Assembly (NCBI RefSeq): GCF_000719705.1
Contig: NZ_JOHO01000052.1
Coordinates: forward strand, 9,397 to 73,396
DNA: 64,000 nt
Source: Streptomyces sp. NRRL S-350
Lineage (GTDB): Bacteria; Actinomycetota; Actinomycetes; Streptomycetales; Streptomycetaceae
Reading direction: 5' to 3'
Under the pieces are notes generated by a model. It was not told the origin of the DNA. It saw only the letters and a list, made by a program, of their open reading frames with translations, and did not search any database. Made by a program: the position numbers and the translations under genes. The stretch's first letter is position 1. The number at the start of each line of letters is the position of its first letter. This document shows positions 1 to 64,000 of this stretch, in pieces.

Positions 1-63
1 CCCGACAATCCCGGTCGACAATTCGGTGTCGCCGATCAGTTCGGCACTGATAGCGTCCCGGAC

Positions 64-795
64 GTGGCAAAGCTGAACCAGATCATCGCCGTTGAAAAAG
101 GCGTCAAGTCCAAGTCCTTCCAGGAGCTGACGCAGGCCCACCAGGACCTCCAGAAGCCCGCGCTGCTGGCCGGGATCTCCCGCGCCTACCAGCCGAAGGA
201 CGAGGAGGGCGAGCAGCTGCCGCCGGAGTCGACCCGCGTGCAGCTGAAGGCCGAGGACATCCTGCGGTCCACCGCGAAGACCCTGACCCGGCTCTTCGAC
301 GTGACGGCCACCAAGGACTGGGCCAACATCAGTGCCCGGGCCGACGTGGTGGTGGACGGCCAGGTGCTCCTCGCCCAGGTGCCGGTGCCGTACCTGCTCT
401 TCCTGGAGAAGCAGCTCACCGACCTGTTCACCTTCGTGAAGAAGCTCCCGGTGCTGGACGCCTCCGAGTCCTGGAGCCTCGACCCGTCCACCGACTCCTG
501 GAAGACGGAGCCGGTGCGCACCATCCGGACCAAGAAGGTGCCGCGCAACCACGTCAAGGCGGAGGCCACGGACAAGCACCCGGCCCAGGTCGAGGTCTAC
601 TACGAGGACATCGCGGTGGGCTACTGGACCACGGTCAAGTTCTCCGGCGCGCTGCCGGCCCGCCGCGTGAACGAGCTCGCGGAGCGGGTGGAGAAGCTCC
701 AGCAGGCGGTCAAGTTCGCCCGCGAGGAGGCCAACGCCGTCGAGGTCACCGACCAGCGGGCGGGTGACGCCGTCTTCGGCTACCTGTTCCGGTAG
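64..795 (+). CDS. DUF7873-family protein
   Basis: This 243-aa protein starts at GTG (MAKLNQIIAVEKG...) and matches my memory of the actinobacterial and phage family DUF7873, whose biochemical function I do not know. The sequence is soluble and charged, with no signal peptide or membrane segment, and its C-terminal 50 residues look helical. I chose the GTG at 64 because the family typically begins with MAKLNQ. However, no clear ribosome binding site precedes it and the frame stays open to base 1, so an upstream start outside the window cannot be excluded. The gene lies directly upstream, on the same strand, of two permuted tRNA-like RNA units, with only a hairpin between. A role linked to those RNAs is an inference from position alone. 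Confidence 0.75.
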   Translation: MAKLNQIIAVEKGVKSKSFQELTQAHQDLQKPALLAGISRAYQPKDEEGEQLPPESTRVQLKAEDILRSTAKTLTRLFDVTATKDWANISARADVVVDGQVLLAQVPVPYLLFLEKQLTDLFTFVKKLPVLDASESWSLDPSTDSWKTEPVRTIRTKKVPRNHVKAEATDKHPAQVEVYYEDIAVGYWTTVKFSGALPARRVNELAERVEKLQQAVKFAREEANAVEVTDQRAGDAVFGYLFR

Positions 796-806
796 CCCCG
801 TGATCG

Positions 807-828
807 CCCGCCCGGGGAGCCGGGCGGG
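807..828 (+). terminator. Hairpin after DUF7873 gene
   Basis: A perfect 9-bp GC stem (807-815 with 820-828) with a GGAG loop lies 11 bases after the stop codon. There is no T tract, as is common in high-GC actinomycetes. It probably ends the DUF7873 transcript, which would give the downstream RNA units their own promoter. Confidence 0.5.
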
Positions 829-907
829 TGCGCCGGGCGCGCCGAGGACCTTCCCGGGAACCGGGCGGGGACGGGCGCGCGCGGCGCGAAAAGCTGACAC
901 TGATGTT

Positions 908-1011
908 GAAGCTGACCAGGGGTCACAGTGGAGGTTCGAGTCCTCCCCCCGGCACCACTCGCCGGGGTAGCCCAAACAGGCAGAGGCAGACCCCGTGAAT
1001 CTCAGACTCTC
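908..1011 (+). ncRNA. Permuted tRNA-like RNA, unit A
   Basis: tRNA parts appear in circularly permuted order. First come the 3' anticodon-stem strand GGGGTC (919-924), a 5-nt variable region, and the T arm: stem GGAGG/CCTCC with loop TTCGAGT (930-946). Then follow the acceptor strand CCCCGGC (947-953), discriminator A and an encoded CCA (955-957). After a 3-nt linker, the 5' acceptor strand GCCGGGG (961-967), TA, a D arm (970-987) and the 5' anticodon strand GACCCC (989-994) follow. The acceptor pairs 7/7 and the anticodon stem 6/6. Outside these, 908-915 can pair with 1002-1011 with two bulged bases (A1006, C1009), closing the RNA ends. This resembles YrlA-type Y RNAs (tRNA mimics bound by Ro60) or a permuted tRNA gene. 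A normal-order tRNA cannot be folded here. A degraded tandem tRNA array is the alternative. Confidence 0.6.
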
Positions 1012-1051
1012 GCTCCAGTCTCAGCATTCGCCGCCGAACACCGGATCGACC

Positions 1052-1158
1052 GGGTGCGGACGAATATCGACGAATGCAGGTTCAAGTCCTGTCTGTGCCG
1101 CTCCGTGGCACGGTAGTTCAAAGGCAGAACGCGTCGATTTCAACCTGATCCGCGACCC
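1052..1158 (+). ncRNA. Permuted tRNA-like RNA, unit B (UUC loop)
   Basis: This second unit has the same permuted layout as unit A. The 3' anticodon strand CGACG (1068-1072) leads into a T arm: GCAGG (1076-1080), loop TTCAAGT, CCTGT (one G-U pair). Acceptor strand CTGTGCC (1093-1099) and G1100 follow, without CCA. After a 6-nt linker come GGCACGG (1107-1113), TA, a D arm GTTC/GAAC with loop AAAGGCA (1116-1130), and CGTCG (1132-1136). The acceptor pairs 7/7 with one G-U and the anticodon stem pairs 5/5. The loop after 1136 reads ATTTCAA, a normal anticodon loop with U33 and UUC (Glu). The ends 1052-1060 and 1149-1158 form nine base pairs with one bulged G1154, like the bulged outer stem of Y RNAs. 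The variable region is only 3 nt. Confidence 0.6.
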
Positions 1159-1195
1159 TTGAACGTGCCGGTGTGCGCAATTGGGCGGCACACAG

Positions 1196-1226
1196 GGGCC
1201 CGGGAGCAGGCTACGCTCCCGGGCCC
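1196..1226. terminator. Bidirectional hairpin after RNA units
   Basis: A perfect 11-bp GC stem (1196-1206 with 1216-1226) has a 9-nt loop. It lies 37 bases after RNA unit B and about 60 bases beyond the stop of the converging Imm49 gene, so it can end both transcripts. Confidence 0.65.
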
Positions 1227-1284
1227 TCCCGCCTTTCGGCGCGCAGCCGGGGAACGGCGGCGTCCGCTCCGGCCGCCGCCCGGA

Positions 1285-2175
1285 CTACGCCTGGCCGTCC
1301 TGCCCGAGGAGCCGGGCCGGCCCCGGCGGGTCGAGGTCGGCGGGTCCGGCGGCGGGGCTGGCCGCGGCGTCGGGGCGCGGGTCGCGGGGGCCGGGGGTCT
1401 CGAATCCGGTGACCAGGGCGTGCGGGAGGTAGTCGGTGTCGACCGCCGGGGTCCAGCCGTAGGTGCGGTACGCGAGGGCGGCGAGGGCGATCGGGAGGAG
1501 CGGCAGGAGGCTGCGGGGCGTGGTGCCGTGCGGGCCGTCCTGGAGGAGCGCGAGCAGGGCGGCGTCGAAGGCCTCGCGGTCCGCGTCGGTGAGGGCGCGC
1601 AGGGCGCGCAGGCCGGGCTGCGGTTCGGCGGGGGCGGGGAAGTCGACCTCCTCCTCGAAGAAGTGGGCCACGAAGCCGTCGACGAGTTCGAGGGTCGGGG
1701 TGGGCGGCCCGTCGGGCATCAACTGCCGGGCCCAGCAGAAGGCTTCGCCGTGCGGGGAGGTCGTGTCGGAGACGATCGCGAGGCAGAAGGCGTCGAGCCA
1801 CTCCCGGGCGGTGACCAGGTGGCGGGGGTCGCGGGCGAGCGCGTCGTCCCGGGCGTAGCTCATCCCGAAGTTCGGGTGGTCGAGGAAGACGCGGAAGCGG
1901 TCGTGCGGGTAGTAGGCGGCGAAGGAGACGGCGCCGACGGCGGCCTCGGTGGCGTCCTTGAGGAGGACCTTGGCCTCGTGGGTGTCGAGACCGGGCCGGG
2001 TGGTGGACAGGGCGCCGAGGTGGTCGAGGTAGGAGTCGGCGATCAGCTGCCACTCGGTGGTGGTCATCAGGCCCGCGCGGGAGTAGGAGTGGACCTGCCT
2101 GCCGATCCGGTCCCCGAAGTCCTCGAGGGCCTTCGCCACCCGCGTCCCGTCCACCTGGTGACGTTCGATCCGCAC
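1285..2175 (-). CDS. Immunity 49 family protein
   Basis: This 296-aa protein (VRIERHQVDG...) resembles the Imm49 family of polymorphic-toxin immunity proteins common in Streptomyces. The helical core includes the run 'AAYYPHDRFRVFLDHPNFGM' and 'TAREWLDAFCLAI', which I recognise from family members. The GTG at 2175 is preferred over longer starts because an AGGAGG site lies about 7 bases upstream. The C-terminal 35 residues are Pro/Ala-rich and probably disordered. No toxin gene is adjacent in the window, so it appears to be an orphan immunity gene that may protect against toxins delivered by neighbours. Specificity cannot be inferred. Confidence 0.8.
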   Translation of the reverse strand: MRIERHQVDGTRVAKALEDFGDRIGRQVHSYSRAGLMTTTEWQLIADSYLDHLGALSTTRPGLDTHEAKVLLKDATEAAVGAVSFAAYYPHDRFRVFLDHPNFGMSYARDDALARDPRHLVTAREWLDAFCLAIVSDTTSPHGEAFCWARQLMPDGPPTPTLELVDGFVAHFFEEEVDFPAPAEPQPGLRALRALTDADREAFDAALLALLQDGPHGTTPRSLLPLLPIALAALAYRTYGWTPAVDTDYLPHALVTGFETPGPRDPRPDAAASPAAGPADLDPPGPARLLGQDGQA

Positions 2176-2326
2176 AGTCCTGCCTCCTTGGTCATCGGCC
2201 GGCCCCAGCCTAGGCAGTGCGTCGGACACCGGGGTCCGCGGGGGTTCCGGCCGGTGGCCGCTCCGGTGGTGGTGGGTGTCCCGGCCGGCGCTGCCCCGGT
2301 CGGAGGCGGGTGGCACACTCACCGCC

Positions 2327-2941
2327 ATGACGATGATCGAAGCCGTAGAGGCTGTGCTGAGGGCGAGCGATCCGGACGGGGAGCCCGGGTACCAGGGCCG
2401 GTTCGCGCCGGCGGGGCGGCTGTCGAGCCGCGGGGGGATCGCGGTGTCCGGGCTCGACGCCGCCGAGTTCTACACGTTCTCCGTGGTCGCCGACGGGCTG
2501 CACGACGTCTACCTGGCGTACGACCGGGACGACGAGCGGGGCGCCGTCGTCTCCGCGGTCGCGCTGGTCGCCGGCGGTACCACCCCGCAGGCGTTGGTGG
2601 CCGCGAACTGGGAGGAGGCGTCGGACGACGTCAACATGCTCGGCGAGGACGCCTCGGCGATCTACTCCGCCACCCCGGACGACCTGGCGATCGGCGGGGC
2701 CCTCGGCCGGACCGCGGGCTTCGCGCAGGCCGACACCCCCGAGGCCCACGCCGTGGCCGAGTTCCGGGCGCAGCAGGAGAGCGGCTCCCGGACCCCGGTA
2801 CTCGACGTCGTCGTCGACCCCGCCGGCGGCGCGAACGCCCTGGTCTTCCCCACCTGGGACTTCACGGCGAACAGCATCCTGGTCGGCCGGGACGGGCACG
2901 GCACGGGCGTCGGGATCATCTGGTCCGACTTCGACGGCTGA
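2327..2941 (+). CDS. Hypothetical protein
   Basis: This 204-aa protein (MTMIEAVEAVLRASDPDG...) has no family I recognise. It is acidic and soluble, with alternating hydrophobic strands such as 'GIAVSGLDAAEFYTFSVVA' and a C-terminus ending in 'GVGIIWSDFDG'. No signal peptide or membrane segment is seen. The ATG at 2327 was chosen because coding character starts there; no convincing ribosome binding site is present, so the transcript may be leaderless or start at another codon. It diverges from the Imm49 gene and converges with the MDMPI gene. Confidence 0.6.
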   Translation: MTMIEAVEAVLRASDPDGEPGYQGRFAPAGRLSSRGGIAVSGLDAAEFYTFSVVADGLHDVYLAYDRDDERGAVVSAVALVAGGTTPQALVAANWEEASDDVNMLGEDASAIYSATPDDLAIGGALGRTAGFAQADTPEAHAVAEFRAQQESGSRTPVLDVVVDPAGGANALVFPTWDFTANSILVGRDGHGTGVGIIWSDFDG

Positions 2942-2985
2942 CGGGCCCGCCGCCGGTGAGCGGAGTGCCCTGGCGTGTCGTGCCG

Positions 2986-3789
2986 TCAGCCGCTGACGTG
3001 GGCGGTGTGGTCGAGCCAGTGCCGGGCGAGGTCGAGGTCGCCGTCGACGGTGATGCCGGCGGTGTCGCGGGCGGTGAGCGGGATCCGTCGGGTCAAGGTC
3101 AGCAGCAGCGATCGTGCCGGGCCGGTGACCGTCACGTCGGCCCGCCCGGTGCCGGGCTGCCACCTCGCCCCGTCGGGCCGGCGTTCGACGAACCAGGCGC
3201 CCGTTCCCTCGGCGGTGTCGGTGGCCAGCCACTGCAGGGTCTGCCCGGTGCCCCGGATGGCGTGGGCGGACTCGGAGCGCTGCATCTCCCACGTGGGGGA
3301 GGTGAGCATCGCGAGGTGGTTGCCGATGAGCGCGGCCGCGATGTCGGCGTCGATGTCGGCGGGCCGGTCCGCCGCGGCGGCGGCGTCGAAGCCGTGGACG
3401 ACCGCCTCGTTGAGGGCGCTGGACAGCCAGAACCGCGCCCCCGGCCGCTTGTCCCCCGCGGCGTTGAACACCGGCGCGGTCAGCGCGTCGTCGGAGCACG
3501 CGCTCGCGACCCGCTGGGCGGACTCCGACAGCCACGCCTGCCACTCGCGGGGGTCGGCGGGGGGCACGGCCATCTCCGTCGGCAGCCGGGTGGGGTCGGT
3601 GATGCGCCGCTCGATGATCTCCGCGACCCAGTGCTGGCTCCGGCCGACGTGCTCGACCAGCTCGGTGACGGTCCACCCCGGGTTCGTCGGGACGGTGGCG
3701 TCGGGTCCGGCCGCGGTGGCTGATTCCGCGAGGCGTCGGGTGTGTTCGACGATCGCCTGCCGGGCGCGTTCCGCGTTCAGCTCGGTCAT
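2986..3789 (-). CDS. Maleylpyruvate isomerase family mycothiol-dependent enzyme
   Basis: This 267-aa protein has an N-terminal DinB-like/MDMPI domain with the typical run 'NPGWTVTELVEHVGRSQHW' (about residues 36-55). A C-terminal MDMPI_C-like domain (about 170-265) ends in a pattern resembling SCP2-type folds. Family members use mycothiol as thiol cofactor with a metal bound by His residues. Here His49 and the 'NEAVVHGFDA' motif (about 127-136) fit the metal-binding positions. The substrate is unknown; many such genes are annotated only by fold. The start is ATG at 3789 with GAGGA-like sequence upstream. Confidence 0.8.
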   Translation of the reverse strand: MTELNAERARQAIVEHTRRLAESATAAGPDATVPTNPGWTVTELVEHVGRSQHWVAEIIERRITDPTRLPTEMAVPPADPREWQAWLSESAQRVASACSDDALTAPVFNAAGDKRPGARFWLSSALNEAVVHGFDAAAAADRPADIDADIAAALIGNHLAMLTSPTWEMQRSESAHAIRGTGQTLQWLATDTAEGTGAWFVERRPDGARWQPGTGRADVTVTGPARSLLLTLTRRIPLTARDTAGITVDGDLDLARHWLDHTAHVSG

Positions 3790-4013
3790 TTCCTCGTCCT
3801 TCGGTAGGGGCCGCTCGGGCGGTCACGGGTTGCTGCGAAGCCTGTCTTCACGTTGCATCCGATAAGACTGCGCCTGGGCGTGGAACTCATCGGTCCCCTC
3901 CCGAGGATCTTCTCCGCACCGGACTGGGGCGGCTGCGGCCGCCGTTCGGGCGCCCGGTCCGGCCCGTGTCCCGGGCCCGGTCTCGGTCCGAGGCTGCGGG
4001 CCCCCGGGGCCGG

Positions 4014-4667
4014 TCAGCCCCCGCCCATCCCGCCCTGGGCGGCGACCATGGTCAGGTGCAGCCCGCTCACCGCCCGGGCCAGGCCCGGGGTCCGGTCGGC
4101 GAGCCGGTCGGTGAGCGCGGCGATCCGCCCGGCGTGGGCCCGGCGGTCGTGCCCGGAGAGCACCAGCCGCAGGTGCCCGTGGGCGGCCAGCGCCGCGAGG
4201 ACGGCGTCGGTGAACGGCGCCGCGGCGACCGGGGCGCCGCCGCGCACCAGCTCGGCCACCCGCACCTGGAGGTCCAGGGCCTCGCGCGGATCGTCCACCG
4301 CCACCGTCCGCCGCGGCGCGACCGGCCCGTAGGGGTCGCGGTCGGCCATGGTCACCGCACCCAGCACGGCGAGGCGCTCCTCCACGGCCTCCAGGGTGTC
4401 GTCGCGGCTGCGCCTGATCCACGCCTTCCAGGAGCGCGGCCGGTCGCCCAGTTCCGCGAGCAGCGCGTCCAGCACGGGATCCCCGGTGGCGGCGGAGGAG
4501 ACGATCCGCACCCGGCCCGCCCCGTCCTCGGCGACGGCGCCCCGGTGGGCGAGTTCGGCCAGGGCGGCGGCGCGCACCAGGAAGCCGGCCCGGGTGCGGT
4601 CCTGCAGGGACTGGGCCCGGGTGTCGAAGGCCAGCAGGTAGGCGTCCAGATGCAGTCCTCGGCTCAT
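4014..4667 (-). CDS. GPP34 (GOLPH3-like) family phosphoprotein
   Basis: This 217-aa protein (MSRGLHLDAYLLAFDTRAQSL...) has the length and helical content of actinobacterial GOLPH3/GPP34 proteins. Recognisable runs are 'AGFLVRAAALAELAHRG' and the repeated helices around 'DPVLDALLAELGDRPRSWKAWI'. Eukaryotic GOLPH3 binds phosphatidylinositol-4-phosphate; the bacterial role is unknown. A membrane-associated function is only a family-based inference. The start at 4667 gives the usual family N-terminus and removes a Pro/Arg-rich extension. The C-terminus ends in a Gly/Met tail. Confidence 0.75.
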   Translation of the reverse strand: MSRGLHLDAYLLAFDTRAQSLQDRTRAGFLVRAAALAELAHRGAVAEDGAGRVRIVSSAATGDPVLDALLAELGDRPRSWKAWIRRSRDDTLEAVEERLAVLGAVTMADRDPYGPVAPRRTVAVDDPREALDLQVRVAELVRGGAPVAAAPFTDAVLAALAAHGHLRLVLSGHDRRAHAGRIAALTDRLADRTPGLARAVSGLHLTMVAAQGGMGGG

Positions 4668-4881
4668 GGCACCGACGATACGGCGCGCCCGCCCGTCCGC
4701 CGTCGGCCCGCAGGACGGCCCGTCCTCCACCTGCAGGAGCACACGCGGTCCTCCTCGCCCTTCCGGCGTCCGCCCCCGCCGTGGCCGAACGGATCGGCTG
4801 GCGGTCCTTCCGGGGGGCTTCCGGGGGGCTCCGGCCGCCGTCGCCGAGGCGATCACGGCCTTCGCCCCGGCGGCGGCCCGC

Positions 4882-5631
4882 TCAGCCGCGCGGCGTGGCG
4901 GCGGTGTCCGGGGTCGTCCCGGATCCGGCGTAGAGGACGTCGCGTCCCTGTTCCGCGGCGCGCAGGAGCCCTTCGCTGACGAAGTCGAGGAAGCGGGCGG
5001 CGTTTTCGAGGCGGGTGGCGGCGGGGGTGCCGCGGCCGAGGATGCCGACGCCCTGGCGTGCGGTCTCGATGAACTGGTCGTTGGCGCGGGCGCTGCGGAT
5101 CATCGACTGGTACCAGAGGTCGTCGTCGACGACGTACCGCTCGCGGCGGCGTTCGTCGCGTTCCCGGCGGACGAGTTCCAGGCCTTCCAGGAACGTGATC
5201 GCCTTGGAGACGGACGCCGGGCTGACCTGGAGGCGCTGGGCGAGTTCGGCGGCGGTGTGGCTGCCGGTGTCGGTGGTGTAGAGGCAGCCGAGGACCCGGG
5301 CCATCATCTTGGGCAGGCCCGAGGTCATGAAGACGGTGGTGAGGGTCTCCTGGTAGTCGCGCACGGCCTCGGGGTCGCGCCCGTGGACCTGCGGGAGGGC
5401 GTGCGGGTCCTGGGGCGCGGCGGCCTGGGTGCGGCGGCGGGTGCGCTGCTGGGTGGCGCGGTGGGCCAGGTCGGCGCGGTAGCCGGCGGGGCCGCCGTTG
5501 CGCATCACCTCGCGCGTGATCGTGGAGGTCGGGCGGTCGAGGCGTCTGGCGATCTCCGCGTAGGCGAGGTTGTCGGAGAGTCCCAGCGCGATCTGCTGGC
5601 GCTCCTGCTGCGTGAGCCTGCCTCCCGGCAT
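4882..5631 (-). CDS. Transcriptional regulator: HTH_38-like N-terminus with GbsR/MarR-like winged helix
   Basis: This 249-aa protein has two DNA-binding modules. Residues 5-45 (LTQQERQQIALGLSDN..., SDNLAYAEIARRLDRPTSTI) match the HTH found at the start of IS30-type transposases. Residues about 100-180 carry a GbsR/MarR-like winged helix (AAELAQRLQVSPASVSKAI). A dimerisation-like C-terminal helix follows. The ATG at 5631 has GGGAG upstream; starts up to 5715 are possible. It diverges from the DUF4097/serine hydrolase genes, and long inverted repeats sit between them, so it probably controls both directions. The domain pairing is known in streptomycetes, but the ligand is not. Confidence 0.75.
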   Translation of the reverse strand: MPGGRLTQQERQQIALGLSDNLAYAEIARRLDRPTSTITREVMRNGGPAGYRADLAHRATQQRTRRRTQAAAPQDPHALPQVHGRDPEAVRDYQETLTTVFMTSGLPKMMARVLGCLYTTDTGSHTAAELAQRLQVSPASVSKAITFLEGLELVRRERDERRRERYVVDDDLWYQSMIRSARANDQFIETARQGVGILGRGTPAATRLENAARFLDFVSEGLLRAAEQGRDVLYAGSGTTPDTAATPRG

Positions 5632-5717
5632 CACGGCTCCCTTCTTCTTGCGCCACGGGTGCCCGCGGTGCCGCTCGGTGTTGCCTGATGGCTCCACCAT
5701 AGCGTTCATTTTCACCG

Positions 5718-5856
5718 CATTGCAACGAACGGTCGTTCTGACGTTGCGTTAACGACGAGCGCGTTGCAATGATATCCACGCTTCTACCTGCAGAGATTAC
5801 TTCCTCAAGCAAAGATCTCGTTGCTGCTAGTTGGAAAGCAACGTAGTGTTTCCAAC
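5718..5856. promoter_or_regulatory. Divergent operator region with two inverted repeats
   Basis: Two separate inverted repeats lie between the regulator and the DUF4097 gene. The first has perfect 10-bp arms CATTGCAACG (5718-5727) and CGTTGCAATG (5762-5771), 34 bp apart, near the regulator start. The second has 8-bp arms GTTGGAAA (5830-5837) and TTTCCAAC (5849-5856), just upstream of the DUF4097 start. The segment is clearly AT-richer than its surroundings and contains several further GTTGC/GCAAC half sites. These are the likely binding sites of the adjacent two-HTH regulator. Confidence 0.55.
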
Positions 5857-5893
5857 GTCGGAAACAACGAGCAGCCAGCAGAGGAAGTGCCCG

Positions 5894-6559
5894 ATGATGC
5901 AGAAGTTCGCCACCCCCGCCCCCATCTCCGCCGTCCTGGACATCCCCGCCGGCCGCGTCCAGTTCATCGCCGCGGACCGGGCCGACACCGCGGTCGAGGT
6001 CCTGCCCGCGAACGCCTCGAAGAGCCGCGACGTGAAGGCGGCCGAGCAGACGACGGTCGAATACGCCGACGGGGTCCTGCGGATCGACAACCCGGCGAGG
6101 AACCAGTACCTCGGCCCTTCCGGCGCCGTCGAGGTGACGGTCAAGCTGCCCGCCGGCTCCCGGGTCGAGGCCCGCTCGGCCGGCACCGAACTGCGCGGCG
6201 TCGGCCGCCTCGGCGACGTCGCCTTCGACGGCGCGTACCGCCGGATCAAGCTGGACGAGGCCGCGAGCGTCCGCCTCACCGCGGTCGACGGCGACGTCGA
6301 GGTCGGCCGGCTCGGCGGGTCCTCGGAGATCAGCACCGCCCGGGGCGACATCCGGATCACCGAGGCCATGGGCGGCACCGTCGTACTCCGCACCCGGTCC
6401 GGCGACATCGCGGTCGGCGCCGCCGCCGGCGTGTCGGCCGCCCTGGACGCCGGCACCGGCCACGGCCGGATCAGCAACGCCCTCAGGAACGACGGCACCG
6501 CCGAACTCGACATCCGCGCCACCACCTCCTACGGCGACATCACCGCCCGCAGCCTCTGA
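5894..6559 (+). CDS. DUF4097 family beta-strand repeat protein
   Basis: This 221-aa protein (MMQKFATPAPISAVLDIPAG...) consists of short repeated beta strands typical of DUF4097/LiaG-like right-handed beta-helix proteins (VRLTAVDGDVEVGRLGG, GDIRITEAMGGTVVLRTRSG). There is no signal peptide or membrane helix, so it is likely cytoplasmic. The start is supported by GAGGAAG six bases upstream. It is the first gene of a two-gene operon with a serine hydrolase 86 bases downstream, under the divergent regulator. In other bacteria such proteins sit beside cell-envelope stress regulators; here the function is unknown. Confidence 0.8.
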   Translation: MMQKFATPAPISAVLDIPAGRVQFIAADRADTAVEVLPANASKSRDVKAAEQTTVEYADGVLRIDNPARNQYLGPSGAVEVTVKLPAGSRVEARSAGTELRGVGRLGDVAFDGAYRRIKLDEAASVRLTAVDGDVEVGRLGGSSEISTARGDIRITEAMGGTVVLRTRSGDIAVGAAAGVSAALDAGTGHGRISNALRNDGTAELDIRATTSYGDITARSL

Positions 6560-6608
6560 CGGACCGGCTCCCCGAGCCCACCCGCGCACCGCACCCGCGC
6601 ACCGCAGC

Positions 6609-6632
6609 AACCGCAACCGCAACCGCAACCGC
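6609..6632 (+). repeat. Hexamer tandem repeat in operon spacer
   Basis: Four perfect copies of AACCGC run directly into the AAGGAG ribosome binding site (6633-6638) of the serine hydrolase gene. Copy-number change would alter the spacer ahead of the ribosome binding site, not the reading frame. Confidence 0.7.
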
Positions 6633-6645
6633 AAGGAGTACAGCC

Positions 6646-7773
6646 ATGTCTCTCACCCCCACCGGCCAGGACCGCCCGGAGCTGCAGAAGGCCATCGAGG
6701 AGATCGTCGAGTCCGGTTTCGCCGGCATGCAGCTGCGCGTGAACGACGAGCGGGGCGAGTGGACCGGCAGCGCCGGGGTGCGCAAGCTGGGCGAGAGCGC
6801 CAAGCCACCGACCGACGGGCGGTTCCGGATCGGCAGCACCACCAAGACCTTCACCGCGACCACGGTCCTGCGGCTGGTGGCCGACGGCAGGATCGGGCTC
6901 GACAGTCCGGCCGACGACTACCTGCCCGAGTTCGGGCTGGACCGGCGGATCACCGTGCGGATGCTGCTGCAGCACACCAGCGGGCTGTTCAACTTCACCG
7001 GCGAGTACTACGACGACGGGACGGTCGCGCCGGGGATCCCCTGGCAGGGCCAGGAGTACGTGGACAACCAGTTCCACACCTACCAGCCCCGGGAACTGGT
7101 GCGGCTGGCACTGTCCAAGCCCGCGCGGTTCGAGCCGGGAACGGACTGGAGCTACTCCAACACCAACTACGTCCTGGCCAGGCTCCTGGTCGAGAACGTC
7201 ACCGGCCGTCCGTTCGCCGAGGAGGTGCACCGGCTGATCCTGCAGCCGCTGGGACTGACGGGCACCGTGGTGCCGGACGCCTCACCGGAGATCCCCGAGC
7301 CGCACGCCCACGGCTACTACCGGTACGAGCACGCCGGCCAGTGGAAGGTCGTCGACGTCACCCGCTTCAACGTCTCCTGGATCTCGGCCGCCGGCGACAT
7401 GATCTCCACCACCGAGGACCTCCACACGTTCTTCTCCGCGCTGATGGGCGGCAGGATCCTGCCGGACTCCCTGCTGGCCGAGATGCGCACCGCGCACCCC
7501 AAACTGGGTTACGGCCTGGGGCTGTTCGCGGAGGAGACCGACGGCGGCACCGTCTACCACCACAACGGCGGCTTCTTCGGCTGGGCGGCGCTGATGTACA
7601 GCACGCCCGACGGCAGCACCACCCTGACCGCCTCACTGACCGCCGGTGACGCCGAACTCGACTTCGCCGCCACGGCCCAGGCCTTCCAGAAGGCGCAGCA
7701 GCGGCTCGTCAAGGAGGTGTTCGGCGGCGGGCAGGGCGGGCCGGCCCCCACCACGGGCGGGTCGGCGCAGTAG
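6646..7773 (+). CDS. Serine hydrolase (beta-lactamase / class C-like)
   Basis: This 375-aa enzyme has the class C beta-lactamase/esterase fold. The SxxK motif is 'GSTTKTFTA' (about residues 63-71), the YxN motif is 'WSYSNTNY', and the third motif appears as HNGG in 'YHHNGGFFGWAA' instead of KTG. No signal peptide is visible at the N-terminus (MSLTPTGQDRPELQ), which suggests a cytoplasmic location, unlike most D-Ala-D-Ala carboxypeptidases. The substrate may be a small ester or amide. AAGGAG lies 8 bases upstream of the ATG. It is co-directional with the DUF4097 gene and probably co-transcribed. Confidence 0.85.
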   Translation: MSLTPTGQDRPELQKAIEEIVESGFAGMQLRVNDERGEWTGSAGVRKLGESAKPPTDGRFRIGSTTKTFTATTVLRLVADGRIGLDSPADDYLPEFGLDRRITVRMLLQHTSGLFNFTGEYYDDGTVAPGIPWQGQEYVDNQFHTYQPRELVRLALSKPARFEPGTDWSYSNTNYVLARLLVENVTGRPFAEEVHRLILQPLGLTGTVVPDASPEIPEPHAHGYYRYEHAGQWKVVDVTRFNVSWISAAGDMISTTEDLHTFFSALMGGRILPDSLLAEMRTAHPKLGYGLGLFAEETDGGTVYHHNGGFFGWAALMYSTPDGSTTLTASLTAGDAELDFAATAQAFQKAQQRLVKEVFGGGQGGPAPTTGGSAQ

Positions 7774-7936
7774 CGGGGCCGGGCAGCGGCCCAACGGCCC
7801 AACGGCTCGCCGGCGGTTTCCGCGGCGGCCGGGGGCCCGTCACTTCTCGCACAGCCTGCGGAAGCACTGCCGCAGGTCGCGCACCAGCCGGTCCGGTGCG
7901 CGGTGGGCGGCCCGGCCGGGCCCCGGGGCGGGCCGG

Positions 7937-8728
7937 TCAGTGCAGGGCGCTGACCGCGCGGGCGATGACGAGCAGGGACGTGACGAGTGCGGCGATGCTC
8001 TCCACGCTCATGAGGACCTTCGCCCGGGCGGAGAGCGGCATGGTGTCGGTCGGGCTGAACGCGGTGGAGTTGGTCACCGACACGTAGAGGTAGTCGATCA
8101 GCGTCGGGGCCCAGTCGCAGGAGCGGCTGGAACCGTCGGCGACCTCCTCCACCGCGTCGTGGTTCTCGTCCTGGGAGAAGCGGAAGTCCGCGAGCGGGAG
8201 TTCGGTGCGCGGCACCTGGGTGCGGACGACCGGGCCGCCGCGGTCGAGTTCCCAGAACGCGAGACCGAAGACGATGACGTCGGTGGCCCAGACCTGGAAG
8301 GCGGCGATCAGCAGCGAGCCGCCGTCCTTGACGTCCGTGGCCACCAGCGCGTGGACGAGCAGTCCCAGGGCCAGCAGGTTGCTGACGCCGATCATGCCGA
8401 CCAGGGTCAGGGACAGGGTTCTGGACAGCCGGTTCTGGCGGGTCATCCGGTGCGGGTTCACCGCGACCAGCGGAATCAGGAGCAGCACCTCGAGGGCCGG
8501 CAGGACGTAGCGCGGGCCGACGAGCAGGGGCTCGGGCAGGGCGAGGTAGAGCAGGATCGCTACGACGGTGGCCGCCATCGCCGGCAGTCGGGCCTCGCCG
8601 CGGCGCTCGTGGCGGGGGTGGCGCCGCTGCATCGGCGCCCGGTGGACGTTCGGTGCTTGGTGGGCGTCCGCCGGCTCGTGGGCGTCCGGTGCTTGGTGGG
8701 CGTTCGCTGCCTGGCTGTCCGTGGTCAT
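7937..8728 (-). CDS. Integral membrane protein, DUF1345-like
   Basis: This 263-aa protein starts with a cytosolic His/Ala-rich repeat (AHQAPDAHEPADAHQAPNVH, about residues 9-28). About five hydrophobic segments follow (including MAATVVAILLYLALPEPLLV and LVGMIGVSNLLALGLLVHAL). The last part, 'YLYVSVTNSTAFSPTDTMPL' then a terminal helix, resembles the end of DUF1345 and two-helix ion-channel-like proteins, where a pore loop precedes the final helix. No function is established. The ATG at 8728 was chosen because it removes an Arg-rich non-family extension. It diverges from the PRC-barrel gene. Confidence 0.65.
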   Translation of the reverse strand: MTTDSQAANAHQAPDAHEPADAHQAPNVHRAPMQRRHPRHERRGEARLPAMAATVVAILLYLALPEPLLVGPRYVLPALEVLLLIPLVAVNPHRMTRQNRLSRTLSLTLVGMIGVSNLLALGLLVHALVATDVKDGGSLLIAAFQVWATDVIVFGLAFWELDRGGPVVRTQVPRTELPLADFRFSQDENHDAVEEVADGSSRSCDWAPTLIDYLYVSVTNSTAFSPTDTMPLSARAKVLMSVESIAALVTSLLVIARAVSALH

Positions 8729-8952
8729 CTCGGCGGGTCTCCTGGGGTCGGCGTGGCTGACCGGCGGTTTCCCCGGCAAGCGGCGTCCACTCCCGGCCCC
8801 GGGGCGCGGCCGGCCGGAAGGTCGGAATGTACGGAAAGCGCCGAAGCGGTCGGAACGTACGGAAAGCGCCGTCGTGGGATGCATGCTCCGGCGGGACGGG
8901 GGCAGCCGACAGCCGTACCACGAAGACGGACCCCTTCGACGAGGAGGCAGTT

Positions 8953-9300
8953 GTGACCAGTGGACTGTGGGACTACGGCAACGCCGAGGGCTACGCCCCG
9001 GGCACGGACCTGACGGGCTACCGGGTCGAGGCCGAGGACGGTCACATCGGCAAGGTCGACCGGCACACCGAGGACGTCGACTCCGCGCACATCGTGGTCG
9101 ACACCGGCCCGTGGATCTTCGGCCGCGAGGTCCTGCTCCCGGCGGGCACGATCCGGCGCGTGGACACCGGCGAGCGGACGGTGTGGGTGAACCGGACGAA
9201 GGACGAGGTGAAGAACTCGCCGGAGTACGACAAGGACCGGCACACCGCGGACCCCGACTACCACCGGACGATCGGCGGCTACTACGGCGGGGTCGTCTGA
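8953..9300 (+). CDS. PRC-barrel domain protein
   Basis: This 115-aa protein is almost entirely one PRC-barrel (residues 15-80): 'GYRVEAEDGHIGKVDRHTED' and 'IVVDTGPWIFGREVLLPAG'. A charged tail with KDEVKNSPEYDKDRH follows. PRC barrels occur in RimM, the photosynthetic reaction centre H subunit and many actinobacterial stress proteins. The partner is unknown here. GTG at 8953 has GAGGAGG 5 bases upstream. It is a paralogue of the protein at 58279-58644, sharing the VDTGPWIFG core. A strong terminator follows it. Confidence 0.85.
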   Translation: MTSGLWDYGNAEGYAPGTDLTGYRVEAEDGHIGKVDRHTEDVDSAHIVVDTGPWIFGREVLLPAGTIRRVDTGERTVWVNRTKDEVKNSPEYDKDRHTADPDYHRTIGGYYGGVV

Positions 9301-9324
9301 CCCCACCGGCTGGACCGCCCCACC

Positions 9325-9360
9325 CAGCAGGGCCCCGACCTCCCGGTCGGGGCCCTGCTG
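9325..9360. terminator. Perfect 16-bp hairpin terminator
   Basis: Bases 9325-9340 pair perfectly with 9345-9360 around a TCCC loop. It lies 24 bases after the PRC-barrel stop and ahead of the convergent lipoprotein gene, so it may serve both. Confidence 0.75.
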
Positions 9361-9449
9361 TCCGTCTGCGCCTTCACCGGTTCCGGGCCCGCTCCCGCCG
9401 CCCGGTCCTGCGGGCGGGCGGCGGGAGCGGGCCGGTACCCGCGGGGGAG

Positions 9450-10199
9450 CTACTTGCCGGCCGCCGCCATGGAGGCGACCGCTTCGGCCACGGTGGAGCG
9501 GTAGATGCCCATCTGCGGGTTCAGGACGTGGACGCCGCTGCCGAGGGGGAAGTTGCGGGTGTTCGCGAGGGGCATGTCGCCCTCGTCGTCGACCAGGACG
9601 TTGAGTTCGTCGATGCCCGGGGCGGTGCCGGTGGTGGCGCCGCTCGGGTCGAGATCGATCACCGCATAGGCCTTCTGGCCCGCCGCGACCGGGAAGCGCA
9701 GCGTGCCGCTGGCGAGGATCGGCTTGAGGTTGTTGCTCCGGTCGCGGGCCGCGGAGTTGCCGAGGTCGACCCCGGGCGACGAGCTGAGGCTGCAGGCGCC
9801 CGCACCGGTGTTGTGCACCTCGATCACCCACTGGCTCGGGGATCCGGCGCGTGCCGTCGCCTGGATCGCGAGGTTCTGGATGTCGCACGGGCGGGCGTCG
9901 GAGCCGGTACCCGCGCCGCCGGGCCGGGCGCCGGCCGACGGGCTCGCGGCGGGCGGTGTCTGCGCGGGGCGGGTGGCGGTGTGCGAAGTCCCGCCGGCGG
10001 GGGGCGTGTTCGCGGTGGGGGCACCGGGGGCCGGGTTGCCCGCGGGCGGGGGCGTGACGGCCACCGTGGCGGATGCGGTGGCCGCCGGGCCGCCGGCCGA
10101 GTCGGCGTTGTCCGGCCCGCAGGCGGTCAGCGCGAGCCCTGCCCCGACGACGAGGACGGCGCAGGCGAGCAGCGGGCGGCGGTGGCGGCGGACGGACAT
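9450..10199 (-). CDS. DUF4232 domain lipoprotein
   Basis: This 249-aa protein has a lipoprotein signal peptide (SVRRHRRPLLACAVLVVGAG) with lipobox LTAC. A long Pro/Thr/Ala-rich linker (about residues 30-95) and a beta-rich DUF4232 domain with paired cysteines (ARPCDIQNL, GAGACSLSSSPG) follow. It is predicted to be anchored on the outer face of the membrane. DUF4232 has no assigned activity. The ATG at 10199 places the signal peptide at the N-terminus. A second DUF4232 lipoprotein is at 36091-37104. Confidence 0.85.
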   Translation of the reverse strand: MSVRRHRRPLLACAVLVVGAGLALTACGPDNADSAGGPAATASATVAVTPPPAGNPAPGAPTANTPPAGGTSHTATRPAQTPPAASPSAGARPGGAGTGSDARPCDIQNLAIQATARAGSPSQWVIEVHNTGAGACSLSSSPGVDLGNSAARDRSNNLKPILASGTLRFPVAAGQKAYAVIDLDPSGATTGTAPGIDELNVLVDDEGDMPLANTRNFPLGSGVHVLNPQMGIYRSTVAEAVASMAAAGK

Positions 10200-10380
10200 G
10201 GTGGCTCCCCGAGGACGGTTGTGTGCTGACTGCTTTGTCACTCCACATGACGGTGGGCCGACGGCTTCCGGTGGCATGATCGGCGTCACAATCGCCCGGA
10301 CATGACGGCGACGGGACTGTGACATCGGGTCAGGTGCGGCGGGGTTGACACGGCGCCCTCAAGCCGCAGCGGAGGGGCCG

Positions 10381-10836
10381 TCAGTCGTGGCCGGCGGCGA
10401 AGGGGCCCTCGTCGACGAAGCGGCGCAGGAGGCGGGCGAAGGCCTGGGCGTCGGCCTGGGGCCAGGTGGCGAGGGAGTCCTCGATGCCGGCGGCGAGCCG
10501 CTGCCGGGTGGCGGCGACGACGGCGCGGCCGTCGTCGGTGAGGGTGAGCAGGGTGGCGCGGGCGTCGGCCGGGTCCGGGTGGCGTCGGAGCAGTCCGGCC
10601 TGTTCGAGGCGGTCGGCGCGGCGGGTGACGGTGGTGCGGTCCAGGCCGATCTCGCGGCCGAGGTCGGCGGCGCTGCGGGGGCCGGTGCGGGCCAGGCCGC
10701 TGAGGACCGGGTAGGTGAGGTCGTCGACCGCCTCCCCCAGCCCTTCGGTCAGGCGGGTGTAGAGGCGGGCGCGGGTGCTGCGCCGCAGGAGGAGTCCGAG
10801 GGCGTCGGCGATGTCGCGGCCTGTCGTGTCGTTCAC
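10381..10836 (-). CDS. MarR family transcriptional regulator
   Basis: This 151-aa regulator has the MarR winged helix at about residues 35-100: 'LSGLARTGPRSAADLGREIG' with recognition helix 'LDRTTVTRRADRLEQAGLL', and wing 'RHPDPADARATLLTLT'. Terminal helices provide the dimer interface. It is transcribed divergently from an NTF2-like gene, and the shared promoter carries inverted repeats at 10848-10889. It likely represses itself and the neighbour in response to a small phenolic or lipophilic ligand, by family analogy. Confidence 0.9.
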   Translation of the reverse strand: MNDTTGRDIADALGLLLRRSTRARLYTRLTEGLGEAVDDLTYPVLSGLARTGPRSAADLGREIGLDRTTVTRRADRLEQAGLLRRHPDPADARATLLTLTDDGRAVVAATRQRLAAGIEDSLATWPQADAQAFARLLRRFVDEGPFAAGHD

Positions 10837-10847
10837 CCCTCCAGATT

Positions 10848-10889
10848 AGCGTGCGCGGGACACGCTTTTCCGGTACGGTCATAAGCGTG
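10848..10889. promoter_or_regulatory. Putative MarR operator
   Basis: Three half sites alternate in the divergent promoter: AGCGTG (10848-10853), CACGCTT (10861-10867) and AAGCGTG (10883-10889). The first two form an inverted repeat with a 7-bp gap and the last two with a 15-bp gap. This placement between the MarR gene and its divergent target is what an autoregulatory operator would show. Confidence 0.5.
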
Positions 10890-10952
10890 CTCAAGGCACG
10901 CATCTCGCTCGATCCGCAGCGGGATCCCCCGCACCGACCCGAAGGAACCCCC

Positions 10953-11345
10953 ATGCACCGCACCGACGTCCGCGCCGCCCTCACCGACCTGCTCCTCACC
11001 CCCGGCCTCGACCTGGACGAGGCCGCCGACCGGCACTTCGCCCCCGACTACCGCCAGCGCACCGACGGGAGCTGGGCGGACCGCGACGAGTTCCTCACCC
11101 ACATCGCCCACCTGCGCACGGTCCTCGCCGACGGCTCCGTCGAGGTCCACGACGAACTCGCGGCCGGCGACCGCTACGCCGACCGCCACACCATGACCGT
11201 CGTCAAGACCGACGGGTCCACCGTCCGCATGGAGGTCTACCTCTTCGGCGAGTTCGCCCCCGACGGCCGCTTCCGCCGCATCGAGGAGACCACCCTCCTG
11301 CTCGAGGGCGGCGACGGCGACCGGAACCTCGGCAGTGCCCGCTGA
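10953..11345 (+). CDS. Nuclear transport factor 2 (SnoaL-like) family protein
   Basis: This 130-aa protein is a single NTF2-like cone fold: an N-terminal helix 'VRAALTDLLLTPGLDLDEAADRHFAPDYRQ', then strands 'RYADRHTMTVVKTDGSTVRM' and 'FRRIEETTLL'. Such proteins act as small-molecule isomerases, hydrolases or binding proteins; no catalytic pair can be assigned with confidence. GAAGGA precedes the ATG at 10953. Divergence from the MarR gene suggests it belongs to that regulon. Confidence 0.8.
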   Translation: MHRTDVRAALTDLLLTPGLDLDEAADRHFAPDYRQRTDGSWADRDEFLTHIAHLRTVLADGSVEVHDELAAGDRYADRHTMTVVKTDGSTVRMEVYLFGEFAPDGRFRRIEETTLLLEGGDGDRNLGSAR

Positions 11346-11374
11346 TCCCCGCTCCGCCCGGGTAGGGTCGGCCA

Positions 11375-11995
11375 ATGGCGAAGTACTTCGACGTGCACCC
11401 GCAGACCCCCCAGGCCCGCACCATCGGCACCGTGGCCGACAGCCTCCGCTCCGGCGCCCTCATCGCATACCCCACCGACTCCTGTTTCGCCCTGGGCTGC
11501 CGCATGGGCAACCACGAGGGCCTCGAACGGATCCGGTCGATCCGGCGTCTCGACGACCGCCACCACTTCACGTTGATGTGCGAGGACTTCGCCCAGCTGG
11601 GCCAGTTCGTCCACATCGACAACGCCGTCTTCCGCGCCGTCAAGGCGGCGACACCGGGCAGCTACACCTTCATCCTCCCCGCCACCAAGGAGGTCCCGCG
11701 CCGGCTGATGCACCCGAAGAAGAAGACGGTGGGCGTGCGGATCCCCGACCACGCCGTCACACGGGCCCTGCTCGCCGAACTCGGCGAGCCCCTCCTCTCC
11801 AGCACCCTGCTGCTGCCCGGCGAGGACGAGCCGATGACCCAGGGGTGGGAGATCAAGGAGCGGCTCGACCACGTGCTGGACGCCGTGGTGGATTCCGGCG
11901 ACTGCGGGACGGAACCGACGACGGTCGTCGACTTCTCCGGCGGCACGGCGGAGATCGTCCGACGCGGCGCGGGCGATCCCGCGCGCTTCGAGTGA
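11375..11995 (+). CDS. L-threonylcarbamoyladenylate synthase-like protein (YrdC/YciO family)
   Basis: This 206-aa protein carries the YrdC fold: 'GALIAYPTDSCFALGCRMG' near residues 29-47, 'RIRSIRRLDDRHHFTLMCED', and 'TPGSYTFILPATKEVPRRLM'. The family makes threonylcarbamoyl-AMP for tRNA t6A37 modification. The length and the 'KKKTVGVRIPDH' region fit the YciO branch, whose in vivo role is less certain, so a housekeeping TsaC may lie elsewhere. Its start is 29 bases after the NTF2-like gene. Confidence 0.85.
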   Translation: MAKYFDVHPQTPQARTIGTVADSLRSGALIAYPTDSCFALGCRMGNHEGLERIRSIRRLDDRHHFTLMCEDFAQLGQFVHIDNAVFRAVKAATPGSYTFILPATKEVPRRLMHPKKKTVGVRIPDHAVTRALLAELGEPLLSSTLLLPGEDEPMTQGWEIKERLDHVLDAVVDSGDCGTEPTTVVDFSGGTAEIVRRGAGDPARFE

Positions 11996-12191
11996 CGAGG
12001 CGCTCGCGCTGACAGGGCGGCGGGGGTGGCGGCGGGCAGGGGCGGGGGCAGCGCCGGCGGCGCCGCCGGGCAGGTGGCGCGGATCACAGCGGGGCAGCGG
12101 CGGTCGGCGAAATGCGGAGGCCGCCGAGGTGGTTGGCACGGGCAACCGTTTTCCGACCCGGCGCACACCACCGGTACCCGCGAGGATCCCC

Positions 12192-13337
12192 ATGACCGTC
12201 ACCGAGCCCGCCGCCTCCGCCGACCCCGCCGCCTCCCGCGCGGCCGGGATCCTGTCCCGCCCCGTCACGATCAACGGGCTGACCGTGCCCAACCGCATCG
12301 TGATGGCGCCGATGACGCGCAGCTTCTCCCCCGGCGGCGTGCCCGGCGAGGACGTGCGCTCGTACTACGCGCGCCGCGCCGCCGCGGGCGTGGGCCTGAT
12401 CGTCACCGAGGGGACGTACGTCGGCCACGAGTCCGCCGGCCAGAGCGACGCCATCCCGCGCTTCCACGGGGAGGAGCAGCTGGCCGGGTGGGCCCGCGTC
12501 GCCGAGGACGTCCACGCGGCGGGCGGCACCATCGTGCCGCAGCTCTGGCACATCGGCATGGTGCGCAAGCAGGGTGACCCGCCGTTCGCCGACGCCCCCG
12601 CCGTCGGCCCCTCCGGCATCCGGCTGGACGGCACCGAGGGCACGGGGCGGGCGATGACCCGCACCGACCTGGACGCCGTCATCGGCGCGTTCGCCGAGGC
12701 CGCCGAGGCCGCCGAGCGGATCGGCTTCGACGGCGTCGAGCTGCACGGCGCCCACGGCTACCTGCTCGACCAGTTCCTGTGGGCGGGCACCAACCGCCGC
12801 ACCGACGCCTACGGCGGCGACCCGGTCGCCCGGACGAAGTTCACGGCCGAGCTCGTCGCCGCGGTGCGCGAGCGCGTCTCCCCCGAGTTCCCGGTGATCT
12901 TCCGCTACTCGCAGTGGAAGGCGGAGAACTACGACGCCCGCCTCGCCGAGACCCCCCAGGAGCTGGAGGCGATCCTCACCCCGCTCGCCGAGGCCGGCGT
13001 CGACGCCTTCCACGCCTCGACCCGCCGCTACTGGATCCCCGAGTTCGACGGCTCGGACCTCAACCTGGCCGGCTGGACCAGGAAGCTCACCGGCCGGCCC
13101 GCCATCACCGTCGGCTCCGTCGGCCTCGACGGCGACTTCGTCCGCGCCTTCATGGGCGAGGGCGCCCCGGTCCAGGGCATCGACGACCTGCTCGACCGGC
13201 TGGAGCGCGACGAGTTCGACCTGGTGGCCGTCGGCCGCGCCCTCCTCCAGGACCCGCAGTGGGCCGCCAAGGTCCTCTCCGGCCGCTTCGCCGACCTGCG
13301 GCCCTACGACGCCGCCGCGCTGCGCACCCTCAGCTGA
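12192..13337 (+). CDS. Old Yellow Enzyme-type NADH:flavin oxidoreductase
   Basis: This 381-aa FMN-dependent TIM-barrel enzyme has the classic OYE runs 'NRIVMAPMTRSFSPGG', 'LWHIGMV' and 'ELHGAHGYLLDQFLWAGTNR'. The C-terminal FMN phosphate-binding region is 'AITVGSVGLDG' plus 'VAVGRALLQDPQW'. It would reduce activated C=C bonds (enones, maleimides) with NAD(P)H. The usual HxxN/HxxH substrate pair appears as the His in GAHGYLL and nearby residues. It starts at ATG 12192 after GAGGATCCC, a weak site. It stands alone, with no regulator adjacent. Confidence 0.9.
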   Translation: MTVTEPAASADPAASRAAGILSRPVTINGLTVPNRIVMAPMTRSFSPGGVPGEDVRSYYARRAAAGVGLIVTEGTYVGHESAGQSDAIPRFHGEEQLAGWARVAEDVHAAGGTIVPQLWHIGMVRKQGDPPFADAPAVGPSGIRLDGTEGTGRAMTRTDLDAVIGAFAEAAEAAERIGFDGVELHGAHGYLLDQFLWAGTNRRTDAYGGDPVARTKFTAELVAAVRERVSPEFPVIFRYSQWKAENYDARLAETPQELEAILTPLAEAGVDAFHASTRRYWIPEFDGSDLNLAGWTRKLTGRPAITVGSVGLDGDFVRAFMGEGAPVQGIDDLLDRLERDEFDLVAVGRALLQDPQWAAKVLSGRFADLRPYDAAALRTLS

Positions 13338-13472
13338 CCCCCCGCCGGCTGACCACCGCGCCCGCGGCCCCCTTGCCCGGCGGATAATGGCGGGGGCCGC
13401 GGGCCGGCGGCGCCGGTGCGGTACCGGCGGTACCGGCGGTACCGGTCGACGGAGAGAAGAGGCAGAGGACGG

Positions 13473-13847
13473 ATGACCCTGAAGGAAGGCCGGCGCGTCA
13501 GGTTGGCCGAGGACCTCGCGATCGGCGAGGCCGTCGCCGGGGAGCCCGGGGCCGTCGTCGGGTTCCTCTCGCTGGGAGCCGGCGCGGAGGGCACCGTCGA
13601 GCGGGTGGACGGGGAGCTCCCGGAGAGCCATGAGGTGCGCGAGTACCGGCGCCTCACCGCGCTGTTCGAGGACTACGGGCACACCATGCCGACGGCCAGC
13701 CGCGAGCGCCTGGTGGCGCAGATCGCCGAGCTGGAACCGCAGTGGGCCGCGCACCGGGAAGAGGGAAGCCGGGTGACGGTCCGGGTCCGGCTGGACAACG
13801 GCTTCGTCCTCGACGGGGCGCACCAGGACATCCTCACCCCCCTGTGA
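13473..13847 (+). CDS. Hypothetical protein, small beta-barrel-like
   Basis: This 124-aa acidic protein (MTLKEGRRVRLAEDLAIGEA...) is unrecognised. It looks like an N-terminal SH3-like segment (GRRVRLAEDLAIGEAVAGEP), a central helix (RERLVAQIAELEPQWAAH) and a C-terminal strand pair (GSRVTVRVRLDNGFVLDG). The start follows a GGAGAGAAGAGG stretch. Three copies of a 9-bp GTACCGGCG unit lie just upstream (13421-13445). Confidence 0.6.
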   Translation: MTLKEGRRVRLAEDLAIGEAVAGEPGAVVGFLSLGAGAEGTVERVDGELPESHEVREYRRLTALFEDYGHTMPTASRERLVAQIAELEPQWAAHREEGSRVTVRVRLDNGFVLDGAHQDILTPL

Positions 13848-13930
13848 CGGGTGCCGTGGGCCGGCCCGGGTGGGGCCGGCAGGCTGTACCCGTCGGGGCG
13901 CTGCCGGGCGCCCTCGGAGAGGGGGCCCTG

Positions 13931-14935
13931 GTGGGGGACGGATCGACGGCTCGGCGGGTGCCCCCGCTGGATCCGCAGGTGGGGGCCGCGGTGGCGGCCG
14001 CGGTGGCGGCCGCCGGTGAGCGGGCGCGGCAGGTGCTCACCCCGGAGGGCCTGACGGCGTGGCAGGAGCGCGACGCCGCCGCCCGGCCCCGTCCGACGCT
14101 CGACCGGTTGCGCGACGGCGGCCGGTTCGAGGTGGCGGAGGTGCGCGTGCCGCGGGCCGACGGCTGCGGCGACGTCACGCTCGTCAGCGCGCGGCCCGCC
14201 GGGGTCCGCGAGGAGCTGCCGTTGCTGTACTACGTGCACGGCGGCGGGATGGTGACGGGCAACGCGTGGTCGGTCCTGCCCCGGCTGCTGCGCGCGTGGG
14301 CGCTGCCCCTGGGGCTGGCGGTCGTCTCCGTGGAGTACCGGCTGGCGCCGCGCACCCGGTTCCCCGGGGCCGTCGAGGACTGCTACGCCGGACTCGCCTG
14401 GGCCACCGGGCACGCGGGCGTGCTGGGCGTGGACGCGCGGCGGGTGGTCGTCGGCGGCAAGAGCGCCGGTGGCGGCCTCGCCGCGGCCCTGGCCCTGCTG
14501 GCCCGCGACCGCGGCGCCCCGGCCCCGGTCGGCCAGCTGCTGCTGAGCCCGATGCTCGACGACCGCGGTGACACCTTCTCCAGCCACCAGATGGCCGGCC
14601 ACGACACCTGGGACCGCACCTCCGGCGCCACCGCCTGGCAGGCCGTACTCGGCAGCCGCTACGGCGCCGCCGACCTTTCGCCGTACGCCGCCCCGGCCCG
14701 CGCCACCGACCTGTCCCGGCTGCCGGCGGCGTACGTCGACGTCGGGTCCGCCGAGACGCTCCGGGACGAGGCCGTCGCCTACGCCGACGCGATCTGGCAG
14801 GCGGGCGGCGAAGCCGAACTGCACGTGTGGCCCGGCGCCTGCCACGGCTTCGACACCCTCGCCCCCGACGCGGCCCTCACCCGGGACGCCCACGACGCCC
14901 GCACCCGCTGGCTGCGACGCGTCCTCGGGCGGTGA
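13931..14935 (+). CDS. Alpha/beta hydrolase, HSL-type esterase
   Basis: This 334-aa enzyme belongs to the hormone-sensitive-lipase (bHSL/family IV) esterases. The oxyanion HGGG is in '[11 protein letters not shown]' (about residues 103-113). The nucleophile elbow is GKSAGGG, where most members have GDSAGGN, so the Asp before Ser is replaced by Lys. The catalytic Asp is probably in '[13 protein letters not shown]' and the His in 'GACHGFDTL'. The start is GTG 13931 with GGAGAGGGGG upstream. It likely hydrolyses short-chain esters. The D-to-K change may alter specificity. Confidence 0.85.
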
Positions 14936-15082
14936 CCCCGGCCCGGGCCGACGGCACACGCCGCCCACGGGGGCCCAGCGCGCCGACGGGTACAGCGATT
15001 TCGAGACAACCGGGAGAGTCCGGCGGGCAGCCGCGGCCCGGCCCCGCCGGAGCCGGACGGTTCCCGGTGCCGAACGCCAACC

Positions 15083-15148
15083 CGCTGGGTGCCGGAGGAG
15101 AACCCGCAGTTCGTCGTCGACCGGCTGCACCAACTGCCGGCCCGCTGA
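15083..15148 (+). pseudogene. Remnant of an alpha/beta hydrolase C-terminus
   Basis: A frame ending in TGA at 15146 encodes [20 protein letters not shown] plus Arg. This strongly resembles the closing helix of dehalogenase/epoxide-hydrolase-like proteins (GHWVPEENPEFVV...). The upstream sequence in the same frame has no hydrolase features, so only a C-terminal scrap remains. The 370-nt stretch 14936-15305 otherwise holds GGGGCC-rich low-complexity DNA and no gene. Confidence 0.35.
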
Positions 15149-15269
15149 CCCGGGGCCGGAGCCGAGCACCGGGGCCGGGAACGGGAACGGGAAGGCGAGG
15201 CCCGGGGCCGAAGGCCCGGGGCCGGGGCCGGGGCCGGTACCCCTGGACGGGTCCGGCTGGGAGTCGGGG

Positions 15270-15300
15270 GGCGCCCCCGGCCGAGGAGGCCGGGGGCGCC
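15270..15300. terminator. 13-bp hairpin terminator
   Basis: Bases 15270-15282 pair with 15288-15300 around GAGGA. It lies immediately beyond the stop of the minus-strand gene at 15306 and can terminate it. Confidence 0.6.
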
Positions 15301-15305
15301 CGGGG

Positions 15306-15533
15306 TCAGAGTTTGTACATCTCGGTGTACGGCTGGGTGATGCGTTCCTGCCGTGAGCCGAAGTCGACGAGGACCGCGATGTCGCTGTCGGCTTCGACGG
15401 CGATGGCCCGGCCGAGGCCGAACCTGTCGTGGGTGACCCGGTCGCCGACGGCGAAGTGCTTGCGCGGCGCCTCCACCCGGGCCTTGAAGGGGCTGGTGGG
15501 CAGGGGGCGGCGGACTGCTGCAAATTTCGTCAT
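15306..15533 (-). CDS. Small SH3/Tudor-like protein
   Basis: This 75-aa protein ([21 protein letters not shown]...) has a C-terminal beta-barrel motif, '[20 protein letters not shown]' then '[13 protein letters not shown]'. This is very like the PcrA/UvrD C-terminal tail and CarD-type RNA-polymerase-binding barrels. The N-terminus is short and basic. It may bind RNA polymerase or nucleic acid, but this is inferred from fold resemblance only. GGAGGGA lies unusually close (2 nt) to the ATG. It diverges from the cold-shock leader region. Confidence 0.65.
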
Positions 15534-15872
15534 TCCCTCCAGTATGCGCCGGAAGGCGCGAGCGCGGGAGTTTCCGGCGCATACGAGTTCGGGACAGCCC
15601 GGAAACGCCGGGCGCGCCCTCCCTCGCGCTCCCTCGACGGCGCCGGCGGGGGTGGTGCGACTCCTTCACGGGGCGGTCGCCGCGCCGCGTGCGCTCCGCC
15701 TCCGCGGAAATCTTTCCCCGGGATCCGCCGGCCCCGGCGGGGTCCGTCCGCACGCCCAACCAGCCCGCCCTCCACGAGGGTTGGCGCCCCCGCCCGGCCG
15801 CGGGCGGCCGCCCCGGCGGGCCCCCCGCGAAACCGGGGCCGAAATAATCCGCCACGACGGTCCGCAGCCTGC
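15534..15872. other. Intergenic region without a gene
   Basis: I see no credible coding frame or RNA in this stretch between the SH3-like gene and the cold-shock promoter. It is GC-rich, and the open frames running through it are composition artefacts. Confidence 0.5.
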
Positions 15873-16033
15873 TAGAGTCGACGTTAGTTGCAGTAGTGGT
15901 TCCCATGAACTTTGTGTGCGCCTGCTGATGTATTGCAGGCGCATTTTTGTTTCCCGGCTCTTCCCCGGGTGGGTGCTCATCGCGGCGACTCGGAGTTCGC
16001 ACTGTGCGTTCTCCGGACAGCCCCTTGAAGGAG
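15873..16033 (+). promoter_or_regulatory. Cold-shock gene promoter and long regulatory 5' leader
   Basis: A TAGAGT -10-like box (15873-15878) is followed by an untranslated leader of about 155 nt, ending in GAAGGAG 8-9 bases before the ATG at 16042. The leader contains an intrinsic terminator early on (15917-15948). Long leaders with alternative structures are typical of cspA-type cold-induced mRNAs. Confidence 0.55.
15917..15948 (+). terminator. Intrinsic terminator (attenuator) in cold-shock leader
   Basis: TGCGCCTGC (15917-15925) pairs perfectly with GCAGGCGCA (15935-15943) around a 9-nt loop. Five T residues follow, which is rare in a genome this GC-rich. It lies within the leader, 93 nt before the start codon, so read-through would be needed for expression. 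A temperature- or protein-dependent attenuation switch is the likely reading. Confidence 0.7.
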
Positions 16034-16041
16034 ATTTCTTA

Positions 16042-16206
16042 ATGGCTAATGGCACCGTGAAGTGGTTCAACGCGGAAAAGGGCTTCGGCTTCATCGAGCA
16101 GGAGGGTGGCGGCCCCGACGTCTTCGCCCACTACTCGAACATCAACGCCAACGGCTTCCGTGAGCTGCTCGCCCGCCCTTTCGCGGTGAGCGCCGACCGT
16201 AGGTGA
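16042..16206 (+). pseudogene. Truncated cold-shock protein gene
   Basis: The 54-aa product begins as a perfect actinobacterial CspA ([20 protein letters not shown]) with RNP1 (KGFGFIE) and RNP2 (DVFAHY). After 'NGFRELL' (about residue 42) the sequence becomes unrelated ([11 protein letters not shown], stop). A full CSP is about 67 aa, so the last two strands of the OB fold are lost. A deletion fusing the 5' half to the downstream leader explains this. A functional shortened product cannot be ruled out. The DEAD-box helicase follows 131 bases later. An intact paralogue is at 20952. Confidence 0.7.
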
Positions 16207-16337
16207 CGTGCCGCACGGTTTCACCGTCCACGCTCCGACCGTCATATTTCCGGCCCGTTCCCTTGCGGTCTCCCCCGGCGCGCCCCGCGCCACCGGAGCC
16301 TTCCTCGTGACGTGCCGCCCTGAGGAAGGTTTCCCAC

Positions 16338-17927
16338 ATGAACCGCTCCAGTCGCTCCTCGTACCAGAGCGCCGGCTCCCGCTCCGCCGCCGGCTCCCGC
16401 GCCGGTGGCAGTTCCCGGTCGGGTGGCAGCTCCCGCTCCGGGGGCAGCTCCTTCTCCGGCGGCAACTCCTTCTACGGCGACCGGCCTGCCGGAGGGCGGC
16501 GCCCCTCCGGGCGGAGCGGCCGTCAGGGCTCGTCCCCGCAGGGCGAGTTCGCGATGCCGGTGAGCACCACCCCGGCGCTGCCGGCCGTCGAGTCCTTCGA
16601 CGAGCTCGACATGCCGAAGGCGCTGCTGGCGGTGCTGGCCCGCCAGGGCGTCACCACGCCGTTCCCCATCCAGGCCGCGACGCTGCCGAACTCGCTGGCC
16701 GGCCGTGACGTCCTCGGACGAGGCCGCACCGGCTCCGGCAAGACCATCGCCTTCGGCCTCGCCGTGCTGGCCCGCACCGCCGGGCACAAGGCCGAGCCGC
16801 GCCGCCCGCTGGCCCTCGTACTGGTCCCGACCCGCGAGCTCGCCCAGCAGGTCACCGACGCCCTCACCCCGTACGCCCACGCGCTGCGCCTGCGGATGGC
16901 CACCGTGGTGGGCGGGGTGTCGATCGGACGCCAGGCCCACGCGCTGAACCGCGGGGCGGAGGTCGTGGTGGCCACCCCCGGCCGGCTCAAGGACCTCATC
17001 CAGCGCGGCGACTGCCAGCTGGACGGCGTCGGCATCACGGTGCTCGACGAGGCCGACCAGATGGCCGACATGGGCTTCCTGCCGCAGGTCACCGAACTCC
17101 TGGGCCAGGTCGCCGAAGGCTGCCAGACGATGCTGTTCTCCGCCACCTTGGACCGCAACGTCGACCGCCTGGTGCGGCGGTTCCTCAACGACCCCGTCAC
17201 GCACTCCGTGGACCCGTCCGCCGGAGCCGTCAGCACCATGGAGCACCACGTGCTCCACGTGCAGAACTTCGACAAGGCCGCCACGATCGCCCACATCGCC
17301 TCCCGCGACGGTGGCGTGATCATGTTCATCGACACCAAGCACGGCGCGGACCGCCTCGTGGAGGACCTGCTCGCCAACGGCGTGAAGGCCGCCGCCCTGC
17401 ACGGCGGCAAGTCCCAGCCGCAGCGCACCCGCACCCTGGAGCAGTTCCGCACCGGCCAGGTCACGGCCCTGATCGCGACCAACGTCGCGGCCCGGGGCAT
17501 CCACGTCGACGGGCTCGACCTCGTCGTCAACCTGGACCCGCCGAACGACCACAAGGACTACCTGCACCGCGGCGGGCGCACCGCCCGGGCCGGCGAGTCC
17601 GGCACCGTCGTCACGCTGGTGCTGCCCAACCAGCGCCGCGAGATGGCCCGCATGATGGCCACGGCCGCCATCACCCCCGTCACCACCCGCGTCAGCGCCG
17701 GCGACGAGGACCTGGCCCGCATCACCGGCGCCCGCGTGCCCACCGGCATCCCCACCGTGATCGCCGACCCCGTCGTCGAACGGCCGCGCCGCAGCCCCTC
17801 CGCGAACCGCGGCCGCCGCAGCCGGCCCGTCTCCGCCTCCGGTGAGACCCGGAGCGCCTCGAGCCGCGACGGCCAGGGCTTCCCCGGCCGCCGCCGGGCC
17901 CCCAGGCGCGCCTCCGTCGCCGCGTAG
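16338..17927 (+). CDS. DEAD-box ATP-dependent RNA helicase
   Basis: This 529-aa helicase has an N-terminal Ser/Gly/Arg-rich repeat tail (about residues 1-72) and a complete helicase core: Q motif FPIQ, Walker A GRTGSGKT, PTRELAQQ, TPGRL, DEAD, SAT, ATNVAARGIHV and HRGGRTARAG. Motif V has ATN where ATD is usual. A basic C-terminal tail follows. It unwinds structured RNA, typically in cold adaptation and ribosome assembly. The position downstream of a cold-shock leader is the usual streptomycete arrangement. GAGGAAGG lies 8 bases upstream of the ATG. Confidence 0.92.
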   Translation: MNRSSRSSYQSAGSRSAAGSRAGGSSRSGGSSRSGGSSFSGGNSFYGDRPAGGRRPSGRSGRQGSSPQGEFAMPVSTTPALPAVESFDELDMPKALLAVLARQGVTTPFPIQAATLPNSLAGRDVLGRGRTGSGKTIAFGLAVLARTAGHKAEPRRPLALVLVPTRELAQQVTDALTPYAHALRLRMATVVGGVSIGRQAHALNRGAEVVVATPGRLKDLIQRGDCQLDGVGITVLDEADQMADMGFLPQVTELLGQVAEGCQTMLFSATLDRNVDRLVRRFLNDPVTHSVDPSAGAVSTMEHHVLHVQNFDKAATIAHIASRDGGVIMFIDTKHGADRLVEDLLANGVKAAALHGGKSQPQRTRTLEQFRTGQVTALIATNVAARGIHVDGLDLVVNLDPPNDHKDYLHRGGRTARAGESGTVVTLVLPNQRREMARMMATAAITPVTTRVSAGDEDLARITGARVPTGIPTVIADPVVERPRRSPSANRGRRSRPVSASGETRSASSRDGQGFPGRRRAPRRASVAA

Positions 17928-17928
17928 C

Positions 17929-17952
17929 GCCCTCCGGCCCGGGGCGGAGGGC
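17929..17952. terminator. Terminator hairpin after helicase
   Basis: GCCCTCCG (17929-17936) pairs with CGGAGGGC (17945-17952) directly after the helicase stop codon, with the convergent vWA gene beyond. Confidence 0.55.
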
Positions 17953-18040
17953 CGCCGGGCGGCCGGGTCGACGCCGTCGATCCCGCCGCCCGGGCCCCGC
18001 TCCCCGGGCCGGGCAGGAGCCCGGGCCGGGGGGCGGCCGG

Positions 18041-19132
18041 TTACAGGAGGACCAGCAGCTTGGTGCCCGGCACCAGCTTCCGGTTGACGGACGTCGACTG
18101 GACGAAGACGGTGTACGCCGGGTTGTCGCCCGGCTTCACCGCGACCTCCGACCCCGGCAGGCCGAGGAGCCGGCGGGCCGCCGGGCCCGAGAACACCCGG
18201 CCCGTCATCCGGCCGGTGGCCGGGTCCTTCTCCGCCACGGCCAGCTGCTTGGTGCCCTGGACCTTCTCGCGCTTGGACAGCTCGTAGAAGGCGCAGCCGG
18301 TCTTGTACGGGTGCCCGGCGCGGGTGACGAAGTCGCGGATCGGCGTCTGCTCGTCGACCGGGATGAGGATGTACTTGCCGGTGTCCAGGGCGTCGAGGTT
18401 GGCCTTCACCTCGGCCGTGTTCAGGTCCTGGCCCATGGCGAACAGGTTCCTGGTGCCGCGCACGCCCTGCTCGCGGCCGCGCAGGAAGCTGGTGGCAGCC
18501 GCCTTGACGGTGCCGATGGCCTCCTCGACGCCCTTGCTGGAGTCCGCGTCCCAGATCGCGATGTTGCCCGCCGGGAAGCCGTACTCCTGAGCGGTGCGCT
18601 TGGCCAGGGAGTTCGGGACCAGGATCGCCGACGTCCAGTGGGCGGGGAGGTCGTCCATGGCGGTCTGGATGCGGTCCATCCAGGTGCGCAGGACGGCGCT
18701 GCCCCGGTCGGTGTTCATGCGGGTGTGCATCTGGCCGGTCTCGGAGTAGCCGGAGGCGTTCTCCTCGCCGTCGGTGACGACGACCTGCAGGAAGGAGTGC
18801 TCCCCGTACCCTTCCCAGATGTTCTTCAGGTCGTCGACGGACTTCACGGCGGCCTCGATCAGCGCCGTCGCGCCGTTGTCGACCTTGTAGAGGCCGCGCA
18901 GGGACGGCAGGTGCTTGACGTCCATGTCCCAGACGAGGTTCTGCACCTCGTGGTCGAAGGCGTAGAGGCTGATGCGGGTCTCGTGGCCGAGCCGGTCGGA
19001 CTCCTCCTGCAGGCCCTTCACGAACTCGTCCACCACCCGGACGAGCTGTGCCTCGTGCTGGCGCATCGAGCCGGACTTGTCGACCACGAGCGAGACGTGG
19101 TTGACCTTGTGCTTGATCCTGGCCACAGACAT
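18041..19132 (-). CDS. von Willebrand factor A (vWA) domain protein
   Basis: This 363-aa protein has an N-terminal vWA domain (residues 10-225) with a full MIDAS: DKSGSM, a conserved Thr in 'NGATAL' and Asp in 'VTDGEENAS'. The C-terminal 130 residues form a beta-rich domain (LAVAEKDPATGRMTGRVFSG) of unknown type. No signal peptide is present. It probably binds a protein partner through a divalent metal. The ATG at 19132 (MSVARIKHKVNHVSLVVD) matches the usual family start and has a GAGGG upstream; a GTG at 19216 would add a low-complexity extension. It is not a Ro60: no TROVE domain is present. Confidence 0.85.
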   Translation of the reverse strand: MSVARIKHKVNHVSLVVDKSGSMRQHEAQLVRVVDEFVKGLQEESDRLGHETRISLYAFDHEVQNLVWDMDVKHLPSLRGLYKVDNGATALIEAAVKSVDDLKNIWEGYGEHSFLQVVVTDGEENASGYSETGQMHTRMNTDRGSAVLRTWMDRIQTAMDDLPAHWTSAILVPNSLAKRTAQEYGFPAGNIAIWDADSSKGVEEAIGTVKAAATSFLRGREQGVRGTRNLFAMGQDLNTAEVKANLDALDTGKYILIPVDEQTPIRDFVTRAGHPYKTGCAFYELSKREKVQGTKQLAVAEKDPATGRMTGRVFSGPAARRLLGLPGSEVAVKPGDNPAYTVFVQSTSVNRKLVPGTKLLVLL

Positions 19133-19458
19133 GCTTCCGCCCTCTTCCGACGCTCCTGCGGCGCCTTCCGGCGCCCCCTCCGACGTTGTTTCCACACTAG
19201 GAGGGGGCTCTGACACCCCGTGGCGTGGCGACGACCGCGCGCGGGCGGGCGGGACGGCGACCTGCCCAGGCCTCCTCGCGCAGGAGTTCGGGATTCGCGG
19301 TTTCGTGGCCTCGCGGCTTCCGCGGGTGGGGCCCTGCGGCGGCGGGGCGCGCGGCGGGAGCGGGGCGGCTCGCGAATGCGCGGGTCGTGCACCGGGCCTT
19401 GCCGACGGATTTGGGGGAATGCCCGCGCGGTGGCGTCCATTGGGTCGATCATGTTCGG

Positions 19459-19890
19459 GTGCCGATCACCCCGAATCCGTCCCCGCCCGCCGGCCCCTCG
19501 TCCTGGGACGAACGGCTGGAAACCCGAATCGGGGTGTGCGCGGCCCAGTTGACCTGGTGGGGCCACGACTTCACCGACGGGGCCTGGCCCGACACCGAGG
19601 ACCTGGCCGTCCTGCTCGCCCGCACCGTGCGCGAGGCCGCCGAGATCCCGTCGATGCGCTCCGCCCACCACGCGCTGACCACCGCCCTCGGCTCGGTGCA
19701 CGCCGCCGAACGGTGGATGCGCCCGTACTGCGCCGCCTCCCCCGCGATGGCCTGCCGGCACCTGCACCAGGCCACCGAACACCTGGAGGCCGCCCGCCGG
19801 CACCTCGCCGACGCCGCACCGTCCGGCCGCCCCTCCCTCCCCCCGCAGCGCGGGGGCGGGCCGGGCACCGGAGGCCCGGCAGGGGCGTAG
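19459..19890 (+). CDS. Hypothetical helical protein
   Basis: This 143-aa protein starts at GTG 19459 (VPITPNPSPPAGPSSWDERL...) and has no family I recognise. It is mostly helical (LAVLLARTVREAAEIPSM, RHLHQATEHLEAARRHLAD) with a Pro/Gly-rich tail. No ribosome binding site is obvious, so a leaderless mRNA is possible. It diverges from the vWA gene. Confidence 0.5.
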   Translation: MPITPNPSPPAGPSSWDERLETRIGVCAAQLTWWGHDFTDGAWPDTEDLAVLLARTVREAAEIPSMRSAHHALTTALGSVHAAERWMRPYCAASPAMACRHLHQATEHLEAARRHLADAAPSGRPSLPPQRGGGPGTGGPAGA

Positions 19891-20237
19891 CGCGCGGGAC
19901 GGCGGCGGTGCGTCGCCCCGGTGCGGTGGCCGCGGTGCGGTGGCCCCGGTGCGGTGGCCGCGTCGAGGTGTCTGCGGCCCGGCGCCGGCCTGTCGGCCCG
20001 TCAACGTCCCTACTGGTCGGGCCGGTTGTTCGGAAGGTGGCCGGTCGGCGTCCGCGGGGTCGGTGCCGGGGTCGTCCTCACCGACGGTCGACGGATCGTT
20101 TTCGGTCAGGTGCGTCGATCCGCCGATCCGGACCTATCAGGAACTGATCACCACCGCTAGGGTGCGGCGCGTCCCCGTTGTTACGCCCTCCCGCGCCGTT
20201 CCCGGCGAGGGAGACGACCGATCGGAACGGTGTCGCC
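19891..20237. other. Intergenic region with short tandem repeats
   Basis: This 347-nt stretch has no convincing gene. Near 19918-19960 it contains three near-perfect copies of a 14-bp unit, CGGTGCGGTGGCC plus C or G. The right part presumably contains the promoter of the secreted repeat protein. Confidence 0.5.
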
Positions 20238-20678
20238 GTGACCAGGATCCTCCGCCAGTTGACGACCCGTCTGGGAAGGGCGGCCGCGACGGTCGCCGTG
20301 CTCGCGGCCGCCCTCACCGGCACGGCGGCCGGCACGGCCTCCGCGGCCGGCGGCTGGAGCTGCTCCGGGGCGCCCGTCCCGGCCGGCTACGTCATCACGA
20401 TGTACAACCCGGGCGGCTGCAGCAACCACGGCTCGTGGTACCAGCAGCCCGCGCAGGACCGCCTGTGGACCTGCTCCGGTTCGCCGATCGTCTCCGGCTA
20501 CGTGCTGACCGGCTACAACCCCCAGGGCTGCAACGGCGTCGGCGCCTGGTTCCACCAGCTGGTCCGCAACGGCATCTGGACCTGCCCGTACTCGCCGATC
20601 CCGGCCGGCTACCGCAGCACCACCTACGACGCGCGCGGCTGCAACGGCCTCGGCGCCTGGCTCACCGTCAAGGCCTGA
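20238..20678 (+). CDS. Secreted three-repeat cysteine protein
   Basis: This 146-aa protein has a Sec signal peptide (TRLGRAAATVAVLAAALTG, likely cleaved after TASA). Three tandem repeats of about 35 residues follow. Each is built on W(S/T)C-x(3)-P(I/V)-x-(A/S)GY-x(6)-(Y/P)-x-GC(S/N), with two cysteines per repeat, suggesting internal disulfides. Repeats begin near WSCSGAPVPAGY, WTCSGSPIVSGY and WTCPYSPIPAGY. The start GTG 20238 is the best fit to the signal peptide. The function is unknown; it is extracellular. Confidence 0.7.
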   Translation: MTRILRQLTTRLGRAAATVAVLAAALTGTAAGTASAAGGWSCSGAPVPAGYVITMYNPGGCSNHGSWYQQPAQDRLWTCSGSPIVSGYVLTGYNPQGCNGVGAWFHQLVRNGIWTCPYSPIPAGYRSTTYDARGCNGLGAWLTVKA

Positions 20679-20951
20679 GCGCCGGGCCGGGCGGCCGGCC
20701 CCGGGGGCCCCTGGCGGGGCTCGCAGCGGGGTCCGGCGGGAGCGGCGGGCGGCGGCGCGCGGAGTCCGGGGGGAAAACCCGCGCGCCGCCCGCCCGCGAA
20801 CCGCGTGTACCCCCGTTCCCGAAACGCATGCACCGGGCCGGGGAGCGCAGCGGCGCCGGGCTCGCGGGACGCGGGTGACCTTTGGCGTTCATTGCCTCAC
20901 GCAACGTGAAATGATCACGGTCGGCAACGCGTCACATCATCAAGGGGAGAC

Positions 20952-21164
20952 ATGGCAGAGCGTCAGAACGGCGTGGTCAAGTGGTTCAACGACGAGAAGG
21001 GGTACGGGTTCATCACCCCGGAGTCCGGCCCCGACCTGTTCGTCCACTTCCGTGCGATCGAGGGCCCCGGCTTCAAGTCCCTGGTGGAAGGGCAGAAGGT
21101 CACCTTCGAGGCCGTCCAGGGCCAGAAGGGCATGCAGGCCGACAAGGTACAGGTCACGGAGTAG
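20952..21164 (+). CDS. Cold-shock protein (CspA family)
   Basis: This 70-aa single OB-fold protein has RNP1 (KGYGFIT) and RNP2 (DLFVHF). It is full length, unlike the truncated copy at 16042. It binds single-stranded RNA and DNA and acts as an RNA chaperone. AAGGGGAG lies 3-4 bases before the ATG. It has its own terminator and no co-transcribed neighbour. Confidence 0.95.
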
Positions 21165-21178
21165 GCCCCCGCCCCCGG

Positions 21179-21212
21179 ACGCGCCGGAAGCACCGACAGG
21201 CTCCCGGCGCGT
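21179..21212 (+). terminator. Terminator after cold-shock gene
   Basis: ACGCGCCGG (21179-21187) pairs with CCGGCGCGT (21204-21212), 14 bases after the stop codon. Confidence 0.5.
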
Positions 21213-21223
21213 CCGCACGTCCG

Positions 21224-21261
21224 GGGCGGGCGGTCCGGCCGTGGGCGGGCGGTCCGGCCGT
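21224..21261 (+). repeat. 19-bp perfect tandem duplication
   Basis: GGGCGGGCGGTCCGGCCGT occurs twice head to tail (21224-21242 and 21243-21261) in the gene-free stretch 21165-21571. The remainder of that stretch shows no gene; its right end should hold the promoter of the small secreted protein. Confidence 0.7.
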
Positions 21262-21571
21262 GGCAGGTGGTCCGGGCGGGGCGGCGGCGGGGTCTCCGGA
21301 CAGCCGAGCGGCACCGCCCGTGCGGGTCCGGGCCCGCGGCGGCCTCGGCACTCGGAAGGACCCCCGTGCGTCTGCTCCGCCCGACTGATCCGGGAAGATT
21401 CGCACCCGATCCACATTCCCGCAGGTCGGCGCGGTGTGTCTGACGGAAGGTGAGGTCCGGTCGGGCGGTGGCAGCGCTTGCGAGGGCTCACGGCGCATGG
21501 CTGTCTGAAGTCGTGGCGAGGCCGACCGGCACCGCCGCTTCACCCCCCTGACCTCCGTGGAGGATCTTCCC

Positions 21572-21841
21572 ATGCGTGCTTTCAAGCGTGTTCTGGCCGT
21601 CAGCGCTCTCACCGCCCCCCTCGTGATCGGCTGTGCCGGTCTGGCCTCCGCCCAGGAAGGCCTGAGCGCTGACTTCGGCAAGGGCGCGTTCATCGCCAAC
21701 CAGCACGGCGCCGGTGTCGCGGCCGTCGAATCCGCCGTCTCCCCCGACGGGATCTCGCACGCCGACTTCTTCATCTGGGCCGACGACAACGGCGTCTCCG
21801 GCTCGTTCACGGGCTCGGGTGCCAGCTGGAGCAACGGCTGA
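21572..21841 (+). CDS. Small secreted protein
   Basis: This 89-aa protein has a clear signal peptide (MRAFKRVLAVSALTAPLVIG), probably cleaved near LASA-QEG. It leaves an acidic mature domain of about 60 residues (ADFGKGAFIANQHGAGVAAV...). There is no cysteine in the mature part. GGAGG lies 8 bases before the ATG. The family is unrecognised. A strong terminator follows, so it is monocistronic. Confidence 0.65.
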   Translation: MRAFKRVLAVSALTAPLVIGCAGLASAQEGLSADFGKGAFIANQHGAGVAAVESAVSPDGISHADFFIWADDNGVSGSFTGSGASWSNG

Positions 21842-21894
21842 CGAAGTCCCGGCCCGCGGGGAGCGTGACACCGTCACGCCCTGCCGGGCCGGGA

Positions 21895-21935
21895 CCGGGC
21901 GGGCGCTCCGATGCAAAGTCGGAGCGCCCGCCCGG
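21895..21935 (+). terminator. Perfect 17-bp hairpin terminator
   Basis: Bases 21895-21911 pair perfectly with 21919-21935 around TGCAAAG, followed by CGTTT. It ends the small secreted protein transcript. Confidence 0.75.
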
Positions 21936-22013
21936 CGTTTGGAAGAGGATGTTGGTCACGCGACGTGCCCGGGTGGGGCACGTCGCTCAGCCGTGACGAC
22001 CCCAGGGGTGACC

Positions 22014-22466
22014 ATGACCAGCAACGAGAGCAGCAAGCACGCCGGTTTCTCGGCCGAGGAACGGGCCGCGATGAAGGAGCACGCGCAGGAGCTGAAGAAG
22101 GCCGCGCGCAAGACCTCGCAGGCCGAGAAGGAGGCCGAGGCGAGACAGGACGTGCTCGCGAAGATCGCCGAGATGCGGGACAGCGACCGCGTCATGGCCG
22201 AACGCGTGCACGCCGTCGTCACCGCCGCCGCTCCGGCCCTCGCCCCCAAGCTCTAGTACGGGATGCCCGCGTACGCGCTGGACGGCAAGGTCGTCTGTTT
22301 CTTCCAGAGCGCCGAGAAGTTCAAGTCCCGCTACGCCATGCTCGGCTTCAGCGACCAGGCCCGGCTGGACGACGGCTCGATGTGGCCGACCTACTTCGCC
22401 CTGACCGAGGTCTCCGCGCAGGTCGAGGAGCGCATCGCGGACCTGGTGGCGCGCGCCGTGGCCTGA
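22014..22466 (+). pseudogene. DUF1801/iron-chaperone-like gene split by an in-frame amber codon
   Basis: The frame from ATG 22014 encodes MTSNESSKHAGFSAEERAAM... through ALAPKL, stops at TAG (22254-22256), and continues in the same frame as [20 protein letters not shown] to a stop at 22464-22466. Family members read APKLWYGMPAYA across this junction, so the TAG stands exactly where TGG (Trp) is expected. Both halves are otherwise intact (80 and about 69 codons). A single G-to-A change explains this. Re-initiation at ATG 22263 or amber read-through is possible but unsupported. The intact family is a small protein with a frataxin-like DUF1801 fold. Confidence 0.8.
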
Positions 22467-22672
22467 CGGCGTCGGCGCCCCGCGGGCGGGCGCGGCGGCG
22501 GCCCTCCGAGGCGCGGTGGCCGGCTTCGGGTTACGGTCGGAAGGCCGACCGAGCCCTTGGGGGCCGCGTTCCGGTGCCCGGCCCCGCCCGCCCGCCGTCC
22601 GTTGCGGTGACGGGCGGGCGGGGCACCCGCTCGGCCTCCAGGCGCTGAAGCCACCGACGAGGGGAACAGGCC

Positions 22673-22903
22673 ATGCCCACGCCCGACGACGAGACGCAGC
22701 CGGACGAACGCACCCGGGAGCGGTCCGCCGAGGAACGTTCGATCACGGCTCCCACCCCGGCCGACGTCCGGGCCAAGGCCGAGGCCAGGGCCAGGGCGAC
22801 GGCGGGGCCGAAGGGCCGGGCCAAGGCCGGGCCCGGGGGCGGGACCGGGGCGGACGACGAGGAGGAGCCGGAGCCGCCGGCGGCGGACGCCGTGGCACCG
22901 TAG
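22673..22903 (+). CDS. Small disordered charged protein
   Basis: This 76-aa ORF starts after GAGGGGAACAGGCC and is highly charged and low in complexity (DDETQPDERTRERSAEERS, DVRAKAEARARATAG, DDEEEPEPPAADA). It has no hydrophobic core and is predicted to be disordered. It may be a real small streptomycete protein or a chance ORF in GC-rich DNA. Confidence 0.4.
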   Translation: MPTPDDETQPDERTRERSAEERSITAPTPADVRAKAEARARATAGPKGRAKAGPGGGTGADDEEEPEPPAADAVAP

Positions 22904-22982
22904 GAAGCCCCGCACCGACCCCGCCTCCCCCGACCCGCCCCGCACCCCCGCGCTCGGCGGCACCGCTGGGGCCGTCTCCGAC

Positions 22983-24278
22983 TCACGGCCCACGCCGGTG
23001 CGGGTGCCACTCCGCCAGCAGGATCGTGGCGTCGTCGCGCAGCTGGTGGTCCTGGTGCGTGACCAGGGCGTGGATCAGGTGCCGCAGGGCCTCGGGGGCG
23101 GGCTCCCCGCCGGCCATGTGCTGGACGAGGGTGTCGGTCAGGCGGCGCTCGCCGAAGAGTTCACCGGAGGTCGAACGGGCCTCGGTGACCCCGTCCGTGT
23201 AGACCAGCACCCGGTCGCCGGGCTGCAGTCTGGCGTGGTGGACGGGTTGCGGCCCGTGCTCGTGGAAGCCGAGCCCGAGCGGGAGTTCGGCGCGTCGGCG
23301 CAGGGCGTCCGGGACGACCCGGCGGTCCCGGATGAGCAGCGGCGGCGGGTGGCCGCAGTTGACCCAGGACAGTTCGCCGGTGGCCGTGTCGAGGTCGGCG
23401 ACCACCGCGGTCATCAGCCGGTCCGGGATCCACCGGGCCAGCGCGCGGTCGATGGTCCGGGTGATGTCGGCCAGGCCGCCGCCGGCCCGCCGGGTGGAGC
23501 GGCAGGCGGCCAGGGCGACCGAGCTGGCGCCGCCGGAGGCGAGGTCGTGGCCCATCGCGTCGAACACGGACACGTGCAGGCGCCCGCCCGCCATCGCGTG
23601 GTCGAAGGCGTCCCCGCCCACGTCGTAGGCCGGTTCCAGGACCGCGCTGGAGGTGACCTCGCGGGTGCCGATGGTGCGCGGCGGCAGGAAGGCCCACAGC
23701 AGTTCGGCCTGCAGGCTCATCGGCTCCCTGCGTCCGGCTTCGACGATGACGTCGCTGTACGCGCTCTTGGAGACCACCAGCAGGGCGACCAGGGGCGCCA
23801 GCGCCTCGAAGCTCTCGACGGTGCGGCCGTCCCGCGCGCCGCCTTCGATCCTCAGGGCGCCGATCCGCTCGACCCCGTCGACCAGCGGGAACCAGCCGAC
23901 CGCGGGCGATCCGGAGGAGAGCTGGGTCTGCTGCAGCCGGTAGGCGCGGCCACCGAGTGTCCCCTCGATGTCCACCTGGCGGCCGGGGGCGCGGCCCGCG
24001 CCATCGTCCCGGCCCCCCGCCCCGGCCCCGCCCCCGCTCGCGGCCCCGTTCCCGGCCACGGCCTCGGTCTCGGCGCCGGCCTCGGCGCCGACCTCGGAGC
24101 CGGGCAGCGGGACGAGGTGGCGCTGCTGGACATCGGCCAGGAAGACCCGCGCGCCGTCGGCGCCCAGCCCTCGGGCCGCCTCCCGCACCAGGCCGGGCAG
24201 CTGCGCCGGCCCACTCGCCCGGGAGCAGGCCAGCAGCCGGGCCAGCACGCCGCCCAGCACCGCGTCGTCGCAGCTCAC
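22983..24278 (-). CDS. PP2C (SpoIIE-type) serine/threonine phosphatase
   Basis: This 431-aa protein has an N-terminal GAF-like sensor (residues 1-190), interrupted by a Gly/Ala-rich insert, and a C-terminal SpoIIE/PP2C domain. Metal-binding acidic motifs are visible: DVGGDAFDH, VFDAMGHDLASG, YTDGVTEARSTSGELFG and LRDDATILLAEW. It should dephosphorylate a STAS-type anti-anti-sigma factor. GTG 24278 is preferred because GGGAGG lies about 10 bases upstream. It is closely related to the phosphatase at 53100-54323, sharing the PMSLQAELLWAFLPPRT region. A STAS target exists at 59374. Confidence 0.88.
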   Translation of the reverse strand: MSCDDAVLGGVLARLLACSRASGPAQLPGLVREAARGLGADGARVFLADVQQRHLVPLPGSEVGAEAGAETEAVAGNGAASGGGAGAGGRDDGAGRAPGRQVDIEGTLGGRAYRLQQTQLSSGSPAVGWFPLVDGVERIGALRIEGGARDGRTVESFEALAPLVALLVVSKSAYSDVIVEAGRREPMSLQAELLWAFLPPRTIGTREVTSSAVLEPAYDVGGDAFDHAMAGGRLHVSVFDAMGHDLASGGASSVALAACRSTRRAGGGLADITRTIDRALARWIPDRLMTAVVADLDTATGELSWVNCGHPPPLLIRDRRVVPDALRRRAELPLGLGFHEHGPQPVHHARLQPGDRVLVYTDGVTEARSTSGELFGERRLTDTLVQHMAGGEPAPEALRHLIHALVTHQDHQLRDDATILLAEWHPHRRGP

Positions 24279-24331
24279 CGTCTCGTACCTCCCGTCGGAT
24301 CGGCGCCTACCCAGTGACGGCCGATGCTGCA

Positions 24332-24356
24332 CGCCCCGGCCGAAGGGGCCGGGGCG
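24332..24356. terminator. 10-bp hairpin between two minus-strand genes
   Basis: CGCCCCGGCC (24332-24341) pairs with GGCCGGGGCG (24347-24356), just beyond the stop of the VC0807-like gene on the minus strand. Confidence 0.45.
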
Positions 24357-24402
24357 TTACGAGAGGGCCGGGGCGTTGCGGCCGGGCCGGGCGTTCGTGG
24401 TG

Positions 24403-25179
24403 TCAGACCTTCAGGCCGTGGCGGTTGACGTACCAGAAGTGGAAGCCGAACAGCCCGCCCAGCACCACCAGCCACTGCAGCGTGTTCACCAGCGGCACCA
24501 GGTCCACCGGCAGGGTCGAGGCCAGGACCACCCGGATCACGGCGTCCACGGCGAACCCGAGGCCCCAGACGGCGGTGAGCGTGCGCAGGTGGCGGCGGAA
24601 GACCGCGTCGTGGTCCCAGCGCCCCACCCACTCCTCGGCGCCCGCCTCGCCGAGCTTGGCGGCGACGATCGAACGCGCGGCCGTCAGCATGAACGGGCGC
24701 CGCGTCGCCAGGGTGCCCAGCACCCAGACCCCCAGGACTCCGAACACCCAGCTGTCGCGCACCAGCAGCACCCGCGGGCTGCCGCTGACCATCGACATCA
24801 GCGCCCCCACGACGATCATCAGCAGGGTGAAGGCCGGCAGCACCTCGACCCGGCGGCTGCGCACCATCCCGAGCACCAGCCACGGCGCCAGCAGCACGCT
24901 GCTGACCAGGAGCGCGGCCCACTGGCTGAGCCCCACGCCGTGCAGCACGTAGAACCCGCCGAGCGGCAGCGCCAGTTCGAAGACCAGCGACTTGGCGAGC
25001 GCCCGCTTGGCGGCGCGGGCCTTCTGGTCCTTGCCCGGCGCGGCGGCGACGGCCTGCGGACCGGTGTCCTGTCCCGTGTGCTGCGCGGTGTCCTGCGCGC
25101 TTTCCTGCGCATCTTCCTGCGCGGTGTCCTGTCCGGCCGGCTTGTTCACGATCTCCCCCATCACGCCCGTCCCTCCCAT
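24403..25179 (-). CDS. VC0807-like integral membrane protein
   Basis: This 258-aa protein has a hydrophilic, Gln/Asp-rich repeat tail (AQEDAQESAQDTAQHTGQDT, about residues 19-38), then six or so hydrophobic helices. Typical VC0807-family features are an early 'ELALPLGGFYVLHG' and a late 'LQWLVVLGGLFGFHFWY'. Function is unknown; relatives are often paired with TetR regulators. Two ATGs are possible (25179 and 25161); the first has GGGAGAGG upstream. It follows the TetR gene by 48 bases and is probably co-transcribed with it. Confidence 0.75.
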   Translation of the reverse strand: MGGTGVMGEIVNKPAGQDTAQEDAQESAQDTAQHTGQDTGPQAVAAAPGKDQKARAAKRALAKSLVFELALPLGGFYVLHGVGLSQWAALLVSSVLLAPWLVLGMVRSRRVEVLPAFTLLMIVVGALMSMVSGSPRVLLVRDSWVFGVLGVWVLGTLATRRPFMLTAARSIVAAKLGEAGAEEWVGRWDHDAVFRRHLRTLTAVWGLGFAVDAVIRVVLASTLPVDLVPLVNTLQWLVVLGGLFGFHFWYVNRHGLKV

Positions 25180-25227
25180 GACTTGCCTCTCCCTTGTCCT
25201 GTGCGGCCTGCTGATCCGGGTGCCGCG

Positions 25228-25827
25228 CTACGGTTCGGCGCGGGTGGCCCGGTCGAAGGTGTCCGCCAGTTCGCGGCCGGCCTCGGTGACGTCGAAGGTC
25301 GGGTCACCGACCCAGCGCATCACCACGGCGTCGATCGCCCCGCGCAGCGCGACCAGCATCAGACGGGGGTCGAACTCCCGGAACTCGCCCGCTTCCTGCG
25401 CCGCACGCACCGCCTGTTCCTGGAGCTCCATCGCCACCCGCATGGAGTCCTGGTAGCCCACGTTGGCCGGATCGTCCCCGCCGAGGTTGGGCAGCACCTC
25501 GATCAGCGCCTTCAGGTGCCGGGGGCAGACCGCGAGCAGTTCGACGTTGGACTCGATGAACGCCCGCAGCCGGGCGCGCCCGCCCTCGGCGGCACCGATC
25601 CGGGGCGTCATGAACGCGGCGGTCACCCGGGTCACTTCGGCGACGACCTCGTGCATCAGGTCGTCCTTGCCGGCGAAGTGGTACGAGATCATCCCGGTGC
25701 TGCTGAGCCCGGCCTGCTTGGCGATCCGGCTGAACGAGGCCTTCGCGTAGCCCAGTTCGGCGACCACTTCGATGGCGGCCTGCACGATCTGCGCCCGGCG
25801 CCCCGACTCGGTGAACGTCCGGCCCAT
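25228..25827 (-). CDS. TetR/AcrR family regulator
   Basis: This 199-aa regulator (MGRTFTESGRRAQIVQAAIE...) has the TetR HTH at residues 12-58, with recognition helix region 'SRIAKQAGLSSTGMISYHF', and a C-terminal ligand domain. It sits directly ahead of the VC0807-like gene in the same orientation. Its promoter contains three copies of a GCAA/TTGC palindrome, so it likely represses its own operon. Confidence 0.9.
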   Translation of the reverse strand: MGRTFTESGRRAQIVQAAIEVVAELGYAKASFSRIAKQAGLSSTGMISYHFAGKDDLMHEVVAEVTRVTAAFMTPRIGAAEGGRARLRAFIESNVELLAVCPRHLKALIEVLPNLGGDDPANVGYQDSMRVAMELQEQAVRAAQEAGEFREFDPRLMLVALRGAIDAVVMRWVGDPTFDVTEAGRELADTFDRATRAEP

Positions 25828-25850
25828 GCCCACCCCTCCTCTTTGCCTTC

Positions 25851-25930
25851 GCAAGCAAGTTCTTGCTTGCCTGAGCAAGACTGTAGAGCAGTTTGCTCGC
25901 CTGAGCAAGAAATTGCCCGGACGAGCAAAA
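25851..25930. promoter_or_regulatory. Triple TetR operator
   Basis: Three palindromic TTGC...GCAA elements are stacked upstream of the TetR gene. GCAAGCAAG/CTTGCTTGC (25851-25870) is nearly perfect. TTGCTC-GCCT-GAGCAA (25893-25908) is perfect. A degenerate copy, TTGC...GAGCAA, covers 25913-25928. An 18-bp direct repeat with core GCCTGAGCAAGA spans 25864-25881 and 25894-25911, a 30-bp period (about three helical turns). Multiple regulator dimers binding on one face of the DNA is the likely mode. Confidence 0.7.
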
Positions 25931-26145
25931 TCGGGGAGGTCAGGGCTTCGGAGCGTTCGGCGGGCGGGCCCTCAGGCGCGGGGCCCGTGAGAGGGCGGCG
26001 AGGGGGGAGGGGGCGGAGGGGCCCTGCGTGGCGGCGGTGCATGTGCCGGGGCGGGCGGGGTAGGCGGGCGGTCGCGGCGGGACCTGGCCCGGCACCCCCC
26101 TCCCCCGGGCCGGGCCCGCCGCAACGGAACGGAACGGAGGAGAGC

Positions 26146-26424
26146 ATGACCACGCAACCGATCCCGGCCGCGGCCCATGTCAACGGCCCTTCCCTGCTCG
26201 CCATCGGTGCCGCCCTGGTCATCGCCGTGCTGCTCATCGGCGCGTTCGCCTGGGGCAGCCACCGCATCACCCGCCGTCGGCCCCCGCGAACACGAACGGC
26301 CCAGGGCGCCGCAGGCGCACGCGCCGACTCCTGGCGCACCCCCGACGGCGACGGCCCGCGCGACCCCGGGCAGGCACCCCCCGACCGAGCCCCCGACGCT
26401 GCGCCCCACCGCCACCGCCGCTGA
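26146..26424 (+). CDS. DUF6479 family small membrane protein
   Basis: This 92-aa protein has a short N-terminus, one membrane helix (LLAIGAALVIAVLLIGAFAW, residues 16-35) and an Arg/Pro-rich cytosolic tail. This layout is typical of streptomycete DUF6479 proteins of unknown function. GGAGGAGAGC directly precedes the ATG. Confidence 0.7.
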   Translation: MTTQPIPAAAHVNGPSLLAIGAALVIAVLLIGAFAWGSHRITRRRPPRTRTAQGAAGARADSWRTPDGDGPRDPGQAPPDRAPDAAPHRHRR

Positions 26425-26443
26425 ACGGGCGGCCCGCACACCA

Positions 26444-26483
26444 CAGGCCGGGCGCCCGCGGAATCCCGCGGCCGCCCGGCCTG
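26444..26483. terminator. Bidirectional nested hairpin
   Basis: CAGGCCGGGCG (26444-26454) pairs with CGCCCGGCCTG (26473-26483) and encloses a smaller CCGCGG hairpin. It separates the converging DUF6479 and lectin-like genes. Confidence 0.65.
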
Positions 26484-26543
26484 CGTGGCGCCCGGTGCGA
26501 CGCGTGGTGCCGGGCGCCGGTGCCGGGCACTGGGCGCCGGGTG

Positions 26544-26963
26544 CTACGAAATCCGGTACCAGGCGGTCCAACTGCCGCTCGCGGCGCGGCTGCGGCCCCA
26601 CAGGTGGCCGTCCGTGCCCTTCGCGCCGATCTCGAAGTTGCCGCCGCCCGTGTCGGTGGCGATGATGCCGATCCCGCCGACCATGTAGCCGCCCAGGGAC
26701 GTCCAGGCGCTCTTCCTGCCGGACGTGTCGGTCCAGCGCGTCCACACGGCGTGGTCGGTGCCGATGACGAACACCTCTCGGCGGCCGTCCCGGAAGGCGT
26801 ACTCCGCCATGCCGGGTTGGCCGAACTCGCCGCCGCACAGGTACTCGCCGCCCCAGACGGTGCTGGTGCAGTGCATCGGCTCCGCGACCGCACTGGCGGG
26901 CGCGGCGGTCAGCGCGACACCGGCGAGGGCGGCAGCGGCCACCGCCGTCTTGATCTTCTTCAC
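26544..26963 (-). CDS. Secreted PLL-like lectin/beta-propeller fragment protein
   Basis: This 139-aa protein begins at GTG 26963 with a signal peptide (VKKIKTAVAAAALAGVALTA, likely cleaved at ASA-VAE). The mature part has two blades resembling PLL/tachylectin-type seven-bladed lectins: 'VFVIGTDHAVWTRWTDTSG' with 'SLGGYMVGGIGI', then 'FEIGAKGTDGHLWGRSR' and a closing 'GSWTAWYRIS'. Such blades usually come in six or seven; only two are present, so it may oligomerise or be a shortened form. GGGGAG lies before the start. Its ligand is unknown. Confidence 0.7.
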   Translation of the reverse strand: MKKIKTAVAAAALAGVALTAAPASAVAEPMHCTSTVWGGEYLCGGEFGQPGMAEYAFRDGRREVFVIGTDHAVWTRWTDTSGRKSAWTSLGGYMVGGIGIIATDTGGGNFEIGAKGTDGHLWGRSRAASGSWTAWYRIS

Positions 26964-27144
26964 GGGTACTCCCCACTCGGTACGGACCGAGGCCCGCCCG
27001 TTCACCGGGCGGCCCCCTCAGTCGAGGTGACGGCCGCTCGGAACCGGCGGGTTCATCCCCGCCGCCAGTCGGCTCGGGCCGGGGCGGCGCGGGCGCAGGG
27101 GCCGTGCGCAGGACGCGGAGGCCGGCCGGGGGCGGCCGCCGTCG

Positions 27145-27564
27145 TCACGCCTCCAGGAGCAGGTGCAGCAGGTCGCGCAGGCACTCGCGCTGGGGGGTGG
27201 TGAGGCGGGCCAGGGGTTCGGCGGCGAAGGGCATGCGGGCCCGCAGGTCGGCGGCGACGGTGCGCCCGGCCTCGGTGGCGGCGACGCGCTTGACGCGGCG
27301 GTCGCCCGGGTCGACGCTGCGCTCGACCAGGCCCCGGGACTCCAGGCGGTCGATGATCACGGTCACGTTGGACGGCTCGGCGTGGAGCCGTTCGGCGATG
27401 CGGCGCGTGGGCACCGGCTCCTCGGCGGCGAGCAGCGCCTTGGCCTGCAGCGGGGTCAGGTCGTGGGCTGCCGCGGCGGCCTCGGACTCCTGGGCGTAGC
27501 GGCGGTTGACGGCCGCGAAGAGTCCGACGATGTCGCGGCTGAGGTCATCCGTGGGGTGGGACAT
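27145..27564 (-). CDS. MarR family transcriptional regulator
   Basis: This 139-aa regulator (MSHPTDDLSRDIVGLFAAVN...) has a winged helix with 'RRIAERLHAEPSNVTVIIDR' as HTH and 'SVDPGDRRVKRVAAT' as wing. It diverges from an SDR gene; the 97-bp spacer holds a sigma-70-like promoter and palindromes. It most likely represses the SDR and itself. Confidence 0.9.
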   Translation of the reverse strand: MSHPTDDLSRDIVGLFAAVNRRYAQESEAAAAAHDLTPLQAKALLAAEEPVPTRRIAERLHAEPSNVTVIIDRLESRGLVERSVDPGDRRVKRVAATEAGRTVAADLRARMPFAAEPLARLTTPQRECLRDLLHLLLEA

Positions 27565-27585
27565 GGCGCTCAGGGTACCAAGTGC

Positions 27586-27643
27586 TTGACAAAGTGAAAT
27601 GTCGGGGCACATAGTTATGCTCGACATTAGTTATGGAACATAA
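27586..27643. promoter_or_regulatory. Divergent promoter and MarR operator
   Basis: A TTGACA -35 box (27586-27591) precedes TATGCT-like sequence near 27616-27621. Two AT-rich palindromes follow: CATAGTTATG (27610-27619) and TTATG-GAA-CATAA (27631-27643). AT-rich palindromes inside a GC-rich divergent spacer are the usual MarR target. Confidence 0.6.
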
Positions 27644-27661
27644 GTAAGTGGGGTCTTCGAG

Positions 27662-28483
27662 ATGAGCGACAGGACCGTCCTGATCACCGGCACCTCCTCC
27701 GGCATCGGCCTGGCCACCGCCGTCGCCGCCGCGTGCGAGGGCTGGCACGTGATCGCCACCATGCGCGACACCGCGAAGGCCGGCGAATTGCTGGCGTCGG
27801 CACAGGAGGCCGGCGTCGCCGTGGACGTCCGGGTCCTGGACGTGACCGACCCGGCGTCGGTCGAGGCCTGCCTGGCCGGTGTCGACCGGCTGGACGCGCT
27901 GGTCAACAACGCCGGCGCCGGCCATGTCGGCACCCTGGAACAGGAGAGCGTCCAGGAGGTGCGCGCCGTCATGGAGGTCAACTTCTTCGGGGTCCTGAAC
28001 GTCACCAAGGCCGCCCTGCCCCTGTTGCGGGCGAGCCGGGGCCGGGTGCTGACGGTGACCAGCGTCGGCGGTGTGATCGGCCAGCCGTTCAACGAGGCGT
28101 ACTGCGCCGCCAAGTTCGCGGTCGAGGGCTTCATGGAATCCCTCGCACCGGTGGCGGCCACGGCCGGGGTGTCCGTCAGCGTCGTCGAACCGGGGGCGGT
28201 GGCCAGCGAGTTCGTCGCCAACGTGGGCATCGGGGACGACGCGCTGGAGCAGGCCGGACCGTACGCGCCGGCCCTGGCCGCCTACCTGGAGCGCACCCGC
28301 GGTGCCTTCGCCGCCGCCCAGGCGCCCCAGGAGGTGGCCGCCCGGATCGTGGAACTGCTCGCGGCCGAGCGGCCCGCCTTCCGGCTCCTCACCTCCGACA
28401 CCGCCCGGGCCTTCGCCGGGACGAAGCTCAAGGACCTCGACGGTTCGGCCGTGCAGGCGATGACCGCCGGCTGGGTGGCCTGA
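27662..28483 (+). CDS. SDR family oxidoreductase
   Basis: This 273-aa classical short-chain dehydrogenase has TGTSSGIG for the cofactor phosphates (residues 10-17), NNAG (about 81-84) and active-site YCAAK. 'ATMRDTAKA' after the second strand suggests NADP(H) preference through the Arg. It probably oxidises or reduces a xenobiotic-type carbonyl under control of the divergent MarR. The start at 27662 lies after a weak GTGGGG. Confidence 0.9.
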   Translation: MSDRTVLITGTSSGIGLATAVAAACEGWHVIATMRDTAKAGELLASAQEAGVAVDVRVLDVTDPASVEACLAGVDRLDALVNNAGAGHVGTLEQESVQEVRAVMEVNFFGVLNVTKAALPLLRASRGRVLTVTSVGGVIGQPFNEAYCAAKFAVEGFMESLAPVAATAGVSVSVVEPGAVASEFVANVGIGDDALEQAGPYAPALAAYLERTRGAFAAAQAPQEVAARIVELLAAERPAFRLLTSDTARAFAGTKLKDLDGSAVQAMTAGWVA

Positions 28484-28637
28484 CCGGTCGGCCGTCCCCC
28501 TCGCGTGCCGGCGCCGCGAGGGCCGGCGCGACGGCGGCGGCCCGGCCCGCACGGGTTCGGGCGCGGCCGCTGGCGCGGGCGCTGACCGGGGCGTGGGTGC
28601 CGGTGTGGATACCGGTGCGGGTTCCGATGCGGGACAT
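28428..28637 (-). CDS. Possible small Arg-rich ORF with strong ribosome binding site
   Basis: ATG 28637 is preceded by GGGAGGAAG at 6-nt spacing and opens a 69-codon frame (MSRIGTRTGIHTGTHAPVSA...). The frame overlaps the 3' end of the SDR gene. The composition is Arg/Ala/Pro-rich with no known domain, so the C-terminal part may be a shadow of the SDR gene. The ribosome binding site and the palindromic sites upstream at 28721-28776 argue that something is expressed here. Confidence 0.3.
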   Translation of the reverse strand: MSRIGTRTGIHTGTHAPVSARASGRARTRAGRAAAVAPALAAPAREGDGRPVRPPSRRSSPARPNRRGP

Positions 28638-28720
28638 GGTGGGCTTCCTCCCTCGGCGGCCCCGGTGGCCGCCGTCCTGACGCCTCCGATCCTGGCCGGT
28701 GCACCCCCGTGCGAACCATG

Positions 28721-28776
28721 TGCCGATCGGCAGGAAAGTCGTTCACTCCCGGCGTTGTGCCCTGCCGATCGGCAGG
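28721..28776. promoter_or_regulatory. Twin 12-bp palindromes
   Basis: TGCCGATCGGCA occurs twice (28721-28732 and 28763-28774), the second embedded in the 16-bp palindrome CCTGCCGATCGGCAGG (28761-28776). The centres are 42 bp apart, four helical turns. They lie upstream of the minus-strand ATG at 28637 in the 389-nt gap between SDR and DHFR-like genes. They look like a dimeric regulator's operators; no regulator gene is adjacent. Confidence 0.6.
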
Positions 28777-28872
28777 GCCCCGGAGGCGAACGGGGGTCAG
28801 GCAGGCGGCAACGGCCGCCACGCCCGCGGGGGAGGTCGGGCCGGCCGGCTTCCCCCGCGGGCGCGCCGGGCG

Positions 28873-29472
28873 CTAGGCGGCGGCGCCGGGGCGGCGGTAG
28901 GTGGCCACGAGGACGCCCGTCTTGCCGACCGCCGTGGAGACCAGTTCGAGCGTGCGCTGCACGCCGTCCGCCGGGAAGACCGTCTTGCCGCCGCCGAGCA
29001 GCACGGGCATCACCATCAGCCGCAGTTCGTCCACCAGGTCCGCGGCGAGGAGGGAGCGGACGAGCGTCGGGCTGCCCATGACCAGCAGGTCGCCGCCGTC
29101 GGCGGCGCGCTGCTCGCGGGCCCAGCCGAGGGCCTCGGCCGCGGGGACGAGGGTGGAGTTCGCCCAGGTGAGGTCGGCCTGGGCGAGGGTGCCGGAGACC
29201 ACGTACTTCCTGATGGAGTTCATCCGGTCGGCGAACGGGTCGTCGGTGCGCCCGGGCCAGGCGGCGGCCATCGACTGCCAGGTGCGGCGGCCGAAGAGGA
29301 GGGCGTCGGCGGTGCCCATCGTGCCGTCGATGAACGGGCCGAGGGTCTCCGGGTCGAAGAACGGGTGGGACCAGCCGCCGTGGGCGAAGCCGCCGTCGGT
29401 GTCCTCCTCGGGACCGCCGGGGGCCTGGACGACGCCGTCCAGGCTGATGAACTCGTTGACCGCGATGCGCAT
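28873..29472 (-). CDS. Dihydrofolate reductase family protein (RibD C-terminal domain)
   Basis: This 199-aa protein has the DHFR/RibD_C fold: N-terminal 'AVNEFISLDGVVQAPGG', 'LLFGRRTWQSMAAAWPG', and the NADPH-binding 'GGDLLVMGSPTLVRSLLAAD' with late 'VMPVLLGGGKTVFP'. Family members are NADPH-dependent reductases of unknown substrate and rarely true DHFRs. The start is ATG 29472 with GAGGAG upstream. It is a single gene. Confidence 0.88.
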   Translation of the reverse strand: MRIAVNEFISLDGVVQAPGGPEEDTDGGFAHGGWSHPFFDPETLGPFIDGTMGTADALLFGRRTWQSMAAAWPGRTDDPFADRMNSIRKYVVSGTLAQADLTWANSTLVPAAEALGWAREQRAADGGDLLVMGSPTLVRSLLAADLVDELRLMVMPVLLGGGKTVFPADGVQRTLELVSTAVGKTGVLVATYRRPGAAA

Positions 29473-29714
29473 GGGGACTGCTCCTCGGGATGTTCGGGGT
29501 TGTGCGGTGAAGACCGGTGGGCCACCCCGGAATCATCGCCCGATCCGGTGTGATCCAGGCCACATCGACGCCGTTCGGCCGCTCCCCCGCCCACGCGGGC
29601 CGCGCGCCCGGGGTTCGGGTCGGCCCCGGCCCGGCGGCGCGGGGGCGGCGGCCGCGGCCGAACCGGCGTTCCGGGTGGTGATCACCATCGGCCCGGGCGC
29701 GGGAGAATGGGCGG

Positions 29715-29990
29715 GTGACCGGCAGTCAGCTCCCCCGAGGCATCACCGCCCTGATTCCCAGCGCTCCCGCCCCCGCCACGCCGGGCGAGCGGGCGGCGTC
29801 GCAGCTCCTCCACCTGCGCACCGCGCAGGTGCCCCTCCCGCTGCTGGCCGCGGCCGTGGAGCTGATCGCCCCGCAGTTGGAGAGCGAGGACCCGGTGACC
29901 CGCGAGGTGGCCGCCGACGTGCGGTCCCGCCTGCTCGCCGTCCTCGACGACGCCGTCCCGCGCGCCGCCTCCCGTCCGGGCACGGCCTGA
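29715..29990 (+). CDS. Hypothetical small helical protein
   Basis: This 91-aa ORF starts at GTG 29715 (VTGSQLPRGITALIPSAPAP...) and has a helical core (LLAAAVELIAPQLE, VAADVRSRLLAVLDDAV). No domain or localisation signal is recognised. It is the only plausible gene between the DHFR-like and glycosyltransferase genes. Confidence 0.45.
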   Translation: MTGSQLPRGITALIPSAPAPATPGERAASQLLHLRTAQVPLPLLAAAVELIAPQLESEDPVTREVAADVRSRLLAVLDDAVPRAASRPGTA

Positions 29991-30063
29991 GCCGGCGCGG
30001 CGGCGGACCGGCGCAGGCACGGCGCCGCCGCCGGGGCCGGCGGCCCTGCCGGGCCCGCGCCGG

Positions 30064-31095
30064 TCAGCCCCGGGCGGCCACCTGGCGGGTGCGGCGGGCG
30101 AGGCGGTGCAGGCGCTGGACGGCGACGAAGCGGTGCATCCGGTCGGCCAGCGTCAGGCCGTACTTGAGGCGCAGCTGGGTGTTCAGGCCGGTGAGCCGGT
30201 CGGGGCCGATGGCCCGGAGCAGCCGGCTGACGTGCTGCTGGTAGGCCTCGCGGTAGGCGCGGTCGCCGTCCGGGACGGACCAGAAGAACATCGGGATCTC
30301 CTCGACCAGGCAGTTGTGGTCGTAGGCGCGCAGGTGCTCGGCGAACACCGGCTCGGGGCGGGCGAGCAGCCACTCCCGGACCAGTTCCATCGAGCGGACC
30401 CGGTCGACCAGGCCGCGCGGGTCGGTCTTCTTCTGGGTGATGGACAGTGCGCCGTCCTCGCGGACCCGCCAGTGGTAGATCGGGTCGGCGAGGACGTCGA
30501 CCCGCTCGGCGAGGAAGTGGTGGGGCACGCTGACGGGGGCGTCCTCGTACAGGATGCCCTCGGGGTAGAGGATGCCCGCGGTGTCGAAGAAGGAGCGCCG
30601 GTAGACCTTGTTCCAGGCGGTGCGGTCGGTGACCAGGGCGGGCAGTTCGCTGACGTGGGTGCGCAGCCGGGTCTCGCGGAACGGGCGGCGGTGGGCGTGC
30701 GAGGGGGTGAGGCCGGTGGTGCGCAGGCGCATCGCGTTGCCGGTGGCGAAGTCGGAGCCGGTCTCGTCCAGCGTGCGGATCATCAGCTCGTACGCGTGCG
30801 GCGGCAGGGTGTCGTCGCTGTCGACGAAGGCCAGGTACTCGGTGCCGGGGGTGAGGTGGCGCCAGCCGGTGTTGCGGGCGGCGCCGAGGCCCTTGTTCTC
30901 CTGCCGGACCAGGCGGAAGCGCTGGTCCCGGTCGGTGCAGGCCTTGGCGATGGCGGGGCCGTCGTCGGTCGAGCCGTCGTCGACCAGGACGCATTCGAAG
31001 TCCTCGAAGGTCTGGGCCGCGATCGAGTCCAGGCACTCCTGGAGGTAGCGCTCGACGTTGTGGATCGGGACGACGACGGACAGGCGGGGGGCCAT
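30064..31095 (-). CDS. Glycosyltransferase family 2
   Basis: This 343-aa protein has a GT-A domain (residues 1-200): 'LSVVVPIHNVERYLQECLDS', 'VLVDDGSTDDGP', the metal-binding DxD as 'FVDSDDTLPP', and acceptor region 'AWNKVYRRSFF'. The C-terminal helical part has no membrane segments. It probably transfers a sugar to a teichoic-acid-like or exopolysaccharide acceptor; the CDP-glycerol/teichoic-type 'HNCLVEEIPMFFW' tail is common in actinomycetes. No cluster partners are adjacent. Confidence 0.88.
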   Translation of the reverse strand: MAPRLSVVVPIHNVERYLQECLDSIAAQTFEDFECVLVDDGSTDDGPAIAKACTDRDQRFRLVRQENKGLGAARNTGWRHLTPGTEYLAFVDSDDTLPPHAYELMIRTLDETGSDFATGNAMRLRTTGLTPSHAHRRPFRETRLRTHVSELPALVTDRTAWNKVYRRSFFDTAGILYPEGILYEDAPVSVPHHFLAERVDVLADPIYHWRVREDGALSITQKKTDPRGLVDRVRSMELVREWLLARPEPVFAEHLRAYDHNCLVEEIPMFFWSVPDGDRAYREAYQQHVSRLLRAIGPDRLTGLNTQLRLKYGLTLADRMHRFVAVQRLHRLARRTRQVAARG

Positions 31096-31460
31096 CGGGC
31101 GGCCTTTCGCTCAGGAGCGGACGGGCCGGCCGGGCCGGGCGGGTACGCACCGCCGACGGCCGATCACCGGCAGTGGCCCGAATGTAGGGACTGCACAAGA
31201 CTATTGGTCGAACGGACGGTGTCTTCCGACCTGCCGGCCGGTGGAGCGGACGTGTCCGGGGTCGATCCGGCGCGAAAACGGCAGACCGGACCCCGGGCCG
31301 GTGCGGGCCGGACCGGGCCGGGCCGGACACCGGCTGTGCGGGGGCCGCACGTGGGCGGCCCTGCGTGCGGGCACATGACGGATGATCGCCTACCGGAACA
31401 CCCACCGCCTCGGCGGCGGTCCGGCCCCCCGGGGCCGCCCGACGACTTACGGAGAGCCCG
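31096..31460. other. Divergent intergenic region
   Basis: This 365-nt gap between the divergent glycosyltransferase and methyltransferase genes has GC-rich direct repeats of GGCCGG type (31300-31330) and no convincing ORF or RNA. Promoters for both genes must lie here, but no clear boxes are visible. Confidence 0.4.
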
Positions 31461-32279
31461 ATGACCACCCCCCGCCCCACCTCGGCCTTCCACGCGGCCA
31501 ACACCGACCCCGCGGTCACCGAGCGGCTGACCGCCGCCCTGGACGTCCAGGCCGCCAACGCCGGGGTGCGGCGGTTGCGCGCGTGGGCGCACGACCGCCT
31601 CGCCGCGCGCCCCGGTGAGCGGGCGCTGGACGTCGGTTCCGGCACCGGCTCGGAGACCCGGGTGCTGGCGGCGGCCGTCGCCCCGGGCGGCACCGCGACC
31701 GGCCTCGAACCCAACGCCGGGCTGCGCGCCGTCGCCGAGCGGCGCGCCGCCGAGGCCGGCAGCCCGGCCCGCTTCCTGGACGGCGACGCGCTCGCACTGC
31801 CGCTGCCCGACGCCGACGCGGACGTGGTCTGGTGCGAGCGCGTCCTGCAGCACCTGACCGATCCGGCCCGGGCCGTCGCCGAGATCGCCCGGGTGCTGCG
31901 CCCGGGCGGGCGGGTCGCCCTGCTCGACACCGACTGGGCCACCTTCGTCCTCCACCCGGCCGCCCCGGAGATCCGCCCCGCGCTGGCCGCCGTCACCCAG
32001 GCCACCGCCGCCACCCCGGACGCCGGGCGGCGCCTGGCGGGCTGGCTGGCCGATGCGGGTCTGGCCGTCGACGAGCTCGGCTCCGACGTCCTCCTGCACG
32101 ACCCGCGGACCGTGAGCGAGCCGATCGTGCGCGGGCTCGGCGCGGCGGCCCTGCGGCGGGGTCTGCTCACCGAGGAGCAGTGCGACCGGCTCTACGCCGA
32201 CCTCGAGGCCGCCGCCGGACGGGGCGCCTTCCACCTGTCGGTGACGATGTTCGCCGTCATCGCCCACCGGCCCCGCTGA
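31461..32279 (+). CDS. Class I SAM-dependent methyltransferase
   Basis: This 272-aa protein has a Rossmann methyltransferase domain: motif I 'ALDVGSGTGSETRVLA' (about residues 52-67), acidic motif II 'ATGLEPNAG', and 'VWCERVLQHLTDPARAV' as motif post I, followed by 'VLRPGGRVALLDTDW'. It resembles UbiE/COQ5-type enzymes with small-molecule substrates. The start follows GGAGAGCCCG. It is monocistronic, with a terminator after it. Confidence 0.9.
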   Translation: MTTPRPTSAFHAANTDPAVTERLTAALDVQAANAGVRRLRAWAHDRLAARPGERALDVGSGTGSETRVLAAAVAPGGTATGLEPNAGLRAVAERRAAEAGSPARFLDGDALALPLPDADADVVWCERVLQHLTDPARAVAEIARVLRPGGRVALLDTDWATFVLHPAAPEIRPALAAVTQATAATPDAGRRLAGWLADAGLAVDELGSDVLLHDPRTVSEPIVRGLGAAALRRGLLTEEQCDRLYADLEAAAGRGAFHLSVTMFAVIAHRPR

Positions 32280-32281
32280 CG

Positions 32282-32321
32282 CCCCGCTCCCCTCCCCGGC
32301 CGTCCTCCGGGGGAAGCGGGG
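32282..32321 (+). terminator. Imperfect GC hairpin terminator
   Basis: CCCCGCT (32282-32288) pairs with AGCGGGG (32315-32321), with further inner pairing, right after the methyltransferase stop. Confidence 0.5.
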
Positions 32322-32450
32322 GCACGCACGGAACGGACAGGTGGCCGATTCACCCGGATGGAGTAGTTTTGTCGTGCTCCGCCCGCCGTACTCTCGCTTC
32401 CGGCAGACCATCGAAGGACCGTGCGTGCGGGCCACCCAGGCGATGAGGTG

Positions 32451-32657
32451 ATGGACATGCAGCAACCGTTGAGCGGAGACATGCCGGAGTCGGCTTCCGA
32501 AGTCCAGCGACAGCTCTACACCGGATCGGAGCGCCCCTTCGACCCGGAGGACCTCGTGATGGCGTCGGGCCGCGACGTCACCCCCAGCCGCCTCTCCTGG
32601 GCGAGGCAGCAGATCGAGCAGAAGGGCGCCGCGGCCCTGGAGCGCTACCTCCCCTGA
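32451..32657 (+). CDS. Conserved small protein
   Basis: This 68-aa protein ([20 protein letters not shown]...) resembles small conserved streptomycete proteins with the run '[15 protein letters not shown]' and a C-terminal '[10 protein letters not shown]'. The start may be ATG 32451 or 32457. It is helical and soluble, with function unknown. An AT-richer spot (GGAGTAGTTTTGT, near 32360) may mark its promoter. Confidence 0.6.
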
Positions 32658-32815
32658 CCCGAGCCCACCCCGCCCGGAGGACCCGGCCCCCGCCGGGCCC
32701 CGGGCGGGCCCCGCCAGGAGCTGCGCGGGCCCCGGCGGGGGCGGCGCGGGGGCGGCGCCGGATGGCACACCCGTGCCCCGGTCGACTGTCAGTGCCGGTG
32801 GCGATGATGCTGCCC

Positions 32816-34888
32816 ATGAACGACGCCGCTCTGCTCACCCCCGGCGACTACGCCGACGCCGTCACGGCCGCCGTCCGGGCCTCCGCCGCCTACTACACCG
32901 ACGGGGGCACCCCGCTCGGCGACGACGAGTACGACGCCCTGCTGCGCGCCATCGCGGCCTACGAGGAGGCGCACCCGGGCGAGGCGCTGCCGGACTCCCC
33001 GACCGGGAAGGTCGCCGGCGGCGCGGTCGAGGGCGACGTGCCGCACAGCGTGCCGATGCTGTCGCTGGACAACGTCTTCTCGGCCGAGGAGCTCGCGGAG
33101 TGGGCGGCCGGGCTGGAGCGGCGGCTGGGCCGACCGGTGGCCGCCTGGTGCGTGGAGCCGAAGCTGGACGGCCTGGCGGTGGCCGCCCGCTACCGCGCCG
33201 GGCGCCTGCAGCGGCTGATCACCCGCGGTGACGGCCTCGCCGGCGAGGACATCAGCCACGCCGCGGACGCCGTGCTGGGCCTGCCCGCCGCGCTCGCCGA
33301 GCCCGTGGACGTCGAGCTGCGCGGTGAAGTCCTGCTCACCCGCGAGCAGTTCGAGCACGCCAACGAGGTGCGCACCGCCCACGGTGCCGTCCCCTTCGCC
33401 AATCCGCGCAACGGCGCCGCCGGCACCCTGCGCGCCAAGGACCGCCCGTACCGCGTCGAGCTGACCTTCTTCGGCTACGACGCCGTGGGGCTCGACGACG
33501 ACCTGCCCCACAGCGCCCTCCTGGAGCGCCTGGCCGCCCTGGGGGCCAACACCGCCGCCGCCACGGCCGCCCGCCCGCTGCGCTGCGCCACGCTGGCGGA
33601 GGCCCAGCAGCGCATCGAGGAGATCGCCGCGCTGCGCCCGGCCCTGCCGTTCGGCATCGACGGTGTCGTGGTCAAGGCGGACTCCGCCGCCGACCAGCGG
33701 GACGCCGGGTCCGGCTCGCGCGCGCCGCGCTGGGCGGTGGCCCGCAAGCTCGCCGCCGAGCACAAGGTCACCCGGCTGCTCGACGTCGAGTGGAACGTCG
33801 GGCGCACCGGCATCATCGCCCCGCGCGCGGTCCTCGAACCCGTCGTCATCGACGGCGTCACCGTCACCTACGCCACCCTGCACAACCCCGCCGACATCAC
33901 CCGGCGCGGCCTGATGCTCGGCGACCAGGTGTTCGTGTACCGCGCCGGCGACGTCATCCCGCGCGTCGAGGCCCCGCTCGTCGACGAGCGCACCGGCGAC
34001 GAACGGCCCATCGTCTTCCCCGGGTCCTGCCCCCGCTGCGGCGACGCCATCGACACCACCGAGCAGCGCTGGCGCTGCGCCCGGGGCCGCAACTGCCAGG
34101 CCGTCGCCTCGGTGATCTACGCGGCGGGCCGCGACCAGCTCGACATCGAGGGCCTGGGCGGCACCCGCGCCGTCCAGCTGGTCGAAGCCGGGCTGGTCAC
34201 CGACCTCGCCGACCTGTTCTCCCTCACCCGTGAGCAGCTGCTGGCCCTGGAGCGGATGGGCGACACCAGCACCGACAACCTGCTCGCCGCGATCGAGACC
34301 GCCCGCAGCCGTCCGCTCAACCGGGTCTTCTGCGCGCTCGGTGTGCGCGGCACCGGGCGCACCATGTCGCGCCGCATCGCCGCGCACTTCGGGTCGATGG
34401 CCGCGATCCGTGCCGCCGACGCCGACACCCTGGCGGCGGTGGACGGCATCGGCGCGGAGAAGGCCCGGGTCATCGTCGCCGAACTCGCCGAACTGGCACC
34501 GCTCCTGGACCGGCTCGCGGCCCGCGGCGTGGGCACCACCGTCACCGCGCCCCGGGCCCCCGCCACGGCGGGCGCCCGGGCCGACGGCGACGCGCCGCGG
34601 GCGGAGGCGGCCCCAGCCGCAGCCGCGGCCGGGCCGCTCGCGGGCGAGGCCGTCGTCGTCACCGGCAGCATGACCGGCCCGCTGGCCGCGCTGTCCCGCA
34701 ACGAGATGAACGAGCTGATCGAGCGCGCCGGCGGCAAGGCGTCCTCGTCCGTCTCCAAGCGCACCACCCTGCTCGTCGCCGGCGAGAAGGCCGGCTCCAA
34801 GCGGGCCAGGGCCGAGGAGCTGGGCGTCCGGATCGTCACCCCCGACGACTTCGCCGTCCTCGTCGCCGACCACCTGCCCGAGGTCTGA
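32816..34888 (+). CDS. ligA: NAD-dependent DNA ligase LigA
   Basis: This 690-aa ligase is complete. It has domain Ia ([17 protein letters not shown], residues 26-42) and adenylation domain with nucleophile Lys116 in EPKLDG. An OB domain, a four-Cys zinc finger ([20 protein letters not shown]), HhH motifs ([14 protein letters not shown]) and a C-terminal BRCT domain ([11 protein letters not shown]) complete the chain. It seals DNA nicks using NAD+. The Ala-rich linker before BRCT (about residues 590-612) is longer than usual. Streptomycetes often carry an extra LigA, and no replication genes are near, so this is likely the secondary copy. Alternative ATGs exist at 32804 and 32807. Confidence 0.92.
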
Positions 34889-35044
34889 CCCGTCCGACGC
34901 CAGGGGCCCGCGCCCGGGGGCGGCGGAACCTCGGCGGCGGCGCCCCCGGGGGAACCGGCGGCGCCCCGGGGAACCGCGGGGAGTCGATCACCGTCTCCCT
35001 GACGATGGCTCAGGTGCGGGCAGGCAGTTCCACGGGGGGTGGAC

Positions 35045-35653
35045 ATGTCGGGTGACAAGGTCGTCTGGTCGGTGCTCGGCTTCGTCGGGGCGGCCGCGGG
35101 GGTGGCCGTCCTGGTCGGTGTGGTGCTCAGGACGCGGCTGCGGGCGCGGACCCTGGCGCGGGGGCTGACGGCGTGGGCCGAGTGCCTGGAGACCTACGTC
35201 GCGGTGGAGACGAGGGGGGCGGGGACCGAGCGGCGCACCTTCACCGAGCGGCACGTGATCCTCGGGTTCCGCACCCCGGACGGCCTGGACGTCCGGTTCC
35301 GCGACAGGTCGGGTGTGCCCCGCGTGGTGGGCGACCGGGTACGGGTGCGCTACCTGCCCGAGCGGCCCCAGGGGACGGTGACGCCCGCCGACCGGCACCC
35401 GTCCGGGCTCACCCCCGGGCTGGTCGCGGGCGCCGTCTGTGCCCTGGTGGTCGTCGGCGTCGGCGTGGCCTGCGCCGTCCTCGGCCTCCAGGGCCCGACC
35501 GGGGAGGCGGGCGGCGCCACCACGCCGACGCCGCTGACCTCCAGCCGCCCGGGGTGGGGGCCCGGCGGCAAGCCCACCTCCTTCGTCTGCACCGACGACG
35601 ACGGCCCGCACTGCATCGACGACAAGATCGCCAGCCTGTTCCCCCGGCACTGA
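35045..35653 (+). CDS. DUF3592-like membrane protein
   Basis: This 202-aa protein has two membrane helices (VLGFVGAAAGVAVLVGVVL at the N-terminus; LVAGAVCALVVVGVGVACAV about residues 120-140) flanking a beta-rich domain (VILGFRTPDGLDVRFRD, GDRVRVRYLPERPQG) typical of DUF3592. The C-terminal tail is extracytoplasmic, with two cysteines (FVCTDDDGPHCIDD). A GGGGGGT site precedes ATG 35045. Function is unknown. Confidence 0.65.
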   Translation: MSGDKVVWSVLGFVGAAAGVAVLVGVVLRTRLRARTLARGLTAWAECLETYVAVETRGAGTERRTFTERHVILGFRTPDGLDVRFRDRSGVPRVVGDRVRVRYLPERPQGTVTPADRHPSGLTPGLVAGAVCALVVVGVGVACAVLGLQGPTGEAGGATTPTPLTSSRPGWGPGGKPTSFVCTDDDGPHCIDDKIASLFPRH

Positions 35654-35864
35654 AAGCCCCGCGACGGGCCCGACGGGTGACGCTCGCCCGGGTCGGCGGG
35701 CGGCGCGACGGTGCGCGGATGCCCGCGTGCCGATACTGCGAGCTTGGAACCCACCCGCAGGCCTTCCCCTGCCGGGTGTCGCCGCCGTCCTGCGGGTGTC
35801 GCCGCGGCGGGAAACGGGGCGGAGGTCCCCTGACGGGGCGCCGGCCGCTCGGCCCGGACACGCC

Positions 35865-35900
35865 GCAGGGGCGGAAGTCGACTACGACTTCCGCCCCTGC
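35865..35900 (-). terminator. 16-bp hairpin after the tRNA gene
   Basis: Bases 35865-35880 pair perfectly with 35885-35900 around ACTA. On the minus strand it follows the tRNA 3' end by 4 bases, as expected for its terminator. Confidence 0.7.
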
Positions 35901-35904
35901 GAGT

Positions 35905-35976
35905 TGGAGCGCCGGGCCCGAATCGAACGAACCCCTCCCACTGAAAGTGGGCGTGCTACCGCTGCACCACCGACGC
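35905..35976 (-). tRNA. tRNA-Glu(UUC)-like gene
   Basis: The reverse strand of 35905-35976 folds as a tRNA with encoded CCA. The acceptor is GCGTCGG/CCGGCGC (one G-U) and the D arm is GTGC/GCAC. The anticodon loop is CTTTCAG (anticodon UUC, bases 35943-35945 on the plus strand) on a 4-bp plus one mismatch stem. The T arm is GTTCG/CGGGC with two G-U pairs and loop TTCGATT. The variable region is 3 nt and the discriminator is U, not the usual G of tRNA-Glu. It is a normal-order gene but atypical in the T stem and discriminator. A terminator follows. Confidence 0.75.
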
Positions 35977-36090
35977 CTGCTCCGGCTGGTCCGGACCGCT
36001 TTCGCGTTCCCGTCCTGCCGACAGGAAGAACGTACCAGTCCATGATCGGAAAGAGGAAATCGGCGGCCGCCCGCCCCGGGTGCCACGGCA

Positions 36091-37104
36091 TCAGCCGCCC
36101 GTGGCCGGCGGCCTGGTGGCGGGCGGCCGCCCGTCGCCGTCCTCCCTGGTCCAGGCGCCGACGCCGAGGCGCCCGGTGGTGCCGAGGTCGAGTTCGGGGG
36201 TGACCGTCACGGGGGCCGCGCCCGCAGTGGCGCGGACCCGGACGTAGGGGACGTCCAGCGGGGTGCCGGCCTCGGTGGTGTTGCGCCACACCAGGGTGGC
36301 GCGGGCTCCCTCGCCCGGGCGCAGCGCGATCTCCTGCGGCGGGTCGTCCGCGCCGGTGCCGGTGGCGATCGCGGCGCCGCCGGGCAGCAGCCGTACCCCG
36401 TCGACGGGCCGGCGGTCCGGGTCGAGCAGTTGCAGCGTCGGGTAGCCGTCGAGGGCGACCGTGGCCGTCCCGCAGTTGCGCAGGTGCAGGCCGACCACCC
36501 GCAGGCCCATCGCGGCGTCGCCCTGGTCCGCGTACAGCCGCAGGCCGGAGGCCGGGCAGGGGCCGCCGGGCTGCGGGGCCTCGGCGGTGGGCACGCTGCG
36601 GACCTTGACGATCTTCACCTGGGGTGCGGTGCCCGGTCGGGCGGGGCCGGGCCCGGACAGGTCGAGCCTGCCTTCGGCGGTGGCGCCGGGGGCGAGCGCC
36701 GTGGTGGTCCGCGAGATGGTCGCGGTTCCGCCCGGGTCCGGCGCGGAGAGGCGGAAGTCCACCGTGACGTCGAACGGTTCGGTGCCCGGGTTGGTCACCT
36801 CGTACTCCGCGCAGGCCGGGCCGACGGCGGTGATCCGTACGCCGCCCTGCGCGGGGCCGTCCGGCTGGCGCCCGCTGCCGGGCGCCGGGGCCGGCGGCGC
36901 CCCGCACGGCCCGGTGCCGCCGGCGGGCCCCGCCGATCCGGCCTGCCCCGCGGACCCGGCGGGCCCGGTCGCCGGGGATCCGCAGCCGGCGAGCAGGGCG
37001 GCGGCGAGCGCGGCGAGCGTGACGGCGGCGGCGGCGGTGGCCGTGGCGGGAGGTGCGGGCCGACGGGCCGTCAGCCGACGGGGTGACTGTTCGAACTGGC
37101 GCAT
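36091..37104 (-). CDS. DUF4232 domain lipoprotein
   Basis: This 337-aa protein has a lipoprotein signal peptide with lipobox LLAGC (about residue 41), a long Gly/Pro/Ala linker, and a beta-rich region ending in a DUF4232 domain (GLRLYADQGDAAMGLRVVGL...). Cys pairs (GGPCPASG...HLRNCG) suggest a disulfide. It is predicted to sit on the outer membrane face. It is a second member of the family seen at 9450. It begins shortly after the divergent tRNA/terminator area and has no clear operon partner. Confidence 0.85.
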   Translation of the reverse strand: MRQFEQSPRRLTARRPAPPATATAAAAVTLAALAAALLAGCGSPATGPAGSAGQAGSAGPAGGTGPCGAPPAPAPGSGRQPDGPAQGGVRITAVGPACAEYEVTNPGTEPFDVTVDFRLSAPDPGGTATISRTTTALAPGATAEGRLDLSGPGPARPGTAPQVKIVKVRSVPTAEAPQPGGPCPASGLRLYADQGDAAMGLRVVGLHLRNCGTATVALDGYPTLQLLDPDRRPVDGVRLLPGGAAIATGTGADDPPQEIALRPGEGARATLVWRNTTEAGTPLDVPYVRVRATAGAAPVTVTPELDLGTTGRLGVGAWTREDGDGRPPATRPPATGG

Positions 37105-37200
37105 CGGCCGAGTCGATCACGCTCCGCGCCCGAACGGCTGTGAGCCGGGTCACGGCCCCTGCAACAGCCCTGCCGTGGTCCGGTCCCGCGGGCGCCGAGG

Positions 37201-37773
37201 TCAGGCGCGGGCGGCGTCGATCTTGCCCTGCAGGGCGGTGAGCAGGTCCTTCAGGATGCCGATGGTGACCTCGTCGGCCAGTTCGCCCTCGGCGTCGAAG
37301 CGCTCGTGCGAGCGGAAGGCGACCAGTTCGGGCTTGACTACGACGTCGCTGTCGGTCCAGACGAAGACCTGGCGCAGCGCCAGCTGGGCGCGCACGGAGC
37401 CGAAGTTGGTGGGCGCGGCGCCCATGATCGCGGTGGGCTTGCGGTGCAGCGGCAGGCCCTCGCTCTTGCTCCAGTCGGTGCTCAGCCAGTCCAGGGCGTT
37501 CTTCAGCACGCCGGGGATCGAGTAGTTGAACTCCGGGGTGGCGATCAGCAGGCCGTCGGCGTCGAGCACCTTGCGGCGCAGTTCCTCGACGACGGCGGGG
37601 CGCACGCCCGGGTGGTCGAGGTCGTAGTCGTAGGGCGGGATCTCGCGCAGGCCGTCGTAGATCTCGATCTCCATGCCGGTCGGGTTGAGCGTCCGGGCGG
37701 CGCGCAGCAGGGCGGTGTTGTGCGAGTCGGCGCGCAGCGAGCCGGAGATGGCGAAGACCTTGGCGGGGCTCAT
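37201..37773 (-). CDS. NADPH-dependent FMN reductase
   Basis: This 190-aa flavodoxin-like reductase has the FMN phosphate loop 'GSLRADSHNTALLRAA' (residues 11-26) and the 'ATPEFNYSIPGVLKNALDWL' motif (about 78-97) diagnostic of the SsuE/ArsH/azoreductase-like family. It reduces FMN, quinones or chromate-type acceptors with NAD(P)H. The upstream region has an AT-rich operator-like repeat cluster (37849-37912). Confidence 0.9.
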   Translation of the reverse strand: MSPAKVFAISGSLRADSHNTALLRAARTLNPTGMEIEIYDGLREIPPYDYDLDHPGVRPAVVEELRRKVLDADGLLIATPEFNYSIPGVLKNALDWLSTDWSKSEGLPLHRKPTAIMGAAPTNFGSVRAQLALRQVFVWTDSDVVVKPELVAFRSHERFDAEGELADEVTIGILKDLLTALQGKIDAARA

Positions 37774-37848
37774 GGCGGTTGCTCCTTGCGGCGGTGTGTG
37801 GGTGCGGCTGTTCGGGTTCGCCGTTCGCGGCGTCTCGACACGAGGAAT

Positions 37849-37912
37849 CTAAACGGATCGGTTCAGTTAGTCAACCAGACAGTTCAGTCTTGGATGTGAA
37901 CCGGATCGTCTA
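37849..37912. promoter_or_regulatory. Operator-like repeats upstream of FMN reductase
   Basis: CTAAACGGATCGGTTCAG plus TTAG (37849-37870) is an imperfect palindrome. A related inverted site, TGAACCGGATCGTCTAG, lies near 37896-37912, and GTTAGTCAACCAGACAGTTCAG between them repeats the GTTCAG half site, described here by its parts. The segment is much AT-richer than its surroundings. No regulator gene is adjacent, so a distant regulator (for example HxlR or TetR type) would act here. Confidence 0.45.
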
Positions 37913-38079
37913 GGGCGGTCCCCCGGGACGGACGGGGGCCTGACGCCGGGCGGGCCGCCGCCGCCCTCCCCGGGGCAGCGGCCCGCCGGTCGCGGCCTTC
38001 CCGGAGCAGGACCGGCCCGGCGCCCGCCCGGGCCGAGCCCAGCCGTCCGGGCCGGGCCAGCCGGGGGGCCTGGGGGCCG

Positions 38080-39153
38080 TCAGAGGCGGTCCGCGTCCAG
38101 GACGGCCTGGACGAAGGCGGCGGGCGCCTCCTGGGGCAGGTTGTGGCCGACGTCCGCGAGGGTGCGGTGGAGGTAGGGGCCGGTGAAGTACTGCCGGTAG
38201 GCGGAGCCGTCGCCGGGGGCGGTGAAGGGGTCGCGGCCGGGGTCGAGGGTGACGGTGGGCACGGCGATGCGGGGCCGGGCCGCGAGCCGCTGCTCCACGC
38301 GGTCGTAGCGGCGCTCGCCGTCGGCCAGGCCCAGGCGCCAGCGGTAGTTGTGGACGACGATCGCCGGGTAGTCGGGGTTGTCGAAGGCGGCGGCGGTGCG
38401 GGCGAAGACCGCGTCGTCGAAGGCCCAGGTCGGGGAGACCGTCTCCCACACCAGCCGGCACAGCTCGCGCCGCTTGTCCCGGTCCTCCATGGCGCGGCGG
38501 CCGCGCTCGGTGGCGAAGTAGAACTGGTACCACCAGGTGTGCTCGGCGGCCGGCGCCAGCGGCTCCCGCTGCTTCTCGACGTCGGTGACGAGGTACCCGC
38601 TGACCGACACCAGCGCCTTGACCCGCTCGGGCCACAGCGCGGCGACGATGTCGGCGGTGCGCGAGCCCCAGTCGAAGCCGGCCAGCACGGCCCGCCCGAT
38701 CCCCAGCGCGTCCATCAGGGCGACGACGTCCAGGGCGACGGCCGCCTGCTGCGCGTTGCGGGGCGTGCGGGCGGACAGGAAGCGCGTCGTGCCGTGTCCG
38801 CGCAGGTAGGGGACGATGACGCGGTAGCCCTGGGCGGCGAGCAGCGGGGCGGCGTCGACGTAGCTGTGGATGTCGTACGGCCAGCCGTGCAGGCAGATGA
38901 CGGCGGGGCCGTCCGCCGGCCCGTCCTCGGCGTAGCCGACGTCCAGGAGTCCGGCGCGGACCTGGGCCTGCCGGGCGAAGCCGGTGCGCCCGGCCGGGGT
39001 TGCGCCCGGCGCGACCTCCGGTGCCGGAGCCGCCGGGGCCGGGGCTGGGGGCGCGGGGGCGGCCTGCGCGGACTGGGGCAGGGCGGCCAGGGACAGGGCG
39101 GTCGTGCCCGCCCCGAATCCGACGGCCTTGGCGAAGGTGCGCCTGTCGATCAT
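38080..39153 (-). CDS. Tat-exported alpha/beta hydrolase, epoxide hydrolase-like
   Basis: This 357-aa protein has a twin-arginine signal (MIDRRTFAKAVGFGAGTTAL) and an Ala/Pro linker. Its hydrolase domain has oxyanion HGWP (about residue 103), nucleophile Asp in 'AGFDWGSRTA', and catalytic His in 'ADVGHNLPQEAP'. The Asp nucleophile marks the epoxide hydrolase/dehalogenase branch. GGAGGAACCAGC precedes ATG 39153. It is predicted to be secreted folded, which is unusual for this class. Confidence 0.87.
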   Translation of the reverse strand: MIDRRTFAKAVGFGAGTTALSLAALPQSAQAAPAPPAPAPAAPAPEVAPGATPAGRTGFARQAQVRAGLLDVGYAEDGPADGPAVICLHGWPYDIHSYVDAAPLLAAQGYRVIVPYLRGHGTTRFLSARTPRNAQQAAVALDVVALMDALGIGRAVLAGFDWGSRTADIVAALWPERVKALVSVSGYLVTDVEKQREPLAPAAEHTWWYQFYFATERGRRAMEDRDKRRELCRLVWETVSPTWAFDDAVFARTAAAFDNPDYPAIVVHNYRWRLGLADGERRYDRVEQRLAARPRIAVPTVTLDPGRDPFTAPGDGSAYRQYFTGPYLHRTLADVGHNLPQEAPAAFVQAVLDADRL

Positions 39154-39331
39154 GCTGGTTCCTCCGTGGTGCTGTGGCGTCGGCCGGTGCCGGGGACCGG
39201 CGGCCGGCACCACCCACTGTGGTCCGCGGAACGGTCCGGCACATCAGTCACTTGACGCTCAGTCACCGAGGCGGGCTACTGCACCGCGCCGCCGCCGGTC
39301 GGGGGCCGGAGGCGTTCGACCGGCGGCGGCG

Positions 39332-39397
39332 CCCGAAGCCCCGCCGCCCCGCCCCGCCCTCCTGTCGGGGGCGGTGGCGGGGCGGCGGGGCTTCGGG
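39332..39397. terminator. Very long 22-bp perfect hairpin
   Basis: Bases 39332-39353 pair perfectly with 39376-39397 around a 22-nt loop. It lies just downstream of infA (minus strand) and upstream of the hydrolase, and probably terminates infA transcription. Confidence 0.7.
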
Positions 39398-39421
39398 GCG
39401 GTACCGGGCGGCGGGAACGCG

Positions 39422-39646
39422 CTATGACCGGTAGCGGTAGCGGATCCGGCCGCGGGTGAGGTCGTAGGGGCTGAGCTCCACGAGCACCCGGTCGTGCGGG
39501 AGGATCTTGATGTGGTTCTTGCGGACCTTGCCGCTGATGTGGGCGAGCACGATGTGCCCGTTGGGGAGTTCCACCTTGAACGTGGCATTGCGCATGCACT
39601 CGGTGACGGTGCCTTCGACTTCGATGCCGTCTGCGGTCTTGGCCAT
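39422..39646 (-). CDS. infA: Translation initiation factor IF-1
   Basis: This 74-aa S1-type OB-fold protein has '[20 protein letters not shown]', '[20 protein letters not shown]' and the signature '[17 protein letters not shown]'. It binds the ribosomal A site during initiation. GAGGTGAG lies upstream. It is not in the ribosomal protein operon where streptomycetes keep the main infA, so this is probably the second, accessory copy. It may be used under stress. Confidence 0.92.
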
Positions 39647-39746
39647 GGCTCTCACCTCTTTCTCTCGGGGGTCGGTGCGGTCTTCGGGGACTGCGGGGCG
39701 GGAAGTGCGGGGTGGGGACTGCGGGTCGGGATTGCGTGGCGGGGCG

Positions 39747-40541
39747 TCAGCGGCGGACGAGTTCCAGGGTGCTGCCCGTACGGCGGGCGCCGATGCCCTC
39801 GAAGAGGGCGGTGGCGGCCGTGTTGGACTCCGTCACCTCGGCCCAGGCCGCAGCGGTGCCGCAGCGGTGCAGCCCGTCCAGGGCGTGGGCCAGCAGGGCC
39901 CGGGCGATGCCGCGGCGCTGCCGGTCGGCCCGGACGGCGAGCAGGCCGATCCGGGGGCGGGTCGGCGGGGCCACCCGCACCAGCCCCACGTAGTGGCCGT
40001 CCTGCCGCGCCACCGCGTACCGGGAGGGGTCGAGCACGGTGGTGCCCGCCGGGCGCGGCAGCACCTGGGCCGGCATGGACGACCAGCCGGGGCCGGCCTC
40101 GACCTCCTCGCGGATGACGAGGTCCAGGGCGCGCAGCGGGCCCTCCTGCGCCTCGCCGGCGGGCACGATGGTCACGCCCGCCGGGGGCCGTACCGTGCCG
40201 AGGCCGGTGGTCTGCGGGTCGGTGGGCACGAGGTAGCACCGTTCGCGGCGTACGGCCGTGAAGCCGGTGCGCTGCCAGGCGGCCGTCGTGTCGTGGTCGG
40301 CCTCGTCGGTGAGGGTGTGCAGCGGTTCGGGCAGGTCGGCCGAGATCGCGGCGGCGATGCGGGCGAAGGCCTCGCCGTGCCACGCGTCGACGCTGACGAA
40401 GAGTCGCCCGTCGGGGCGGCGTGAGGCGTCGCCGGTGCCGACCACGAGGTCGTCCTGCACGGCGTGCCACCGGGTGTCCGAGATCCGGGTGACCACGAGT
40501 GCGTGGCCGTCGGCGCCCGGGATGGGATGCGGAGCGGTCAT
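39747..40541 (-). CDS. GNAT family N-acetyltransferase
   Basis: This 264-aa protein has a C-terminal GNAT domain with acetyl-CoA motif A '[20 protein letters not shown]' (about residues 195-214) and '[20 protein letters not shown]' as motif B. The N-terminal 110 residues are a degenerate second GNAT-like half. The substrate is unknown. ATG 40541 follows AAGGACGACACC. A 17-codon ORF with a strong ribosome binding site lies 53 bases upstream. Confidence 0.85.
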
Positions 40542-40594
40542 GGTGTCGTCCTTGGGGAGTGCCTGGTCTGAGGCGCTCCCTGGCGACACCTACG

Positions 40595-40648
40595 TCACCC
40601 GCCCACCGTGACGGAAAGGGGGAGCACCCATACGGATACGGCCTTCAT
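40595..40648 (-). CDS. Possible 17-aa leader peptide upstream of GNAT
   Basis: ATG 40648 has an ideal GAGGAGGTGAGACCC site and encodes MKAVSVWVLPLSVTVGG before a stop, 53 bases ahead of the GNAT start. The ORF has a hydrophobic end and could be a regulatory leader peptide or a small membrane peptide. No attenuator hairpin is evident between it and the GNAT gene. Confidence 0.35.
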   Translation of the reverse strand: MKAVSVWVLPLSVTVGG

Positions 40649-40848
40649 GGGTCTCACCTCCTCGCGTTCTTGCACGGCTGCGCAGACGGTAGCAGCCGGT
40701 GGTGTGCCCGGCCAACCGATATACGGCCGCGCCGGTCGCCGGTCCCCGGCCCCCAGGCGGGCGGCGCCGGCGGGCGGCGGCAGCCGGGGCTGTCCGCAGG
40801 GTGAGACGCCCCGTCCCACGCCGGCGGGTTTCTGCCAGCATTCCGGGC

Positions 40849-40905
40849 ATGCAGCAGCAGCTGATTACCAGCGGCGGCGTGCCGGCACCGCGCCGGGAGG
40901 AGTGA
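40849..40905 (+). CDS. Putative 18-aa leader peptide
   Basis: ATG 40849 opens an 18-codon frame, MQQQLITSGGVPAPRREE, whose stop overlaps a GGAGG stretch. It sits 26 bases ahead of an intrinsic terminator and 101 bases ahead of an ACT-domain gene. This is the order of a ribosome-mediated attenuator. The QQQ run could sense glutamine. An upstream ribosome binding site is weak. Confidence 0.4.
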   Translation: MQQQLITSGGVPAPRREE

Positions 40906-40931
40906 CCCTCCCCGGCCCCCGCCCGCACGCA

Positions 40932-40968
40932 GACCTCTCGCGCTCCGCGAGGGGTCTTTCTGCTTTTC
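40932..40968 (+). terminator. Attenuator-type intrinsic terminator
   Basis: GACCTCTCGC (40932-40941) pairs with GCGAGGGGTC (40947-40956, one G-U) around GCTCC, followed by TTTCTGCTTTT (40957-40967). An alternative hairpin, GGGAGG with CCTCCC near 40896-40913, lies just before. Two mutually adjacent hairpins between a leader ORF and a structural gene suggest transcription attenuation. Confidence 0.6.
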
Positions 40969-41006
40969 CGGCCCCGCCAGTCCCCTCCACAGACAGGACC
41001 GCCGCC

Positions 41007-41234
41007 ATGGAACACACCCGGCTCACCGTCACCCTGCACCCCACCGCCGGGACGCTCGCCCGCCTCGCCTCCACCCTCAACAACCACCGGGTCCTGGACC
41101 TCGCCTTCAGCGCCGGAGCGGCGGCCCCGGCCAGGGCCGTCGTGCGGGTTCCGCAGCCCGAGGCCGTCCGCGTCCAGCAGAAGCTGCGCCGACTGGTCGA
41201 CGTGATCGACGTGGCCCTGGAGCCGGCCGGGTGA
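41007..41234 (+). CDS. ACT-like small regulatory protein
   Basis: This 75-aa protein (MEHTRLTVTLHPTAGTLARL...) has the beta-alpha-beta-beta-alpha-beta pattern of ACT domains. It is similar in size to IlvM-type small subunits of acetolactate synthase ('GTLARLASTLNNHRVLDLAF' matches 'GVLARVAGLFSRRGFNI'-like patterns). It would bind an amino acid and regulate an enzyme elsewhere. The upstream leader ORF and terminator fit control by amino-acid supply. Confidence 0.6.
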   Translation: MEHTRLTVTLHPTAGTLARLASTLNNHRVLDLAFSAGAAAPARAVVRVPQPEAVRVQQKLRRLVDVIDVALEPAG

Positions 41235-41288
41235 CGACGGCGCGGACGACGGCGCGTCCGAGGTGCGGCGGGCGCTGGTTGCGCCGGG

Positions 41289-42782
41289 TCAGGCGGGGCG
41301 GCGGGCGCGGTCGGTGATGTTGCGGGCCATGGCGCCGAAGACCAGGCCGTGGAAGGGGGCGATCGCCCACCAGTAGGCGTGTCCGGCCAGGCCGTGCGGG
41401 TGGAACAGGGCGCGCTGGTGGTAGAGCGCGCCGCCGTCCCCGTCGGGGGTGACCCGCAGTTCGAGCCAGGCCAGTCCCGGCAGGCGCATCTCGGCCCGCA
41501 GGCGCAGCAGCCGGCCCGGCTCGATCTCCTCGACCCGCCAGAAGTCGAGGGCGTCGCCGACCCGCAGGCGGTGGCGGTCGCGGCGGCCGCGGCGCAGTCC
41601 GACGCCGCCGGCCAGCCGGTCGAGGGTGCCGCGCAGGGTCCAGGCGAAGGGGAGGGAGTACCAGCCGTTGTCGCCGCCGATGCCCTCGACCACGCGCCAC
41701 ACGGCCGCGGGTTCGGCGGCCACGCGTCGTTCGCGCAGGTCCTGGTAGAGGCTGCCGCCGGCCCAGTCGGGGTCGGTGGGCAGCGGGTCGCTGGGGGCGC
41801 CGGGCAGGGAGGCGGAGGACCAGCGGGTGGCGACCTCGGCGTCGCGGATGCGGCGCAGGGCGAGTTCGACGGCGCGGTCGAACCCGGTCGGGCCGCCGGG
41901 CGGGTCGGGGAGCCAGCGGGCGATGTCGTGCTCGTGGCAGACCACCTCGTGGCGCAGGGACTCCACCAGTGGGCGGGCGAGCGGGCCGGGGACGGGGGTG
42001 ACCAGGCCGACCCAGAGGCTGGACAGGGCCGGGGACAGGACGGGCACCGGCACGATCAGCCGCCGGGGCAGGCCGGCCACCGCGGCGTAGCGCTGCATCA
42101 TCAGGCGGTAGGTCAGCACGTCCGGTCCGCCGATGTCGAAGGCCCGGTCGGCCTCGGGCGGCAGGGACGCGGCGCCGACGAGGTAGCGGAGCACGTCGCG
42201 GACGGCGACGGGCTGGATGCGGGTGTCGACCCAGCGGGGGGTGACCATGGCGGGCAGGCGCTCGGTGAGGTAGCGGAGCATCTCGAAGGAGGCGGAGCCG
42301 GAGCCGATGATGACGGCGGCCCGCAGTTCGGCGACGGGCACGCCGGCGGTGCGCAGGACCCGGCCGACTTCGGCGCGCGAGCGCAGGTGCGGGGAGAGTT
42401 CGGCTTCGGGTACGCCGGCGGGCAGCAGTCCGCTGAGGTAGACGATCCGGGTCACCCCGGCCGCGGCGGCGGCCCGGGCGAAGGCGCGGGCGGCGCGCCG
42501 GTCGGTGTCCTCGAAGTCGGGGCCGGTGCCGAGCGAGTGGACGAGGTAGTAGGCGGTGTCGACGCCGTCGAAGGCGCCGTCCAGGCTCTCGGGCCGGGTG
42601 ACGTCGCCGGTGGCGGCCTCCACCTCGGCGCGCCACGGCTGGTCGCGCAGGCGCCCGGGGTCGCGGGCCAGGCAGCGCACCCGGTATCCGGCGGCCAGGA
42701 GTTCGGGCACCAGCCGTCCGCCGATGTAGCCGGTGGCTCCGGTGACCAGGCAGCGCCGTCCGGTGGGGGTTCGCTCGTCCAC
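41289..42782 (-). CDS. NAD(P)-binding SDR protein fused to DUF2867
   Basis: This 497-aa protein has an N-terminal atypical SDR/NmrA-like domain, 'CLVTGATGYIGGRLVPELLA' (residues 10-29), with 'YYLVHSLGTGPDFEDTDRRA' about residues 80-99. A C-terminal DUF2867 domain starts near residue 330 (FAWTLRGTLDRLAGGVGLRR). The two-domain form is common in actinomycetes, and the substrate is unknown. The lack of a YxxxK motif suggests a non-classical role. GGAAAGGAGCGGAAGGTGG-type sequence precedes ATG 42782. Confidence 0.85.
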   Translation of the reverse strand: MDERTPTGRRCLVTGATGYIGGRLVPELLAAGYRVRCLARDPGRLRDQPWRAEVEAATGDVTRPESLDGAFDGVDTAYYLVHSLGTGPDFEDTDRRAARAFARAAAAAGVTRIVYLSGLLPAGVPEAELSPHLRSRAEVGRVLRTAGVPVAELRAAVIIGSGSASFEMLRYLTERLPAMVTPRWVDTRIQPVAVRDVLRYLVGAASLPPEADRAFDIGGPDVLTYRLMMQRYAAVAGLPRRLIVPVPVLSPALSSLWVGLVTPVPGPLARPLVESLRHEVVCHEHDIARWLPDPPGGPTGFDRAVELALRRIRDAEVATRWSSASLPGAPSDPLPTDPDWAGGSLYQDLRERRVAAEPAAVWRVVEGIGGDNGWYSLPFAWTLRGTLDRLAGGVGLRRGRRDRHRLRVGDALDFWRVEEIEPGRLLRLRAEMRLPGLAWLELRVTPDGDGGALYHQRALFHPHGLAGHAYWWAIAPFHGLVFGAMARNITDRARRPA

Positions 42783-43055
42783 CTTCCGCTCCTTTCCTCG
42801 CGCGGGTCCGCCGCCCTGCCGCCCCGCGGCCTCGTCGTTCGAGGGCGGCGTCGTGGGCGGCGGGGGCGGGGGCGGTCCCGGCCGCGAGCCTACGGCGGGG
42901 CGGCCGGGCTCGCCGGGCGAGCGCGCGACGGGGTGGCCGGGCGTCCGCGGGCCCGGGCGTTTCGCGGGTCGGGCGTGGTGTCGCCGGCCGGGGCGGGGGC
43001 GGGCGGGCCCGCGCCCCGGCGCGGGGTGCCGGCCCGACCGCCGCGGGGGCGCAGG
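42783..43055. other. Intergenic region, nothing recognisable
   Basis: This 273-nt GC-rich stretch lies between the SDR-DUF2867 start and the TetR stop. No ORF with codon bias, hairpin or RNA is apparent. Confidence 0.4.
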
Positions 43056-43706
43056 TCAGGGGCGGCCCGGGGCGGACGCCGGGATCCGGGCCTCGATGCC
43101 GTCGCAGAGCAGCCGCACGCTCTGGACGAACTTCTCGTCCAGCGCGCGGGCCGAGGTCGACGCGGCGGCCACCGTCAGCGGGAAGCGTTCGTGGACTTCG
43201 GCGACGGCCCGCGGGGTGACGGGCACGGCGGGCGGATCGCCCTGCTCCTGCAGCACGAACCCGGTGACGTGGCTGAGCAGCGCGTCGGCGGCGACCGCGC
43301 ACGTGGCCTGTGGTACCCCGGCGTCCCCCAGGGTCCGCAGCAGCCGCTCCATCAACGACAGTGCCCCCGTGCTGAGGACCTTCGGGCTGTCGGCGAACAG
43401 GGCGGCGCCGCCCGGGTGTTGCCGGATGCTGTGCCGCAGGGTGACGGCCTGGGCCTCCAACCGGCGCTTCCAGTCGGCCTGTTGGGGCAGGGCCGCCAGC
43501 GCGGCCGTGCCCGCGTCGTAGGCCTGGCGGGCGAGCCGGTCGGCCATCAGCTGGAGCAGGGCGCCCTTGCTGGGCACGTGGTAGTAGAGGCTGCCGGCGC
43601 GCGCGCCGAGCCGCTCCGCGACCTTTCGCATGGAGAGTCCGTGATAGCCCGATTCGGCGAACACGCCCATGCCCGCGTCGATGATCCGGTCGGCGGTCAG
43701 CTTCAC
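43056..43706 (-). CDS. TetR/AcrR family regulator
   Basis: This 216-aa regulator begins at GTG 43706 (VKLTADRIIDAGMGVFAESG...). The HTH occupies residues 10-55 ('MRKVAERLGARAGSLYYHVP'), and the C-terminal domain resembles TetR_C. No ribosome binding site is seen, but a TACACT -10 box lies about 12 bases upstream, consistent with a leaderless mRNA. A palindrome overlaps the promoter. The divergent target is the rhomboid-like membrane gene. Confidence 0.88.
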   Translation of the reverse strand: MKLTADRIIDAGMGVFAESGYHGLSMRKVAERLGARAGSLYYHVPSKGALLQLMADRLARQAYDAGTAALAALPQQADWKRRLEAQAVTLRHSIRQHPGGAALFADSPKVLSTGALSLMERLLRTLGDAGVPQATCAVAADALLSHVTGFVLQEQGDPPAVPVTPRAVAEVHERFPLTVAAASTSARALDEKFVQSVRLLCDGIEARIPASAPGRP

Positions 43707-43726
43707 CGGGCGAGTGTACCGAGGCC

Positions 43727-43745
43727 TTTCAAACGATGTTTGAAA
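43727..43745. promoter_or_regulatory. Palindromic operator TTTCAAA-N5-TTTGAAA
   Basis: A perfect 7-bp inverted repeat with 5-bp spacer lies between the divergent TetR and membrane protein genes. It overlaps the TetR promoter and is the probable autoregulatory operator. Confidence 0.75.
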
Positions 43746-43808
43746 TCTGCTCACCACTACCGCTAGGGTCGCGGTCATCGCAGGTCAAACAGGGGGATGG
43801 GGGCGGCG

Positions 43809-44540
43809 ATGGACGCGATCGTGTTCAACGTGACCACGGCAGGTCTGATGGTGCTGATGTTCAAGGCCGGCATGGCCCTGATCGGGCCGGAGACCGTGAA
43901 CCGGCGCGGGCTGCCGTGGGCCGCGGCCGGGCTGGCCGTGATCGCGATCGGCGCCGTGGTGACGCAGCTGTGCTGGTCGGGGGCGATGGACGCCTTCGAC
44001 TCCGACCCCAGCAAGTCGGGCTGGTGGCGGGTGGTCACCTCGGTCTTCATGCAGAACGGCGGCCTCTTCGGAGGCGCGTGGAACATCGCCACCCTCGTGA
44101 TCGTCGCCGCGCTCGCGGAGTGGTTCTGGGGCGCCCCCTTGATGCTGGGCCTGTTCGCCGCGGGCATCCTGCTGCCGGAGCACATCGACTCCCTCTTCGG
44201 GGAGGCCGACCGCACCACCGTCGACCCGCGCAACTTCGCCGGGAGCTCGGGCGCCACCTACTTCCTCGCCGCGACCCTGGCCGCCGCCCTCCTGCTGCGC
44301 GGCGGCGACGCGAAGGAGCGGCTGCTCGCGCTGGCCGTGCCCGCCGCCGGCCTGGCCATGTGGTTCGCCCAGTCCAACGGGCACGGCCTGGTGTCGGTGT
44401 ACGGCTTCGTCCTCGGCGCCCTGGTCCGCCTCCTGGCCCGCCCGCTCGTGCGCCCCGACCGTCACCTGCAGGACCCGCCGCGGACGACCATGGCCTCGCT
44501 GACGGCCCTCGTCGGCCGTCGCCCCCGCCAGGCCGGCTAG
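43809..44540 (+). CDS. Rhomboid-like membrane protein
   Basis: This 243-aa protein has about six membrane segments. The pattern fits a divergent rhomboid: 'WWRVVTSVFMQNGGLFGGAWN' (loop 1 region), a Ser in 'NFAGSSGATYFLAATL' at the position of the GxSG nucleophile, and a late His in 'NGHGLVSVYGFVLGALV' like the rhomboid HxxGxxxG helix. It may be an intramembrane serine protease or an inactive relative. It starts at ATG 43809 (or 43797). It is controlled by the divergent TetR, an unusual pairing. Confidence 0.6.
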   Translation: MDAIVFNVTTAGLMVLMFKAGMALIGPETVNRRGLPWAAAGLAVIAIGAVVTQLCWSGAMDAFDSDPSKSGWWRVVTSVFMQNGGLFGGAWNIATLVIVAALAEWFWGAPLMLGLFAAGILLPEHIDSLFGEADRTTVDPRNFAGSSGATYFLAATLAAALLLRGGDAKERLLALAVPAAGLAMWFAQSNGHGLVSVYGFVLGALVRLLARPLVRPDRHLQDPPRTTMASLTALVGRRPRQAG

Positions 44541-44605
44541 GGCGGCCCGGCCGGACCGACCCGCCGGAACAGGACAGCACCGCCCCCGGGCCCGCGCCCG
44601 GAGCC

Positions 44606-44649
44606 GAGGCGGGCCGGCGCCCGTACGAATCCGGGCGCCGGCCCGCCTC
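44606..44649. terminator. Perfect 17-bp bidirectional terminator
   Basis: Bases 44606-44622 pair with 44633-44649 around a 10-nt loop, between the converging rhomboid-like and baeRF3 genes. Confidence 0.75.
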
Positions 44650-44714
44650 TTCGCCGTCCTCCGCCCTGCGCCGTCCTCCGCCCTGCGCCGTCCTTCGCCG
44701 TGCGCGCCGCCGGG

Positions 44715-45812
44715 TCAGTACCGCAACGAGGCAGCGATCCGCCCGCTGTCGGCGAGGGTGTCGTCGGGGACGAAGCTGACCTGGGCGCCGGTGCCCAGGG
44801 CCCGCTCGATCACCTCGTCGACGATGTCCTCGCGGGCCCCGGGCAGGCCGCTCTCGGCGGGGACGAGGTGCTCGCCGTCGTCGCGGACGGTGGTGCGGTA
44901 GTTCTCCTCGACCACGAGCCGGGCGATCCGGCCCTCGCCGGCGGCCCGCCAGATCTCGTCCAGGCCCGCGGCGAACGCCTGGCGGCCGTGCGCCTTGTCG
45001 AGCAGGGCGAGGGCCTCGGCGACCTCGCGCCCGGCGTGGGCGCGCACGGCGGGCTCCACCACCTGGCGGACGGTCTCGGCGTCGGCCTGGGCGAGGCCGC
45101 CGTGCGGGATCTGCGCGGTGGCCTGCTGGGCGATCGCGCCGACGGCGTCCAGCAGGGCGAGTGCGCCGGCCTCGCCGACCACGTACAGCGGGCGGGGGTC
45201 GGCGGCCAGCAGCTTGCCGATCCCGGCGTCGGCCTGGCGCAGGAAGGTCTTGGTCTCCTCGTCGCGGAAGGTGCTGGGCGTGTCGCCGATGCGCTCCTGC
45301 CGTTCGGGGTCGGGGTTGTCGTGGACGCGCACCAGCGGGAAGCCGTCGCCGGTCTCCTCGCTGACCCGCTCCGGGGTGCCGCCCCACAGCGTCACCCGGT
45401 CGGCGGCGATCGCGACCACCCAGTAGGGGCGTTCGGCGGCGTGCGCGGCGACCAGGTTGCGGGTGAGGAAGGTGTCGGACACGACCACCCGGGCCGGGGC
45501 GGAGCGCCCGAGCGACCACACCTGGTGCTCGCCGGGCGCGGCGAGGATCGCCAGGCCGTCCTCGGCGTGCACCAGGTCGACCTCGGCCAGGGCCCGGTCG
45601 AGCTGCTCCAGCACGGCGATCCGGTCGGCGCGGGAGACCCGGGGGTCGGCCTGGACCTTCTCCTTCGCCTCGGCCATCAGGTTGCGCAGCCGGACCGGGT
45701 CCTGCGCGTTGTCCGGCTCCCGGCGGTGCGTGGGCATCAGGATCGACACCGCCGGGTAGGGCCGGGGCCGGCGCAGCTCGGCGAGGACGGCGGGGCTGAG
45801 GGCGGGGTGCAT
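44715..45812 (-). CDS. baeRF3-domain protein (eRF1-like)
   Basis: This 365-aa protein matches the bacterial archaeo-eukaryotic release factor family 3. It has N-terminal 'YPAVSILMPTHRREPDNAQD', central 'EETKTFLRQADAGIGKLLAA' with 'RPLYVVGEAG', and a C-terminal eRF1 domain-3-like region (ARLVVEENYRTTVR...). Related eukaryotic proteins (eRF1, Dom34) act on the ribosomal A site. Bacterial members are thought to deal with stalled ribosomes or tRNA, but experimental data are few. ATG 45812 follows an AAGGG-type site. Confidence 0.8.
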   Translation of the reverse strand: MHPALSPAVLAELRRPRPYPAVSILMPTHRREPDNAQDPVRLRNLMAEAKEKVQADPRVSRADRIAVLEQLDRALAEVDLVHAEDGLAILAAPGEHQVWSLGRSAPARVVVSDTFLTRNLVAAHAAERPYWVVAIAADRVTLWGGTPERVSEETGDGFPLVRVHDNPDPERQERIGDTPSTFRDEETKTFLRQADAGIGKLLAADPRPLYVVGEAGALALLDAVGAIAQQATAQIPHGGLAQADAETVRQVVEPAVRAHAGREVAEALALLDKAHGRQAFAAGLDEIWRAAGEGRIARLVVEENYRTTVRDDGEHLVPAESGLPGAREDIVDEVIERALGTGAQVSFVPDDTLADSGRIAASLRY

Positions 45813-45968
45813 GGAGACCCTTTCCGAAGGCGGTTCGGCCTTCTGTGCGTGGACGCGCGAAGCCTGACGCTGCTCCCCCCGAACGCCCTCAATGTACCCA
45901 GCTGCGGCTTGTGCGGCGCGTGAGCGGCGGACCGGTCCCGGCGTCCCCGAAGGGTCTCGTGGGCGCGG

Positions 45969-46013
45969 CGTCCCGCCGGCGCGCGGCCCGGGCGGGCGGG
46001 CGCCGGCGGGACG
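45969..46013. terminator. 14-bp hairpin terminator
   Basis: Bases 45969-45982 pair perfectly with 46000-46013, just beyond the LPMO stop codon on the minus strand. Confidence 0.6.
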
Positions 46014-46023
46014 CGGCGGTGGG

Positions 46024-46614
46024 TCAGAACGCGACGTCGGTGCAGGAGTAGAAGGCGTTGCCGGTGTCGGCGATCTCCCAGACGGCGACGATCACCTGGT
46101 GGCCGGTGCGGCCGGTGGGCAGGGTCGCGGTGTGGGTGGTGGTCGCGGCGGGCCGGCGGCCGTCGTAGGGGACGGTAAGGAAGGGGGTCAGGTCCAGCGC
46201 GGCCCGGGTGATCGGCCGGGACGCGTCGTAGCCGGGCTTGGTGAGGTAGTACGTGAAGTTCGTGGTGGCGTGGCGGGCCTCGATGTGCCAGGTGAAGGTG
46301 AGCTGTTGACCGGCCGTCACCCGGGTGGTGGGCCAGGCGCCGCCGCGCGGGTCGTCCAGCGGGGCCCAGCGGGCGTCCCCGCCGGCGCAGATGGTGCCGT
46401 CGACCGGGCCGCGGGCGGGGAAGCCCTTGGGGCCCTCGACGCTCTGCGGTTCCCACTGGATGTCGCCGCAGTCCCACGGGACGGCGTCGGCGCCGCAGAG
46501 CGCGGAGCGGCTCGGCGGCTGGTCGACGTAGCCGTGGGACTGGGCCGGTAGGGCCGTGGCGAGCGGCAGGGCGATCGCGGCCGCGGCGGCCGCGAGGAGG
46601 TGGCGTGTGCGCAT
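46024..46614 (-). CDS. AA10 lytic polysaccharide monooxygenase
   Basis: This 196-aa secreted enzyme has a signal peptide (residues 1-25) that, when cleaved at QS-HGYV, leaves His26 as N-terminus. This is the copper-binding histidine of AA10 LPMOs. The second brace His is in 'EARHATTNFTYYLTK'. Four cysteines (SALCG, PWDCGD, TICAGG, YSCTD) fit two disulfides. There is no carbohydrate-binding module. It oxidatively cleaves chitin or cellulose. GGAGGAGCACC precedes ATG 46614. Confidence 0.9.
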   Translation of the reverse strand: MRTRHLLAAAAAAIALPLATALPAQSHGYVDQPPSRSALCGADAVPWDCGDIQWEPQSVEGPKGFPARGPVDGTICAGGDARWAPLDDPRGGAWPTTRVTAGQQLTFTWHIEARHATTNFTYYLTKPGYDASRPITRAALDLTPFLTVPYDGRRPAATTTHTATLPTGRTGHQVIVAVWEIADTGNAFYSCTDVAF

Positions 46615-46955
46615 GGTGCTCCTCCGTGGGGGTGGTGGAGTGTGCGCCCGGCGCGGGGCAGGCGTCCTGGACGTGCGCGTGGGGGTGCGCGGGGACGTGC
46701 GGGGCCGCCAGGGCATGGCATGCCCGCGCCAGACCGGTTGCCCGACACCGTAGGAGCCCGCCTCCCGCCCGTCAATGGTCTGAACCACTCCGCCGGCCCC
46801 CTCCGCCGACCCGCTCCGCGGAGCGCCGGGGGAACGCCCCCTCGAGGCGACCGGAAGCCTGGGGTGGTTGCGCAAGCGCTATACAGGCTCAAGCCGGTAT
46901 TTCACCCCATGGCTTATCCTGGTACGGCACACCCTTCGGGAAGGAGGCCGGGCCC

Positions 46956-47417
46956 ATGACCGCCACGGACCCCGCGCTCACCGCGCTCGCCAACGGCTGG
47001 GGCGCCCTGTCCCTCCTGCACAGCCGGATCGAGTCGCACATCGAGCGCGCCCTGCAGTCCCGCCACGGCCTGAGCGTGCGGGAGTACTCGCTGCTCGACG
47101 TGCTCAGCCGCCAGCACGACGGCGAGGGCGGCCACCTGCAGATGAAGCAGGTCGCCGACGCGGTCGTGCTCAGCCAGAGCGCCACGACCCGCCTGGTCAC
47201 CCGCCTGGAGGACCGCGGCCTGCTGCTGCGCTACCTGTGCCCGACCGACCGCCGCGGCATCTACACCAACGTCAGCGAGGCCGGTCTGAAGCTCCTGCGG
47301 GAGGCCCGGCCCACCAACGACGCCGCCCTGCGGGAGGCGCTCGACCAGGCCGCGGCGAACCCCGAGCTGGCCTCGCTGGTCCAGGCGGTCGAGGCCGTGG
47401 ACGCCGCCCGCCGCTGA
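46956..47417 (+). CDS. MarR family transcriptional regulator
   Basis: This 153-aa regulator (MTATDPALTALANGWGALSL...) has the HTH 'MKQVADAVVLSQSATTRLVT' and wing 'RYLCPTDRRGIYTNVSE'. AAGGAGG lies 8 bases upstream. It is 260 bases ahead of an MFS exporter on the same strand whose promoter carries a palindrome (47606-47621). That exporter is its probable target. Confidence 0.9.
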   Translation: MTATDPALTALANGWGALSLLHSRIESHIERALQSRHGLSVREYSLLDVLSRQHDGEGGHLQMKQVADAVVLSQSATTRLVTRLEDRGLLLRYLCPTDRRGIYTNVSEAGLKLLREARPTNDAALREALDQAAANPELASLVQAVEAVDAARR

Positions 47418-47605
47418 CCACCCCCGCCGCCCCGACCGGGCCCGACCCGTCCCCGCCGCCCCACGGCCCGGACGGGGTCGGGCCCGGCCGCGTTTCCGGG
47501 CCGGGCCGGCGCCCGCCCAGGAGCACGCCCGCGCCGCGCCCAGCCCCCGCCACACCCCCGCGCCGCGCCTCCGCGCCGCGCGCCAACCCGGCTGCGATTG
47601 CACTT

Positions 47606-47621
47606 ATTGCGCGTCTGCAAT
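47606..47621. promoter_or_regulatory. Palindrome ATTGC-N6-GCAAT in MFS promoter
   Basis: ATTGC (47606-47610) and GCAAT (47617-47621) form a perfect inverted repeat within an AT-rich patch 57 bases upstream of the MFS start. Extra TTATTG and AAGCAATT half sites lie nearby. It is a plausible site for the adjacent MarR regulator. Confidence 0.55.
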
Positions 47622-47677
47622 TATTGTCGAAGCACGCTAGACGCTCACTCAAGCAATTACGGAAGGGTCGGGCCCCC

Positions 47678-48865
47678 ATGCCTCTCGCTCTCCTCGCCCT
47701 GGCCATCGGCGCATTCGGGATCGGGACCACCGAGTTCGTGGTCATGGGCCTGCTGCCCCGGATCGCCGACGACTACGGCGTCTCCATCCCCGACGCGGGC
47801 CTGCTGGTCACCGGCTACGCCCTCGGCGTCGTCATCGGCGCGCCGCTGATGACCGCCCTGGGCACCAGGGTCAGCCGCAAGACCATGCTGATGCTGCTGA
47901 TGGCCCTGTTCGTGGCCGGCAACCTGCTCTCCGCGTTCGCCCCGAACTTCCCGCTGATGCTGGCCGGCCGCCTGGTGACCTCGCTGGCCCACGGGGCCTT
48001 CTTCGGCATCGGGTCCGTGGTCGCCGCCGACCTGGTCGCCCCCGAGAGGAAGGCCGGCGCCATCGCCACCATGTTCACCGGGCTCACCGTCGCCAACATC
48101 GTCGGCGTGCCGCTGGGCACCTTCATCGGCCAGGCCGTCGGCTGGCGCACCACCTTCGGCGTCGTCGCCGCGCTCGGCGTGGTCGGCCTGCTCGGCATCG
48201 CCAGGCTGGTGCCCGCCCTGCCGCGCCCCGAGGGCGCCCACCTGCGCCGCGAACTGACCGCCTTCCGCAACCCGCAGGTGCTGCTCGCGATGGCGATGAC
48301 CGTGCTCGGCTTCGGCGGCGTCTTCGCCGCGATCACCTACATCGCGCCGATGATGACCCGGGTCGCCGGCTACTCCGACGGCGCCGTCACCTGGCTGCTG
48401 GTGCTGTTCGGCGTCGGCATGTTCCTCGGCAACCTGCTCGGCGGCCGGTTCGCCGACCGCAAGCTGATGCCGCTGCTCTACACCACCCTCGGCGGGCTGG
48501 CCGTCGTGCTGGCGCTGTTCACCCTGACCGCGCACGACAAGGTCCTCGCCGCCGCCACCATCCTGCTGGTCGGCGCCCTCGGCTTCGCCACCGTCCCCCC
48601 GCTGCAGAAGCGGGTGCTGGACCAGGCCCACGGCGCCCCCACCCTGGCCTCGGCCGTCAACATCGGGGCGTTCAACCTCGGCAACGCGCTGGCCGCCTGG
48701 CTCGGCGGGATCGTCATCGCCGGCGGCCTCGGCTACACCGCCCCGAACTGGGTCGGCGCCGCCCTGGCCGCCTCCGCCCTCGTCCTCGCCCTGTGGTCCG
48801 CCGCCCTGGAGCGCCGCGCCCCCGAGCGCGAGACCGCCGCCCCCTCCCCCGTCCCGGTCCACTGA
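47678..48865 (+). CDS. MFS drug exporter (AraJ/DHA1 type)
   Basis: This 395-aa transporter has 12 predicted membrane helices. Typical DHA1 features are 'GIGTTEFVVMGLLPRIADDY' in helix 1 and 'GRLVTSLAHGAFFGIGSVVA' in helix 4 and its loop. It likely exports drugs, arabinose-like sugars or heme-related compounds by proton antiport. The start ATG 47678 follows GGAAGGG. It is co-transcribed with a GlcG-type protein 34 bases downstream. Confidence 0.9.
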   Translation: MPLALLALAIGAFGIGTTEFVVMGLLPRIADDYGVSIPDAGLLVTGYALGVVIGAPLMTALGTRVSRKTMLMLLMALFVAGNLLSAFAPNFPLMLAGRLVTSLAHGAFFGIGSVVAADLVAPERKAGAIATMFTGLTVANIVGVPLGTFIGQAVGWRTTFGVVAALGVVGLLGIARLVPALPRPEGAHLRRELTAFRNPQVLLAMAMTVLGFGGVFAAITYIAPMMTRVAGYSDGAVTWLLVLFGVGMFLGNLLGGRFADRKLMPLLYTTLGGLAVVLALFTLTAHDKVLAAATILLVGALGFATVPPLQKRVLDQAHGAPTLASAVNIGAFNLGNALAAWLGGIVIAGGLGYTAPNWVGAALAASALVLALWSAALERRAPERETAAPSPVPVH

Positions 48866-48899
48866 CCGCCCCCACCCCCCACTCCGGAGGAACACCGCC

Positions 48900-49373
48900 A
48901 TGAGCACCACCAGCACCACCACCAACACCACCACCGGCACCGGCACCGGCACCGGCGCCGGCACCACCGTCACCCCGCTGACCAGCGCCGACGCCGAGAC
49001 CCTCGTCCGCGCCGCCCGCGCCGCCGCCGAGGCCGCCGGGGTCGCGGTCAGCGTCACCGTCCTGGACGCCGGCGGCCACCTGCTCGCCTTCCGCCGCGAC
49101 GACCGCGCCGTGCTGATCTCCGGCGAGACCAGCACCCGCAAGGCCTACACCGCCCTGCAGCTGGACGCCCCGACCGCCGACCTGGTCGACCTGGTCAAGC
49201 CGGACGGCCCGTTCCACTCCCTGCCCACCGCGCTGGACCGCCCCCTACTGTTCATCGCCGGCGGCGTCCCCGTCCACCGCGACGGCCGCCTGATCGGCGC
49301 CCTGGGCATCGGCGGCGGCGCCCCCGGGCAGGACCACGCCTTCGCCGTCGCCGCGCTGGCGGAACTGCGCTGA
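48900..49373 (+). CDS. GlcG/HbpS-like heme-binding family protein
   Basis: This 157-aa protein has a Thr/Gly repeat leader (residues 2-22, not a signal peptide) and then a DUF336/GlcG domain: 'AAGVAVSVTVLDAGGHLLAF' and 'GGVPVHRDGRLIGALGIGGG' near the C-terminus. HbpS of Streptomyces binds heme and senses redox stress; this one lacks an export signal. CCGGAGG lies upstream. It is in an operon with the MFS gene. Confidence 0.85.
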   Translation: MSTTSTTTNTTTGTGTGTGAGTTVTPLTSADAETLVRAARAAAEAAGVAVSVTVLDAGGHLLAFRRDDRAVLISGETSTRKAYTALQLDAPTADLVDLVKPDGPFHSLPTALDRPLLFIAGGVPVHRDGRLIGALGIGGGAPGQDHAFAVAALAELR

Positions 49374-49599
49374 GGGGCTGCCGCGCCCGTACCGGACGTC
49401 CTCGTCGCCCCGCTCGGCCGCGCGCCCCGCGTGCACGGTCCTGACGGGGCGGCGGGTCTCCCCCCGCCCCGCCGCGGCCCCGGGCGCCGTGCCGCAGCCG
49501 TAGGGGCGACTACCCGCCGGTACCCGTGGACGGTCCGGCCCCGCCGGGAACACTGCGCCGATCCGGCGCACCACCGCGCAGCAGCCCCGGGAGCCTCCC

Positions 49600-51891
49600 A
49601 TGCCGCCGTCCGCCCGCCCCACCCCCTCGGCCGCCGACCGGCCGGCCAAGCGCGCGGCACTGCGCCGCCTGGGCGAGTGGTGCGCGCGCCACTCGCTGAT
49701 CGTCATCGTGCTGTGGATCGTCGCCCTGGCCGGCGTCCAGGCCGCCAACAAGACGGTCGGCGGCACCTACTCGGACGACTTCTCGCTGCCCGGCACGCAG
49801 GCGCAGCAGGGCCGTGACGTGCTGCAGGCGCACGAGCCGGCCGCCGCGGGCACCAGCTCGCAGGTGGTGCTGCACGACGCCGCGCAGCTGGCCGGCTTCC
49901 AGCCGCAGATCGCCCAGGCGGTCTCCTCGCTCCAGCAGCTGCCGCACGTGATCGCGGTGCAGAGCCCGCTGCCGGCGCCGGGCCAGCCCGCGGTGCCGGG
50001 CGGGCCGCTGTCCGCCGACGGGCTGACGGGGTACATCACCGTCCGGTTCGACACGGCGCCGACCCTGCTGGGCACCGGCTACCTGGGCGGGGTGGACGCG
50101 GCCGTGGCGCCGTTGCGCCAGGCCGGCGTGCAGGTGGAGTACGGCGGTCCGCTGGGCGAGCTGGCCCGGCCGGCGCCGGACGACCGTTCCAGCGAGGCGA
50201 TCGGCTTCGCGGTGGCGGTCGTGGTGCTGCTGGTGGGGTTCGGCAGTGCCCTCGCGGCGGGGCTGCCGCTGGTGACGGCGCTGTTCGCGGCGGTGGTGGG
50301 GCTGGGGGTGCTGGGGCTGGTCGCGGCGCTGTCCACGTTCGCGACCGTCGCGCCCACCCTGGCGACGATGATCGGCATCGGGGTGGGCATCGACTACGCG
50401 CTGTTCCTGCTGACCCGTCACCGGCAGAACCTGATGGACGGCGTGGACCCGGTCGCCTCCGCCGGGCAGGCGGTGGCCACCAGCGGGCGCGCGGTGCTGG
50501 TCTCCGGCTGCACCGTGATCATCGCGCTGTCCGGGCTGTCGGTGTCGGGCATCTCCTTCATCGCCAAGCTCGGCGCGGCGGCGGCCGTGACCGTGGTGTC
50601 GGCGGTGTTCGGCGCGCTCACCCTGCTGCCGGCGCTGATGGGGCTGATCGGGCGGCGGATGGACCGCTTCGCCGTGCGCCGCCCGATCGCCGAGGCCGGC
50701 GGTGCGCAGGGCGGGGAGGGCGGGAGCTGGCACCGGTACGCGCGGCGGGTGGAGGCGCACCCGTGGCGGTACCTGGTGGCGGGGGTGGTGGTGCTGGCGG
50801 TGCTGTCGATCCCGTTGTTCTCCATCCAGCTCGGCCACATCGGCGACGGCGCGGACTCCACCGACTTCACCGACCGGCGGGCCTACGACCTGATGGCCCA
50901 GGCCTTCGGGCCGGGCTCGAACGCGCCTTTGACGGTGGTCGTGGACCAGAGCGCGGTGGCGGCGCAGTCGCGGCCGGCGGTGCTGGCCTCGGTGCAGCAG
51001 GCGCTGACCGGCCTGCCCGGGGCGGCGAGCAGCACGCCGGTGCAGACCAGTGCGGACGGGGCGGTGCTGTTCGGCACCGTGATCCCGGCGAGCGCCCCGC
51101 AGGACCGCGCCACCACCGACCTGGTCAACCGCCTGTCGGACACCGTGCTGCCCGCCGCGGTGGCCGGCACCGGTGCGAGGACCTACGTCACCGGCAACAC
51201 CGCGGCCCAGGTCGACTTCCTGGACATCGTGTCGAGCCGGCTGGTCCTGATCATCGCGGTGGTGGTCGGGCTGGCCTTCCTGATCATCCTGGCGGTCTTC
51301 CGCGGCCTGCTCGTCGCGGTCAAGGCCGCGGTGCTCAACCTGCTGTCGATCGCGGCCTCGTACGGGGTGGTGGTGGCGGTCTTCCAGTGGGGCTGGGGCG
51401 GGCCGGCGCTCGGGGTCGCGGGGAAGGTGCCGATCGAGAGCTACGTGCCGATGATGATGTTCGCGATCGTCTTCGGGCTGAGCATGGACTACGAGATCTT
51501 CCTGCTCTCGCGGGTGCACGAGGCCTGGCTGCGCACCGGGCGCAGCCAGGACTCGGTGGCGCACGCGCTGGAGATCACGGCCCGGGTGATCACCTGCGCC
51601 GCGCTGATCATGGTGAGCGTCTTCGCGGCGTTCATCGTCAGCGACAACGTGGTGATCAAGATGATGGGCCTGGGCCTGGCGGTGAGCGTGCTGGTGGACG
51701 CCACGGTCGTGCGGCTGCTGCTGGTGCCGGCGGTGATGACGCTGCTGGGCGCGGCGGCCTGGTGGACGCCGCGTTTCCTGGACCGGGTGCTGCCGCACAT
51801 CGACGCCGAGGGGCAGAGCGAGGGCGAGGGCGAGGTCGGCCTGGCCCCGGCGGGCGGCCGGGGCGGGGCGGGGCGGCGAGACGGCGGGTGA
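49600..51891 (+). CDS. MMPL family (RND-type) transporter
   Basis: This 763-aa protein has the MmpL layout: N-terminal helix 'SLIVIVLWIVALAGVQAANK', a large extracytoplasmic loop, then a five-helix block with 'IGIGVGIDYALFLLTRHRQN'. A second loop and second block with 'IVFGLSMDYEIFLLSRVHEA' follow. The two Asp in GxDYxxFLL motifs are the proton-relay residues. It exports lipids or drugs. It starts at ATG 49600 with GGGAG upstream. Confidence 0.92.
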   Translation: MPPSARPTPSAADRPAKRAALRRLGEWCARHSLIVIVLWIVALAGVQAANKTVGGTYSDDFSLPGTQAQQGRDVLQAHEPAAAGTSSQVVLHDAAQLAGFQPQIAQAVSSLQQLPHVIAVQSPLPAPGQPAVPGGPLSADGLTGYITVRFDTAPTLLGTGYLGGVDAAVAPLRQAGVQVEYGGPLGELARPAPDDRSSEAIGFAVAVVVLLVGFGSALAAGLPLVTALFAAVVGLGVLGLVAALSTFATVAPTLATMIGIGVGIDYALFLLTRHRQNLMDGVDPVASAGQAVATSGRAVLVSGCTVIIALSGLSVSGISFIAKLGAAAAVTVVSAVFGALTLLPALMGLIGRRMDRFAVRRPIAEAGGAQGGEGGSWHRYARRVEAHPWRYLVAGVVVLAVLSIPLFSIQLGHIGDGADSTDFTDRRAYDLMAQAFGPGSNAPLTVVVDQSAVAAQSRPAVLASVQQALTGLPGAASSTPVQTSADGAVLFGTVIPASAPQDRATTDLVNRLSDTVLPAAVAGTGARTYVTGNTAAQVDFLDIVSSRLVLIIAVVVGLAFLIILAVFRGLLVAVKAAVLNLLSIAASYGVVVAVFQWGWGGPALGVAGKVPIESYVPMMMFAIVFGLSMDYEIFLLSRVHEAWLRTGRSQDSVAHALEITARVITCAALIMVSVFAAFIVSDNVVIKMMGLGLAVSVLVDATVVRLLLVPAVMTLLGAAAWWTPRFLDRVLPHIDAEGQSEGEGEVGLAPAGGRGGAGRRDGG

Positions 51892-51949
51892 CCTGGGTGT
51901 CGTGCGCGTCGGGCCGCGTACAAAAGCCGGACCCGGGTAGCGGAACGGC

Positions 51950-53053
51950 ATGCTGACACTCGGAGTCGAGGAAGAGTACCTGCTGGTCGACCCCCGCGAC
52001 GGCACGCCGCTGCCCCGGGCCGCGGAGGTCCTGGCCACCGCCTCCCTGGCGCCCGCGCTGCGCCCCGCGGAGGCGCAGCACGAGCTGCTCCAGGTGCAGG
52101 TGGAGACCGCGACCCCGGTCTGCGAGGACCTGGCGTCCGTCGCCCGCCACCTGACCCGGGTGCGCGCGGGCCTGAGCGCGGCCGCCGCCCAGCACGGCTG
52201 CCGGATCGTGCCCGTCGGTTCGGCCCCGTTCGGGCCGGACGGCCGGGTGCCGGTCACGGACGCCGAACGCTACCTGCGGGCCCGCTGCCAGGCGCCCGCG
52301 CTGGTCGACGACCTGATGCTGAACGGCATGCACGTCCACGTGGGCGTCCAGGACGAGGAGGAGCGCCTGGGCGCCCTGGTGCGGCTGCGGCCCTGGCTGC
52401 CGGTGCTGATCGCGCTGAGCGCCAACTCGCCCTACTGGCGGGGGGAGGACACCCACTTCGCCAGCTGGCGCACCGTCCACTTCGACCAGTGGGCGGTCAG
52501 CGGCCCGCCGCCCGCCTTCCGCGACGCCGCCGACCACCGGCGGCGGGTGGCGGCGCTGCGGGCCGCGGAGGCGATCGCCGACGCGGGCCAGCTCTACTGG
52601 CACGCCCGGCTGTCCGAGCGCTACCCGACGGTGGAGGTGCGGGCCACGGACGTGCAGTTGACGGTCGCCGACGCCGAGCTGTTCGCCGGCCTGGTCCGGG
52701 CCCTGGTCACCACGGCCGTCCTGGAGGAGCGGGAGGGGCGCCCGCGCCCCGACACCCCCGACGAGCTGCTGCGCGCCGCCACCTGGCACGCCGCCCGCAC
52801 CGGCGTGCACGGCCGGCTGGTCTCCCCCACCGACGGCACCGCCCGCCCGGCCGCCGCCGTGGTCGAGGAGCTGCGCGCCTACGTCGCGCCCGGTCTGGAG
52901 GCGGCCGGCGACACCGGCCGGGTGGCCGGGCTGTGGTGGGCCTTCGAGCGTGCGGGCAGCGGCGCCGACCGCCAGCGCCGCTGGTACCGCGAGCACGGCC
53001 GCGAGGGTCTGGCCGCGCACCTGGCGGGCTCCACCATGACCCGCACGCCCTGA
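51950..53053 (+). CDS. Glutamate-cysteine ligase-like (YbdK-type carboxylate-amine ligase)
   Basis: This 367-aa enzyme has the GCS2 signature 'TLGVEEEYLLVDPRDGTPLP' at the N-terminus, followed by 'GMHVHVGVQDEEER' and 'LLRAATWHAARTGVHGRLV' late in the chain. It ligates glutamate to an amine-bearing compound using ATP. Actinomycetes use mycothiol, so the product is unlikely to be glutathione. The start follows no strong ribosome binding site. Confidence 0.88.
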   Translation: MLTLGVEEEYLLVDPRDGTPLPRAAEVLATASLAPALRPAEAQHELLQVQVETATPVCEDLASVARHLTRVRAGLSAAAAQHGCRIVPVGSAPFGPDGRVPVTDAERYLRARCQAPALVDDLMLNGMHVHVGVQDEEERLGALVRLRPWLPVLIALSANSPYWRGEDTHFASWRTVHFDQWAVSGPPPAFRDAADHRRRVAALRAAEAIADAGQLYWHARLSERYPTVEVRATDVQLTVADAELFAGLVRALVTTAVLEEREGRPRPDTPDELLRAATWHAARTGVHGRLVSPTDGTARPAAAVVEELRAYVAPGLEAAGDTGRVAGLWWAFERAGSGADRQRRWYREHGREGLAAHLAGSTMTRTP

Positions 53054-53099
53054 GCCGTCCGCCGAGGCCGGGCGCGGCGCGCGGCTCAGGGCGTGCGGG

Positions 53100-54323
53100 T
53101 CAGGCCAGGCCGCCGACCGAGGGGAGGGAGACGGTGCTCAGGGCGGCGGGCTGCCACTCGATCATCATGATCGTGGCGTCGTCGGAGAGCGTGTTGTTCT
53201 GGTGCTCCAGGATGGCGTGGATGAGTCGGCGCAGCGCCTCGGGTGTCTCCTCGCCGGCGGCGGTGGCCCGGATGACGAAGTCGGTGAAGCGGTCGAGCCC
53301 GAAGAGTTCGCCGCCCGCGCCCCTGGCCTCGGTCACGCCGTCGGTGTAGACCAGCAGCCGGTCGCCCGGCTGGAGCCGGCAGCTCTGGACGGTGCGGGGC
53401 ACGCCGGAGAACGTGCCCAGGCCCAGGGGCGGTTCCGAGGTGTGGGCGAGGGCGTCGCCGACGACCTGCTGGTCGCGGATCAGCAGGGGCTGGGGGTGGC
53501 CGCAGTTGATCCAGTGCAGGGCTCCGGCGGCCACGTCCAGGCGCAGCAGGATGCCGGTGGCGAAGCGGTCGGGCAGCCAGTGCTGCAGGGAGTCGTCGAT
53601 GGTGGCGGCGAGGTCGGGCAGGTCGGCGCCGTTGCGCCGGGCGTTGCGGCAGGCGGCGAGGGCGACGGCGGCGGTCAGGCCGGAGGCGAGGTCGTGGCCC
53701 ATGGCGTCGAGGACGGTGGCGTGCAGGACGCCGGAGGCCAGGGAGTGGTCGAAGGCGTCGCCGCCGAGGTCGTAGGCGGGTTCCAGGACGGCGGTCGACA
53801 CGACCCGGTGGGTGCAGACGGTGCGCGGCGGCAGGAAGGCGCGCAGCATCTCCGCGGGCAGGCTCATGGGTTCCGCTCGGGTGCCCAGGGCGTAGCTGTC
53901 GCTGGTGTCGCGCTTGGAGGTGATCACCATGGCGAGCAGGGCGGCGAGCAGGCGGCAGCGGTGCAGTGCTTCCCGGTTGAGGTCGGTGGTGCTGAGGCAC
54001 AGGACGCCGAGGCGTTCGGCTCCGTCGGCCATGGGGAACCAGGCCACCAGGCCGGTGTCGTCCTCGGTGACGCGCAGGGAGCCGGTGCGGAAGGCCCAGC
54101 CGGCGCTGGTGCCGTCGATCGGCAGGGCCGGGCCGTCGTCGATGGGGACGAGGCGGTGCTGCTGGATGTCGGCGAGGTAGACGGTGCTGGAGCCGATGCC
54201 GAGGGCGCGGGTGTACTGCTGGGCGATGGCCGGTACGTCCTTGGGATCGAGGGTGCGTCCTGAGGCGAGGAACCGTTCCAGCAGCAGCTCGGCGGGGCTG
54301 AGTGGCGGTGTCGGGTCGGCCAT
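53100..54323 (-). CDS. PP2C (SpoIIE-type) phosphatase
   Basis: This 407-aa protein has a GAF-like N-terminal domain (residues 1-165) and a SpoIIE domain with the same acidic motifs as the 22983 paralogue (DLGGDAFDH, LDAMGHDLASG, YTDGVTEARGAGGELFG, LSDDATIMMIEW). It likely dephosphorylates the STAS protein at 59374 or a homologue. ATG 54323 follows GGAGGA. It converges with the glutamate-cysteine ligase-like gene. Confidence 0.88.
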   Translation of the reverse strand: MADPTPPLSPAELLLERFLASGRTLDPKDVPAIAQQYTRALGIGSSTVYLADIQQHRLVPIDDGPALPIDGTSAGWAFRTGSLRVTEDDTGLVAWFPMADGAERLGVLCLSTTDLNREALHRCRLLAALLAMVITSKRDTSDSYALGTRAEPMSLPAEMLRAFLPPRTVCTHRVVSTAVLEPAYDLGGDAFDHSLASGVLHATVLDAMGHDLASGLTAAVALAACRNARRNGADLPDLAATIDDSLQHWLPDRFATGILLRLDVAAGALHWINCGHPQPLLIRDQQVVGDALAHTSEPPLGLGTFSGVPRTVQSCRLQPGDRLLVYTDGVTEARGAGGELFGLDRFTDFVIRATAAGEETPEALRRLIHAILEHQNNTLSDDATIMMIEWQPAALSTVSLPSVGGLA

Positions 54324-54441
54324 TCCTCCAGGGGAAGCCCTGTCGGTGGCGGACGCGACCGGAGGGCGCCGTCCGGCGGTGCCCTCGGGGGGCTCTGCCG
54401 GACGGCGCCCTGTCCGCCCTCTTTGTCCGTCCCGGCCGGTT

Positions 54442-54660
54442 CTACCCGGCGTCCTCGCCGCGTTCGTCGGGGTCGAGGCGGCGGGCCCGGCCGGGTTCGG
54501 CGGTGGTCGCGTCGCCCTGCTCCTCGGCGGGGGGCTCCTCGGTGGGGGTCTCGTCGGTGGGGGTCTCGTCGTGGGCGGGGCTCTCCTGCGCGGGAGTGCC
54601 GTCGTCCGTGTCGTGGTGCAGCGGCACGCCGCCCGCGCCGCCCTGGGGGATCTCGTTCAC
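54442..54660 (-). CDS. Small acidic disordered protein
   Basis: This 72-aa ORF starts at GTG 54660 with AAGGAG six bases upstream: VNEIPQGGAGGVPLHHDTDD... It then has repeats of DETPTDETPTEEPPAEE, very acidic and Pro/Thr-rich. It is predicted to be disordered. An AGCAAGGACCCGA-type DNA repeat (54667-54735) precedes it. Function is unknown. Confidence 0.55.
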   Translation of the reverse strand: MNEIPQGGAGGVPLHHDTDDGTPAQESPAHDETPTDETPTEEPPAEEQGDATTAEPGRARRLDPDERGEDAG

Positions 54661-54828
54661 CGTCGGCTCCTTGCTCGGGTCCTTGCTCGGGGCTTGGTCG
54701 GGTCCTTGCTGGTGTCCTCGGTCGGGTCCCCGGTCGTGGCGGACTCGCCGGTCGTCTCGCGGATGCCCGGGGCGGCGCGCGGCAATCCGCCGGGTGTCGG
54801 TCTGCGCCGCAGGGGCAGACGCCGGGGC

Positions 54829-55908
54829 GTGAACCCGATCGAACGCGCCCTGCGGGGCGTGGACGGCTTCCAGCAGCGCCACCGGGCTCCCGGCGTGGTG
54901 ATCGGCGTGGTGCGCAAGTACGGGGACGACCGGGGCGGGCTGCTGTCCGCGCTGATCACCTACTACGGCTTCGTCGCACTGATCCCGCTGCTGCTCCTGC
55001 TCAGCACCGTCCTCGGCTTCGTCCTGCACGGCCATCCCGGCGCCCAGCGCTCGGTGCTGGACTCCGCGCTCGCCGACTTCCCGATCATCGGCGACCAGCT
55101 GCGCCAGAACGTCCACTCCCTGCAGGGCAGCGGCCTGGCCCTGCTCATCGGCGCGCTCGGCATGCTGTACGGGGCGCTGGGCATCGCGCAGGTCCTGCAG
55201 CACGCGATGGCCGAGGTCTGGAACGTGCCCGGGGTGCAGCGGCCCGGCTACTGGCCGCGGCTGGTGCGCAGCCTGCTGCTGTTCGCGGTCCTGGGCACCG
55301 GGCTGCTGCTGGGCACGGCGGCCGCCTCCCTGGTCGGCACCGCCCTGGGCGGGGTGCCCGCCCGGATCGGGGGCCTGGTCGTGTCGGCGCTGGTGAACAC
55401 CGCGCTGTGCCTGGCCTGCTTCCGGGTGCTCACCCCGCGGGAGGTCCCGACCCGGTTGCTGTGGCCGGGCTGCGCGATCGCCGGGCCGCTGTTCACCGTC
55501 CTCCAGGTGTTCGGCTCGCTGCTGGTCACCCACGAGCTGCGCCACGCGGGCCAGGTCTACGGCTTCTTCGCGACCGTGATCGGCCTGCTCTCCTGGCTCT
55601 ACCTGGCCGCGCAGGTCACCGTGTACGCGGCCGAGACCAATGTGGTGCTCGCCCGCCGGCTGTGGCCGCGCAGCCTGCTGCAGCCGCCGCTGACGGACGC
55701 GGACGAGGCGGTCCTGTCCTCCGTCGCCCGGCAGGAGGAGCGCCGGCCCGAGCAGCGCGTCGACGTCTCCTTCCACGACGGGGAGGAGCCCGGGGAGCCA
55801 GGAGACACCGGGGGCACCGGCGCCGACGGCTCTGACGGCCCTGACAGCACCGGCGGCCCTGACAGCACCGGCGGCACCGAGCGCCCTGTTCGACCCGATT
55901 CCTCCTGA
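54829..55908 (+). CDS. YihY/BrkB family membrane protein
   Basis: This 359-aa protein has six membrane segments typical of the BrkB/YihY family (LLSALITYYGFVALIPLLLL, GFFATVIGLLSWLYLAAQVT, followed by YAAETNVVL). The C-terminal tail is acidic and contains a perfect DGPDSTGG-like repeat encoded by an 18-bp DNA duplication (55843-55880). Function is unknown; it has been proposed as a transporter. It begins at GTG 54829 with a weak ribosome binding site. Confidence 0.88.
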   Translation: MNPIERALRGVDGFQQRHRAPGVVIGVVRKYGDDRGGLLSALITYYGFVALIPLLLLLSTVLGFVLHGHPGAQRSVLDSALADFPIIGDQLRQNVHSLQGSGLALLIGALGMLYGALGIAQVLQHAMAEVWNVPGVQRPGYWPRLVRSLLLFAVLGTGLLLGTAAASLVGTALGGVPARIGGLVVSALVNTALCLACFRVLTPREVPTRLLWPGCAIAGPLFTVLQVFGSLLVTHELRHAGQVYGFFATVIGLLSWLYLAAQVTVYAAETNVVLARRLWPRSLLQPPLTDADEAVLSSVARQEERRPEQRVDVSFHDGEEPGEPGDTGGTGADGSDGPDSTGGPDSTGGTERPVRPDSS

Positions 55909-55962
55909 TCCCTGCCGATCACTCCTGATTCGCCCCGGCCGGCCGCGGGCACATGCCCACGT

Positions 55963-56745
55963 ATGGGCGAGCGACATCACAGCGAGCCGGACGCCGCGGT
56001 CGGCCGGGCCGAGGCCCTGCGCCTGACCGACGAGCTGCGTGCGGCGGCAGCGGAGGCACGCACCTCCGCCCTGGTACTGACCCGGCGGGTGCGCGCGGCG
56101 TACGGCGCCCGGGTCTGGACGGCGCTCGGCTTCCCCTCGTGGGGCGCCTACGCCATGGCCGAACTCGGCCTCTCCCGGCCGACGGCCTACCGGCTGCTGG
56201 ACCTCGCGGCCGTGGCCGAGGCGATCGAGGAGACCGTGGAGCGCGAGGTCGGGCCCTCGCTCTCCCACACGTGGGACACCTGGCCGGTGCTGTCCGTGCA
56301 GGCGGTCGTCGACCTGCGCGGGCGCCTGGCCGAGCTGGCCGACCTGGTCGCCGAGCGGCTGGCCCGGGTGCGTGCCGAGGCCGGCCCCGGGCCGGTGCGG
56401 GCCGCCCTGGTGGGTGCCGCCGTCGCGGACGCCGTCACCGAGCTGCGCGAGCGCCCGGACGTGCCGCCCGTCGACCTCCAGAGCGTGCAGAGCCCCGAGG
56501 GCCACGACGTCGAGGCCTGGCGCGCCGTCGTCGCCCGGGGCCTGGAGGCGCAGCAGCGGCTGCTGGGCGACTTCCGGGAGCTGGGCCTGCTGGCCCTGCG
56601 GGTCGCGCCGGGCTACGTCTCGGACCACGACGCCGAGGCGGTGCTGCACCTGCTCGGGAAGGAGATCGGCAGCACCTGCGAGGAGCTGATGGCCGGCCGC
56701 CGCTACGCGCTGACCGGCGACGCCCGCGCGGTCGAGGGCCGCTGA
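55963..56745 (+). CDS. Hypothetical HTH-containing protein
   Basis: This 260-aa protein is mostly helical. Near residues 55-85 it has an HTH-like run, 'YAMAELGLSRPTAYRLLDLA', which resembles replication- or SpoOJ-type small DNA-binding helices. Later 'HDVEAWRAVVARGLEAQQRL' and a C-terminal 'GKEIGSTCEELMAGRRYALT' complete it. No family is recognised. DNA binding is an inference. Confidence 0.6.
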   Translation: MGERHHSEPDAAVGRAEALRLTDELRAAAAEARTSALVLTRRVRAAYGARVWTALGFPSWGAYAMAELGLSRPTAYRLLDLAAVAEAIEETVEREVGPSLSHTWDTWPVLSVQAVVDLRGRLAELADLVAERLARVRAEAGPGPVRAALVGAAVADAVTELRERPDVPPVDLQSVQSPEGHDVEAWRAVVARGLEAQQRLLGDFRELGLLALRVAPGYVSDHDAEAVLHLLGKEIGSTCEELMAGRRYALTGDARAVEGR

Positions 56746-56760
56746 GGTCGGCGGGGGCGG

Positions 56761-57993
56761 TCAGCGCCGGGGCGGTCCCCCTCGGCTGCGGGGTATGCCG
56801 TCGGCGCCCCCGGAAGCCCGGGGCACGGCGGCGTCCTCGGGCGGCCGGGCCGCGGCGTCGGCGGGCCCGGGGGCCCAGGGGGTGGCGTCGGCGGGCCCGG
56901 ACGGCCAGGGCGCGGCGTCGGCGGGCCCGGGGGTGGCGTCGGCGGGCCCGGGGGTCGGGCGCCCGCCGGGCGCGTCCGTGACGGACAGGCGCGGCAGGGC
57001 GTACGGGTGGTGGTCGCGCAGGAAGCCGACGAGGTGTTCGCGCAGCTGGCAGCGCAGCTCGAAGGCGTCGGCGCCGTCGGCCGCGGTGGCCAGCACCCGG
57101 ACCACGATGGTGGTGGGGGTGGTGTCGACGACCTGGAGGGCGCTGCCCTGGCCGTCCCACAGCTTGTTGTCGGCCAGGAAGGCGTCGAACTCCTCCCGCA
57201 GCAGCCCGATGGGGGCCTGGTGGTCGAGGTGGAGCAGCGCGGTGCCGGTGATCCGGCTGGAGCGGCGCGACCAGTTCTCGAAGGGGTGGCCGACGAAGTA
57301 GGAGATCGGCATCACCAGCCGGCGCTGGTCCCAGGTCTCTATCACCACGGCCGTCAGGGTGATCTCCTCCACCGTCCCCCACTCGCCGCCCACCACGACC
57401 ACGTCGCCGATCCGGGCGAGGTCGCCGAAGGCCATCTGGACGCCGGCGAAGACGTTGGCCAGGGTGCTCTGGGCCGCCACGCCCGCCACCACGCCGACCA
57501 GGCCGGCGGAGGCGAGCAGGCTCGTGCCGATGCCGCGCACCGCCGGGAAGGTCATCAGGACCGCGCCCAGCGTCACCAGGGCGACGATCGCCTGGCCGAT
57601 GCGGCCGAGCAGGTCGGCCTGGGTGCGGGCGCGGCCGGCCCACGCCGGGTCGCGGCGGTGCACGGCCAGGCGCAGGGTGCTGTCCACGAGCAGGGCCACG
57701 ACGCGGGCGCACAGCCATCCGCCGGAGGCGATGGCGAGGATCACCGTCAGGTGGCGCAGGGCCTCGCCGGCGGCGGGCGGTGCGGCGACCCACGGCAGGG
57801 CGCCGAGCAGGAGCAGGCACGCCGTCAGGCCCAGGATCGGCAGCCGGCACCGGCGCACCAGTCTCGGTACGCCGGCGGTGCCCGCGCGGACGGCCAGTCG
57901 CCGCACCGCGGTCTGGGTGATCCGGTCCAGGCCGTACGCGAAGAGGGCCGCCGCGGCGCTCGCGAGTGCCAGGCGTACCAGACTCCACCACAT
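56761..57993 (-). CDS. MscS-type mechanosensitive channel
   Basis: This 410-aa protein has about five membrane segments. The MscS pore/beta region is 'GLVGVVAGVAAQSTLANVFA' (pore helix) followed by 'FGDLARIGDVVVVGGEWGTV' (beta domain). A C-terminal Pro/Ala tail contains tandem repeats of G-P-A-D-A type (about residues 345-385), encoded by GGCGTCGGCGGGCCCGG-like DNA repeats. It gates on membrane tension. GGAAGGGG precedes ATG 57993. Confidence 0.88.
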   Translation of the reverse strand: MWWSLVRLALASAAAALFAYGLDRITQTAVRRLAVRAGTAGVPRLVRRCRLPILGLTACLLLLGALPWVAAPPAAGEALRHLTVILAIASGGWLCARVVALLVDSTLRLAVHRRDPAWAGRARTQADLLGRIGQAIVALVTLGAVLMTFPAVRGIGTSLLASAGLVGVVAGVAAQSTLANVFAGVQMAFGDLARIGDVVVVGGEWGTVEEITLTAVVIETWDQRRLVMPISYFVGHPFENWSRRSSRITGTALLHLDHQAPIGLLREEFDAFLADNKLWDGQGSALQVVDTTPTTIVVRVLATAADGADAFELRCQLREHLVGFLRDHHPYALPRLSVTDAPGGRPTPGPADATPGPADAAPWPSGPADATPWAPGPADAAARPPEDAAVPRASGGADGIPRSRGGPPRR

Positions 57994-58278
57994 CGTCCGT
58001 TCTCCCCTTCCGCCCCGGGCGTTGCGCCCGGGCCTTCCCGCCGGTCCTTCCCGGCGGGCCGCGCGTTCCGGGCGGCGGGCGGTTCGCGCCGCGTGGGCCC
58101 GGTGTCGTCCTGCTCGCCTATCCCGGCCGGGCGCGGCCATGCCTGCCGACGTGCCGTCAGGGCGCGGCGGGCCGGGAGCGGGGGTGGCATGGAACGGGCG
58201 GGTGGGGGCAGCCGGTCATCGCGCGTGCGCGCAGGGCCGGGCGAACGCCCGGCCCGTGGCCGTGGAAGGGAGACGGGC

Positions 58279-58644
58279 ATGAGTGGGAACGTCGACATCT
58301 GGGAGTTCCGCAGTGATTCCGGCCACACCGCCGGGACGGACCTCATCGGGTTCCACGTGGAGGCGCAGGACGGCCCGATCGGCAAGGTGGACAAGCTGTC
58401 GGAGGAGGTGGGGACGCAGTACCTGGTGGTGGACACCGGTCCCTGGATCTTCGGCAAGCGGGTGCTCCTGCCGGCCGGCACCGTCACCCGGATCGAGATC
58501 GCGGAGCAGAAGGTGTACGTCGACCGGACCAAGGAGGAGATCCGCCGCAGTCCCGACCTGGAGGAGGGCCGGGGGGAGGCGGAACTCGACGTCCGGGACC
58601 GGTACGGGCTCTACTACGCCCCGTTCTACACCCGCATCATCTGA
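58279..58644 (+). CDS. PRC-barrel domain protein
   Basis: This 121-aa protein (MSGNVDIWEFRSDSGHTAGT...) has one PRC barrel with 'FHVEAQDGPIGKVDKLSEEV' and 'LVVDTGPWIFGKRVLLPAGT', nearly the same core as the protein at 8953. A C-terminal charged segment ends in 'GLYYAPFYTRII'. GGAAGGGAGAC precedes ATG 58279. It lies beside the MscS gene (divergent) and is followed by a strong terminator. Confidence 0.87.
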   Translation: MSGNVDIWEFRSDSGHTAGTDLIGFHVEAQDGPIGKVDKLSEEVGTQYLVVDTGPWIFGKRVLLPAGTVTRIEIAEQKVYVDRTKEEIRRSPDLEEGRGEAELDVRDRYGLYYAPFYTRII

Positions 58645-58692
58645 GCCTGCGACGGCCCGCGGCCCGCGGGCCGTCGAGCGGCCGCCCCGCGT

Positions 58693-58740
58693 ACGGCGCC
58701 GTGCCCGGTGAGGGGGCTCCCTCGCCGGGCACGGCGCCGT
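58693..58740. terminator. Long hairpin terminator
   Basis: Bases 58693-58714 pair with 58719-58740 with one G-U pair. It separates the PRC-barrel gene from the convergent ATPase gene. Confidence 0.7.
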
Positions 58741-58761
58741 GGGGTGGTAGTTGGCGGTGGG

Positions 58762-59241
58762 TCAGTCGCCGGCCAGTCGCCCGGCGTCGACCTCGGCCCA
58801 GATCGTCTTGCCCTGGCTGTGCGGCTCGGCGCCCCAGCGGTCGCAGGTGCGCTGCACGATGAACAGGCCGTGGCCGCCGGGCAGGGACGGCTCGTGCGGG
58901 CGCTGCGGGGTGGGCATGGCGGGGCTGCGGTCGCTGACCTCGACCCGCAGCCGGGCCCTGGTGGCGTCCAGGACGAGCTCCAGCGGGCCGTCGCCGTGCA
59001 GCATGGCGTTGGCGACGAGTTCGGCGACCAGCAGGACGACGTCCGCGGCGGGGCCCTCGTGGGCGTCGACCGGGTGGGAGGACGCGTACCAGTCGCCGAA
59101 GGCCTGGAGGGTGAAGGCCCTGGCCCTGGCGACCGGCTTGGGGAGCCCGGCCAGGGTCAGCCGTCTGCGTTGGCCGCCCGGGGGCAGCGCGGGCCCGGCC
59201 CGGTGCGGATCGCCGTCCAGGGTCCCCCGGCTCATCGTCAT
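58762..59241 (-). CDS. RsbW-like ATP-binding anti-sigma kinase
   Basis: This 159-aa HATPase_c_2 protein has the N box 'LVAELVANAMLHG' (about residues 84-96) and the G box 'GGHGLFIVQRTCDRWG' (about 121-136). Such proteins hold sigma factors inactive or phosphorylate STAS partners. It is the minus-strand gene downstream of the STAS gene. ATG 59241 or 59235 could start it. Confidence 0.87.
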   Translation of the reverse strand: MTMSRGTLDGDPHRAGPALPPGGQRRRLTLAGLPKPVARARAFTLQAFGDWYASSHPVDAHEGPAADVVLLVAELVANAMLHGDGPLELVLDATRARLRVEVSDRSPAMPTPQRPHEPSLPGGHGLFIVQRTCDRWGAEPHSQGKTIWAEVDAGRLAGD

Positions 59242-59373
59242 GTGAGGGCACCCTTTCGGATCGGCGGCGGTTGTCGCATGGTCGGTTTCCCGGCGCTTTC
59301 CGGATTATGCACCGCCCGGGCCGCGGGCCGTGGCCGGAATACCGCCTCCGGTGCGGAAGCCGGCCGTCCGGGT

Positions 59374-59778
59374 TCAGGCGGCCGGCGCCGCCAGGGCCGC
59401 CTCGACCGACCGGTGCAGGGAGAACACCGCCTGCGCGCCGGTCAGTTCGAGCACCCGCATGACGGTGGGCGACACGGCGGCCAGGTGCAGGGCCACCCCC
59501 TGCTCCCCCGCCGCGAGGCGGGTCCTGAGCAGCAGGTTCAGGCCGGAGGAGTCGCAGAAGTCGACGCCTTCCAGGTCGATCACCATCGCGCTGGGGCGCT
59601 GCGCGAGGAGGGTGGTGAGGGCGTCGGCGGCCGGCGCGAGCGTCTCGATGTCGAGGTCGCCCACGAGGACGCACACCACCGCCCCGGACGCCGCGGTGCG
59701 GGCCCGCACCGCCAGCTCCGCCCGGGGCGGGGAGGCCGAGAGCGCGATCTCCCCGTGGTCGTTGTCCGATGGCGTCAT
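59374..59778 (-). CDS. STAS-domain anti-sigma factor antagonist
   Basis: This 134-aa STAS protein has the phosphorylation-site region 'LEGVDFCDSSGLNLLLRTRL' (about residues 68-87), with Ser as phosphoacceptor. It binds an RsbW-like kinase when unphosphorylated and so frees a sigma factor. GAGGGGAAAGACG precedes ATG 59778. It lies between the sigma factor and the kinase in the same orientation. Confidence 0.9.
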   Translation of the reverse strand: MTPSDNDHGEIALSASPPRAELAVRARTAASGAVVCVLVGDLDIETLAPAADALTTLLAQRPSAMVIDLEGVDFCDSSGLNLLLRTRLAAGEQGVALHLAAVSPTVMRVLELTGAQAVFSLHRSVEAALAAPAA

Positions 59779-59906
59779 CGTCTTTCCCCTCCGTGTCCGT
59801 GCCCTCCGACCTTACGGAGGTCGCGTCCGTCGGCCAAACAGGGGGTGCTGGACCGGGCCCGCCCCGGGCGGTCGCGGCGCGGCGCGTGGTTCGCCGCGGC
59901 GCGCGG

Positions 59907-60809
59907 TCAGCCTTCCTGCAGTCCCTCGCGCAGGTGCCGCAGGGTGCGGCTGAGCAGCCGGGAGACGTGCATCTGGGACAGTCCGAGGCGGGCCCCGATC
60001 TGGGACTGCGTCATGTCCTCGCAGAAGCGCATCGAGAGGATGAGCCGGTCGCGCTCGGGCAGGGCGGCGACGAGCGGCTTGAGCGCGACCAGGTCCTCGA
60101 CGAGGGAGAGGTCCCGGTCGTCCTCGCCGAGGCGCTCGCCCAGGGGGCCGGGGCGGTCGTCGTCCTCGGTGCCGGTGTCCAGGGAGCCGGCGGTGTGCCC
60201 GTTGGCGGCGGTCAGGCCCTCGACCACCTCCTCCTGGGAGAGGTCGAGGTGGTCGGCCAGTTCGGCCACCGTGGGGGCCCGGTCCAGCTTCTGCGACAGG
60301 CTCTCCTGGGCGCGGGCCAGGACGATGCGCAGCTCCTGGAGGCGGCGCGGCACGTGGACGGCCCACGTGGTGTCGCGGAAGTGGCGGCGGATCTCGCCGA
60401 GGACGGTCGGCATGGCGAAGGTGGTGAACTCCACGCCGAGGTCGGGGTCGAAGCGGTCGATGGCCTTGATCAGGCCGACCGCGCCGACCTGCAGCAGGTC
60501 CTCCTGCGGCTCGCGGTGCGCGTTGAAGCGGCGGATCGCGAACCTGACCAGGGACAGGTTCATCTCCACCAGGGTGGAGCGGACGTAGGAGTACTCCCGT
60601 GTCCCCTCCTCCAGGGTGGCGAGCCGTCGCAGCAGCACCTTGGTGAGCTCACGGGCGTCGGCCGGGGCGATCTCGCGCAGGTCGTCGACCGTCGCGAGCT
60701 GCGGCGGCAGCAGGTCCCTCAGCCCTCCGTCGGGAACCGTCGGACGGGGCGAGGGCACGCCCGTCGACAGGTCGGCGGAAACGGGCAGTACACCAGTGGG
60801 GGCGACCAT
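59907..60809 (-). CDS. SigB/SigF-type alternative sigma factor
   Basis: This 300-aa sigma-70 family protein has region 2 (LLQVGAVGLIKAIDRFDPDL), region 3 (APTVAELADHLDLSQEEVVE) and region 4 (LGLSQMHVSRLLSRTLRHLR). It belongs to the SigB/F/G group that controls stress and development in streptomycetes. ATG 60809 follows GAGGAAGGGACTCCA. The STAS and kinase genes follow in the same orientation. A 242-nt gap to the next gene contains no other feature. Confidence 0.93.
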   Translation of the reverse strand: MVAPTGVLPVSADLSTGVPSPRPTVPDGGLRDLLPPQLATVDDLREIAPADARELTKVLLRRLATLEEGTREYSYVRSTLVEMNLSLVRFAIRRFNAHREPQEDLLQVGAVGLIKAIDRFDPDLGVEFTTFAMPTVLGEIRRHFRDTTWAVHVPRRLQELRIVLARAQESLSQKLDRAPTVAELADHLDLSQEEVVEGLTAANGHTAGSLDTGTEDDDRPGPLGERLGEDDRDLSLVEDLVALKPLVAALPERDRLILSMRFCEDMTQSQIGARLGLSQMHVSRLLSRTLRHLREGLQEG

Positions 60810-61051
60810 TGGAGTCCCTTCCTCGTGTCGGCACGGTCGAACGCCCCGGCTACCCGGTGGCGGTCGATCGATGCCGGTCCCACGCGTGAAGGTTTTGTGA
60901 AAGGGCAGCGAATACCCGAGGGGCCGCCGGGGAAACCTCCCGGACGGCCGCGCCACCCGATGAGCGCACGGCGCCGGGCCCGCCCGCGGGGGCCTGCCGG
61001 CCGGGGCCCGACGGGGCCCAGCGGGCGGCGCTCGCGGGCCCGGCGGCGCCG

Positions 61052-61351
61052 TCAGGCCGTGGGGTGGCGGAGCCGGCGGGCGGCGGTGCGGATGGCGAGG
61101 GTGTAGGGGGCGTCCAGGGCGCGGGTGGGGGCGTCGAGCTCGGTGAAGGGCACCAGGGCCCGGTGGCTGTCGTCGCTGGCCTGGGTCCAGGCGGTCCAGG
61201 CGTTGTGGACGTCCTCGTCGGTGACCTGCTCGCCCTTGGCCTGCAGCAGGACGGCGTAGATCCGGAAGAGGTCCTCCGAGCCCGCGGGAGGTCTCGCCTC
61301 CGAGGGCAGGCAGGCGCGGATGAGGTCGGCGATCGGATCGAGGTGGCTCAT
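61052..61351 (-). CDS. DUF7701-like protein
   Basis: This 99-aa protein (MSHLDPIADLIRACLPSEAR...) has 'LFRIYAVLLQAKGEQVTDED' and 'LVPFTELDAPTRALDAPYTL', which I recall from DUF7701 proteins. They are found beside RipA-family membrane proteins in actinomycetes. Its ATG overlaps the stop of the upstream gene by 4 bases (61348-61351), so it is translationally coupled. Function is unknown; a two-component effector/sensor unit is possible. Confidence 0.7.
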   Translation of the reverse strand: MSHLDPIADLIRACLPSEARPPAGSEDLFRIYAVLLQAKGEQVTDEDVHNAWTAWTQASDDSHRALVPFTELDAPTRALDAPYTLAIRTAARRLRHPTA

Positions 61352-61833
61352 GCAGACAGTGTGCCGGTGACCAGGGTGCCGGTGAGCAGGATCAGGTGCG
61401 CCACCGCGAAGACCACCGGCACCGCCCGCTCGGTGGTGCCGAGTTCGGTGTAGTGCTTGCGCCACCGGCCGCTGCGCGCCACGCTCCTGAGGGTCCGCCA
61501 CTCGTCGGTGTAGATGCGCGCCGCGAGCTCCTCCTCCAGCCGGTTGATGACCTCGAACTTGGCCGCGTTGAGGTCCCGGTAGCTGCACAGCTGCAGCCAC
61601 CAGGCGACGGAGAGGGTGCTGCCGGCCAGCGCGACGGCCGTCGGCACCCACCACGGGGACTCGGAGAGCCGGGGTATGCCGAACCCGATGAGGGTGACCA
61701 GGGCGGTCTGGACGGACAGGAAGTAGGTGTTGGCGACGCCCCGGCGGGCCGAGATCCGGTCGGCCATCTCCACCGCGAGCTTGTAGAGCTCCAGCAGTTC
61801 GCTCGAGCGGTCCGGTTCCGGCGGCACGGTCAT
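61348..61833 (-). CDS. RipA-family octameric membrane protein
   Basis: This 161-aa protein has an N-terminal amphipathic helix (ELLELYKLAVEMADRISARR) and four membrane segments (NTYFLSVQTALVTLIGFGI..., WVPTAVALAGSTLSVAWWLQ, and AVPVVFAVAHLILLTGTLVT). This fits the small actinobacterial membrane family now called RipA-like octameric. GGGAG lies ahead of ATG 61833. It is the upstream gene of the coupled pair. Confidence 0.7.
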   Translation of the reverse strand: MTVPPEPDRSSELLELYKLAVEMADRISARRGVANTYFLSVQTALVTLIGFGIPRLSESPWWVPTAVALAGSTLSVAWWLQLCSYRDLNAAKFEVINRLEEELAARIYTDEWRTLRSVARSGRWRKHYTELGTTERAVPVVFAVAHLILLTGTLVTGTLSA

Positions 61834-61964
61834 CGCGACTCCCTGGGCGAACGGGCGGCGGGCGGCGGGCGGCGGGCGAACCGTTCGGGTGCGGTGGCAC
61901 CTCGCCGACGCCTGACCCGACGTCACCTTCCCTTCCGGGGGCCCGTTCTACCGGCCGGAAGCGG

Positions 61965-64000
61965 TCAGCGGGCCCCCGCGCCGTACGATCCGGCGGTCGC
62001 GGGGGCCGTCGCGAAGGCGGGGGCGGGGGCAGTGGTGGCGGGGGCGGTCGCGGCGGTGGCCGTCGCGGGGGCGGTCGCCGCGGGCGGCAGGGCGTGCAGG
62101 GCGGCGAGGGCGTCCGACTCGCCTTCGCCGAACTGGTGGGCCCGCGCCGCCCGGACGGCCGCGTTGAGGTGGAGGGCGGCTTCCTCCCGGTGGCCGGTGG
62201 CGGCCAGGGCGCGGCCGTAGAGGACCTGCAGCAGCACCCGGCGGGCGGCCGGGAAGGGGGGCTCGGCCACGGCCAGGCCGCGGGCGGCGTGGTGGGCGGC
62301 CTCCTCGGGGGCGCCGGCGTCCAGGCACGCGCGGGCCAGGTGCTGGCGGGCGAGGGCGACGAGGTCGGCGCGGTCGGCCCGTTCGGCCAGGACGAGGGCC
62401 CGGGCGAGCAGGCCGCGCACCCGCGTGTTGCGGCCGTAGCGGCCCAGGGCGACGGCCAGGTTCATCAGGGCGACGGCCTGCGCGGTGCCGTCCCCGGCCA
62501 GGGCGGCGAGGTCGGGGGCCCGTTCCAGGTGCGCGAGGGCCTGCTCGTGGCGCCCTTCCTCCAGCAGGACCCAGCCCAGCAGCGCCCGGGCGCGGGACTG
62601 GGCGCCCGGATCCCGGTCGGCCTCGGCGGCGGACAGGCCCTGTTCGAGCAGCGGCACCCAGCCGTCCCTCACCTGCCACACGATCAGCGGCCACTGCAGC
62701 AGGACCAGGCGCCAGGCCCGGTCGTGCAGGCCCGCGGCGACCGCCGCCTCGACCGCCCCGCGCAGGGTGTCCCGCTCGGCGGCGTACCAGGCGAGCGCGC
62801 TCTCCCGGTTCGGGAAGGGGCGCACGTCCGCGGGGCGCCGGGTGCCGGGCGGCAGGGCGCAGCACGGTTCGCTGCCGGGCTCGGCGGCGTCGCAGGCGGC
62901 GACCAGGGTGTTCAGGAGGTGGTCGAGCAGGCGCGGCAGCACGTCGGGGTCGGTGTCGCCGGGCAGGGTGCGGGCGTAGAGGCGGACCAGGTCGTGCAGG
63001 GTGTAGGCGTCCCGGCCGATCTCGACGATGAGGTGGGCGGTGGCGAGTTGGCCGAGTGCGCCGGCGGCGTCGGCGGTGCGGCAGTCGGCGAGGGCGGCGG
63101 CGGTGCGGCTGTCGAGGGTGGTGCCGGTGTGCGCGCCGAGCCGGTGGAACATCCGGCGGGCCGGTTCGCCGAGGTGCTGGACGGTGAGGGCGAGGGCGGC
63201 GGCGACGCTGGTGTCCTCCATCTCCAGGAGCCCCAGGCGGTCCTGCTCGTCGGCGAGTTCGTCGGCGAGGACGGCCAGGTCGCGGGCCGGGCCGGTGGCC
63301 AGGCGGGCGGCGGCCAGGCGCAGGGCCAGGGGCAGGCCGTCGCACAGGCCTGCCAGCCGGGCGGCGGCCTCGGGTTCGGCGGCGACGAGGTCGGCGCCGA
63401 GGGTGGCGGCGAGCAGGGTGACGGACTGCGGGGACGAGAGTTCGGCGAGCGGGACGGGGCGGGCGGCGTCGGAGGCGACCAGGCCGCCGAGCCGGTCGCG
63501 GCTGGTGACCAGGGTGACGCAGCCGTCGCCGTCGGGCAGCAGGGGGCGGACCTGGTCGGAGCGGCGCGCGTTGTCCAGGACGATGAGCATCCGGCGGTCG
63601 GCGGTCAGTTCGCCGTAGCGGGCGGCCATGGCCTCGGGGGTCGCGGGCATCTGCTCGGCGGGCAGGCCGAGGCCGAGCAGCAGTTCGCGCAGCACGGCCG
63701 GGGTGGAGCGTTCGGGCAGCGGGCTGTGGCCGCAGAGGTCGACGAAGAGCCGGCCGTCGGGGAAGGCGTCCTGGCGGCGGTGGGCCCAGTGGACGGCGAG
63801 GGTGGTCTTGCCGACTCCGGCGCCGCCGGTGACGACGGCGATCGCGCCGGGGGCGGCGGTGGCCCGGTCGAGCGCGGCCAGTTCGTCCTCCCGGCCGGAG
63901 AAGCCGCGGGGGCGCCGGGGGAAGGGCCAGGGGGCGCAGCGCAGCGGGCGCGCGGCGGGCGGCGGCGCGGGAGCCGGTGCGGGGGCGGGGGCTGCGGGGG
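61965..64000 (-). CDS. AfsR-like NB-ARC/TPR regulator (N-terminus outside window)
   Basis: The frame is open from the right edge and encodes at least 678 residues. An NB-ARC ATPase has a sensor 'FSGREDELAALDRA', Walker A 'GGAGVGKTTLAVHW', Walker B 'RRMLIVLDNARRSDQV', 'LVTSRDRLGGLVAS' and the GLPL box 'GLPLALRLAAARL'. A helical TPR-like region (MNLAVALGRYGRNTRVRGLL) and an Ala/Thr/Pro-rich tail end it. The missing N-terminus probably carries a SARP-type DNA-binding or BTAD domain, as in AfsR. The first in-frame ATG inside the window lies at 63695, within the ATPase domain, so the true start is further right. Confidence 0.85.
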   Translation of the reverse strand, partial: PAAPAPAPAPAPPPAARPLRCAPWPFPRRPRGFSGREDELAALDRATAAPGAIAVVTGGAGVGKTTLAVHWAHRRQDAFPDGRLFVDLCGHSPLPERSTPAVLRELLLGLGLPAEQMPATPEAMAARYGELTADRRMLIVLDNARRSDQVRPLLPDGDGCVTLVTSRDRLGGLVASDAARPVPLAELSSPQSVTLLAATLGADLVAAEPEAAARLAGLCDGLPLALRLAAARLATGPARDLAVLADELADEQDRLGLLEMEDTSVAAALALTVQHLGEPARRMFHRLGAHTGTTLDSRTAAALADCRTADAAGALGQLATAHLIVEIGRDAYTLHDLVRLYARTLPGDTDPDVLPRLLDHLLNTLVAACDAAEPGSEPCCALPPGTRRPADVRPFPNRESALAWYAAERDTLRGAVEAAVAAGLHDRAWRLVLLQWPLIVWQVRDGWVPLLEQGLSAAEADRDPGAQSRARALLGWVLLEEGRHEQALAHLERAPDLAALAGDGTAQAVALMNLAVALGRYGRNTRVRGLLARALVLAERADRADLVALARQHLARACLDAGAPEEAAHHAARGLAVAEPPFPAARRVLLQVLYGRALAATGHREEAALHLNAAVRAARAHQFGEGESDALAALHALPPAATAPATATAATAPATTAPAPAFATAPATAGSYGAGAR

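Follow-up and report, generated by a model that had tools for sequence, protein, structure and literature searches.

In Streptomyces sp. NRRL S-350, a gene of the family DUF7873 is followed by two short units in which the parts of a tRNA stand in permuted order, and this locus raises the question of what these units are and with which protein they work. The window analysed is the whole stretch of 64,000 nt (contig NZ_JOHO01000052.1, positions 9,397 to 73,396), and the features described below lie on its forward (+) strand unless another strand is named. The DUF7873 gene (PF25283; 64..795, 243 aa, Pfam 398.6 bits against a cut-off of 27) is the proposed protein partner. The first-pass annotation, made from the letters of the window, had read 908-1158 as two tandem RNAs of circularly permuted tRNA architecture and had offered two explanations, namely permuted tRNA genes or a tandem YrlA-type Y RNA pair. 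The two units, called RNA A and RNA B here, are structured and conserved, mimic tRNA, are linked to DUF7873 and occur where Ro60 is undetected.

Architecture of the two RNA units

In each unit, the T arm and the 3' acceptor strand precede the 5' acceptor strand and the D arm; the acceptor stem is capped by a 7-nt loop, and the strand ends pair as a basal stem at the place of the anticodon arm. RNA A, which has a leucine-tRNA-like D arm, extends over 893..1025, with support from the R2 covariance model and the minimum-free-energy fold, and RNA B extends over 1038..1174, with support from the R1 model and its fold, giving 133 nt and 137 nt between the terminal helices, whose ends are predicted. 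The limits first proposed were therefore too narrow, since the terminal helices widen both units. The basal stem of A is formed by GCTGACACTG (893..902) and CAGTCTCAGC (1016..1025), which are complementary at 9/10 positions and are supported by the sequence, the fold, RNAalifold on 29 relatives and the flank-swap test. Further inwards, a helix at the anticodon-stem position, seen in sequence and fold, joins 919..924 to 989-994 (6/6 pairs), and the sequence then shows a T arm (930..946; stem 930-934/942-946, T loop TTCGAGT at 935-941), an acceptor hairpin (947..967; stem 947-953/961-967, 7/7 paired) with the closing loop ACCACTC (954-960), which starts A-CCA, and a D arm of leucine-tRNA type (970..987).

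Similarly, the basal stem of B pairs ACACCGG (1038..1044) with CCGGTGT (1168..1174) in the fold, and all five pairs of its consensus helix show compensatory changes. It is followed by a conserved internal loop that is a proposed protein site, with ATCGA on the 5' side (1045..1049; 4/5 columns at least 90% identical, n = 40 sequences) and, on the 3' side (1159..1165; 6/7 columns at least 90% identical, two of them invariant, n = 40), TTGAACG in the window versus TTAAACG in relatives. A helix at the anticodon-stem position (1068..1072 with 1132-1136, 5/5 pairs; sequence and fold) leads to the T arm (1076..1092; stem 1076-1080/1088-1092, T loop TTCAAGT at 1081-1087), the acceptor hairpin (1093..1113; stem 1093-1099/1107-1113, 7/7 with one G-U, loop GCTCCGT at 1100-1106) and the D arm (1116..1130), all read from the sequence. 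The pairing first claimed for both acceptor stems and both anticodon-position helices was thus recovered in full.

The minimum-free-energy folds of A and B hold the T arms, acceptors and D arms within a closed basal stem, with fold energy z values of -3.0 for A and -2.1 for B, and only 2/200 and 4/200 shuffles, respectively, folded equally well; the permuted tRNA architecture in two tandem units accordingly holds. A pattern scan in its strict form (acceptor 7/7, T stem 5/5, TTC and a D arm) matched A and B alone in the 64-kb window, and the loose form added one match per strand. On the 3' side of B, a GC-rich hairpin without a T run (1196..1226), found by eye, may mark the transcript end; a terminator scan of 700-1300 found none, and the combined promoter and terminator scan, which is ill-suited to a GC-rich actinomycete, was empty.

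Covariation and covariance models

The stems are maintained by compensatory change in both types. In 40 sequences of type B, 26/28 predicted pairs show it, with the terminal helix and the second basal helix represented as well as 4/5 pairs of the T arm, 7/7 of the acceptor and 3/4 of the D arm, while the internal loop ATCGA/TTAAACG between these two basal helices is nearly fixed (10/12 columns at least 90% identical). In 42 sequences of type A, compensatory change was found in 14/15 core pairs, with 4/5 in the T arm, 7/7 in the acceptor and 3/3 in the D arm; the basal helices of A are missed by RNAalifold in this alignment and found in a tighter alignment of 29 sequences. In the flank-swap test, the 5' and 3' flanks of one sequence paired better with each other than swapped flanks did, at -27.6 versus -20.5 kcal/mol for A (p = 4e-7, n = 34) and -27.6 versus -18.3 kcal/mol for B (p = 1e-12, n = 38). 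Normal tRNAs accompanied by uncompensated permuted stems, which the first-pass annotation had named as the finding that would speak against it, were not what the relatives contained.

Two covariance models were built, R1 for type B from an alignment of 40 units and R2 for type A from 30 units; the training units come mostly from viral and phage loci, and the tests ran partly on the same loci. On the window, R1 scores 135.7 bits at 1019-1182 and R2 123.7 bits at 889-1025. R2 also matches the loci of 29/29 relatives and six of ten awkward loci, the exceptions being L046, L137, L138 and L154. Among 90 loci (phage, viral and others), R1 matches 86 at E <= 0.01, the four without a match being L137, L138, L154 and L174, the last of which ends about 130 nt past the gene.

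Linkage to DUF7873

The DUF7873 family comprises at least 7459 protein homologues; it was found in 36 of the 61 genomes searched, the source genome included, and in 73 phage records. The units follow DUF7873 in Streptomyces and Kitasatospora and in phages of diverse hosts, the named DUF7873 phages having Arthrobacter, Gordonia, Rhodococcus, Pseudanabaena, Klebsiella, Rhizobium and Vibrio as hosts and one being named after Microcoleus. A strict unit was found within 700 nt downstream of DUF7873 at 80/80 genome loci, 58/77 viral loci and in 8/9 named phages; under the loose rule, at least one unit follows the gene at 63/77 viral loci and none at 14/77. The scan controls gave 0/166 antisense, 1/166 upstream and 2/155 further downstream, and dinucleotide shuffles of the downstream regions gave 0/1680 in the strict and 19/1680 in the loose form. 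Two units follow the gene (loose rule) at 64/80 genome loci, 31/77 viral loci and in 4/9 named phages, so paired units are not universal at DUF7873 loci, and the remaining unit-bearing loci hold a single unit. At the 91 two-unit loci, the first T loop follows the gene match by a median of 99 nt (range 52-321).

Some loci depart from this arrangement. In the Microcoleus phage (L043), both units are shifted by about 1.8 kb from DUF7873; at L160 the pair lies upstream of DUF7873, and at L162 it lies on the opposite strand. A single unit each was found in Rhizobium phage RHph_TM30 and Vibrio phage D517, that of D517 being weak (R1 31.4 bits, R2 no match), and the two units of the Klebsiella phage also give weak fits (R1 44.3, R2 51.1 bits). 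In four phages (L038, L039, L040 and L045), DUF7873 and the units lie within or adjoin tRNA arrays, and the unit-bearing stretch carries no annotated feature in the records. At one viral locus (L152, 3001-3723), the DUF7873 frame contains one in-frame stop, for which recoding or a sequencing error is possible.

When R1 was run across the 61 genomes, 36 full-length matches of 110-145 bits were obtained in 35 genomes, all of which carry DUF7873; in the one DUF7873 genome left, the match is partial (51.2 bits) and reaches the contig end beside the DUF7873 gene, and the genome with two DUF7873 genes carries two strong R1 RNAs. Of the 25 genomes that lack DUF7873, 13 belong to the same genus, and none of the 25 has a strong full-length match (above 110 bits); several show weak full-length matches of 43-45 bits, and the best matches listed for them reach at most 45 bits when full-length and 49 when partial. 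Among the R1 matches listed, the best other place outside DUF7873 loci scores 51.7 bits; this search used stricter filters, by which weak matches are lost, and listed best matches only. Three weaker R1 places examined in the source genome were two tandem tRNA pairs, one of them a weak full-length match, and the YrlA-like unit beside Ro60. Two R1 training loci (L090 and L092) likely come from two of the 61 genomes, and the others contributed no known locus. Since the loci share descent, the counts are not independent events, and the linkage indicates association rather than contact.

tRNA identity of the mimics

The isotype test covered the 91 two-unit loci with acceptors paired 7/7, in which units were classed by order alone and distinct D arms were counted within three locus groups. 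Among first units, leucine tRNA is the closest isotype for 56/59 distinct D arms, and 84/91 units have A as the discriminator base; bacterial leucine tRNAs carry A73. As a control, real tRNAs of the same loci were nearest to leucine in 9.2/246 non-leucine and 44.5/49 leucine cases. Second units show no isotype preference and have T or G at the discriminator position in 90/91. The closing loop starts with N-CCA in 44/91 first units (32/62 genomic, 12/29 viral or phage) and 12/91 second units. A T immediately precedes the 5' acceptor strand in 45/91 first and 66/91 second units, which would suit RNase P.

Comparison with YrlA and other known systems

The first-pass annotation had called for a covariance search. 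At gathering thresholds, Rfam matches neither unit, and the tRNA model (RF00005) scores at best 13.5 bits against a gathering score of 29; at permissive settings, YrlA (RF02553) is the top match for both, with 24.2 bits for A (909-1012) and 27.1 bits for B (1054-1158), and neither reaches the YrlA gathering score of 69 bits. In the source genome, a tandem tRNA-Arg pair and a tandem tRNA-Gly pair on contig C4 (L212 208-387 and L213 137-321) give false YrlA scores of 34.2 and 33.3 bits, above those of A and B. Such pairs match because the 3' half of one gene runs into the 5' half of the next, so YrlA scores alone are no proof and the relatives decide. On one viral contig with a DUF7873 pair (L006, 5141-5561), extra YrlA-like units and a TROVE match were observed; ARAGORN calls a tRNA-Pro at 5293-5366, so the middle YrlA-like unit may be an artefact. 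Within the window, ARAGORN also calls a tRNA-Glu on the - strand (35905-35976); at its gathering threshold, Rfam gives no tRNA anywhere in the window, and this gene is possibly degenerate.

Members of the YrlA class bind Ro60 at the basal stem and PNPase at the head, and are modified by DusA and TruB. YrlA is described as 90-150 nt long, its two ends pairing into a basal stem and its tRNA-like domain carrying D, T and acceptor arms (PMC8394870), and by that description A and B share with it the tRNA-like head, the large end-paired basal stem and the length. Unlike YrlA, they score far below the Rfam gathering threshold, are linked to DUF7873 instead of Ro60, usually form a tandem of two types, have a conserved basal internal loop of their own and begin with a leucine-tRNA-like RNA. 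The earlier suggestion of a tandem YrlA-type pair thus stands as to anatomy, with the closed acceptor, the T and D arms and the basal stem, and falls on the Rfam score and the Ro60 linkage: A and B are not encoded near Ro60 (rsr). For these two reasons they are not filed as YrlA.

Bacterial Y RNAs are presented as Ro60 partners in two papers (PMC7790460, PMC8394870). In the Salmonella rsr-yrlBA-rtcBA operon, the Y RNAs lie beside the gene of their partner, which is Ro60/Rsr (PMC7790460); A and B likewise adjoin the gene of the proposed partner, and unlike that operon, a profile search of the genome gave no TROVE match on the window's contig. Similarly, Listeria phage CKA15 is reported to encode an Rsr and putative Y RNAs, conjectural in the paper's own words (PMC12282133); this would be a phage-borne Y-RNA-type system like the present one, with a Ro60-like protein where the units here have DUF7873. 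Like tmRNA, A and B carry a tRNA-like domain; unlike tmRNA, their acceptor is closed by a loop, and ARAGORN calls neither tRNA nor tmRNA at the units. In the literature searched on Y RNAs, Ro60, permuted tRNAs, Streptomyces and the phages, no report of an A/B-type pair was recognised; the core Y RNA papers of 2014 and 2020 may mention one.

Alternative explanations

Four other accounts of the locus can be weighed. A and B could be ordinary Ro60-bound YrlA RNAs encoded away from Ro60, with DUF7873 as a neighbour or accessory, which would fit the shared architecture and the weak Rfam similarity. In the source genome, TROVE is matched twice, once each on contigs C17 and C46 (the window is on C52), and it occurs in 40/61 genomes and in 29/36 of those with DUF7873, so Ro60 may bind A and B there. 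Against this, TROVE is undetected in 7/36 DUF7873 genomes and in 33/39 DUF7873 phage and viral records, with the reservation that the profile matches these bacterial proteins mostly over about 60 residues and that viral records may be fragments, so some Ro60 genes may be missed; it is present in 6/39 of these records and, among the nine named phages, in Rhizobium phage RHph_TM30 only. In addition, 11 genomes with TROVE lack both DUF7873 and a strong full-length R1 match. Two Ro60-like proteins are encoded in the source genome (L001 868-2823, - strand; L002 691-2268), and upstream of the second gene lies a YrlA-like unit (RF02553 40.7 bits); R1 matches this Ro60-side YrlA in the tRNA core alone (45 bits, positions 59-116), which also argues against A and B being ordinary Ro60-bound YrlA RNAs. 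An account through Ro60 is thus unlikely.

It is still less probable that A and B belong to the DUF7873 mRNA as a structured 3' part, or to the following gene as its leader, and regulate expression by sensing tRNA enzymes; their closeness to the gene (median 99 nt) would suit this, but the two units are distinct and both have a closed terminal stem, the next annotated features vary among phages, the next gene in the window is on the opposite strand, and the pairs at L160 and L162 lie upstream of DUF7873 or on the opposite strand. The other explanation first offered, true permuted tRNA genes that yield working tRNAs once their precursor has been circularised and cut, did not survive. Permuted tRNA genes of some algae and archaea also place the 3' half before the 5' half, and the tRNA arms and the N-CCA loop starts in part of the first units are in keeping with them; A and B differ in that they have no anticodon loop, joining the halves does not restore an anticodon arm, the strands at the anticodon position continue into base-paired helices interrupted by conserved internal loops, the ends pair as a stem, and no intact tRNA was called in the vicinity. 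Bacteria are not known to possess the splicing endonuclease needed for that route, and we regard such genes as very improbable here. Hardly credible is an artefact of a tandem or decayed tRNA array, with the 3' half of one gene adjoining the 5' half of its neighbour, although false YrlA matches of 33-34 bits do arise at identical tandem tRNA genes of the source genome: there is no tRNA in the first 12,000 nt of the contig or near 1 kb of the window, no intact halves that would complete the arms are called at this locus, the loops are 7 nt long, the stems are kept by compensatory change, and R1 scores 110-145 bits at these loci versus at most 52 elsewhere among the places listed.

Proposed function of the DUF7873-linked RNAs

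The tandem Y-RNA-like tRNA mimics likely work with DUF7873, and not with Ro60, as one RNA-protein particle, because the gene and the RNAs recur together in actinomycetes and diverse phages, often where no Ro60 is detected. By analogy, the DUF7873-RNA pair would work like a Y RNA system. Both RNAs would be transcribed, and DUF7873 would grip the basal stems as Ro60 grips Y RNA, the likeliest contacts being the internal loop ATCGA/TTAAACG of B and the conserved basal strands of A. The tRNA-like heads may bind tRNA-handling enzymes such as tRNA modification enzymes, RNase P or PNPase, and the head of A perhaps binds leucyl-tRNA synthetase or a nuclease that cuts leucine tRNA; through such binding, the particle would either recruit the enzyme or act as a decoy for it. 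The position of the units in or beside the tRNA arrays of several phages favours the supply or protection of tRNA during infection as the arena. It seems reasonably probable, with somewhat less assurance, that DUF7873 and its RNAs form a second, Ro60-independent class of Y-RNA type in phages and actinomycetes, composed of a permuted leucine-tRNA mimic and a U73/G73-type mimic, which captures or decoys tRNA-handling or tRNA-cutting enzymes in phage-host conflict. If this is true, tRNA-mimic scaffolds serve more than one protein, DUF7873, an uncharacterised and widespread family, gains a testable role, unannotated RNAs are added to phage tRNA arrays, and the purpose of a leucine-tRNA mimic can be asked.

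The DUF7873 protein and its neighbourhood

The name DUF7873 is absent from the literature searched, and PHROGs and PADLOC gave no family for three proteins. The AlphaFold2 model of DUF7873 (pLDDT 91.7, pTM 0.77) consists of helices plus long strands. A fold search against the PDB and viral models gave no match at E <= 0.001, by which a new fold is not yet proven; structural comparison gave middling Z values to unrelated folds, the PDB sequence search reached a best E of 0.084, and no RNA-binding fold was recognised among these matches. A kinship of DUF7873 with Ro60 by sequence was rejected, as hhalign against the Ro60-like protein of the source genome gave a probability of 0.7% and Pfam gives DUF7873 only. 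The protein has no net positive charge (34 K+R, 34 D+E), and in an alignment of 64 sequences, K/R makes up at least 80% of 13 columns, of which five fall at 155-171. The gene that immediately follows the RNA pair in the window lies on the - strand (1285-2328) and has a match to the Imm49 immunity protein.
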